Part shown: positions 1-35,141 of the stretch, in pieces
Position numbering within the stretch: the first letter of the stretch is position 1
How the letters are laid out: each line of letters starts with the position of its first letter
Assembly (NCBI GenBank): GCA_018666805.1
Contig: JABIXB010000111.1
Location: 1-35,141, forward strand
Direction of reading: 5' to 3'
DNA: 35,141 nucleotides
Source of the DNA: Rhodospirillaceae bacterium
GTDB lineage: Bacteria > Pseudomonadota > Alphaproteobacteria > UBA828
Notes under the pieces: generated by a model
What the model was told of the DNA's origin: nothing
Seen by the model: only the letters and a program-made list of their open reading frames with translations
Databases searched by the model: none
Made by a program: the position numbers and the translations under genes

Positions 1-650
1 GTATTACACTCGATCTTGACGCCGAGTTTGGTCAAGTTCTCCATTTCGGCGTCGATCACGTCATCTGGCAGACGGAATTCGGGGATGCCGTAGCGCAGCA
101 CGCCGCCCGCCTTATGAAAAGCCTCGTAAACGGTGACATCACACCCCGCCTTGGCCATATCGGCGGCACAGGCAATGCCAGCCGGGCCGGAACCGACGAT
201 GCCGACGCGGAAATTATTGGGCTCGATATGAGGTAAGTTGGCCCAGCCGTTCTCGATCGCTAGATCGCCGATCCAGCGCTCCAGCCGGCCGATCGCCACC
301 GGTTCCAGCGTATCGCCAACCGGGCAAACGCCTTCGCACTGATCCTCCTGCGGGCAAACACGGCCGCAGATGGCAGGCAAAAGGTTGGCATCACTGACGA
401 CGTCGTAAGCGCCGCGATAGTCCTTATCGATGATTTTCTGAATGAAGCCGGGAATATCGATCGCCACAGGACAGCCGGGAATGCAGGCGGCCTCCGGGCA
501 CATCAGACATCGCTCGCACTCGTTCAGCGTATCGTCGAGACCATAACCGAGTGCCACTTCAGAGAAATTCTCGACGCGCGCTTCCGGCGCCTGTACCGGG
601 ATTGGCGTTCGCTCCTGCGGGATGGTGCGGATGGTTTTTTTCTTCGCCAT
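1..650 (-). CDS. NfnB-type NADPH-dependent glutamate synthase small-subunit-like flavoprotein, partial
   Basis: The N-terminal 216 residues are present; the gene runs off the left edge. The start is the ATG at 648-650, two bases after the stop of the preceding gene. Cysteines near residues 45, 48, 51, 56 and 60 and near 95, 99, 105 and 109 form the two [4Fe-4S] clusters typical of GltD, dihydropyrimidine dehydrogenase and NfnB. A GSGPAG dinucleotide-binding motif follows near residue 153. With the FAD/[2Fe-2S] partner directly upstream, the pair matches NfnAB, the cytoplasmic electron-bifurcating NADH-dependent reduced ferredoxin:NADP oxidoreductase. SudAB-type sulfide dehydrogenase has the same two-subunit layout, and a glutamate synthase small subunit is a weaker alternative because no large subunit is visible. 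The fold assignment is firm; bifurcation is inferred from the pairing. An FNR box upstream of the partner probably controls both genes. Confidence 0.85.
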   Translation of the reverse strand, partial: MAKKKTIRTIPQERTPIPVQAPEARVENFSEVALGYGLDDTLNECERCLMCPEAACIPGCPVAIDIPGFIQKIIDKDYRGAYDVVSDANLLPAICGRVCPQEDQCEGVCPVGDTLEPVAIGRLERWIGDLAIENGWANLPHIEPNNFRVGIVGSGPAGIACAADMAKAGCDVTVYEAFHKAGGVLRYGIPEFRLPDDVIDAEMENLTKLGVKIECN

Positions 651-652
651 CG

Positions 653-1495
653 TTACACACCTGCCCGGCACGTCTCGGACCATTTCTCCACCGCCAGCCG
701 TTCGTCTTCGGCGAATCGGTGTAGCCGGTTCATCAGGTCGTCGAAATCGACCGCGTGGGCATCAAAATCAGGGCCGTCAACGCAGGCAAATTTCATTCTG
801 TCGCCGACCTTGACCCGGCAGCCGCCGCACATCCCGGTGCCGTCGATCATAATCGGGTTCAGGCTAACCATTGTTTTAATGCCATGCGGGCGCGTTGTAT
901 CGGCACAGGCCTTCATCATGATCGGTGGGCCGATGGCGACGACTTCATCAATATCGCCATGTTTCTCAATCGCCGCCTCTATGCCGGCCGTCACCAGCCC
1001 TTTCATGCCAACAGAGCCATCATCGCTACAGATGATAAATTCGTCGCAGACGCGCTCGAATTTGTCTCGCCAAAAGACCAGCGGTTCACTGCGAAAGCCG
1101 ACCACGCCGATGACGTAGGCGCCGTTCTCCTTAAAAGCGCGCGCCTGCGGGAACACCGGCGCCACGCCGAGGCCACCGCCGACGCAGATCACCTTCTTTG
1201 CCTCGCCAATATGGCTTGGAGTTCCCATTGGCCCGACCACACCGAAGAGCTCGGAGCCGACCTTAAGATTTTGCTGCATTTCTTTGGTCGTCTTGCCGAC
1301 CGCCTGGATGACGAGGGTGATCGTTCCGGCGGCGCGGTCGAAATCGGCAATCGTCAATGGAATGCGCTCGCCATGCTCGTGCGGTATGACGATGACAAAC
1401 TGGCCGGGCTTCGCCGCCTTGGCCATCATCGGGTGACTAATTTCAAGCAGATATGTGACGTCGGAGAAGTCTTCGCGCGCTACAATCTCGCACAT
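653..1495 (-). CDS. NfnA-type ferredoxin-NADP reductase subunit (sulfide/dihydroorotate dehydrogenase-like FAD/NAD-binding protein)
   Basis: The protein has about 280 residues from the preferred start. It has an FAD-binding barrel with the motif KPGQFVIV near residue 29 and GERIPLTI near 42, then an NAD-binding domain with CVGGGLGVAPVFP near 104. The C-terminal [2Fe-2S] site has Cys near 223, 226 and 238 plus a nearby Asp (IDGTGMCGGCR, FACVDGP). In NfnA this cluster has three Cys and one Asp ligand. The ATG at 1495 fits the family N-terminus and has AAGG nine bases upstream. An in-frame ATG at 1573 would add 26 polar residues and also has a weak AGG, so the start is uncertain. The gene lies two bases before the NfnB-like gene and downstream of an FNR box at 1640-1653, so anaerobic induction is likely. 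Confidence 0.85.
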   Translation of the reverse strand: MCEIVAREDFSDVTYLLEISHPMMAKAAKPGQFVIVIPHEHGERIPLTIADFDRAAGTITLVIQAVGKTTKEMQQNLKVGSELFGVVGPMGTPSHIGEAKKVICVGGGLGVAPVFPQARAFKENGAYVIGVVGFRSEPLVFWRDKFERVCDEFIICSDDGSVGMKGLVTAGIEAAIEKHGDIDEVVAIGPPIMMKACADTTRPHGIKTMVSLNPIMIDGTGMCGGCRVKVGDRMKFACVDGPDFDAHAVDFDDLMNRLHRFAEDERLAVEKWSETCRAGV

Positions 1496-1639
1496 AGCGG
1501 CGCCTTGTCCCTCGCGCGGTGGCGTCACGAGATCGCATGACTCATCTTGCTTGACGTTCGAGTCTCGGTCCATTTCTGGCCTGCGCTCTCTCGATCAATA
1601 CACTGATAAACAATGTATCCTTCAGCTTGCGGCGCTGTG

Positions 1640-1653
1640 TTGATTTGGATCAA
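1640..1653. promoter_or_regulatory. FNR-type operator upstream of nfnAB
   Basis: The sequence TTGATTTGGATCAA matches the FNR/Anr/FixK consensus TTGAT-N4-ATCAA at every fixed position. On the minus strand a TACATT hexamer at 1617-1612 lies where the -10 box of a promoter activated from -41.5 would be, giving a transcription start near 1605. The downstream gene starts at 1573 or 1495. The site is seen directly. Which CRP/FNR-family protein binds it cannot be told from sequence. Confidence 0.8.
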
Positions 1654-1695
1654 ACGCAATGATTCTGAATGGAACTTCCAGTCGCAATAACGAAT

Positions 1696-1872
1696 TTACC
1701 GCGCGGAATATTCCGACTGAATAGTAAATTCGCCGTCCTCGCCAGAGAAGAGGCCTGGGCCGGCCGGAATCTCGTCACCCGGCATTTGCCATTTGTTTGA
1801 ATGCAAAGGCTCGCCGCCACATCCTGCGAGAGCAAGTGTGGCGGCGAAGAGGAGGATTGTAACGATTTTCAT
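1696..1872 (-). CDS. Small lipoprotein, 58 residues
   Basis: This is a short gene starting at the ATG of 1870-1872 and ending with TAA at 1696-1698. The protein begins MKIVTILLFAATLALAGC: one Lys, a hydrophobic core and a textbook lipobox LAGC with the lipidated Cys at residue 18. The residue after Cys is Gly rather than Asp, which points to outer-membrane sorting by the usual rule. The mature part has only about 41 residues, rich in Gly, Pro and acidic residues (PGDEIPAGPGLFSG), with no recognised domain. It lies 51 bases downstream of the porin on the same strand and could be co-transcribed with it. Function is unknown; the lipoprotein call rests on the signal sequence. Confidence 0.65.
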   Translation of the reverse strand: MKIVTILLFAATLALAGCGGEPLHSNKWQMPGDEIPAGPGLFSGEDGEFTIQSEYSAR

Positions 1873-1923
1873 ATCGTCTTCGTTTGCATCAAATTCCCAG
1901 CGCCGCGCAACGGCGATGCCGAG

Positions 1924-3225
1924 CTAGAATTTGACCCGCGCGCCAAATCCGCCGATGGTAATGTCTTCGGTTTGAACGCCTGGAAGATCGGCATCATAGA
2001 CGCCGATGATCGCGTAGAGGTCGGCGCTGATCTTGGAGACCTTCTGCACCGCCGCGAGACTGTAGAACGAGCCCTCGCGGTTGTTGGCGCCTTGATCCTG
2101 GGTTTCGGCGTAGTTGACGCTGACGGCAGTGCCGCCGAGATCGTTCATCTTGAAATCATGACCGAGCTTAACGTACCAGAATTCTTCGTCGTCGCGGCCC
2201 GCCGCTTCGAGATCCTCACTGGAGTAGCTGCCGGTCAGGCTGGTGCCGAACGGCGCCTTGACCGAGGCGGAAAGTCCGAAGCCGGTTTTTTGACTGGTTG
2301 GCGCGGCATCCCAGTAGCTCGCGGCGAGAGCCACCTCGGTGCCGTCGAACTCGCGGCCGTAGCGCGCCGCAACGTCCCACTCGTCGCCATCGACCCAGGA
2401 GGTCGAGAGCTTGGTGCCGGCAAACGTCGGCGTGTCGTAGCGCAACCGGTCATCGCGGCTCAGGCCGTCCTGATCGGAGAACAGGCTGCCCACCGTCACG
2501 CCCGAGGAAGTGCCCCCGGTTCCCGAGACACGGAATAACAGGCTGGTGCCCAAATCCGCGAAGCCCGCGGCTGAGATCACGCCGGTGCCGGACAAATCCT
2601 CTTCCACCGAGCCGTCCGAGGCGGAAGGCCCTTGGCCAAATGTGAGTTTGCCCAAATCCTTGTTACTGAACCACAATTCAAGCTTGCGCTCAGTGAAGCT
2701 GTTGCTGGCGGCGGTCGCGGTATTTTGATCGATCGTGACGTCGCCGGTAGAATTCGACTCGAACTGCACTTCGATGTTCGAGCCGGCGGACCATACGTCG
2801 TCGAGTTTGCTCTTGCCGACGAAGCGCAGGCGGGTTGACGAGCGATCATTATCGGCGTGGAACCAGCGCGCCTGATCACCATTGTCGGCGTAAAACACCA
2901 TGCGGTTGACCTGGCCGGAAATACTGAGCTCGGTATCCTTCTTGCCTGAATGGATGATCGATTTCGAGCTGCCGGACGCGGCCTTGACGTCCGCCACGGC
3001 CTGTTGATTTTTCATGACGGCATCACGCAGTACCTGCAAATCGCCGGCAAGCGTTTCGACCTGGCCTTTCAGGGCGTCGTTTTCCGCTTTCAGGTCTGCG
3101 ATTTCGTCCGCTGCTGCGGGGACCGCAAACATGACCATAGAGCCCAATATAACAGCTCCGAAAAAGCGAACGAATGGGCGTAAAGTATTTTCACTATTAT
3201 CGTTACACCTCATCAAGTTAACCAT
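1924..3225 (-). CDS. Outer-membrane porin with N-terminal coiled coil
   Basis: A protein of 433 residues with a signal peptide (hydrophobic stretch about 21-36, predicted cleavage after PAAA near residue 39). A heptad-like region at about 42-80 (ADLKAENDALKGQVETLAGD) suggests a trimeric periplasmic coiled coil. The rest alternates polar and hydrophobic residues as in a beta barrel and ends in Phe (GGFGARVKF), the usual recognition signal for the Bam machinery. The segment ELSISGQVNRMVFYADNG is typical of the first strands of alphaproteobacterial general porins. The start is supported by AGGAG nine bases upstream of the ATG at 3225. It probably allows diffusion of small hydrophilic solutes; substrate preference cannot be read. 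The upstream Fur/RirA-like site may control it together with the small preprotein. Confidence 0.88.
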   Translation of the reverse strand: MVNLMRCNDNSENTLRPFVRFFGAVILGSMVMFAVPAAADEIADLKAENDALKGQVETLAGDLQVLRDAVMKNQQAVADVKAASGSSKSIIHSGKKDTELSISGQVNRMVFYADNGDQARWFHADNDRSSTRLRFVGKSKLDDVWSAGSNIEVQFESNSTGDVTIDQNTATAASNSFTERKLELWFSNKDLGKLTFGQGPSASDGSVEEDLSGTGVISAAGFADLGTSLLFRVSGTGGTSSGVTVGSLFSDQDGLSRDDRLRYDTPTFAGTKLSTSWVDGDEWDVAARYGREFDGTEVALAASYWDAAPTSQKTGFGLSASVKAPFGTSLTGSYSSEDLEAAGRDDEEFWYVKLGHDFKMNDLGGTAVSVNYAETQDQGANNREGSFYSLAAVQKVSKISADLYAIIGVYDADLPGVQTEDITIGGFGARVKF

Positions 3226-3277
3226 AGTTATGTGCTCCTGTTCAGTTCGGTTGATTGTCTAAGGTAAATTTAACTAA

Positions 3278-3409
3278 CTATACGGCATTCTCATCAGCTG
3301 CCTGCGCCGGCAAGCTGGTGGCAAGGATGAGCGTCGCAAGCACTGCCATGCAGGCGCGAAACAATCCTCGGCGTATGAGGGATGATTTGGTTTTATTTTT
3401 GTTTTGCAT
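3278..3409 (-). CDS. Tiny preprotein, 43 residues, nearly all signal peptide
   Basis: An ATG at 3407-3409 opens a 43-codon frame ending with TAG at 3278-3280. It has a strongly basic N-terminus (MQNKNKTKSSLIRRG), a hydrophobic core (MAVLATLILATSL) and a signal peptidase site PAQA-AD, leaving only about six mature residues (ADENAV). It lies 52 bases upstream of the porin on the same strand, between a likely promoter and the porin. It could be a leader peptide, a secreted micropeptide, or the remnant of a second porin whose barrel has been lost. No convincing ribosome binding site is seen, which lowers confidence. The signal-peptide character is clear from the sequence; the role is unknown. Confidence 0.45.
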   Translation of the reverse strand: MQNKNKTKSSLIRRGLFRACMAVLATLILATSLPAQAADENAV

Positions 3410-3491
3410 TTCACTTAACCCGATGAATGGACAAGACAGAAATCAGATGACGATCTGTTTTACTCGCTTAAATATTAAGGTCAAGTGTAAA

Positions 3492-3506
3492 TGATAACTA
3501 TTCTCA
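3492..3506. promoter_or_regulatory. Fur- or RirA-like iron box
   Basis: TGATAACTATTCTCA matches the 7-1-7 Fur pattern TGATAAT-N-ATTATCA at 12 of 14 positions and also fits the RirA iron-responsive form TGA-N9-TCA. It lies at the predicted transcription start of the minus-strand promoter whose TATAAT box is at 3518-3513, a typical position for a repressor. Downstream are the 43-residue preprotein and the porin. Iron control is an inference. Confidence 0.45.
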
Positions 3507-3512
3507 ACAAAT

Positions 3513-3518
3513 ATTATA
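3513..3518 (-). promoter_or_regulatory. Minus-strand -10 element upstream of preprotein and porin
   Basis: The minus strand reads TATAAT here, a perfect sigma-70 -10 box within an AT-rich stretch (about 3510-3547) that contrasts with the GC-rich surroundings. No good -35 box lies 17 bases upstream. The start would fall near 3506, inside the iron-box-like sequence. Confidence 0.4.
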
Positions 3519-3549
3519 TCTAATTGTTATTATTATATATTTTTTCGTG

Positions 3550-4515
3550 TTAATCCCTTCGTACGATTTGGTTTTGCAGTTCGCCGATGGTTTCGATACG
3601 GCAAATGACCTGATCGCCGGCCTGTAAATATCCGCTTGCCCGGACCAAATCGGGGCGTTCGTAGGGCCGCCCACCCAGCTCAGGATCAGCCGCCCAGGCG
3701 GTGCCGCCGGGCGTGCCGGTGGATATCACCCAGCCTGGCTGCAAAGTCAAAAAGGTCGAGAAAAAGTGGACCAGTTCGGCCACGCCCCAAATCATTTTCG
3801 CGGTCGAATTGTTCTGCCGTAATTCGCCGTTCACCAGGGTCGAAAGGGCGAGGTTTTGCGGATCGGAAATCTCGTCGGGCGTGACGATGACCGGGCCAAG
3901 CGGCGCGCAGGTGTCAAAATTTTTGCCCGGCCCGAGGGCATATTGGCAACTCCCATCCGGGCGCATCTTGACCTGGCGGTCGCGCGCCGTGACATCGTTC
4001 ATGATGGTGAAGCCGAAAATATGTTCCGCCGCCTTGTCTTCCGCAATATGACGTCCGGCTTTGCCGATCACGATGGCAAGCTCGGTTTCATAATCCAGTT
4101 TTTGCGTCACTTTCGTGTCCCAGACGATGTCGTCACCTGGCCCGATGACGCCGGTCGCCGGAATCTTGATGAAAAACTCCGGCTCCTTGGCAGTGACTTC
4201 GGGCTTTTCCTCGCGGTGGTCCCAGTAATTCTCGCCGCTACAGAGGATGATTCCGGGATCGAGCGGCGCGAGAAGCTTCACATCAGCCTGCGCCATACGG
4301 GCAACATTCGCATCGGCCACGGTTTGCAAATATTCGACGCCCGCCGGGCCGGCCGCGATCAGACTCGTCATGTCGGCAAACCATGCCCGCTTCTCGGCCA
4401 TTTCGCTGTAATATCCACCGGTAGCGTCAACCGCATCGAGAATATCGATCAACTCATCGCCCTCAACGATCGCGAGGCGGTCCTCCCCTGCCCGGTCGTA
4501 ACGCGCCAATCTCAT
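3550..4515 (-). CDS. Fumarylacetoacetate hydrolase (FAH) family protein
   Basis: A protein of 321 residues with the FAH C-terminal domain. The metal site is recognisable as DYETELAIVIG near residue 141 (two Glu ligands) and the Asp of IMNDVTARD near 174. The motifs CSGENYWDH near 92, GPGKNFDT near 196 and STGTPGG near 260 are family hallmarks. The family includes fumarylacetoacetases, acylpyruvate hydrolases, decarboxylases and hydratases acting on beta-diketo or 2-oxo acids with Mg or Mn; the substrate is not predictable here. The ATG at 4515 has GGAGG eight bases upstream. The gene starts one base after the stop of the formamidase-like gene and is the last of the eight-gene corrinoid operon, so it may act on the demethylated product or on an accompanying acid. 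Confidence 0.85.
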   Translation of the reverse strand: MRLARYDRAGEDRLAIVEGDELIDILDAVDATGGYYSEMAEKRAWFADMTSLIAAGPAGVEYLQTVADANVARMAQADVKLLAPLDPGIILCSGENYWDHREEKPEVTAKEPEFFIKIPATGVIGPGDDIVWDTKVTQKLDYETELAIVIGKAGRHIAEDKAAEHIFGFTIMNDVTARDRQVKMRPDGSCQYALGPGKNFDTCAPLGPVIVTPDEISDPQNLALSTLVNGELRQNNSTAKMIWGVAELVHFFSTFLTLQPGWVISTGTPGGTAWAADPELGGRPYERPDLVRASGYLQAGDQVICRIETIGELQNQIVRRD

Positions 4516-4516
4516 A

Positions 4517-5398
4517 TCAACTGCCTCCGTCCATTTTCATTTGGCGCAACAGGGCGCGCGTCATATCGCTTTCCGGCTCACGCAATTGATGCGCCATGGT
4601 GAAGTGGTTGTAGCCCGGCAGCTTGATATGCTCGAACGGGTAGCCAAGATTTTGCCACACCGCCTGCATGGCTTCGGCCTGACGCCCATATTCGTCCGAT
4701 TCAATATCGCCGGAAATAACCATCAGCGGCAGCGCGACCGGATATGTTTGATGGATCGGACTGTTGCGCTGGGCAACATCTTCGTCCATGCCGACCTTGT
4801 TGTTGAGATAACAGAGACGTATCGGCTCCAGGTCGTAAATCCCCGACATCGAAGCGCCGCCCTTGACCAGCCCGGCCGGCAGGCCGTCTTCGAAAGCTGG
4901 CCAGTCGGTCGCCATCAGCATCATCACGAGATGCCCGCCGGCCGATTGCCCGACCGTATAAATGCGCTCCCGGTCGGCGTCGAACGAAGCCGCGTTGCGC
5001 CACACCCAAGCTAGTGCCGCGCGGTTCTGGCGCACGATCTCGTCCATGCCATATTCGGGTGTGAGACCGTAATTAATCACCACCGTGGTGACGCCATTCG
5101 GGCGCAAACCTTCGGCGACGAAACTGTCATGCTTTTTATCGAGCGAATACCAATAGCCGCCATGCACCATCACCTGGATCGGCGCGCCCGCCTCGGCGGC
5201 GGGAAAAATATCGAGCGTTTCACATGGCAGATCGCCATACGGAACATCGAGCTGCGCTGGCAATTTCTTCTGTGTCTCGGTGCTCCATTTTTCCCAATCG
5301 TCGAAATGATCGGTGAACTCCGGATAGCGCTGCCGATTGTTATATTGCGCGTCCAGCTGATCCTGATTGTAACCCCTGTAAACGATCTCCCCGCTCAC
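4517..5398 (-). CDS. Alpha/beta hydrolase, kynurenine formamidase/esterase-like
   Basis: A protein of 293 residues starting at a GTG with GGAGGAG a few bases upstream. The oxyanion-hole motif HGGYW is at residues 79-83 and the nucleophile elbow GQSAGG at 150-155 (Ser152). The acid is probably in GDIESDE near 230 and the catalytic His in PGYNHF near 265. The combination HGGYW plus GxSAGGH is typical of arylformamidases and related hormone-sensitive-lipase-like esterases. A kynurenine role is unlikely because no tryptophan-catabolism genes lie nearby. Position in the corrinoid operon suggests hydrolysis of an amide, ester or formyl compound in the same pathway. It is cytoplasmic, as no signal peptide is seen. 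Confidence 0.8.
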   Translation of the reverse strand: MSGEIVYRGYNQDQLDAQYNNRQRYPEFTDHFDDWEKWSTETQKKLPAQLDVPYGDLPCETLDIFPAAEAGAPIQVMVHGGYWYSLDKKHDSFVAEGLRPNGVTTVVINYGLTPEYGMDEIVRQNRAALAWVWRNAASFDADRERIYTVGQSAGGHLVMMLMATDWPAFEDGLPAGLVKGGASMSGIYDLEPIRLCYLNNKVGMDEDVAQRNSPIHQTYPVALPLMVISGDIESDEYGRQAEAMQAVWQNLGYPFEHIKLPGYNHFTMAHQLREPESDMTRALLRQMKMDGGS

Positions 5399-5409
5399 GA
5401 AACTCCTCC

Positions 5410-6447
5410 CTATTTCATTTCGCCCTTCCGCCAGGCCTTGATGTATTTCTTACAATGCTCGTCCTTGCCGAGCAGCATATCCTCGGCCAGGCGATAGCCA
5501 AGCGATTCCCTGTCGGTGGCAAAAATATCCGCTGGCGAAAACTGCACCGGATCGATGATGCCGCCGTCGGCGCCCGCTTCCACCGCCAGTGTCACAAACG
5601 CGCCATTGACTGTCTTGCGCCCGGGGATGCCGAACGAAACATTGCTCATGCCGCCGGTGATGTGAATCTCCGGGCCGTATTTGCCGCGAATTTCGCGAAT
5701 CGCGTCGAGGCAATGGAGGCCGAACTCCTTATCGACCGAGATTGGGAACACCAGTGGATCGACATGCAGGTGGCCAAGAGGAATGCCTTTCTCGAGCGCG
5801 GCCTCGACCATGCGCGAGGCATTGGTAACGCGCTCCGCCGTGCCCGACGGCATGCCGCTCTCGCCAGCCGCCGTGATCACCACTTCGGCATTATGTTCGC
5901 GCACCAGGTCGAGCGCATCGAGACGCTCCAGCGAGGCCGAGTTCAGCATCGGCCGGACTTTCGAGCTGTCGCATGCTTCAAGCCCGGCGCGGATCACATC
6001 GACATCGGATGAATCGACCGAAATCGGCAACGGGCTCATGTTCTGAACCGCACCGACCAGCCATGTCATGGCCGCTTTCTGCTCTTCCGTCTTGAGCGAA
6101 AACTCATCGACATTGATGTCGAGGAATGTGGCGCCGGTCTGCTCCTGGTGGTGCGCCATGGCGTGAATATAAGCGAGGCCGTTCTCCGCCGCTTCGGCGC
6201 TGCCGAACATCGCCGCGCTGAGCGCAACCTTGACATGCTTGACCCGGCCCTCGTCATAATCCTGCGTGGCTTTAACATCGTCGGGAATGAGCAATGTTTG
6301 GGCTGAGCCATCGACTGCCGTATAGAGAATGACATCCACATCATCAACGGTATCTATCCGCTTGCCCTTGCGCAGCAATGAGCGCGTGGTGTGGATATTC
6401 TCACCGATGGTAATATAGCTCGCCGGGTTATTGAGGACCGAATTCAT
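5410..6447 (-). CDS. Pterin-binding corrinoid:tetrahydrofolate methyltransferase (AcsE/MtrH/CmuB-like)
   Basis: A protein of 345 residues with a TIM-barrel pterin-binding fold of the dihydropteroate synthase superfamily. Recognisable blocks are ITIGENIHTTRS near residue 12, TFLDINVDEF near 108, PISVDSSDVDVI near 141 and ITGGMSNVSFGIPGR near 260; the last is the hallmark of methyltetrahydrofolate:corrinoid methyltransferases rather than of FolP. It should exchange a methyl group between tetrahydrofolate and the cobalt of the neighbouring corrinoid protein. In catabolic methyl transfer it works towards methyl-tetrahydrofolate, feeding C1 metabolism. The start is supported by AAGGA seven bases upstream. 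It sits in the operon between the corrinoid reactivator and the hydrolase, 11 bases from the latter. Family call firm; direction inferred. Confidence 0.88.
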   Translation of the reverse strand: MNSVLNNPASYITIGENIHTTRSLLRKGKRIDTVDDVDVILYTAVDGSAQTLLIPDDVKATQDYDEGRVKHVKVALSAAMFGSAEAAENGLAYIHAMAHHQEQTGATFLDINVDEFSLKTEEQKAAMTWLVGAVQNMSPLPISVDSSDVDVIRAGLEACDSSKVRPMLNSASLERLDALDLVREHNAEVVITAAGESGMPSGTAERVTNASRMVEAALEKGIPLGHLHVDPLVFPISVDKEFGLHCLDAIREIRGKYGPEIHITGGMSNVSFGIPGRKTVNGAFVTLAVEAGADGGIIDPVQFSPADIFATDRESLGYRLAEDMLLGKDEHCKKYIKAWRKGEMK

Positions 6448-6485
6448 GTTATTTTCCTTCTTCTTAATTCAGTCGAGCTGGCATG

Positions 6486-8126
6486 TTAGTTCAGCCGAGA
6501 AGGCATGGGTTTAAACTGGCAGCCATCGACGAATAGTTCAAAAAAATCTGCGCTTGTTTCGAGCTCGACATGCTCGATCCCCCCAACCAATTGTTCCAGC
6601 GCGCGGCGCTTGGCGCGCGACAGCAAAATATCCCGCGCGCCGCGCAACGACGTATTACCGGCGCGCACGACACGCTCTTTCGGTACCGGCGCAAGTAGGC
6701 CGATATCGGCGGCGCTGGCGATATCGACATGGTGGGCGAAGCCGCCGGCGAGATAAAGCGTATCGATATCGCCCGGGTCTATGCCGAGCGTTCGCATGAC
6801 GATCAATTGGCCGCAATAATTCGCCGCCTTGGCCTGGCCCAAATTGCTCGCATCCTCCTTGGAAAAGGTGATGCCGTGGCGCGGCAGCAGCGTGTGTTCA
6901 AACTGTCTTTTATCGGCGGTAAAAACACCCTTCGCCGTCATCATATCGTGCCGCCGGAGCTCGGCCAGGAGGTCGATCAGGCCGGAGCCGCACAGGCCCT
7001 CGGGCGCGCCGTCGCCAATGGTTTCATAGCGAATGTCGGCGCCGCCCGCGCCAAATTTAAGTTTTTCGATGGCGCCGTCATAAGCCGGCATGCCGTACTT
7101 CACCAGGCCGCCTTCAAAGGCCGGGCCGGCCGGGCAGGACGCCACCATCATGCGCCCGCGGTGGCGGATAAACACTTCCGTATTGGTGCCCATATCGACC
7201 AGCATAACCGTCTCATCGCCATCCGGCGTGATATCGAGCGCCGCAAGACCGGCCGCCAGATCGCCACCGACATGGCTGGCCACCAGCGGCAGGCCGTAAA
7301 CCCGCGCGCGTGGATTGGCCAAGAGGCCCAGAGTGCGGGCGCGCTCGATCAACGCGGTGCCGTTGCGCTCTCCCGCCGCTGCCTGATTTTCGATCAAGGA
7401 TTTGTAGGGCCTTTGCCCGACCGACTGGACATCAACCTTAAACAGAATGTCCCGCATGGTGGTATTGGCAGCTATGGTGATTTCGTAAATCTCATGGCGC
7501 GAGAACTCCAGATCGCGGCAAAACTGCATAATCTCGCGGTTGATCGCAGCGGCAACAGCGCGCTGCAATTCGCCGCTGCCATCGGCGCCATCAAACGAGA
7601 TGCGGTGCATGATATCGCTGCCGCCGAAGCGCTGCGGATTTTCGAAGCTACAGGTGTGCACCCCCTGCCCGCTCTCTAAGTCGATCAGCTCCATCGCCAC
7701 CGTCGTCGTGCCGAGATCGATCGCCAGGCCAAATAGATGGCCGCGATAGGTGCCAATTTCTTCGTCTTCGTAAAACACCTTGCCGTCCTGCGCACGCACC
7801 GCTGAATCGAGCTCAAAACCTTGCTTGGGTGGGCTGGTGGTGAGAATCTTGGGGCGGCGCCGCAACGCGGCGAATTCAATATCCTGTTCCGCCGATATCA
7901 CCTCCGCCTGGCAGGCGAGGCGAAAATCGCCACGTAAAAAAGACTCTGCGTCGTTCGGCGGTGACAGTGCCGCCATGCCCTTGCGGATTTCGACCACGCA
8001 TTCATGGCACTTGCCATTGCGTTGGCACGAGGTCGGCACCTCGACGTTGAGCTCGTCGGCATATTCGAAAATCGTGCGCCCGGCTTCTAGCTCGCGCACC
8101 GCACGGTCATGGCTGATGCTGCTCAA
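6486..8126 (-). CDS. Corrinoid-reactivating protein: [2Fe-2S] ferredoxin plus ASKHA (DUF4445/RACE) domain
   Basis: A protein of 546 residues. An N-terminal plant-type [2Fe-2S] domain has Cys34, Cys40, Cys43 and Cys72 (SCQRNGKCHEC, RLACQ). A linker leads to an actin-like ATPase fold with phosphate loops AIDLGTTTVAMEL near residue 133 and VDMGTNTEVF further on, and GLCGSGLIDLL. This is the architecture of RACE proteins (RamA-like, AcsV), which use ATP and an electron to return inactive Co(II) corrinoid to Co(I). The start is a TTG overlapping the TGA of the upstream gene (TTGA), with GGAAG about eight bases upstream, so the two are translationally coupled. Its natural partner is the corrinoid protein encoded two genes upstream. 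The electron donor is unknown. Confidence 0.88.
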   Translation of the reverse strand: MSSISHDRAVRELEAGRTIFEYADELNVEVPTSCQRNGKCHECVVEIRKGMAALSPPNDAESFLRGDFRLACQAEVISAEQDIEFAALRRRPKILTTSPPKQGFELDSAVRAQDGKVFYEDEEIGTYRGHLFGLAIDLGTTTVAMELIDLESGQGVHTCSFENPQRFGGSDIMHRISFDGADGSGELQRAVAAAINREIMQFCRDLEFSRHEIYEITIAANTTMRDILFKVDVQSVGQRPYKSLIENQAAAGERNGTALIERARTLGLLANPRARVYGLPLVASHVGGDLAAGLAALDITPDGDETVMLVDMGTNTEVFIRHRGRMMVASCPAGPAFEGGLVKYGMPAYDGAIEKLKFGAGGADIRYETIGDGAPEGLCGSGLIDLLAELRRHDMMTAKGVFTADKRQFEHTLLPRHGITFSKEDASNLGQAKAANYCGQLIVMRTLGIDPGDIDTLYLAGGFAHHVDIASAADIGLLAPVPKERVVRAGNTSLRGARDILLSRAKRRALEQLVGGIEHVELETSADFFELFVDGCQFKPMPSRLN

Positions 8127-8458
8127 TCGGTTTTCTTCCGCCGTGCATCCGCGCGGCGCTTTGCCGCGGCTTTGCCAATTTCATCCAGCTTCTTTGTTGC
8201 CCTGGCATGGAGCAGCGGATTTGATTCCCAGGCACTGCGATAATCAAATTCGCCTTCGTGGCCGCACACCAACGGCGCCTCCTCCGTTTCCGCGGCTTGT
8301 TGATTGCGGCAGCGGAACTCGGCCGTGCAATGGTCGTGCCGGTTGCGGTACGGGCAGCGCGTTTTAGAAACGGTCTCGGCATGGGAAACGATGTCCGAAA
8401 ATATCTCGGAGATGCGGTCCATGCGCTTTTGGATATCTTTTGGATCGATCTTGGACAT
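8123..8458 (-). CDS. Cys/His-containing small protein of the corrinoid operon, unknown function
   Basis: A protein of 111 residues with no family I recognise. The N-terminus (1-30) looks helical and amphipathic. Next comes a Cys/His cluster, CPYRNRHDHCTAEFRC at 35-50, with a further Cys at 65 (VCGHEGE), giving a C-x8-C-x5-C-x14-C pattern that could hold zinc or an iron-sulfur cluster. The C-terminus is very basic (AAAKRRADARRKKTD). It lies between the corrinoid protein (23 bases away) and the reactivator (4-base overlap), so it is very likely translated with them. It may be an accessory factor for cofactor loading, electron delivery or subunit contact in the methyltransferase. That role is inferred from position only. 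Confidence 0.75.
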   Translation of the reverse strand: MSKIDPKDIQKRMDRISEIFSDIVSHAETVSKTRCPYRNRHDHCTAEFRCRNQQAAETEEAPLVCGHEGEFDYRSAWESNPLLHARATKKLDEIGKAAAKRRADARRKKTD

Positions 8459-8481
8459 CCCGTTCCGATTCCCGTTTGGTT

Positions 8482-9225
8482 TTATGCGCTGGCGAGCTTC
8501 TTGGCCACTTCGACACAGGCGAGTGCATCCTTGCCATAGCCGTCAGCGCCCATATCGTCGGCGAAATCCTGCGTCACCGGCGCGCCGCCCACCATGACCA
8601 TCACATCGTCACGCACATCGGCATCGATAAAGGCCTCAATCGCCTTGCCCATATTGGGCATGGTTGTGGTCAACAGGGCCGACATGCCGACAATGCCCGG
8701 CTGATGCTCTTCAATGGCATCGATAAAATCATCATCCGATGTATCGACGCCCAAATCCACCACTTCGAAACCCGAGCCGCGCAGCATCATGATGCAAAGG
8801 TTCTTGCCGATATCGTGCAGATCGCCCTTTACCGTCCCCATCAAAACCTTGGCAATCGGCTCGACGCCAGAATCCGAAAGGATCGGTTCGATATAATTCA
8901 TGCCGGCTTTCATGGCGCGGGCGCAGGCCAGCACTTCCGGCACGAAAATCATCGCCTCACGGAATTTGATACCGACGATGCCCATGCCGGCGATCAAACC
9001 GTCATCCATAATCTCCAGTGCTTCAATCCCGTCGGCCAACGCTTGCTGGGTCAAACGATCGACGACGTCATCCTCGCCTTCGATCAGCGCCGCGGCGATA
9101 TCCTGCATCGCCGGGCGAACGCGGGCGAACAATTCAATATTGCGCTCGATCTCCGTCGGCCGCTCGAGATATTCCTCGATCTCCTGGCGAATGAATTCAT
9201 TAGCGATATCAGACAGCTCTGCCAT
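8482..9225 (-). CDS. Corrinoid (B12)-binding methyltransferase protein, MtbC/MttC/MtaC-like
   Basis: A protein of 247 residues. After a roughly 35-residue N-terminal extension comes the helical cap domain (about 36-120) and then the B12-binding Rossmann domain. The cobalt-coordinating motif GDLHDIG at 134-140 gives His137 as the lower axial ligand, followed by the expected VDLGVD, SALLTTTMP and VGGAPVTQDFA blocks. It carries the methyl group on cobalt between a substrate methyltransferase and the pterin methyltransferase. Its neighbours are exactly those partners: the UroD-fold methyltransferase 43 bases upstream, and the reactivator and pterin enzyme downstream. The ribosome binding site at the ATG of 9225 is weak. 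Family call is secure; the methyl donor is unknown. Confidence 0.92.
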   Translation of the reverse strand: MAELSDIANEFIRQEIEEYLERPTEIERNIELFARVRPAMQDIAAALIEGEDDVVDRLTQQALADGIEALEIMDDGLIAGMGIVGIKFREAMIFVPEVLACARAMKAGMNYIEPILSDSGVEPIAKVLMGTVKGDLHDIGKNLCIMMLRGSGFEVVDLGVDTSDDDFIDAIEEHQPGIVGMSALLTTTMPNMGKAIEAFIDADVRDDVMVMVGGAPVTQDFADDMGADGYGKDALACVEVAKKLASA

Positions 9226-9268
9226 TTTGTTTTATCCGTAAATATTCTGCTTGAGGAGTGTTCGCGGC

Positions 9269-10321
9269 TTAATGGGAATGGCCGTGATGGTCATGCCAGT
9301 GGCGCACGGCCTTGGGGATCTCAACCAGATTCTCGATCCGCGTTTGCAGCGGGATCGCGCATTCCGGCCCGACCATCTGAATGCCGGATTCAAGATTTTG
9401 AATAACTTCCCGGCGCACATCGGCCGGGTCCTTGGAGAACAGGGTCTCTGGATTATTGATATTGCCGACCAGCGAAATGCGGTCGCCGACCGCCTCTTTT
9501 GATTCGCATGGCGTGTTCTTCGAATCAAAATGGAAGGCGGCCATGCCGGTCTGGGCAATGTAATCCATGCGATCCACCGTGCGGCCACAGATATGTAGGA
9601 TCAGCGGCACCGGGATGGCATCGACAAATTCACTGTGCATGTCCATCAGGAAGCGCTTGTAATATTCGCCGCTCACCAGATCGCCGGTGGCGTGATCGGG
9701 CACCGTCAGGGCGTCCACGCCGGCGTCGATTTGCGCCAGGCCGAACTGCACCGTCGCCTCTTTCATGCGCTCGAGGCACTGCATGGTCTTGCCCGGATCG
9801 TCGAGCGACATGAGGAGGAACGGTTCGACGCCAAAACAATGATAGCCGAGCGACCAAGGCCCCATGGTCTTGCCGATAATGGCGACGTCATTGCCGAATT
9901 CCTTGCGCAGCAGGCGGATGGCATCGAGCACGCAGACGATATCGGGATGGCTGAGATAATCATTGGGAATGCGGATATCATCGACATCCTGCCAGATCGG
10001 CTCGCTCATGCGCACGGTCGGCCAATTGTCTTTTTGCTCCCACTGCATCTTGCAGCCGAGCGCCGAGGATTCCTGAATGATCGAAAACACCGGCATGACA
10101 CTGTCGAAACCAAGCTCGGTATAGCTCGTCGCCGCGAGGCGCGCCATGGCGGCGGCATCGCGGTTGGCGTGCGGGAACGGCGCATCGACCAGATCCATCA
10201 ATTCGACCGTCGCAACGGAAGTTGGGTTAACCACCGGCGTGCGGTCGACGGGCTCGCGCCTGAGTGCCGCCAACACGCGCTCGCGGCTGGTCATGGCTTT
10301 TACTGGGCTTGTTTGGTTCAC
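9269..10321 (-). CDS. UroD-fold corrinoid methyltransferase (MtaA/MtbA/CmuA-like)
   Basis: A protein of 350 residues of the uroporphyrinogen decarboxylase superfamily. It is not HemE: it carries the zinc-thiolate signature of MtaA/MtbA/CmuA, His243-x-Cys245 (LHICGRT) and Cys321 (GPECAIP), 76 residues apart as in that group. The segment TSRERVLAALRREPVDR near residue 11 is also typical. The tail HWHDHHGHSH is unusually His-rich and may bind metal. The start is GTG with GGGAG seven bases upstream; an ATG nine codons in fits the family length but has no ribosome binding site. Methanogen relatives methylate coenzyme M, whereas CmuA takes methyl from chloromethane. Without a canonical substrate methyltransferase nearby, this enzyme may be the one that demethylates the growth substrate. 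Confidence 0.85.
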   Translation of the reverse strand: MNQTSPVKAMTSRERVLAALRREPVDRTPVVNPTSVATVELMDLVDAPFPHANRDAAAMARLAATSYTELGFDSVMPVFSIIQESSALGCKMQWEQKDNWPTVRMSEPIWQDVDDIRIPNDYLSHPDIVCVLDAIRLLRKEFGNDVAIIGKTMGPWSLGYHCFGVEPFLLMSLDDPGKTMQCLERMKEATVQFGLAQIDAGVDALTVPDHATGDLVSGEYYKRFLMDMHSEFVDAIPVPLILHICGRTVDRMDYIAQTGMAAFHFDSKNTPCESKEAVGDRISLVGNINNPETLFSKDPADVRREVIQNLESGIQMVGPECAIPLQTRIENLVEIPKAVRHWHDHHGHSH

Positions 10322-10334
10322 CTAAAATCTCCCG

Positions 10335-10973
10335 TCAAACGCTTTGCGCACTGGGTGCGGCGAGAACGCCCTGCGCTGCGGCGGCATCTTCTTCGCGCAG
10401 CACGGCGCGGACATTGAGCGCGCGCGCCAGCAGCAGCCCGACCAATTGATCATGCGCCTGGCCACAAGCAAAGGCGGCGCCGGCCTCGGCGCCGGTCTCT
10501 GCCATCTCGGCCAATTTACGCAAACCGCCGGCAACGGCCTTGGTGCGGCGCTCGTGACCGTCGCCGTCGCCGCTTGCGTGCACGTTGTAAGCACCCGTGC
10601 CGTCGCCATCCACGGTAATTTCAAATCCCGATTTCTTGTCGTGGATGCTGAGCGGCCTGGCGCTGAGCGCGGCATCGCTCGCGAGTTTGCCGGCCTCAAG
10701 GAACAGCCGCTTGCAGGCCAGACGGTGGGCGCTGCCGCAAGCGAAACGCAGCCGTCCCGCCGCCGTACCTTCCATGCCACCCAACACTTTCATCGCCTCG
10801 GCGATGAACTGAAGGCGCGCCGCCACATCACCCTTTTGGCTAAAACAATGAACCAGATATTCCGGCACGCCGTCCGGCGCCGGCTGCTCATAGAGCCCGA
10901 TGCTGATATCGTGGCAATTCTTATCCATGGACAACAGCTCGATACGGTTGCCCAGCTCGGCGGTTCGCGCCAT
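10335..10973 (-). CDS. Unknown 212-residue protein with duplicated FACGxAH motif, first gene of the corrinoid operon
   Basis: I recognise no family. The notable feature is a motif that occurs twice 91 residues apart: FACGSAH at 77-83 and FACGQAH at 168-174. Each is preceded by a helical, Ala/Gly/Glu-rich stretch (AEAMKVLGGMEGTAAG and LRKLAEMAETGAEAG). This suggests an internally duplicated fold with pairs of Cys and His that could bind a metal or cofactor. The N-terminal part holds further Cys and His (DKNCHD near 18, LVHCFS near 40). No signal peptide or membrane segment is seen. It ends 13 bases before the UroD-fold methyltransferase and is the first gene after a promoter-sized gap, so it should be expressed with the methyltransferase system. 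The start at 10973 has only a weak purine-rich ribosome binding site. Confidence 0.75.
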   Translation of the reverse strand: MARTAELGNRIELLSMDKNCHDISIGLYEQPAPDGVPEYLVHCFSQKGDVAARLQFIAEAMKVLGGMEGTAAGRLRFACGSAHRLACKRLFLEAGKLASDAALSARPLSIHDKKSGFEITVDGDGTGAYNVHASGDGDGHERRTKAVAGGLRKLAEMAETGAEAGAAFACGQAHDQLVGLLLARALNVRAVLREEDAAAAQGVLAAPSAQSV

Positions 10974-10986
10974 GCGCTCTCGCTTT

Positions 10987-11001
10987 CAATTTTGAAAATT
11001 G
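10987..11001. promoter_or_regulatory. Perfect 15-base palindrome before the corrinoid operon
   Basis: CAATTTTGAAAATTG is a 7-1-7 inverted repeat centred 21 bases upstream of the first operon start codon (10973, minus strand). It could be a repressor operator or a short hairpin in the leader. It does not match the FNR or Fur consensus. Confidence 0.4.
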
Positions 11002-11042
11002 GCCCCTAATTATCACCTTCGGCCTGCCTGTGCACAGAAAAA

Positions 11043-11062
11043 AACCGATAATTCCGGTTATC
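11043..11062. promoter_or_regulatory. Nested inverted repeats in the corrinoid-operon leader
   Basis: Two interleaved inverted repeats occupy this stretch: AACCG-N7-CGGTT (11043-11059) and GATAA-N6-TTATC (11047-11062). They lie in the gap of 188 bases between the deformylase and the operon, about 70-90 bases upstream of the first start codon, where a regulator might bind. The gap is too short and lacks the conserved boxes for a cobalamin riboswitch as far as I can see. Confidence 0.3.
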
Positions 11063-11161
11063 TGCTGGGTTTTATCTCGGGGCCGGTCCTACATGTCGGT
11101 GCGTCTGAAACCTTCGATTAAGCAACATGCGCACAATTGACCGGGCTGAACGTCGGGGAAC

Positions 11162-11773
11162 TCAGTCGGCGAGCCATTTCTCCCGTGCCGGCCAAGCATC
11201 GACCATGGCGCGAAGCGCCGGGTCGAGGCCGGGGTTTTTCTCGGCATCCACGGCAAGATTGCCCGGTTCGGCGTTAAACGCGAGCAGCGAGAGGTCCGTC
11301 ATCCGCATCGGATAGAGAATCCCATCCAGGTGGTCGCATTCGTGCTGTAACAGCATCGCATGCCAATCCTCGGCTTCGCGCTCCTGCTCTTTTCCCTCCA
11401 GTGTCTGAAAGGAAATATGAATCTTCGTGTGGCGCGGCACTTTGCCATGCAGCCCTGGCAGCGACAGGCAGCGCTCCCAAATCATGCCTTTCTCTTCGCC
11501 GATCGGCGTCACCACGGGGTTGATCATCACCGTCCAAGGCACGGGCTCCATGCCGGCACCAGGCGCGATGCGCTCAGCCGAAATCCGATAAACAACCACG
11601 CGGCGCCGATCATAGACCTGCGGCCCGGCAATTCCGGCGGCACCGATCCATTCAAGCGTGTCCTGCATGTCAGCGGCGAGCCGCGCGATATCCGGGTGCT
11701 GAGGATCATCGACCGCCACGGCCGGCTTTAACAATACGGGGTGTCCCATTTTTGCGATTTGACGAATTGGCAT
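11162..11773 (-). CDS. Peptide deformylase-like protein with variant motifs
   Basis: A protein of 203 residues. The zinc motif HECDH (LQHECDHLDG) is intact, with the two His ligands and catalytic Glu. The Cys ligand lies in ERCLSLPG, the counterpart of EGCLS with Arg for Gly. Motif 1 reads GIAGPQ instead of GLAAPQ. These changes, and a longer C-terminus than Def1, suggest a divergent paralogue rather than the housekeeping Def, which is usually next to fmt; neither fmt nor rsmB is nearby. It could still remove N-formyl groups from nascent proteins or act on another formyl or amide substrate. The ATG at 11773 has AAGGAG eight bases upstream. It is divergent from the acyl-CoA synthetase and 188 bases upstream of the corrinoid operon. 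Confidence 0.82.
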   Translation of the reverse strand: MPIRQIAKMGHPVLLKPAVAVDDPQHPDIARLAADMQDTLEWIGAAGIAGPQVYDRRRVVVYRISAERIAPGAGMEPVPWTVMINPVVTPIGEEKGMIWERCLSLPGLHGKVPRHTKIHISFQTLEGKEQEREAEDWHAMLLQHECDHLDGILYPMRMTDLSLLAFNAEPGNLAVDAEKNPGLDPALRAMVDAWPAREKWLAD

Positions 11774-11812
11774 AATATCCGCTCCTTTTCACTGCTCCGA
11801 CAGCACACCAAG

Positions 11813-11826
11813 CTGATTTTTATCAC
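11813..11826. promoter_or_regulatory. Weak FNR-like site in a divergent promoter region
   Basis: CTGATTTTTATCAC keeps the TGAT-N4-ATCA core of an FNR box but lacks the outer T and A. It lies about 120 bases upstream of the acyl-CoA synthetase start and about 45 bases upstream of the deformylase start. It is a low-confidence candidate only. Confidence 0.25.
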
Positions 11827-11939
11827 CCAATGACACTTTCCGCAGCGAAAAACCCGTGTAATTCAGAATTGAAATGGGCCTATTGAATCGTGGACAGTTC
11901 TTCAGGCATCATCCCCCCCAACAAACAAGGGAGATGGCG

Positions 11940-13556
11940 ATGGACGGCACAATGATGGATTTTCCGCTGACGCTAACGCCGATGCTGGAGCGCGCGGGGA
12001 AACTCTTCCCGGAAGTGGAAATTGTCACCCGCCTGCCCGATAAATCATTGCACCGGCACAGCTTTGTCGATTTCCATCGGCGCGCCACCCAGCTCGCCTC
12101 GGCACTTGAGGCCGCCGGCCTTAAGCGCGGCGAGCGTGTGGCGACAATCATGTGGAACAGTTACGCCCATCTCGAGATCTATTTCGGCGTGCCATGCTCA
12201 GGCGGCGTGCTGCATACGCTTAATTTCCGCCTGCACGAAAACGATATCGCTTTCATCGCCAACCATGCCGAAGACCGTTTTCTGATCGTCGACGATGTGC
12301 TGCTGCCGATCTATGAGAAGATCAAGGACAAGGTTAGTTTTGAGCGCGTGTTTGTCGTGCCGCTCAGCGGCGCGCCGATCCCGGACGGCCTCGAAAATTA
12401 TGAGGATTTCCTTGCCAGCGGGCCGGACGGTTACAGCTTTCCCGAGCTCGACGAAAACGCCGCCTGCGGCATGTGCTACACCTCGGGCACAACCGGCAAG
12501 CCCAAGGGTGTCGCCTATTCGCATCGCGCCATGGTGCTGCACACCTTCTGCGCCGGCCTGCCGGATATTGTTGGCCTGAGCCAGTGCGACGTGGTGCTGC
12601 CGGTGGTGCCGATGTTTCATGCCAATGCCTGGGGCCTGGCTTATTTGGCCGTCATGGTCGGCAGCAAGATCGCATTTCCCGGGCCGCATATGGATGCTGA
12701 CAGCCTTCTCGAATTGTGTGAAGCAGAGCAGGTCACGCTCGCCGCCGGGGTGCCGACGATCTGGATCGGCATCCTGCAGGCGCTCGAAAACGACGCATCA
12801 CGCTGGAAACTGCACCCGGACTTCCGCACCGTTGTCGGCGGATCGGCCCTGCCGGAAAGCATGATTCGCGACTTCGATAAGCACGGCATCACCACTATCC
12901 ATGCCTGGGGCATGACCGAACTCACCCCGCTCGGCACGCTCTCGCGCCTCAAGCGCGGCATGGAGGGTATGAGCGAGGATGCGCGTTACGACGTGCGCGC
13001 CAAGCAGGGCATGCCGGTGCCTTATGTCGAGGCACGCGTGGTCGATGATAATGGCGAGGCGCCATGGGACGGCAAAAGCATGGGCGAATTTCAGGTGCGC
13101 GGCCCCTGGGTCGCGGCAAATTACTACAATTCCGAGGAAGGCCAGGATAAATGGACCGACGACGGTTGGTTCGGCACCGGCGATGTGGTGACCATGGACG
13201 CGGAGGGTTACGTCAAAATTACCGACCGCACCAAAGATCTGATCAAGTCCGGCGGCGAGTGGATTTCCTCGGTCGATCTGGAGAACGCCCTGATGGGCCA
13301 TGCCAGCGTGCGCGAAGCCGCAGTGATCGCAGTGGCGCACGAAAAGTGGACCGAGCGCCCGCTCGCCGTGATCGTCGCGGCGGAAGGCGCCGACGTTAAC
13401 GCCGCTTCACTTAATGACTTCCTCAGCCAAAATTTTGCCAAATGGTGGCTGCCCGACGCCTATGAGGTGGTCGAGGAAATTCCGCGCACCTCGACCGGCA
13501 AGTTCCTCAAAACCGCGCTGCGCGAAAAATTTGCCGACCGCTACGCCGGCCAATAA
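11940..13556 (+). CDS. Acyl-CoA synthetase (AlkK/DmdB-like AMP-forming ligase)
   Basis: A protein of 538 residues from the ATG at 11940, which has AAGGGAG six bases upstream; an ATG at 11934 abuts that site, and longer frames lack one. The AMP-binding motif YTSGTTGKPKG, the HAWGMTEL block (A5-type), the GWFGTGDVV hinge region and the C-terminal catalytic Lys in PRTSTGKFLK are all present. It activates a carboxylic acid with ATP to an acyl-adenylate and then the CoA thioester. Length and the N-terminal block resemble medium-chain AlkK and methylmercaptopropionyl-CoA ligase DmdB; substrate choice cannot be settled by reading. No acyl-CoA dehydrogenase is adjacent. Its TAA stop directly abuts the stop of the convergent CBS gene. 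Confidence 0.92.
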   Translation: MDGTMMDFPLTLTPMLERAGKLFPEVEIVTRLPDKSLHRHSFVDFHRRATQLASALEAAGLKRGERVATIMWNSYAHLEIYFGVPCSGGVLHTLNFRLHENDIAFIANHAEDRFLIVDDVLLPIYEKIKDKVSFERVFVVPLSGAPIPDGLENYEDFLASGPDGYSFPELDENAACGMCYTSGTTGKPKGVAYSHRAMVLHTFCAGLPDIVGLSQCDVVLPVVPMFHANAWGLAYLAVMVGSKIAFPGPHMDADSLLELCEAEQVTLAAGVPTIWIGILQALENDASRWKLHPDFRTVVGGSALPESMIRDFDKHGITTIHAWGMTELTPLGTLSRLKRGMEGMSEDARYDVRAKQGMPVPYVEARVVDDNGEAPWDGKSMGEFQVRGPWVAANYYNSEEGQDKWTDDGWFGTGDVVTMDAEGYVKITDRTKDLIKSGGEWISSVDLENALMGHASVREAAVIAVAHEKWTERPLAVIVAAEGADVNAASLNDFLSQNFAKWWLPDAYEVVEEIPRTSTGKFLKTALREKFADRYAGQ

Positions 13557-13988
13557 TCAGCCGGTCGCGATATAGTCCCGCATGGCGTCGCGCTCGCCTT
13601 CCAGTTCGTCGAGGCGGTATTTCACCAAATCGCCGATCGAGACGATGCCGGCCAGGTGGCCGTCACGCAAAACCGGCAAATGGCGGATGCGGTGTTCGGT
13701 CATATCGCGCAACAGCTCATCGACAGTGCGGTCCTCCGAACAGGTGATCACATCGCTCGTCATCAGCGTCGTCACAGGAAAATCAAGCGCCTCGGCACCA
13801 TGCTCGACCAGGCCGCGGACAATATCGCGTTCCGACAGCACACCGTCGACGGAAGTGTCGTCATCAGCCACGACAACAGCGCCAATACGCTTTTGTTGCA
13901 ACACCTTAAGCGCTTCGGCCACGTTGCTCATTGACCCGACGCGCGCCACCGCGCTTCCTTTGGCTCGAAGTATGGCAGCAATCTGCAT
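13557..13988 (-). CDS. CBS-domain pair protein
   Basis: A protein of 143 residues made of two CBS motifs. The first half includes VLQQKRIGAVVVADDD and GVLSERDIVRGL, and the second VDELLRDMTEHRIRHLPVL and GIVSIGDLVKYRL. This compact type usually binds adenosine nucleotides (AMP, ATP, NAD(H) or SAM) and acts as an energy sensor, often as a stand-alone regulator. The start is well supported by GGAGGAG upstream of the ATG at 13988. A near-palindrome lies 30-45 bases upstream. The gene converges on the acyl-CoA synthetase with zero bases between the stop codons, so the transcripts must overlap. The partner protein is unknown. Confidence 0.9.
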   Translation of the reverse strand: MQIAAILRAKGSAVARVGSMSNVAEALKVLQQKRIGAVVVADDDTSVDGVLSERDIVRGLVEHGAEALDFPVTTLMTSDVITCSEDRTVDELLRDMTEHRIRHLPVLRDGHLAGIVSIGDLVKYRLDELEGERDAMRDYIATG

Positions 13989-14017
13989 AGACTCCTCCGA
14001 TCCGTTGATTACAGCAG

Positions 14018-14033
14018 GTAGGAGTACCCCTAC
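14018..14033. promoter_or_regulatory. Near-palindrome between CBS gene and acdS
   Basis: GTAGGAGTACCCCTAC is an inverted repeat of 16 bases with one mismatched pair. It lies 30-45 bases upstream of the CBS start codon and about 120-135 upstream of acdS. Its half-site TACCCCT fits the NarL heptamer TACYYMT, but the two halves overlap instead of having the usual 7-2-7 spacing, so the binding protein is unclear. Confidence 0.35.
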
Positions 14034-14153
14034 ATTAGTTACGTATGGCGATTGGCGACGAAATCAATGCCCCTGAGGAGCCAATTCAGTAATATTTTTC
14101 GCCGCCAATACGCTAAATTAAGAAACTCTAGGCCCAACCATTAGGCAAGTGAC

Positions 14154-15167
14154 ATGCTGGAAAAATTCGAGCGCTATCCGCTCACCTTCGGCCCTTCGCC
14201 GATTGAGAAACTGAGCCGTCTCACGGAACATCTCGGCGGCAAGGTCGATATCTACGCCAAGCGCGAGGATTGCAATTCCGGCCTCGCCTTCGGCGGCAAC
14301 AAAATACGCAAACTCGAATATATCGTGCCCGACGCCATCGCCTCGAATGCGGATACGCTTGTGACCATCGGCGGCGTGCAATCGAACCACACGCGCCAGG
14401 TTGCTGCCGTCGCCGCCAAGCTCGGCATGAAATGCCGTTTGGTGCAGGAGGGTTGGGTACCGTTCGAGGACGCAGTCTATGACCGCGTTGGTAACATCTT
14501 GATGAGCCGCGTCATGGGGGCCGAGATCGAGCTCGTCAATGAGGGCTTTGATATCGGCATTCGCGAGAGCTGGACGCGCGCCATTGCCGACGTCAAGGCC
14601 AAGGGCGGCAAACCCTACGCCATCCCCGCCGGCGCCTCGGTGCATAAATTCGGCGGCCTGGGCTATGTCGGCTTTGCCGAAGAGGTACGCCAGCAGGAAG
14701 CCGAAATGGGTGTGCATTTCGATTTCATTATCGTCTGCACCGTCACCGGCTCGACCCATGCCGGCATGGTGGTCGGCTTTGCCAAGGACGGGCGGGCGCG
14801 CAACGTGATCGGCATCGACGCCTCCTTCACGCCGGAACAGACCAAGGCCCAAGTGCTCGACATCGCGCAAAAAACCGCCGCCCTGATCGAGCTTGGCCAG
14901 GACATTACGCTGGATGACGTGATCCTCAACGAAGACTATGCCTATCCCCGCTACGGCGTGCCGTCGGACGAAACCAACGAGGCCATCCGCCTCTCGGCCC
15001 GCCTCGAAGGCATGATGACCGACCCGGTCTATGAGGGGAAATCCATGCAGGGCATGATCGATCTGGTTGGCAAGGATTTTTTCCCGGCTGGCTCAAAAAT
15101 ACTCTACGCCCATCTCGGCGGCGTTCCGGCAATCAATGCCTACAGCTACATCTACCGCAATGGCTGA
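14154..15167 (+). CDS. acdS: 1-aminocyclopropane-1-carboxylate (ACC) deaminase
   Basis: A protein of 337 residues, the usual length for AcdS, of the fold-type II PLP (tryptophan synthase beta) family. The PLP Lys is in [11 protein letters not shown] (Lys50), preceded by [17 protein letters not shown] and followed by [17 protein letters not shown]. Two features separate true ACC deaminase from D-cysteine desulfhydrase: DPVYEGKSM, with the Tyr-Glu pair, and YAHLGGVPA, with the Leu. Both are present. It splits ACC, the plant ethylene precursor, into 2-oxobutanoate and ammonia in the cytoplasm. No acdR-type Lrp regulator is adjacent. An alpha/beta hydrolase gene follows after 20 bases and is probably in the same operon. 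Confidence 0.92.
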
Positions 15168-15193
15168 AAAGCCAGACTGGGAGGAAAATGACC

Positions 15194-16009
15194 ATGGCTA
15201 AAATTTGCATCAATGAAGATCTGGAAATGGCCTATGAAGAGAGCGGCGCCGGCAACGGGCGGCCGATCATCTTTATTCATGGTGTCTGGATGAGCGCGCG
15301 CTTTTTCCACAAGCAATTGCCGGATCTCGGCACAACCAATCACACCATCGCGCTCGACCTGCGCGGCCATGGCGCCTCCTCACACGTGAGCGAAGGCCAC
15401 ACCATGCCAACCTATGCCGCCGATGTGCGCGCCTTCATCAAGGCCAAGGGTTTGAAAGATGTGGTGCTGGTCGGCTGGTCGATGGGCTGCATGGTGATCT
15501 GGGATTATTTCAAACAGTTCGGCGATGAGAATATCGCCGGAACGATTCTGGTCGAGCAAACCCCGGCCGATTTCAAATGGCCCGATTGGGATCAGGGCCT
15601 GTTCGACCTCCCCGCCCTCATTCACATGATGTCGGAAGTGCAAACTGGGCGCGAAGCAATCTTCCGCGGTTTCGTGCCGATGATGTTCAAAACGCCGCCA
15701 CCGCAAGACGAAATAGATTGGATGGTGGCGGAAAACATGCGCATCCCACCGACCATCGCCAGCGCCGTCCTGTTTGATCAGACGGTGCAGGATTACCGCG
15801 CCGACCTCGCCAAGGTCACCGCCCCCACCCTGGTGATTTGCGGCAATGCGGAAAACAAACTCCTGCCAACACCGGCGGTGAAGTTCGTGCACGAACATAT
15901 CCCCGGCTCAAGCTTCTCGCTCTACGAAGACAGCAGCCACTGCCCGTTCCTGGAGGAGACCGAGCGCTTTAATCGGGAGGTCGAGGCGTTCGTCCGGGCG
16001 CTCGGGTGA
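15194..16009 (+). CDS. Alpha/beta hydrolase
   Basis: About 271 residues from the ATG at 15194, which has GGAGG nine bases upstream; the ATG at 15188 is also possible but lies very close to that site. The oxyanion region is HGVW, the nucleophile elbow GWSMG near residue 96, and the catalytic His is in SSHCPF near the C-terminus, preceded by an Asp in the LVICGNAENKLLP region or nearby. This is the ordinary haloperoxidase/esterase-like fold, soluble and without a signal peptide. It resembles the hydrolase at 24135 (GWSMGCMVIWDY against GHSIGSSIIWSYY), so the two are probably paralogues. Operon position after acdS is the only clue to substrate. Confidence 0.85.
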   Translation: MAKICINEDLEMAYEESGAGNGRPIIFIHGVWMSARFFHKQLPDLGTTNHTIALDLRGHGASSHVSEGHTMPTYAADVRAFIKAKGLKDVVLVGWSMGCMVIWDYFKQFGDENIAGTILVEQTPADFKWPDWDQGLFDLPALIHMMSEVQTGREAIFRGFVPMMFKTPPPQDEIDWMVAENMRIPPTIASAVLFDQTVQDYRADLAKVTAPTLVICGNAENKLLPTPAVKFVHEHIPGSSFSLYEDSSHCPFLEETERFNREVEAFVRALG

Positions 16010-16071
16010 GGGAAGCGTGAGTCCGTTTAGCTGGCTGGAAGGCTAATGAGACAGAATTTTTGACTGGTTGA

Positions 16072-17082
16072 TCAGGCCAGCTTGATCATTAGTTTGCCAA
16101 AATTATCGCCGGAAAAAAGCCTAAGAAGCGTATCGGGGAAGGCTTTGAGGCCACCTTCGACGATATCGTCGGGGCAGTTGAGTTTGCCATCAGCGCGCCA
16201 TTTTGCCAGTTCGCTGATCATCGCCGGCCATTGTTTTTGCCAATTGAGATAGATAAAGCCTTCGAGCCGGGCGCTGCGGATGAGCAGGCTTAAATAGTTG
16301 CTCGGGCCTTCGACCGGCTCGGTGTTGTTGTATTGCGAGATCGCGCCGCAAATCACGACGCGGGCGTGGAAGTTGATGCGCGCGAGCGCCGCATCGAGCA
16401 CTTCACCGCCGACATTATCGAAGAAAATATCTATGCCGTCCGGGCAAGTGCGGGCGAGGCCGGCGTCGAGCGCCTCGTTTTTGTAGTCGATGACGGCGTC
16501 AAAGCCGAGCTCGTCGATAAGGAAGGCGCACTTCCTCGCGCCACCGGCAATGCCCACCGTGCGGCAGCCCTTGATCTTGGCGATCTGACCGACGTGCGAG
16601 CCAACCGACCCAGCAGCGCCCGAGACAACCACCGTTTCACCTGCCTTTGGCGTGCCAACCTCGATCAGGCCGCAATAAGCGGTGAGGCCGGCGATGCCGA
16701 GACTATTCAAATAGGCCGATAGCGGCGCCAAGTTGGTATCAGCCTTCATCAAGGCGCTGCCGTCGGAAATCGCATATTCCTGCACGCCATCGAAACCGGC
16801 GACGAAATCGCCCATGGCAAAAGCCGGGTTCTCGCTCGCCATCACCTCGCCGACGGTGAGCGCGCGCATCACATCGCCGAGCTTGAGCGCCGGCACATAG
16901 GTATCCCGGTCATTCATCCAGCCCCGCATTGCCGGATCGACCGAGATATAGTGAATTTTGACCAATACCTGGCCATCTTGCAGGTCGGGCACTTCGGTTT
17001 CTGTAAATTCCCAATCGCTTGATTTCGGCAGGCCCTCCGGCCGGCCGGCCAGTCTGACCTGATGATTGATGATGTTTGTCAT
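16072..17082 (-). CDS. NADP-dependent oxidoreductase, zinc-free MDR family (CurA/PTGR-like)
   Basis: A protein of 336 residues from the ATG at 17082 (MTNIINHQVRLAGRPEGLP), with GGAG nine bases upstream. The frame stays open further upstream, but that part is the shadow of the crotonase gene. The GroES-like N-terminus lacks the zinc Cys ligands. The nucleotide-binding motif is VVSGAAGSVGSHVGQIAKI, followed by VIDYKNEALD, FFDNVGGEVLD and GAISQYNNTEP, all typical of the leukotriene B4 12-hydroxydehydrogenase/prostaglandin reductase/curcumin reductase group. It reduces an activated double bond of an enone with NADPH; the physiological substrate is unknown. It is 46 bases downstream of the crotonase on the same strand. 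Confidence 0.88.
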   Translation of the reverse strand: MTNIINHQVRLAGRPEGLPKSSDWEFTETEVPDLQDGQVLVKIHYISVDPAMRGWMNDRDTYVPALKLGDVMRALTVGEVMASENPAFAMGDFVAGFDGVQEYAISDGSALMKADTNLAPLSAYLNSLGIAGLTAYCGLIEVGTPKAGETVVVSGAAGSVGSHVGQIAKIKGCRTVGIAGGARKCAFLIDELGFDAVIDYKNEALDAGLARTCPDGIDIFFDNVGGEVLDAALARINFHARVVICGAISQYNNTEPVEGPSNYLSLLIRSARLEGFIYLNWQKQWPAMISELAKWRADGKLNCPDDIVEGGLKAFPDTLLRLFSGDNFGKLMIKLA

Positions 17083-17128
17083 GCTGCTCTGCTCCCCCTC
17101 AATAGTAGCGCTACGGTCGTCATATTCC

Positions 17129-17854
17129 TTATCCGTCAAGAAACAGACTAATCTCATCTTCCAACCACGCCATGTAACGCAGTGCAAGGCGGTTGTTGAG
17201 CCGTTTCTGCGCCGCCATGGCATGGCGCGGCATCGCGGCCAGGCGCCTGGCGAGCTTTTCCGCTTCCGGCATAAGCTCGCCAGCCGGCAGGACGGCACGG
17301 ACCAATCCCCAGCGCTCCGCATCCTCGGCGCTGAAGCGGTCGCAGCCGAGCACCAAATTACGCGCCCGGTGCATGCCGAGCGAGGCGGCCAGCATCGGTG
17401 TGCTGCCCCACAGATAAGGTACACCCAATTCAACCTCGGGAATGATGAACACCGTGCCCTCCGCCGCCAACGCGATATCCGCCGCCAATGCCAGTGACAC
17501 GCCGCCGCCGACAGCATAGCCCTGCACTGCGGCTATGATCGGTGTCTCGGTGTGCAGCATGGCCTGGGTAACTGCCGCGCCGAGCTCCAATGATTCGATG
17601 CGCTCTGCGCGCTCGGCGACCTCGAGCTCGGCCAGGAGCTTACGGTCGGCGCCGGAGGAAAAGGCCCGCCCCTTGCCGGCCAGCACAATCGCGCCGACAT
17701 CCGTGTCCCTGTCCGCCGCCTCTATTGCCGCGATGAGTTGCGATTTGAGCGCCAGCGAAATGGCATTCAGAACCTCCGGCCGGTCCAGCCAAACGATGGC
17801 AATTTCGCCGCGCCGTTCGGTGCGAACGACGGCATCCTGTACGGTATTACTCAC
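17129..17854 (-). CDS. Enoyl-CoA hydratase/isomerase (crotonase) family protein
   Basis: About 241 residues if translation begins at the GTG at 17854 (VSNTVQDAVV), which has GAGGGG nine bases upstream. An upstream ATG at 17902 or a longer frame to 17959 is possible but lacks a ribosome binding site. Crotonase marks: IVWLDRPEVLNAIS near the N-terminus, oxyanion-hole segment GRAFSSGADRK, and GYAVGGG. The PEVELG segment holds the counterpart of catalytic Glu164 of rat hydratase. The position of the other catalytic Glu (Glu144, in GGGCEL) is Ser here (GGGVSL), which argues against a classical hydratase and for an isomerase or another crotonase reaction. It sits between an MDR reductase and a thiamine-diphosphate enzyme. 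Confidence 0.88.
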   Translation of the reverse strand: MSNTVQDAVVRTERRGEIAIVWLDRPEVLNAISLALKSQLIAAIEAADRDTDVGAIVLAGKGRAFSSGADRKLLAELEVAERAERIESLELGAAVTQAMLHTETPIIAAVQGYAVGGGVSLALAADIALAAEGTVFIIPEVELGVPYLWGSTPMLAASLGMHRARNLVLGCDRFSAEDAERWGLVRAVLPAGELMPEAEKLARRLAAMPRHAMAAQKRLNNRLALRYMAWLEDEISLFLDG

Positions 17855-17979
17855 AGCCTCTATCCCCTCACTCAGTAAACATCTCGGTTCGCCCATGCTC
17901 ATATCCGCGCATGGATATACCTCCGGCGTTTGCGGTTCTGGTCTCAATTGTCTGCGCAAATCAGCTGCACTGGCAAGGC

Positions 17980-19632
17980 TCAGAACATCGAACGGCGATG
18001 TTCGATATTGGCGTGAATATCGATCAGCACGGTCTTGCCGGCGGCGTTGAGGCGCCGCGCCTCGTCCAGCGCCGGGGCGATTTCGCCGGGCTTGGTGACC
18101 GTCATGCCGACCGCGCCCATGCCCTCGGCGATCTTGGCATAGTCCCCCGTCATGCTGGTGACGCCGTAGCGCTCGCGCGCCTCCGCGCCAACGATGCCTT
18201 GCAGGTCACCGGAATAGGTCGCCATGGCGCCATTGTTGAGCAGTACGGTGGTGATCGGCACTTCCGCCCGCGCCGCGGTTTCAATATCTGTGCCGGACAT
18301 GCCGAAAGCGCCGTCGCCCATCAAATTGAGGCAGAATTTTTCCGGCGCGGCGAGCTTGGCGCCGATCATCAGCGGAATACCGAAACCAAGATGTGTTGTC
18401 TTGCCCCAACCAATATAAGAGTGCGGATTGGTGGCGTTGAAGAACGGCACCAGGCAATCGCGCGGCGCGCCGGCGTCATGCGTGACAATGGAGTTTTCGA
18501 GATCGAGGTTGCGGTTGATCTCGTCGATCACGCGGTAGTAATTGATTGGCGTCTCGTCGGAAGTGAGGAGCGGCGCCCACTTGGCCAGCCATTCGGCCTT
18601 GAGCGCGGCGATCTCGGCTTCTACCTTTTTCCTGTCCGCGCCTCCCTTGCCACCGCTCCGCTCTTTTACCACCTCGACCAGGGCTTCCACCGTCAAGCGG
18701 GCATCGCCGATGAGGCCGATATCAACCGCTTCCTCTTTGTTGATATCCGCCGCATTTATCGAATTCTGTATCACGGTTTTGCCGCGCCGCAAGGGCTGGC
18801 CATAGGGCGAGCGCGTTAGACTCGTGCCAAGCGCCAGCAACACATCGCATGCATCCAACCAGTGATGCGCCGCCAGGGTCGTCGCGCCGCTGCCGGCGCC
18901 GAGAGCGAGCGGATGACGTTCATCAAACACCGACTTGCCCGGCATGGTGCAGAACACCGGCGTGGCGGTAATCTCGGCGAGTTCACGCAAGGCTGGTGCG
19001 GCGCCCGAGAACAGCGCGCCGCCGCCGGCCCAAATGAGCGGCCTTTCCGCCGCCAGCAGAGCATTGGCCGCGGCAATGATGGCGCTGCTTTCGGGCACTT
19101 GGCGCATCGCCTTGGGCGATTGATAGGTTTGCGCATCTGCCGGCACTTCGCCATTGCAGGCATCGGCCATCAGCTCAACCACAACCGGCCCCGGCGTGCC
19201 ATTGCGCAGCGCATGAAAGGCGCGGCGCATCACATCGCCAACCTGATCGGCGGCATAGATCGCCTCAATCTGTTTAACCCATCCCTGGTACTTTTCGACC
19301 GCGGCGAAATTCGGCCGGACCGAAATCTGATTGAGATTGACGCCGCCAAGAAAAACCAAAATCGGGATATTATCGGCCAAGGCCTGAGCCAACCCGCCCA
19401 TGGCATTTTCCGCCCCGGCCTGGGCCTGAACCGCGACCACGCCGAAACGCCGGCCATCGCTGATGCGGCTATAGCCATCCGCCGCCATGACCGCGCCACG
19501 CTCGTGGCGAAAAGCAATCGGGCGTATGCCTTCACGCGCAACCGCCGATATCAACGGATTGCTCGGAAAACAGGACATCCATTCGACACCCTCTGTTTTG
19601 AGGATGTGCGCGATATAGTCGATGCCGTTCAT
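17980..19632 (-). CDS. Thiamine-diphosphate-dependent enzyme, acetolactate synthase-like
   Basis: A protein of 550 residues from the ATG at 19632 with GGGAG six bases upstream; an earlier in-frame start at 19677 has no such site. The N-terminal pyrimidine domain holds the activating Glu in RHERGAVMAADGYSR (Glu44). The middle domain has TPVFCTMPGKSVFDE, and the C-terminal domain the ThDP/Mg motif GDGAFGMSGTDIE ending in LLNN. It belongs to the acetolactate synthase, benzoylformate and oxalyl-CoA decarboxylase superfamily. No small regulatory subunit follows, so branched-chain amino acid synthesis is unlikely, and a catabolic decarboxylase or carboligase of unknown substrate is more plausible. 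It is divergent from the CDGSH operon. Confidence 0.87.
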   Translation of the reverse strand: MNGIDYIAHILKTEGVEWMSCFPSNPLISAVAREGIRPIAFRHERGAVMAADGYSRISDGRRFGVVAVQAQAGAENAMGGLAQALADNIPILVFLGGVNLNQISVRPNFAAVEKYQGWVKQIEAIYAADQVGDVMRRAFHALRNGTPGPVVVELMADACNGEVPADAQTYQSPKAMRQVPESSAIIAAANALLAAERPLIWAGGGALFSGAAPALRELAEITATPVFCTMPGKSVFDERHPLALGAGSGATTLAAHHWLDACDVLLALGTSLTRSPYGQPLRRGKTVIQNSINAADINKEEAVDIGLIGDARLTVEALVEVVKERSGGKGGADRKKVEAEIAALKAEWLAKWAPLLTSDETPINYYRVIDEINRNLDLENSIVTHDAGAPRDCLVPFFNATNPHSYIGWGKTTHLGFGIPLMIGAKLAAPEKFCLNLMGDGAFGMSGTDIETAARAEVPITTVLLNNGAMATYSGDLQGIVGAEARERYGVTSMTGDYAKIAEGMGAVGMTVTKPGEIAPALDEARRLNAAGKTVLIDIHANIEHRRSMF

Positions 19633-19725
19633 CTTCTTCTCCCATTGGCCGCCCGGCTGGAGCGATCTTAACCACATAGCTCCAAAGTTAGTATGGTTTT
19701 ACAGCGCGTTATGAGCCATCGCCAC

Positions 19726-19771
19726 TTAACGGATTAGCAATATTTATTAGCGATGTTAACGACAGTTAACG
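19726..19771. repeat. Three helically phased TTAACG repeats
   Basis: TTAACG occurs at 19726-19731, 19756-19761 and 19766-19771, with start-to-start spacings of 30 and 10 bases, so all three face the same side of the helix. The last two form the direct repeat GTTAACGACA/GTTAACGGTT. They lie 23-68 bases upstream of the CDGSH start codon, in the gap divergent from the ThDP gene, as expected for tandem binding by an activator. Confidence 0.4.
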
Positions 19772-19793
19772 GTTGAGAACATGGAGTTGAGAG

Positions 19794-20033
19794 ATGGCCG
19801 ATCCCGTCGTTGCGCAGCCCTTTCCCTATTACGCTGAGGTTGAAGAAGGCAAAACCTATAAATGGTGCGCCTGCGGCCGCAGTTCGACGCAGCCCTTTTG
19901 TGACCTTTCCCATGCCGGCACCGGTATCGAGCCGATTGAGTATAAGGCGCCCAATTCCAAACGCATCGCATTTTGCGGCTGCAAGGCGAGCAAGCGCGGC
20001 GCCATCTGCGACAGCAGCCACAATCAGCTCTGA
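19794..20033 (+). CDS. Dual CDGSH-type iron-sulfur protein
   Basis: A protein of 79 residues with two CDGSH-like [2Fe-2S] motifs: CACGRSSTQPFCDLSH near 25-40 and CGCKASKRGAICDSSH near 61-76. Each has three Cys and one His as expected, although the central Gly of CDGSH is replaced (CDLSH, CDSSH). The second motif also lacks the usual Pro. Such small bacterial tandem proteins are soluble redox or cluster-transfer proteins. GGAG seven bases upstream supports the ATG. The stop lies nine bases before a ferredoxin-fused reductase, so the two should be co-expressed and may exchange electrons. Three phased TTAACG repeats lie in its promoter region. Confidence 0.88.
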   Translation: MADPVVAQPFPYYAEVEEGKTYKWCACGRSSTQPFCDLSHAGTGIEPIEYKAPNSKRIAFCGCKASKRGAICDSSHNQL

Positions 20034-20042
20034 TATTTATTG

Positions 20043-21032
20043 ATGGCGAACATTCACTATTATAATCGGACCTTTCCTTGCGCCGAAGGCCAGACGGTGT
20101 TGGATGTGTTGCTTGAAAACGAGCAGGAGGTTCCGCACTCGTGCAAGATGGGCGTTTGCGTGACCTGTATTATGCAGGCCGAGGAAGGCGATGTGCCGGA
20201 GGCGGCGCAGGCCGGATTGCGCCAATCGCTGGTGGCGGAGGGAAATTTTCTGCCCTGTGTGTGCCAACCAACGAGCGACATGCGGGTGGCCAACACCGAG
20301 ACAGAGGATCTGTTTAGCCCGGCCGTGGTGCGCGGGATCGACTATTTGTCTCAGGATATCTGCCGCGTATTTTTGGAACCGACAACACCGCTTTATTATC
20401 ATGCCGGCCAGTTCATGAATCTGCGCCGCGCGGACGGTCTGGTACGCAGTTTTTCCCTCGCCAGCGTGCCGAGCCTGAACAGCCGCCTGGAATTTCATAT
20501 TAAACGCCTCGACCAAGGCCAGATGAGCAATTGGATTCTGGATGAGCTCAAGATTGGCGACCGCATCGGCATCCAGGGGCCGATCGGAAATTGTTATTAC
20601 CACCCCGGCCGGCACGATCAGAATATGCTGTTGATCGGAAACGGCACCGGCCTTGCGCCGCTGATCGGCATTGCCCGGGATGCGCTTTCGGTCGGCCACA
20701 GCGGAACAATGCGGATTTATCACGGCAGCCGGACAAGCGACGGCATCTATCTCGGCAGTGAACTGCGTGCCCTCGATTCGGGCCATACCAATGTCGATTA
20801 CATTCCCTGCGTGTCGCGCGTCGCGGAATCCGAGGCTTACCGCCTCGGCAGAGCCGATCAAGTTGCGTTTTCCGACAATTCCGACCTCGCGGGCTGGCGC
20901 GTCTTTCTCTGCGGCAATCCCGAGATGGTCGATAAGGGACAAGAGCTGGCCCGGGCCGCCGGCGCCGGGATCAACGATATTTATACCGATCCCTATGTAT
21001 TGAAAAACCTACGCGAAAAGCCCCGTGCCTAG
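20043..21032 (+). CDS. Ferredoxin-fused flavin reductase (2Fe-2S, FAD, NAD(P)H)
   Basis: A protein of 329 residues. The N-terminal plant-type [2Fe-2S] ferredoxin has Cys34, Cys39, Cys42 and Cys72 or Cys74 (HSCKMGVCVTC, LPCVC). The FAD-binding domain has GLVRSFSLASVP (RxxS type), and the NAD(P)-binding domain has LLIGNGTGLAPLIGIARD and FLCGNPEMV. This is the arrangement of phenol or benzoate oxygenase reductases and of globin reductases. The start is ATG at 20043, or TTG three bases earlier; no clear ribosome binding site is seen. With a CDGSH protein upstream and a globin downstream, it may supply electrons to either. No oxygenase component is present, which disfavours a ring-hydroxylation role. 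Confidence 0.85.
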   Translation: MANIHYYNRTFPCAEGQTVLDVLLENEQEVPHSCKMGVCVTCIMQAEEGDVPEAAQAGLRQSLVAEGNFLPCVCQPTSDMRVANTETEDLFSPAVVRGIDYLSQDICRVFLEPTTPLYYHAGQFMNLRRADGLVRSFSLASVPSLNSRLEFHIKRLDQGQMSNWILDELKIGDRIGIQGPIGNCYYHPGRHDQNMLLIGNGTGLAPLIGIARDALSVGHSGTMRIYHGSRTSDGIYLGSELRALDSGHTNVDYIPCVSRVAESEAYRLGRADQVAFSDNSDLAGWRVFLCGNPEMVDKGQELARAAGAGINDIYTDPYVLKNLREKPRA

Positions 21033-21071
21033 CGTGGTCCGATAACAACAATAATAGGAGTGTAGCCCGGC

Positions 21072-21491
21072 ATGACTTTTCTCGATGAAGTCGGCGGTGT
21101 CCCCTGCCTCGAACGTGTTCATAAAATTCTCTACGACAAGCTAATTTCCGATCCGTGGTTGAAGCAGTTTTTTGAAGGCTTCAAACGCTGGCACCTGGAA
21201 GTTCAGCAAACCGAATTCATGGCCGATCTGTTCGGCCGCAAACCCGCCCTCTATCAGGGCCGCATGCCGATGTATGGCCATCAACACATGTTCATCGATG
21301 AAGAAATATTCATGATCCGCCACACTCTGCTCGGTGAAGCGATCAGCGAAGCAAGGGTCTCCGACGGTCTGAAAGAACGTTGGCTGGATTATGATATGGG
21401 AATGAAAAAGGCGCTGGTGAAAAGCTCGGTTGATGAATGCGAGGGACGCTTCAAGACCGAGGAAGTCATTGTCATCCCGAAGCCGCGCTAG
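21072..21491 (+). CDS. Truncated hemoglobin (group 1-like)
   Basis: A protein of 139 residues with the globin pattern VGGVPCLERVHKILYDKLIS, then SDPWLKQFFEG, QQTEFMADLFG, and YQGRMPMYGHQHMFI. By alignment to the HbN family His70 is the likely proximal haem ligand, with Gln45 or Gln46 near the distal E7 position and aromatic residues at 33-34. Truncated hemoglobins bind O2 and NO and often turn NO into nitrate when a reductase supplies electrons. The ferredoxin-fused reductase 39 bases upstream is a plausible partner. AGGAG eleven bases upstream supports the start. A hemerythrin gene with its own FNR-type site follows. Fold confidence is good; the NO role is inferred. Confidence 0.8.
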   Translation: MTFLDEVGGVPCLERVHKILYDKLISDPWLKQFFEGFKRWHLEVQQTEFMADLFGRKPALYQGRMPMYGHQHMFIDEEIFMIRHTLLGEAISEARVSDGLKERWLDYDMGMKKALVKSSVDECEGRFKTEEVIVIPKPR

Positions 21492-21515
21492 CGTTTTACC
21501 GAGCATAATGAGCGG

Positions 21516-21529
21516 CCGGCCTTAGCCGG
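21516..21529 (+). other. Short hairpin after the globin gene
   Basis: CCGGC-CTTA-GCCGG forms a 5-base-pair stem with a 4-base loop, 25 bases after the globin stop and directly before the FNR-type box. No T tract follows, so it is not a classical terminator. Confidence 0.35.
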
Positions 21530-21543
21530 TTGACCAGGATCAA
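21530..21543. promoter_or_regulatory. FNR/Dnr-type operator upstream of hemerythrin
   Basis: TTGACCAGGATCAA matches TTGAY-N4-ATCAA, with C instead of T in the first half. A TATGGT hexamer at 21566-21571 places the start near 21578, so the box is centred at -41.5, the standard class II position. The hemerythrin GTG is at 21604. The C variant is common in sites of Dnr/NnrR/FNR relatives. The particular regulator is not determinable. Confidence 0.7.
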
Positions 21544-21603
21544 GGCTGTCTCCCCGCCCTCTCGATATGGTTATCCGCCATATATGATGATGAGGATGCC
21601 GCA

Positions 21604-22050
21604 GTGAAACTTACCGATGCCCTGCTGGGCGAACACGGCGTTATTTACGAACTGTTCGCCTATGTGCGTGACACAGCCGCGAACAGCGATGATGTTCAAC
21701 AAATTCAGGGCGCCGTCGAAGTGCTCGAGCGGCTTCTTTTGTCCCATGCCAGAATTGAGGAGGAGCTACTGTTCCCGCGCCTCGATCCCCATCTCGGCGA
21801 AATGGGGCCGCTTGCCGTGATGCGCGAAGAGCATCGCCAGATTGAAGACCTTCTCACCGCCGCCAAACTCAGGAGCGATACCGGCGCCCTAAGATCGGTG
21901 ATCGGCCAACTCTTGGACCTGGCCCACGATCACTTCCAAAAAGAAGAAGGTGTGCTGTTCGCCATGGCCGGGCAATTTCTCGACGCGGCGGACTTGACGG
22001 AGCTCGGCAACGATTGGGCGGCGCGGCGCAAAGTTATGCTCACCGGCTAG
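21604..22050 (+). CDS. Hemerythrin HHE-domain protein
   Basis: A protein of 148 residues, a four-helix bundle with the di-iron ligand pattern: His11 (GEHGV), His48 with the Glu of SHARIEEELLFPRL, His77 with Glu81 (REEHRQIE), and AHDHFQKEEGVLF near 107-119. It starts at a GTG with AGGA about eight bases upstream. Bacterial HHE proteins bind oxygen, sense redox state, or, like RIC/YtfE, help repair iron-sulfur clusters after nitrosative stress. It lacks the N-terminal ScdA_N domain of RIC. Its promoter has an FNR-type box and its neighbours are a globin, a reductase and a CDGSH protein, pointing to an O2/NO response. Confidence 0.88.
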   Translation: MKLTDALLGEHGVIYELFAYVRDTAANSDDVQQIQGAVEVLERLLLSHARIEEELLFPRLDPHLGEMGPLAVMREEHRQIEDLLTAAKLRSDTGALRSVIGQLLDLAHDHFQKEEGVLFAMAGQFLDAADLTELGNDWAARRKVMLTG

Positions 22051-22070
22051 GGTTACGCGACCACCCGATT

Positions 22071-23357
22071 CTATGCCGGCGCCACACCGCTCGTGACGAC
22101 GAACTCGCCGGGGTCCTGGCCGTCGAGATAGGCCGCCAAATGCGCACTCAGGTCGCGCGCATCATCGCCGACACCATCCAGCAATGCCGATTTGCGCCGG
22201 CGTAAAAATTGGATACCCAAGAGATAAGCACCGGGCGCGTCCTCAAGGATACCGCCATCGTGGCGAATACGGCCCTTGCGGTCAAAGACCGGAAGTTCGA
22301 GCCAGGAATAATCCGGGCGGTAACCGGTCGCCCAAATGACCGTCTTGATCTCGCCGTTCTTGAGATTGAGTCCGAGCGGCGGCGATTTTTCAACCACCGT
22401 TGGCTCGAGGCGGCTCGGCGCATCGACCTCGCCATCGAGTCCGTTTTCGCTCGCCCATTCATCGATGGTGTCGAGAAGCCGGCCCATTTTAAGATCGGAC
22501 ATGGCGCATTGGTTACGCAGCGAACCGGAAAACTGTGCTTTGCCATCATTGATGCCGGCAAAGCGGCCAATCAATTTCACACCGATAGCGCCAAGCGCGT
22601 TGAGGTCGAGCGTCGTGCGCCCGGTCGTTCCGGTCAATTGCAGCGACGGCAGTTTACGCGCCCGCACAATATCCTCGACCTCGTCATAGCGCTCATCGAG
22701 CACCCCGGCGGCATCCATCCACCATTCCAAATCCCGCCCGCGATAGACCCGGGGTGCGCGGATATGCTCGCCGACGGAAATGGTGACGGGGTGACCGGCG
22801 CGCTGAATTTCATCGGCGAACTGGGTGCCGGTGGCCGAAGCGCCAACGACCATGACGCCGCCGGGCGCGAGCTGCTCCGGGTTGCGGTATTGCATCGAAT
22901 CAAGCGTGTCGATTTCCGCCGGCAGCGCCTCGCTCAGGGCCGGCACGCGGGCAATATTGCAGGCGCCGGAAGCGAGCACGACGGTACGGCAACGCCAGTC
23001 GCCCTGGTTGGTGGTGATCAGATAGCCGGCACCGTCGGTGCGCACTGCCGTCACAGTGGTATGCGCCTCAACCGGGGCCGAGATCACTTCGGCATAGCGG
23101 TCAAGAAAGGCAATCGTCTCGGGCATATTGCGGTAGCCATCGGGATCGTCGCCCTGATAGCCATAGCCCGGCAGCCGGCTCTGCCAATTTGGCGTGAGCA
23201 GGCGTAGCGAATCCCAGCGTTCGGTGCGCCATGAGTTGGCGACCTCACCGCGCTCGAGAACGACATGGTCGATCGCGCGCTCGCTGAGGCACCGGCTCAT
23301 GGCAAGCCCTGCTTGACCGCCGCCAATGACGACGGTCGTGGTGGTCCGCACTGTCAC
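22071..23357 (-). CDS. FAD-dependent flavin monooxygenase-like oxidoreductase (CzcO/FMO type)
   Basis: A protein of 428 residues with an N-terminal FAD motif VVIGGGQAGLAMSRCL, a second dinucleotide motif VMVVGASATGTQFADEI for NAD(P)H near residue 170, and the ATGYRPDYSWLELP block typical of this group. Members resemble flavin-containing and Baeyer-Villiger monooxygenases but many lack proven activity and are annotated as CzcO. The FMO fingerprint FxGxxxHxxxF/Y is not seen, so monooxygenation is uncertain. It is cytoplasmic, convergent with the hemerythrin gene (20 bases apart) and 31 bases downstream of the OsmC gene, with which it probably forms an operon. Confidence 0.85.
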   Translation of the reverse strand: MTVRTTTTVVIGGGQAGLAMSRCLSERAIDHVVLERGEVANSWRTERWDSLRLLTPNWQSRLPGYGYQGDDPDGYRNMPETIAFLDRYAEVISAPVEAHTTVTAVRTDGAGYLITTNQGDWRCRTVVLASGACNIARVPALSEALPAEIDTLDSMQYRNPEQLAPGGVMVVGASATGTQFADEIQRAGHPVTISVGEHIRAPRVYRGRDLEWWMDAAGVLDERYDEVEDIVRARKLPSLQLTGTTGRTTLDLNALGAIGVKLIGRFAGINDGKAQFSGSLRNQCAMSDLKMGRLLDTIDEWASENGLDGEVDAPSRLEPTVVEKSPPLGLNLKNGEIKTVIWATGYRPDYSWLELPVFDRKGRIRHDGGILEDAPGAYLLGIQFLRRRKSALLDGVGDDARDLSAHLAAYLDGQDPGEFVVTSGVAPA

Positions 23358-23388
23358 GGAATCTCCTCCTGGCGGTGAAGATGCCGCT

Positions 23389-23949
23389 TTAGTTGACTTC
23401 GACCGTGACGTTCGTCGGATTGGTCACGATGTCGTAGACCGCCGAACGCTTTTGCGACTGCGCAACCAGCGCCTCGATGTCTTTTTGCGAGGCGTCGGCA
23501 TCGATCTTGTAACTCACCTTGATGCCGTCAAAGCCGTTGCGGATGTCACTGTCCATGCCAAGGATACCTTGGATGTCCATACCGTCCTCGAGCGTCGAGG
23601 TGACCGAGCGAAGTTGGATGTCACGGTTCTGCGCCACGGCGGCGATGCCTGCTGTGAGACAAGAAGCCAAGCCGACAAGCACATATTCAACCGGTGTGGC
23701 ACCTCTGTCTTCGGAGGCAAAGACCGCCGGATGATCGGCATCGAACTTGAATGTCGTCTTATGTTTGTGATTTTCGCCAAGGCCGAAATAGCCTTCCACG
23801 GTGGATTGGCTGAAGGTGCCGTCCTTCCACTCGCAGCTCGCACTCCAGGTAAACTTGGCGGCCTCAGGCGCGTCGGCCAATGCCACGCGGGCACCGAGCA
23901 ACGCTTCTACATTGACGCCATTATTCGCAGTGGATTCACTCTCGGCCAT
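23389..23949 (-). CDS. OsmC-family protein with one conserved Cys
   Basis: A protein of 186 residues with OsmC fold marks: TPVEYVLVGLASCLTAGI, containing the first conserved Cys, and a C-terminal SQKRSAVYDIVTNPTNV, where the second catalytic Cys of peroxidase-type OsmC/Ohr is replaced by Ser. Organic-hydroperoxide reduction by the usual two-Cys mechanism is therefore unlikely. Single-Cys YhfA/C-type relatives are common and their role is unclear. It is the upstream member of a pair with the FAD oxidoreductase and starts divergently from the alpha/beta hydrolase cluster at 24135. Confidence 0.87.
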   Translation of the reverse strand: MAESESTANNGVNVEALLGARVALADAPEAAKFTWSASCEWKDGTFSQSTVEGYFGLGENHKHKTTFKFDADHPAVFASEDRGATPVEYVLVGLASCLTAGIAAVAQNRDIQLRSVTSTLEDGMDIQGILGMDSDIRNGFDGIKVSYKIDADASQKDIEALVAQSQKRSAVYDIVTNPTNVTVEVN

Positions 23950-24099
23950 TTACTCTCTCCCTATAATGCTTCCCAATATGAGAAGCCGGTTCCATCAAAA
24001 ATTATAACCCTGCTTGCGACATAACTGCGCATTCCCCTTTTCATATTGTGTAGAATTCAGATTGCACAAGGGCGAGTCAAGCAGGATCGCTCGCGCGTC

Positions 24100-24116
24100 A
24101 CCCGCTATACTCGGGT
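24100..24116. promoter_or_regulatory. Inverted repeat around a TATACT box
   Basis: ACCCG-CTATACT-CGGGT is a perfect 5-7-5 inverted repeat 19-35 bases upstream of the hydrolase start. Its centre holds TATACT, a good -10 box, so the repeat may be an operator overlapping the promoter. No -35 box at the proper spacing is obvious. Confidence 0.35.
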
Positions 24117-24134
24117 AGGTTGGGAGGTACGAAC

Positions 24135-24983
24135 ATGGCTGATAAATTTTTCGACCGCTATGTGCAGATTGGCGACGACGTCACGCTGCACTATGTCGAG
24201 GCGGGAGAAGGCAAGCCGCTGATCATCATTCCCTCCTGGTCACTGACCGGCGCAACCTACAAATACCAACTCAGCGCCTTGTCGCGCACGCGCCGCGTGA
24301 TCGCGCTCGACATGCGCGGCCACGGCGAATCAAGCACGCCGGAAAATGGCTACCGGGTGAGCCGCCTTGCCGCCGACCTCCGCGCCCTGATCGAGACGCT
24401 CGACCTGCCCGAAGTGGACCTCATGGGCCACTCGATCGGCAGTTCGATCATCTGGAGCTATTACGACCTCTATGGCGATTATCGCCTCGGCCGCCTGGTG
24501 TTTGTCGACCAGGCGCCTTCGGTGACAGCCAAGCCCGATTGGTCGAAGGAAGAGCGCCACCTCTATGGTTGCCTGCTGCCCGACCTGCCGGCGCTGGCCG
24601 AGTTCTACCTCGACGTGCTTGCCGCCGAGAGTGCCGAAGCAACGGCGCCGGTAATCGCGCGCCTGTTCTCCCCTGCCCTGCCGAAGGATGAATTACTGTG
24701 GTTCGCCAGCGAGATCGTCAAGCTGCCGCGCCGTCATGCCGCCGACCTTCTCTATAACCACTGCTCACTCGATTGGCGCGATGTGATCAAAACCATCCGC
24801 TTGCCAAGCCTCGTCGTCGGCGCCGAGGCGAGTATCTTCTCAGCCGAATCACAGCGTTGGATCGCGGCGCAAATTCCTGGCGCGGCGGTTGAGATATTCG
24901 CGGCCGGGGAAGGCGGCTCGCACTTCATGTGTTACGAAAACCCGGTCAAATTCAACGCCCTGGTCGAGGCGTTCCTGGCTTGA
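24135..24983 (+). CDS. Alpha/beta hydrolase of the AtuA cluster
   Basis: A protein of 282 residues from the ATG at 24135, which has GGGAGG seven bases upstream; the ATG at 24120 precedes that site and is unlikely. The nucleophile elbow is MGHSIGS (Ser100), the oxyanion region PSWSLTG, and the probable catalytic His lies in GGSHFM near the C-terminus. The segment IALDMRGHGESSTP is typical of the family. Its stop overlaps the TTG start of the AtuA gene by three bases, so the two are translationally coupled and probably act in one pathway, perhaps hydrolysing an ester or thioester. It is a likely paralogue of the hydrolase after acdS. Confidence 0.85.
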   Translation: MADKFFDRYVQIGDDVTLHYVEAGEGKPLIIIPSWSLTGATYKYQLSALSRTRRVIALDMRGHGESSTPENGYRVSRLAADLRALIETLDLPEVDLMGHSIGSSIIWSYYDLYGDYRLGRLVFVDQAPSVTAKPDWSKEERHLYGCLLPDLPALAEFYLDVLAAESAEATAPVIARLFSPALPKDELLWFASEIVKLPRRHAADLLYNHCSLDWRDVIKTIRLPSLVVGAEASIFSAESQRWIAAQIPGAAVEIFAAGEGGSHFMCYENPVKFNALVEAFLA

Positions 24984-26326
24984 AGGCCGGGCACCTTCGG
25001 ATTGGCTCCGGCGCCGGCTTTGCCGGCGACCGCTGGGAACCCGCGGCCGAGCTTGTCGAGCATGGCGACATCGACGTGATCGCCTTTGAGTGTTTGGCCG
25101 AGCGCACCATTGCGCGCGAGACGTTGGCACTTCTCAGAGGCAGCGGGCCGGGCTACAGCCCAAAATTGGAGGAGCGATTGCGTGCCGTGCTGCCGGCCTG
25201 CGCCGCCAAGGGCATCCGCATCGTCACCAATATGGGCGCCGCCGCGCCAGTGCCGGCGGCACACGCCGCTTGTGCCCTTGCTGCTGAGTTGGATGTGCGG
25301 GACTTTAGCTGCGCGGTGTTGATCGGCGACGATGTGCGCGACCAATTGAGCACGCGGGCGGAACTGACATTGCTGGAAAGCGGCGAACCGCTTGAGAGCA
25401 TTCTACCGCGCATGGCCTCGGCCAACGCCTATCTCGGCGCCGATGCGGTGGCCGAGGCGATGGCGAGTGGCGCGCTTGCGGTGATAACCGGGCGCATTGC
25501 CGATCCCTCGCTTTTTGTCGGCCCCATGCTGCACGCCTTTGGTTGGTCCTATGATGATTACGCCAAATTGGCGCAAGCGACAGCAGCCGGACATTTGCTT
25601 GAATGCGCCGGCCAGGTGACGGGCGGTTATTTTGCCGATCCGGGCGTCAAGGACGTCGCGGACCTGGCCCGCCTCGGATTTCCCTTTGCCGACATAACGC
25701 CAACGGGCGAGGTGACGATCGGCAAGCTCACGGACGCCGGCGGGCGGGTTGATGTTGCCACTTGCAGCGAACAATTGCTCTACGAGATCGACGACCCCGG
25801 CGCATACATCACGCCCGACTGCGTGCTTGATATGGGTGGAATTTCTCTCCGCCAAAGCGCGCCGGACCGGGTTCAGGTCTCAGGCGCGCGCGCCGCGCCG
25901 CGCACATCGAGTTACAAGGTGAGCGTCGGCTATTTCGATGGCTATCTTGGCGAGGGTCAACTCTCTTACGGCGGGCCGAACGCAGTGGCCCGCGCCCGCC
26001 TTGCCGGCGAGATCGTCAAGCAGCGTTTGGCGCTGCGTGGTTTCGCATTTGATGATTTGCGCATCGATTTGATCGGCCTCGATAGCCTGCACGGCCCGGC
26101 CGAGGGCCGGCCTGAACCCTATGAAGTGCGCTTGCGTGTGGCTGGCAAAACAGAAAACCGCGCCGCCGCTGAGGCGGTCGGTTGGGAAGTTGCGGCGCTC
26201 TATACCAACGGCCCGTCAGGCGGCGCCGGAGATTTCAGCAGCGTGCGTGAAATTCTCGCCGTGCAATCGGTGCTCCTGGCGCGAGACCTCGTGCCGACCC
26301 GTATCAAACTGATTGAAACGCGATGA
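24980..26326 (+). CDS. AtuA-like protein (DUF1446, acyclic terpene utilisation family)
   Basis: A protein of 448 residues if it starts at the TTG of 24980, which overlaps the hydrolase stop as TTGA; the open frame extends into the hydrolase but homology begins at LRIGSGAGFAGDRWEPA. Blocks typical of AtuA: DVIAFECLAERTIA, RIVTNMGAAAPVPAA, ITGRIADPSLFVGPM, and QVTGGYFADPG. The AtuA family is linked genetically to citronellol and geraniol catabolism in Pseudomonas, although its reaction is not established. Other atu genes (carboxylase, dehydrogenases) are absent, so terpene use is not implied. It overlaps the next gene by four bases (ATGA). Confidence 0.85.
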   Translation: MKAGHLRIGSGAGFAGDRWEPAAELVEHGDIDVIAFECLAERTIARETLALLRGSGPGYSPKLEERLRAVLPACAAKGIRIVTNMGAAAPVPAAHAACALAAELDVRDFSCAVLIGDDVRDQLSTRAELTLLESGEPLESILPRMASANAYLGADAVAEAMASGALAVITGRIADPSLFVGPMLHAFGWSYDDYAKLAQATAAGHLLECAGQVTGGYFADPGVKDVADLARLGFPFADITPTGEVTIGKLTDAGGRVDVATCSEQLLYEIDDPGAYITPDCVLDMGGISLRQSAPDRVQVSGARAAPRTSSYKVSVGYFDGYLGEGQLSYGGPNAVARARLAGEIVKQRLALRGFAFDDLRIDLIGLDSLHGPAEGRPEPYEVRLRVAGKTENRAAAEAVGWEVAALYTNGPSGGAGDFSSVREILAVQSVLLARDLVPTRIKLIETR

Positions 26327-26649
26327 CCCTGACCGTTCGCGATATCGCCCATGCCCGCGCCGGCGATAAAGGCGAGCGGGTCAATGTCTCGGTGATCGCC
26401 CATGACAGCGCCGGCTACGAGCGCCTGCTGCGCGAGCTCAGCGAAACCCGCGTGCTGGCGGCCTATGCACCGGTCGCGCATGGCCCGGTCAGGCGCTATG
26501 CCGTGCCCAACCTGCTGGCGCTCAATTTCGTCATCGAAAATGTACGCGGCGGCAGCGTCACCGCCACCACCGCGCTCGACATCCACGGCAAAAGCCTGAG
26601 CGCGCTTATGCTTGCTATTCCCCTGTTCGGCAACGAGCCGGAAACATAG
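26323..26649 (+). CDS. AtuA C-terminal ferredoxin-fold domain protein
   Basis: A protein of 108 residues starting in an ATGA overlap with the AtuA stop. The N-terminal VRDIAHARAGDKGERVNVSV is typical of the small domain that is fused to the C-terminus of AtuA in many species; here it is a separate coupled gene. It ends with a helix-rich segment ALDIHGKSLSALMLAIPLF. It presumably forms a complex with the AtuA-like protein. It ends five bases before the convergent AhpD-like gene. Confidence 0.82.
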   Translation: MTLTVRDIAHARAGDKGERVNVSVIAHDSAGYERLLRELSETRVLAAYAPVAHGPVRRYAVPNLLALNFVIENVRGGSVTATTALDIHGKSLSALMLAIPLFGNEPET

Positions 26650-26654
26650 GCCCC

Positions 26655-27035
26655 TTAGCCAGAGCCCTTTTCACCTGCGGCGGCAAAATCATCGACGCCG
26701 ATAGCGGCACGGAAATCCGCCGAATCCGCGGCTCTTTGCTCCTCCACAGGGATACCGGTTGAATCGGCCACCCGGACGATGGCGTTGAACAAAGACACCA
26801 CGCCGACGGTATCGGCCAGCGCCGCACCGCCGAGCGTGCCGGCGATTGCCGTCCGCGCCGCCGCCAACTCGGCTTCGTCATGGCCGAGCACTGCATTGGC
26901 AAAGCGGATCAGCTCTTCGCCGTTGGCGATGCCACCGCCGCCGCCGCCATCACCAATACCGTCATCCGCCGCGGTTACCACCGAGAGGTCAATTTCACGA
27001 CCGTCATATTGAGCGCTCGCACGGAGCGCTAGCAC
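26655..27035 (-). CDS. Small AhpD/carboxymuconolactone-decarboxylase-like protein, C-terminal type
   Basis: A protein of 126 residues with a GTG start at 27035 and no clear ribosome binding site. A poly-Gly stretch near residue 33 precedes a helical part, EELIRFANAVLG then VGVVSLFNAIVRVADSTG, which resembles the C-terminal half of AhpD-like alkylhydroperoxidase/carboxymuconolactone decarboxylase proteins. The CxxC active site is absent. It lies 12 bases downstream of a full-size AhpD-like gene, so it may be a partner subunit or a split-off paralogue. The start and even the family are less certain than for the neighbours. Confidence 0.55.
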   Translation of the reverse strand: MLALRASAQYDGREIDLSVVTAADDGIGDGGGGGGIANGEELIRFANAVLGHDEAELAAARTAIAGTLGGAALADTVGVVSLFNAIVRVADSTGIPVEEQRAADSADFRAAIGVDDFAAAGEKGSG

Positions 27036-27047
27036 ATGGCTGGTCGT

Positions 27048-27794
27048 TCAATAGACACACTGGTTCAGGGCGGATACGCGGCCTGCGACCAATTCGATCT
27101 GGGCATGCGTAATGGCGCGGATTTCTTTTTCAAAATCAAACATCTGGACGCCCAACATATATTGATGGTCGACCAGGCCGAAAAAACTTCGCTGCTCCTC
27201 CGGCACCAGACTCAAAGCCTGCTTGATATGAGCCGCCGTGGCCGCGCCGTCATAGATATCGCTTTCCGCCGTGCCGAGAACTTCACCCGGCGACAGGGTC
27301 GAGACCCAAGCCATCTGGCGCCGCGCGGCGGCGGGGCGTAGCTCCGAGGGCGCACCCGCCTCCACCTGCGGCAAGGGCCAGGGCGCCATTCCCAAACCCC
27401 TGGTAAAGGTATCGAGCGCGACAACAGTGACGATCACGCCGACGCTCTCGACATAGCGTTCCTCGACCATGCCGGCATCGCCAAGGCCTTTGTACCAGGC
27501 CCGGCTCAGGCGCCCCGGATCGTTAACAATGCGGTGAATTTGCTCGACCTCCAACTCCGCCAAGGCACCGAGATGGTCATGGCTGCCTTCGACGGCATAG
27601 GGCGAGAGCGCCTCCTTGCTATCGCGGCACAGCTGGCACCCGGCAGCATTGCGCGCCTCCGCCGCGACGGCGATGCGCTCGACTCCGCTTAACCAGGTGC
27701 CGGGCCGGCCCAACCGGTCCCAAGCATATTGCTGGGCGGCGATGACCTCGTCACGCACCGGCCAAGCCAAATCCTCATACATGATTTTTGTCAT
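27048..27794 (-). CDS. AhpD-like carboxymuconolactone decarboxylase/alkylhydroperoxidase-family protein
   Basis: A protein of 248 residues. The redox motif CQLC at about residues 53-56, in EARNAAGCQLCRDSKEAL, resembles the CxxC site of AhpD. Next comes HRIVNDPGRLSRAWYKGL and the helical VESVGVIVTVVALDTFTRGLG, also typical of the fold. Such proteins act as peroxidase adaptors or in small-molecule decarboxylation or isomerisation; the present role is unknown. The ATG at 27794 has GGGG about eight bases upstream. It is 45 bases downstream of ubiV on the same strand, so it may be co-transcribed with ubiTUV. Confidence 0.78.
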   Translation of the reverse strand: MTKIMYEDLAWPVRDEVIAAQQYAWDRLGRPGTWLSGVERIAVAAEARNAAGCQLCRDSKEALSPYAVEGSHDHLGALAELEVEQIHRIVNDPGRLSRAWYKGLGDAGMVEERYVESVGVIVTVVALDTFTRGLGMAPWPLPQVEAGAPSELRPAAARRQMAWVSTLSPGEVLGTAESDIYDGAATAAHIKQALSLVPEEQRSFFGLVDHQYMLGVQMFDFEKEIRAITHAQIELVAGRVSALNQCVY

Positions 27795-27839
27795 ATGGAT
27801 ATCCCCATTCGTCCCTTCATCCGGGGCGAATGTTAGCGC

Positions 27840-28751
27840 TTAACGCTTGAGAGAGACACCCTCTTCGCCATGATAAAAGCCATTTGAGAATGGCGCGAAA
27901 TCTGCGATGCCCGCCAGGTTTTGCCAGGCCTCTTGCGTTTCCGTCCGGCCTTCAAGCACGTCGCGGAATATTTGCGCCACAGCCACCATATCAATCGCCT
28001 GCGGCCACAGGCGGAAATTCTCAATGCCCATCCCGCGCAGTTCCTCAAGCTCGGGCATCAGGGCACCGATGGTGTGGGTCAGGGTCTGGGTGCCGTTAAC
28101 CGCGAGAAAATCTTCCCCGTCGAGCGTTTCGACCGTCAAGCCATCCGGGTCTTCGGCGCAGACATATTGGCAACCATCCTTGTGCAGACCGCATTGGCGC
28201 GCGTGATAGCAGCGCGCCGAAATGGCGAGCGGTATGCGGCCGAAGATTTGCACTTCGAGGGGAATGGCTGCGGATTTTGCCAGTGCCGCGATAGCCGGCG
28301 CCGGCAGTTCCCATGGCAGCGAAACCAGGCTGGCGCCGCTGCGCGCGAGATAATCCAGCGTGCCCTCATTATAGACATTAACGAACGGGCCAATAACGTG
28401 CGCACGGTCCGCCAACAGGGCGGCGCTGCCAATGTCATTGGCCTCAATCAGAATGTCCGGCGATTGCGCGAGCGTGCGCACAGCGTCCATTTCGGCTTCA
28501 CTCATGATCAGCGCCAGGGTGGAATAAACCACCTCCTTGCCGGCGCTTTTCAAGCGCGCCGCCACCTCAGACAGGTAGCGGGCGAAAAATGGCGTGCGCT
28601 TGGAACACACCACTTCGCCAAGATATACGCGGCCAAGCGGTGCTTCATCGGCAATACGGAAATAGAAATCGCGTAATTCCTCTGCCGGCCAATTGTAAAG
28701 TACCGGGCCGAGTGAAAGCGCCGCGCTCATTTTAGTGCCATTTAATGCCAT
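27840..28751 (-). CDS. ubiV: UbiV, O2-independent ubiquinone hydroxylation protein (U32 family)
   Basis: A protein of 303 residues of the U32 peptidase-like family. Cys49 (GEVVCSKR) and the cluster Cys181, Cys187, Cys194, Cys198 (RCYHARQCGLHKDGCQYVC) include the [4Fe-4S] ligands known from UbiV. In Escherichia coli UbiV pairs with UbiU and works with UbiT to hydroxylate ubiquinone precursors without oxygen, using prephenate as oxygen donor. The start at 28751 overlaps the ubiU end by ten bases; an ATG at 28730 (MSAALSLGPVLYNWP) matches the family N-terminus better. It is the last gene of ubiTUV, driven from an FNR box upstream of ubiT. Confidence 0.92.
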   Translation of the reverse strand: MALNGTKMSAALSLGPVLYNWPAEELRDFYFRIADEAPLGRVYLGEVVCSKRTPFFARYLSEVAARLKSAGKEVVYSTLALIMSEAEMDAVRTLAQSPDILIEANDIGSAALLADRAHVIGPFVNVYNEGTLDYLARSGASLVSLPWELPAPAIAALAKSAAIPLEVQIFGRIPLAISARCYHARQCGLHKDGCQYVCAEDPDGLTVETLDGEDFLAVNGTQTLTHTIGALMPELEELRGMGIENFRLWPQAIDMVAVAQIFRDVLEGRTETQEAWQNLAGIADFAPFSNGFYHGEEGVSLKR

Positions 28752-29734
28752 GATTTCTGGTAGGCGCCGGCGGTATTACGCGCGCCTTCGGTCATGTCAT
28801 CCAAGGCGCCGCTTTGGGCGCTGCCATCGACCGCTTGGCGAAACGCCGAAACGACGCGGCTGACATAGGCACGGCCGCGTTGGCGGCCCTCGATCTTGAG
28901 CGCGCGCACGCCCGCCGCCGCGAGCTCGGGCAGCATTTCCAAAACATTCAACGAAGACGGCTCGTCAAACAGGTAAGAGGCGCTGTCACCGGCGACGAAG
29001 CGCCCCTTGCACAGCGTCGGATAGCCCGCCGCCTCGCCTTCGGAAAAAATATTGAGCGTAAAATCGCCGAGGCGCGAAACGGTATCGCCGCCGCGCCGCT
29101 CGTAGCGCACATGGCTGGCCGGCGAACAGACGCCGTTGCAATTGGGCGATTGGCCGGTAGCGTAGGCGGAGAGCGTACAGCGCCCTTCGGCCATCACACA
29201 CATGCCGCCAAAGGCGAAAACTTCCGTTTCCACCGGCAGGCTCTGGTTGAGCTCGGCGATCTCGGCCAAAGTGAGGACGCGCGGCAAGACCACCCGCTTG
29301 ACGCCGAAGGCGCGTTGATAAAACTCGATTGCCGCGCGGTTCGAAGCCGATGCCTGAACCGAAAGATGGCGGCGCAGGTCGGGTCGCGTTTCGGCGGCAT
29401 ATTGCAAGAGACCAATATCGGCGAGGATAATCGCATCGGCGCCGAGCGTCGCGGCATCTTCGACGGCCCGGCGCCACGGCCCCGCGTTGCCGGCTTCAGG
29501 GTAGGTATTGACCGCGATGTAAACGCCGCAGCCATGCCGGTGGGCATGGTCGATACCGGCCGCCATTTCGTCGCGGGTAAAGTTGAGGCCGGGAAAATTA
29601 CGTGCGTTGGTCGCATCGGCAAAGCCGGCATAGACCACATCGGCGCCGGCCGCCACCGCTGCCTCAAGCGCCGCCGGGTTTCCCGCCGGACAAATGAGTT
29701 CGAGCGCCGCAATCTTATCGGGCGGCGTGGTCAT
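28742..29734 (-). CDS. ubiU: UbiU, O2-independent ubiquinone hydroxylation protein (U32 family)
   Basis: A protein of 330 residues. The N-terminal ELICPAGNPAALEAAVAAGA is the U32 hallmark. The [4Fe-4S] ligands are probably Cys179 and Cys186 (GGMCVMAEGRC), one of Cys199 or Cys203 (NCNGVC) and Cys242 (LCKGR). UbiU forms a heterodimer with UbiV for anaerobic hydroxylation of the ubiquinone ring. Its ATG overlaps the ubiT stop by four bases (ATGA) and its end overlaps ubiV, so all three are translationally coupled. Confidence 0.93.
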   Translation of the reverse strand: MTTPPDKIAALELICPAGNPAALEAAVAAGADVVYAGFADATNARNFPGLNFTRDEMAAGIDHAHRHGCGVYIAVNTYPEAGNAGPWRRAVEDAATLGADAIILADIGLLQYAAETRPDLRRHLSVQASASNRAAIEFYQRAFGVKRVVLPRVLTLAEIAELNQSLPVETEVFAFGGMCVMAEGRCTLSAYATGQSPNCNGVCSPASHVRYERRGGDTVSRLGDFTLNIFSEGEAAGYPTLCKGRFVAGDSASYLFDEPSSLNVLEMLPELAAAGVRALKIEGRQRGRAYVSRVVSAFRQAVDGSAQSGALDDMTEGARNTAGAYQKSWH

Positions 29735-30426
29735 GGGGTTTGCACCTGCCGCGTGCGGCGGCGCTGGGCGGCAGCGCGTGGCGCCTGGTGACGCTGCAAT
29801 TCATCAATTTTGGCTTTGAGCTCGCGCAGTTCCGCCGCCTGCCTGTCCTGCTGGCCGGCGAGTGGCGCCAACACGGCGTGTTTGAGGACATCAATATCCC
29901 GGCTCATACGCGAAAAGAGGGCGCCTGCGCCGCGCGCCGCGAGCTTTGCTGGCGGCGCAAACGGACCCGCCACCCACAACAGGTCCTGGGATATGTCTAT
30001 GCCCGCGCCATCAATAATATTGCGCAGCATCACCACCGCTTCGGTATCGCCATCAACAACCAGGTCGCGTGAAAAGAACAGGGCATCGCCATCAAGTTTG
30101 CCCTCAAGCAATTGCAGGAGCGTCAGCAGCGGTCCGTTGATGCTTGCCGTCACCGCCGCGACATCAGCCGTTTTTGTTAGCGCTTTTAGGTTTGGCGCCG
30201 GCGTGAACGACAACAGAAAATCGCACGGCAAATCCGTCGGGCCGATACGGAATGTGCTGCCGGCCATGGCCTCCAGGCGGGTGAACATCGCGCCATGACG
30301 GCGCTTCATCATCATTAATGTGGCGTCAAGAAAGGGCTGAAGCAACACGGGTGGCATGGCGCCGAGCCCAATACCGGCGAGCAGAACCGGCGACAAGGGC
30401 GGGCTATCTTGCGGTGGAGCTTTCAT
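29731..30426 (-). CDS. ubiT: UbiT, SCP2-domain lipid-binding protein for anaerobic ubiquinone synthesis
   Basis: A protein of 231 residues with an SCP2 sterol-carrier-like domain in the middle (about 60-165, with the block TFRIGPTDLPCDFLLSF) that would bind the lipophilic ubiquinone precursors. The C-terminus is basic and helical (ELRELKAKIDELQRHQ, then Arg-rich), longer than in Escherichia coli UbiT, and could help membrane association. UbiT is the accessory lipid-binding factor of the UbiTUV pathway, the counterpart of aerobic UbiJ. It is first in the operon, with an FNR box 86-99 bases upstream. Confidence 0.87.
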   Translation of the reverse strand: MKAPPQDSPPLSPVLLAGIGLGAMPPVLLQPFLDATLMMMKRRHGAMFTRLEAMAGSTFRIGPTDLPCDFLLSFTPAPNLKALTKTADVAAVTASINGPLLTLLQLLEGKLDGDALFFSRDLVVDGDTEAVVMLRNIIDGAGIDISQDLLWVAGPFAPPAKLAARGAGALFSRMSRDIDVLKHAVLAPLAGQQDRQAAELRELKAKIDELQRHQAPRAAAQRRRTRQVQTP

Positions 30427-30511
30427 TTAGGCGCAATCTCAGGCCCGCGGCAGCGACCCTTCTCCTAGGCTCTTTGATTGCGCAGAATGCCACGGAGTGA
30501 CTGAAATGCAT

Positions 30512-30525
30512 TTGATTTGAATCAA
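30512..30525. promoter_or_regulatory. Perfect FNR box upstream of ubiTUV
   Basis: TTGATTTGAATCAA is an exact match to TTGAT-N4-ATCAA. It lies in the gap between the hydroxyacid dehydrogenase and ubiT, both on the minus strand. If used at -41.5 the start would be near 30477, with CATTCT (30489-30484) as a poor -10 box. Low-oxygen induction of ubiTUV by FNR-family regulators is established in other proteobacteria, which supports the assignment. Confidence 0.82.
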
Positions 30526-30552
30526 CGGCGCTAAAGGCAGCAATACCCCAAA

Positions 30553-31512
30553 TTAGCGCTTGGGACGATTGCACGGATTTTCCGGCGTGCCGCCGGCCAG
30601 CACACGCACCACTTCCTCGGCCGAACGCTGGCGCAGTTCCGCCAGCGAAGCATCGGACGAAAAGGCGACATGCGGCGTGGCGACAACATCGGCGCGCGCA
30701 ACCAGTTCCTGCGGCGGGTCGGGCTCGCCTTCCACCACATCGAGCGCGGCGGCGGCAAGCGGGCCCTCCTCCAGACCCCAGATCAGCGCCGCGTTATCGA
30801 CCACCGGGCCACGGCTGACATTGACCAGCAACGAGCCATAGCGCATGGCGGCCATAAAATCGGCATCGACCAAATGCTCGGTTTCTGGCGTCAGCGGCAA
30901 ATGCACCACGACGATGTCGGAGCGCGCCAACAATTCCGCCATATCGACAAGTTCAGCCAGGGCCGGGTCGGCCGGTGCGGCGATATCGTGCGCCACAACC
31001 GTGAGGCCAATGCCGGTTAATTTGCGCGCACTGGCGCGTCCGATGCGGCCAAAGCCGAGAATGCCCGCAGTGAGATCTGCGGCCCGGCGGAGACGCGCCG
31101 CCGCCGGATTCCAGTGCCCCTGCTTGACTTCACGGTCATACGGCGTGATGCCGCGCAGCCAACCCATGATCATCGCCACCGCATGGTCGGAAACCTCTTC
31201 GACGCAATAATCCGGCACATTGGCGACCCAGGCGCCGCGCGCCGTCGCTGCTTCGACCGCGATGTTATCGAGGCCAACCCCGATACGCTGAACAATCGCG
31301 AGCTTGGCCGGCGACGCGACCGCGGCGGCGGAAACCTCGGCCCAGCAGGTCATGATCGCCTCGGGGTCATGCTCAGCCACCAGCGCCTCGATACGCTCGG
31401 GCGGCAATGCCTCCGAAGGGCCGGCCACAAGGCGGTGCCCGGCGCCCTCAATGACAGCGCGCTCGATTTCGACATCGGGCCAAGCGAAATCGGTTTGAAG
31501 GACTGTGGCCAT
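30553..31512 (-). CDS. D-isomer-specific 2-hydroxyacid dehydrogenase, CtBP-like
   Basis: A protein of 319 residues with the NAD motif GILGFGRIGRASARKL near 149-164. The catalytic triad is visible: Arg in NVSRGPVVDN, Glu in DVVEGEPDPP and His in VVATPHVAFSSD. The N-terminal sequence and VQRIGVGLDNI are typical of the C-terminal-binding-protein-like branch (phosphoglycerate dehydrogenase relatives). It interconverts a 2-oxo acid and a D-2-hydroxy acid with NAD(H); the substrate is unknown. GGGAG nine bases upstream supports the ATG. The FNR box for ubiTUV lies just beyond its stop. Confidence 0.9.
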   Translation of the reverse strand: MATVLQTDFAWPDVEIERAVIEGAGHRLVAGPSEALPPERIEALVAEHDPEAIMTCWAEVSAAAVASPAKLAIVQRIGVGLDNIAVEAATARGAWVANVPDYCVEEVSDHAVAMIMGWLRGITPYDREVKQGHWNPAAARLRRAADLTAGILGFGRIGRASARKLTGIGLTVVAHDIAAPADPALAELVDMAELLARSDIVVVHLPLTPETEHLVDADFMAAMRYGSLLVNVSRGPVVDNAALIWGLEEGPLAAAALDVVEGEPDPPQELVARADVVATPHVAFSSDASLAELRQRSAEEVVRVLAGGTPENPCNRPKR

Positions 31513-31684
31513 GCTGTTGGTCTCCCGGTTTTCTTATCTGCGGTGCGCAGTTTAACAGCTTGCACCGGCGGGCGGTGTAATGCTTGGTGCATTGGCGGAG
31601 AAAAACGATTATTCTCCCGGTAAATGGGGAATTTTCAGCGCTCATTCAGCGGGGCGCGTTACATACCAGCTAACAGGGAGAAGT

Positions 31685-32983
31685 ATGATGGGCCAGACAC
31701 TATTCACCAATATCAAGATATTCGACGGTAACGCCAAGCGCACCTATGCCGGCGAAGTGCTGTTGCAGGGCAACATGGTCAAAAAGGTCGCCAAGGGCCG
31801 CAAGATCAAAGCTGTCGGCGCGACCGTGATCGACGGTGCCGGCGCCACCCTGATGCCGGGCCTGGTCGAGGCCCATTCGCATGTTTGCTACAACAATTGC
31901 GCCACCTTGGCGGATATCGGCCGCTTGCCGCCGGAAGAGCATATGCTGCTGGCGCTGGACAATGCCAAGCTGATGCTCGACCACGGCTTTACCAGCCTGT
32001 TTTCCGCTGCTGGCGTGGGCTCGCCGAAGCTCCGTATCGAACCGGTGCTGCGCAACGCCATCAATGCCGGGCGCTTTCCCGGCCCGCGTCTCAAGGCGGC
32101 CTCGCCTGAAATCACGTCAACCGGCGGCCTCGGCGACGAGCGGCAGTTGCATATGTATCACGAATCGGTGGGCTATATTGCCGACGGGCCGGACGAGATA
32201 CGGCGCGCCTGCCGCATTTGCGTGCGCGAGGGCGTCGATGTGCTCAAGATCAATATTTCCGGCGACGAATTCTCCCAACCGGGCCAGTCCGAGAAACTGA
32301 CCTACAACGACGCCGAAGTCGCTGCGGCGGTCGAAGTCGCCAAGGAAGCCGGCATTCATATCGCCACCCACGCCCGCGCCGACCGCGCCGTGCGCATGGC
32401 GCTTAAGCACGGTATCGACATTATCTATCACGCCGATTACTGCACCAATAAGACCATCGACATGCTCGAAGCCAAGAAGAAAACCGTCTTTCTCGCCCCG
32501 GCGGCCGGCGCCATCTACGCCACCGCCTATGAAGCGGGCGATTGGGGCATCACCCGGGAAGTGGCTGAATCGATGAACCTGTTCTACAAGATGGAGAACA
32601 CGGCCCGGGTCTATAACGAAGTGCGCAAGCGCGGTATCCGTGCGCTGCCGGGCGGCGATTACGGCTTCGCCTGGACACCGATCGGCGCCAATGCGCGCGA
32701 CCTTGAGCATTTCGTCAATCTGTTCGGCTATTCGCCGGCCGAGGCCCTGACCGCGGCGACAAAATGGGGCGGCGAGTTGATGGACATGAATCTTGGCTTG
32801 ATCAAGGAAGGCTATCTCGCCGACCTGCTGCTGGTTGACGGCGATCCGACGCATGACGTGTCAATCCTGCAGGACCGCGACAATCTGCTCGCGATCATGA
32901 AGGACGGCAGCTTCCACAAGGCACCCGACGCCGACGCGCTCGCCGCGCGCCGCCAGGTCGCCGCACCGGCTGCTGCTGAGTAA
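31685..32983 (+). CDS. Metal-dependent amidohydrolase (imidazolonepropionase/prolidase-like)
   Basis: About 432 residues from the ATG at 31685, or 431 from the adjacent ATG at 31688, with AGGGAG four or seven bases upstream; longer frames lack a site. Metal ligands of the amidohydrolase superfamily are recognisable: HSH in LVEAHSHVCYNN, Lys in DVLKINISGDEF, His in HIATHARADRA, His in IIYHADYC, and Asp in LPGGDYGFAW. The C-terminal block ADLLLVDGDPTHDVSIL is a hallmark of the imidazolonepropionase-like group. It hydrolyses C-N or similar bonds; the substrate is unknown. It has no signal peptide. A strong terminator follows. Confidence 0.9.
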   Translation: MMGQTLFTNIKIFDGNAKRTYAGEVLLQGNMVKKVAKGRKIKAVGATVIDGAGATLMPGLVEAHSHVCYNNCATLADIGRLPPEEHMLLALDNAKLMLDHGFTSLFSAAGVGSPKLRIEPVLRNAINAGRFPGPRLKAASPEITSTGGLGDERQLHMYHESVGYIADGPDEIRRACRICVREGVDVLKINISGDEFSQPGQSEKLTYNDAEVAAAVEVAKEAGIHIATHARADRAVRMALKHGIDIIYHADYCTNKTIDMLEAKKKTVFLAPAAGAIYATAYEAGDWGITREVAESMNLFYKMENTARVYNEVRKRGIRALPGGDYGFAWTPIGANARDLEHFVNLFGYSPAEALTAATKWGGELMDMNLGLIKEGYLADLLLVDGDPTHDVSILQDRDNLLAIMKDGSFHKAPDADALAARRQVAAPAAAE

Positions 32984-33011
32984 CGCCCGGCCGGCACTGA
33001 CAGGTTAAAGC

Positions 33012-33050
33012 AAAAAGCCCTTTCGCCGGTAAGGCGGAAGGGCTTTTTTT
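33012..33050 (+). terminator. Rho-independent terminator after the amidohydrolase gene
   Basis: The stem AAAAAGCCCTTTCGCC pairs with GGCGGAAGGGCTTTTT around a GGTAA loop, with one G-T wobble, and a run of seven T follows. It lies 29 bases after the amidohydrolase stop. The A tract on the other side means it could also act on the minus strand, after dnaE2. Confidence 0.92.
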
Positions 33051-33080
33051 ATGTTTCCTCGACAATCTGCACCGCTCCCA

Positions 33081-33160
33081 CCGGAATGCATTCCTGCATT
33101 CCGGCAAGCGCGACTGCGCGCCCGAGTTAATACGAGGTAGCCAAGGGTGCGGATGCACCC
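33081..33160. repeat. Cluster of three short hairpins between terminator and dnaE2
   Basis: Three perfect inverted repeats follow one another: CCGGAATGCA-TTCC-TGCATTCCGG (33081-33104), GCGCG-ACTG-CGCGC (33108-33121) and GGGTGC-GGAT-GCACCC (33145-33160). None has a T tract. They may be a small intergenic repeat of REP type, a minus-strand terminator region or simply structured RNA. No second copy occurs in this window. Confidence 0.45.
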
Positions 33161-33186
33161 GCCCGGCGTCTGAGGGATCCCTTCAT

Positions 33187-35141
33187 TTAGTGAAAATCGC
33201 GCGATGGGATGGCGAGCCGGGTGGCGGGTGCCGGCGGCTCGGCAGCACGGCCCAAATCCACCAGCCCGTCGAGACGATGGGAAAAATCCTCAAGCTGCTC
33301 GGCAATGATATGAATGACCAGCCCTTCGCGCTGTAACCGGCCTCTGCAAATAAGCAGGCGCGACGCCATCACGGCGCGGCGGAAACGCTCGAAAACATTG
33401 GCCCAGACGATCAGATTGGCGACGCCGGTCTCATCTTCGAGGGTCATGAAGATCACGCCCTTGGCCGTGCCCGGACGCTGGCGCGCCAACACCAAACCAG
33501 CGACGCTGAAGCGGCGCTCCGGCTTCAGGCGGGCGAGCTCTTTGGCCGGTACAATGCCGCGCGCCGCCAATTCCGGGCGCAGCAATTGCACCGGATGGCA
33601 TCTGAGAGACATGCGCAGCGTGGCGTAATCCTCCACCACCTGTTCGCCGAGGCGCATGGCGGGCAGAAAAACCCCGGGCTCTTGGGTTTTTGCATGAATG
33701 CCCTCCTCCCCACCATCGCCGAGCGCGGCAAAAAGCGGCAGCGCGCCGTCACCCAGGGCGCGGATATCCCACGCTGCGGCGCGCCGGGTCAGGCCCATTG
33801 AGCGCAACGCGTCGGCGCGCGCCAACCTTTCCAGCACTGCTTTGGAAAGGTCCGCGCGGTGGCGCAAATCGGCGATGCTGTGGTAACCGCCCGCGCGCGC
33901 GGCAACGATTTGCGCCGCCGCGACTTCGGGAAAGCCCTTGATCTTGCGAAAACCCAAGCGCAGAGCGCGGCCCTTATGGCTTTGTACCGAGGCTTCCAAG
34001 GTGCAATCCCAGGCGCTCGCATTGACATCGACATCCAGCACCTCGACGCCATGCGCGCGCGCATCGCGCACCAATTGCGCCGGCGCGTAGAAGCCCATCG
34101 GCTGGCTGTTGAGGATCGCGGCGGCGAAGACCGCTGGATAGTGGCATTTCAGCCAAGCCGAGACATAGACCAAGAGGGCGAAGGAGGCGGCATGGGATTC
34201 CGGGAAGCCGTAATCGCCGAAGCCCTCGATCTGGCGGAAACAACGCTCGGCGAAATCTTCTTCATAGCCGCGTTCCACCATGCCGTTGATCATCTTGTCG
34301 TGGAAAGTATGCACCAGGCCGGAGCGGCGGAAGGTGGCCATGGCGCGGCGCAGCTTATCCGCCTCCTCCGGCGAAAACCCGGCAGCAACGATGGCGATCT
34401 TCATCGCCTGCTCCTGAAAGAGCGGCACGCCAAGCGTCTTGCCGAGCACCTGCTCAAGCTCGGCTGAGGGATAGATGACCTCTTCCTCGCCGTTACGGCG
34501 GCGCAAATAGGGATGCACCATATCGCCCTGGATCGGCCCCGGGCGCACAATCGCGACCTCGATCACCAGGTCGTAAAAGATACGCGGCTTGAGGCGCGGC
34601 AGCATGGTCATCTGCGCCCGGCTCTCGACCTGAAAGACGCCGACTGAATCCGCCTGGCACAGCATGTCATAGACCGCCGGATCCTCGGCCGGCACCTCGG
34701 CCAGGCCAAGTGCCAGATCATGCTCGCGCGCCAACAATTCAAACCCTTTACGGATACAGCTCAACATGCCGAGACCGAGGACATCGATCTTGAGAATGCC
34801 GAGCGCGTCGAGGTCGTCTTTGTCCCATTCGATATTGGTGCGCTCGTCCATCGCCGCATTCATCACCGGCACCATTTCGGAGAGTGGCCCGCGGGTGATG
34901 ACGAAGCCGCCGACATGCTGCGACAGATGGCGCGGAAAACCAATCAGCTCGCGTGTGAGATGGAGGGCAAGCGCGAGGCGGCGGTCGGCCGGATCAAGAC
35001 CGACTTCGCGCACCCGCGCCGCCATGTTGCCACCGTCTCGCCCCCAGTGCCGGAGCGCACTCGAGAGCGCGCCGACCACATCGCCCGTCAAACCGAGCGC
35101 CTTGCCGACTTCACGCACCGCGCTGCGGCTGCGGTAGCTGA
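33187..35141 (-). CDS. dnaE2: Error-prone DNA polymerase III alpha-type subunit DnaE2 (ImuC), partial
   Basis: The C-terminal 650 or so residues are present; the gene continues past the right edge, where the frame already reads [17 protein letters not shown]. DnaE-family blocks: [16 protein letters not shown], with the third palm Asp; [48 protein letters not shown]; and [20 protein letters not shown]. The helix-hairpin-helix and OB-fold parts follow ([16 protein letters not shown]). The short length after the palm and the final sequence fit DnaE2/ImuC rather than replicative DnaE. DnaE2 acts in SOS mutagenesis with ImuA and ImuB, which are normally encoded upstream, here beyond the window. 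The first two palm Asp residues lie outside the window. Confidence 0.92.

Follow-up and report, generated by a model that had tools for sequence, protein, structure and literature searches.

Do the four redox genes that lie side by side in a contig of a Rhodospirillaceae bacterium belong together and, if so, what reaction might they serve? The stretch of DNA analysed (35,141 nucleotides, hereafter the window) carries genes for a CDGSH protein, an NAD(P)H reductase (FdR), a globin and a hemerythrin. An earlier note had read these as consecutive genes of one strand, and this was correct: all four open reading frames are intact, have the expected coordinates and lie on the + strand, separated in this order by 9, 39 and 112 bp. 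Both flanking genes, for a TPP enzyme upstream and an FAD oxidoreductase downstream, are on the opposite strand, so the co-oriented run consists of exactly these four. The downstream neighbour (22071-23357, − strand), which is convergent with the block, is related to the MSMEG_0569 family at 343 bits, below the 498-bit cut-off. Rfam returned no matches, and a scan for promoters and terminators found nothing exceeding chance.

Proteins encoded by the block

The first gene (19794-20033, + strand) encodes a tandem CDGSH (NEET) protein of 79 residues, similar to CISD3/Miner2. Pfam zf-CDGSH (PF09360) matched it at 55.6 bits in two stretches, corresponding to a tandem motif, and both 3Cys:1His ligand sets are present in the alignment (C25/C27/C36/H40 and C61/C63/C72/H76). 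Its closest structures were 3tbn (E 2.9e-27) and human CISD3, 6avj (E 1.7e-18). FdR (20043-21032, + strand; 329 residues) has a plant-type [2Fe-2S] domain at the N-terminus followed by FAD and NAD domains (Pfam Fer2, FAD_binding_6 and NAD_binding_1). All plant-type ferredoxin cysteines (C34, C39, C42, C72) are kept in the alignment, and the best solved structural relative is 5ogx. NCBIfam held no named family for the CDGSH protein or the globin, and reductase names were found only below threshold.

The globin (21072-21491, + strand; 139 residues) barely passes the Pfam Bac_globin (PF01152) cut-off, with 22.3 bits against 21, and we therefore class it as a divergent truncated globin. A predicted model (AF2) had a pLDDT of 86.6, with low confidence in the F-helix region. 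It gave 21 PDB matches at E<=0.001, led by HbN and other group I proteins; against HbN and other truncated haemoglobins Z was about 15, with an rmsd of 2.2-3.3 over 110-121 residues (VIA). As modelled, the globin keeps the 2-on-2 truncated fold and is group-I-like, the scores for group I and group II truncated haemoglobins being only about 1 Z apart. By alignment the pocket contains TyrB10 (Y21), PheCD1 (F34), GlnE11 (Q46) and HisF8 (H70). Within the subfamily TyrB10 and HisF8 are each present in 81 of 81 sequences and GlnE11 in 79 of 81, and Trp104 is invariant. The residues at E7, E10 and E15 differ from those of canonical globins linked to FdR, and a conserved C-terminal tail (ECxGRYKxExVIxxPKP, with a nearly invariant Cys) is lacking from canonical truncated globins. 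In the globin tree a very long branch separates the two groups. The protein is also distinct from flavohaemoglobins, since globin and FAD/NAD domains are on separate reading frames and the globin matches PF01152, not PF00042. In a plasmid collection the globin had a single weak match (33%, Haloprofundus).

The last gene (21604-22050, + strand) encodes an HHE hemerythrin-domain protein of 148 residues (PF01814 Hemerythrin, 76.6 bits). Upstream of the block, a perfect palindrome, TTAACnnnnGTTAA (19756-19769, + strand), stands 24 bp ahead of the CDGSH gene, a short distance from its start codon, and is the sole perfect copy in the window. It matches the motif given for Campylobacter NssR (PMC1274295) and, by this resemblance to an NssR/FNR-family motif, is a possible FNR-family site. 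The palindrome was not found at the other operons described below, and no shared motif upstream of these was visible by eye.

Conservation of the locus

We used the divergent globin as bait for the conservation search, so that loci were selected independently of their neighbouring genes. In the same class, 385 genomes were searched, and nine of them, besides the window genome, had close globin orthologues (E below 1e-30). A wider scan of one genome per species (84,980 species) yielded 80 named globin loci with flanks. Four of these loci had CDGSH, FdR and globin genes in the same order and on the same strand as in the window, with short gaps. In a further genome the operon is split over two contigs: the break falls at FdR residue 293, and the CDGSH gene and the first 293 FdR residues were found at the end of another contig. 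The trio is thus found in five other genomes, and is not a neighbourhood of one genome only, which the earlier note had allowed for. The outer genes vary from locus to locus. CDGSH, FdR and globin genes therefore form a conserved operon, which is present in several marine bacteria; chance neighbourhood was rejected because the trio recurs across genomes and the linkage statistics given below are far beyond chance.

Three loci had FdR and globin without an adjacent CDGSH gene, and in the FdR-globin genomes that were checked (G405, G214, G306) a tandem CDGSH protein is encoded elsewhere. In a tree of 93 globins, in which the canonical group was represented by FdR-linked canonical globins only, the divergent globins linked to FdR formed one clade of nine (support 100/99). 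The divergent globin stands alone in most of the genomes that encode it. Pelagibius litoralis, a cultured relative, also encodes this globin but does not have the operon close to it. With CDGSH and FdR genes set aside, the recurrent neighbour of lone divergent globins is chiefly a PilZ gene, in Nitrospinota. This conserved PilZ-domain gene lies just upstream of the globin at eleven Nitrospinota loci; at one other locus (L093) a PilZ gene lies just downstream. The neighbourhood hints at a link between the divergent globin and cyclic-di-GMP.

The earlier note had placed the CDGSH protein in one unit with reductase and globin, and besides the recurrence of the trio this agrees with the wider distribution of CDGSH genes. 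Five loci without FdR, on scattered branches of the globin tree, have a tandem CDGSH gene no more than 1.5 kb from the divergent globin. With the operon clade counted once, six CDGSH-globin adjacencies were observed against about 0.04 expected by chance (P(>=6) ~5e-12, for 45 genomes with 0-3 tandem CDGSH genes each and random gene placement), though the six may be less than independent through shared ancestry. Tandem CDGSH genes were present in 35 of the 45 genomes with the divergent globin and in 135 of 398 genomes of a phylum sample, counts that are uncorrected for kinship.

Some individual loci deserve mention. One globin-adjacent CDGSH protein (L099, 5616-5849) lacks the ligands of the first cluster (QPYADGSG) and keeps the second cluster. 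Another locus (L147, 235-1737) encodes a single protein of 501 residues made up of a tandem CDGSH part and an FMN-type glutamate synthase domain; similar long frames occurred in several phylum matches, and such a fusion is also described in PMC5859297. The fusion fits electron exchange between CDGSH proteins and flavoenzymes. A record labelled Bifidobacterium breve (L079) groups with Myxococcota globins, and the label of this metagenome-assembled genome is apparently wrong.

The hemerythrin does not share in this conservation. No relative of it was detected by tblastn in the flanks of the 80 other globin loci, the other operons are followed by different genes, and its closest relative among 240 genomes (66%) lies amid unrelated genes. 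The four-part unit envisaged in the earlier note is accordingly reduced to three: CDGSH, FdR and globin recur jointly, and the hemerythrin joins them only in the window genome. A single functional unit of all four genes, in which the hemerythrin serves as an O2 store or repair factor, would fit its co-orientation with the globin at a distance of 112 bp, but in view of these distributions we consider such a unit very improbable. The hemerythrin is a neighbour and not part of the conserved unit, and the four-gene unit was rejected because its linkage was found nowhere else.

To follow the reductase, we examined 42 other FdR relatives from class and phylum searches. A canonical truncated globin, often two in tandem, lies directly upstream on the same strand in 37 of them, and none has a CDGSH gene within 1.5 kb. 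FdR is therefore a member of a globin-reductase family, while the CDGSH protein belongs with the divergent globin; a general partnership of CDGSH with FdR was rejected on the same count. The phylum search contributed many genomes, mostly of one family (f189), in which FdR follows a tandem pair of truncated globins. Three FdR relatives had no nearby globin, and one of these (L140) adjoins apparent molybdate-transport genes. The genome of the window itself contains a second, canonical pair of truncated globin and FdR (G000:C33:51826-52809), with the globin first and the genes almost touching. In the FdR tree the operon reductases are close to same-class reductases of canonical globin pairs, with weak support for the deep forks, which suggests that the operon FdR was recruited from such a pair. 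Dedicated reductases thus accompany truncated globins widely, and one divergent branch of these globins has an iron-sulfur partner as well.

The view that reductase and globin are separate genes of a two-component pair is upheld by these loci, and an NO-oxidising role for such a pair has prior art. For the Legionella pneumophila truncated globin-ferredoxin reductase operon (glbN-lpg2536), a predicted NsrR target, NO oxidation was proposed (PMC1274295), and a review generalises ferredoxin reductases as electron donors for truncated globins (PMC3820574). The operon of the window is therefore a known kind of pair, truncated globin plus reductase, with a new added part, the CDGSH protein. We found no description of a CDGSH-globin operon in the open literature searched, subscription journals being mostly outside its coverage; a phylogenetic survey of CDGSH domains does not mention globins (PMC5859297).

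Possible functions of the operon

CDGSH, FdR and globin probably form one oxygen/nitric-oxide redox system. We favour, with somewhat better than even confidence, an NADH-driven two-component NO dioxygenase or a related O2/NO haem enzyme, whose redox or NO-sensing partner would be the CISD3-type protein. Its electron path, its substrate and the role of CDGSH we infer as follows. FdR would draw electrons from NAD(P)H via FAD and its own [2Fe-2S] domain and re-reduce the ferric haem of the divergent globin, a step proposed because of the family-wide pairing of FdR with globins. The globin would, most likely, convert NO and O2 to nitrate in its TyrB10/GlnE11 pocket, as the pocket residues and the prior art suggest. 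For the tandem CDGSH protein, genetic linkage points to a redox or sensing partner of the globin: it might act as a relay between FdR and haem, or in its reduced form it might bind NO and so throttle electron flow. CISD3 shows a single signal at -31 mV and binds NO only in the reduced state (PMC10937110), while mitoNEET is reduced by FMNH2 and NO blocks its redox transition (PMC9490426). If the potential of the CDGSH protein resembles that of CISD3, a relay would run downhill only with a haem above about -30 mV. A more specific version, in which CDGSH serves an undescribed truncated-globin subfamily as dedicated redox partner across several phyla, with the reductase joining in one clade and electrons passing from NADH through FAD, [2Fe-2S] and CDGSH to the haem under NO gating at the CDGSH cluster, is put forward only tentatively.

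Several observations count against the NO dioxygenase reading. The operons showed no NO-related gene next to them, and the window genome gave no NirK match above cut-off. In most genomes the divergent globin has no partner gene beside it, and three FdR-globin operons lack an adjacent CDGSH gene. With the canonical pair at G000:C33 already present, the genome may not need another NO dioxygenase, and the operon may do something else. Moreover, a CDGSH relay is not strictly needed, since the reductase brings a [2Fe-2S] domain of its own and no CDGSH gene lies near canonical pairs. On the other hand, no PF00042 globin, and hence no flavohaemoglobin, was found in the window genome; together with the lack of NirK above cut-off, this makes the truncated globins a possible defence of this bacterium against NO.

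Within the same redox unit, the globin could instead be a haem enzyme that uses O2 or acts as a peroxidase, or else a sensor of O2 or redox state, with CDGSH and FdR feeding it or reading it out. The very long branch, the added tail and the altered E7, E10 and E15 positions would all suit such a departure, as would the retention of a separate canonical pair in the same genome, and peroxidase activity has been reported for a Roseobacter truncated haemoglobin (PMC4319818). However, the HbN residues Tyr B10, Gln E11 and His F8 are conserved with almost no exception, and a pair of the FdR type is among the predicted NsrR targets (PMC1274295), so that we regard this alternative as rather unlikely. 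Less probable again is that the CDGSH protein, rather than carrying electrons, serves to deliver or repair [2Fe-2S] clusters after damage by NO or O2, for example in the FdR ferredoxin domain. NEET proteins have been proposed as cluster carriers (PMC9490426), and the CDGSH gene opens the operon, adjoining FdR; yet a CDGSH gene is near none of the 42 other FdR loci, and in five genomes it lies beside the divergent globin, which has no cluster, where FdR is absent.

The favoured reading, a split NADH-driven haem enzyme, is of interest for the CDGSH family as a whole. The function of NEET/CDGSH proteins is unsettled even for the human members, whose clusters are redox-active and bind NO. The operon provides a CDGSH protein with a testable redox partner in a defined three-protein system, together with a haem globin and a probable flavin reductase. 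Such a system allows direct measurement of electron transfer to or from CDGSH and of how NO affects it.

Relation to known systems

Mycobacterium tuberculosis HbN shares the group-I truncated fold and TyrB10/GlnE11/HisF8 with the window globin, which is only about 22% identical over the structural match and has the C-terminal tail in addition. We know of no CDGSH partner of HbN. Flavohaemoglobin (Hmp) likewise pairs an NAD(P)H-FAD reductase with a globin, whereas the operon has separate genes, a truncated globin fold, an extra [2Fe-2S] domain and a CDGSH protein. The single-chain oxygenase reductases GcoB (5ogx), BenC and MmoC have the Fer2-FAD-NAD layout of FdR; FdR, however, is below all their curated cut-offs, and its partner is a globin and not a P450 or non-haem oxygenase. 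CISD3/Miner2 and the bacterial 3tbn also carry two CDGSH motifs in one short protein and align over nearly the full length, but the window protein is genetically tied to globin and reductase, and its first motif is CDLSH. Legionella pneumophila glbN-lpg2536 resembles the operon in its separate, adjacent genes for truncated globin and ferredoxin reductase, with proposed Hmp-like NO oxidation (PMC1274295, PMC3820574); in contrast, the operon of the window has a divergent globin with a C-terminal tail, places the reductase before the globin and is led by a tandem CDGSH gene.
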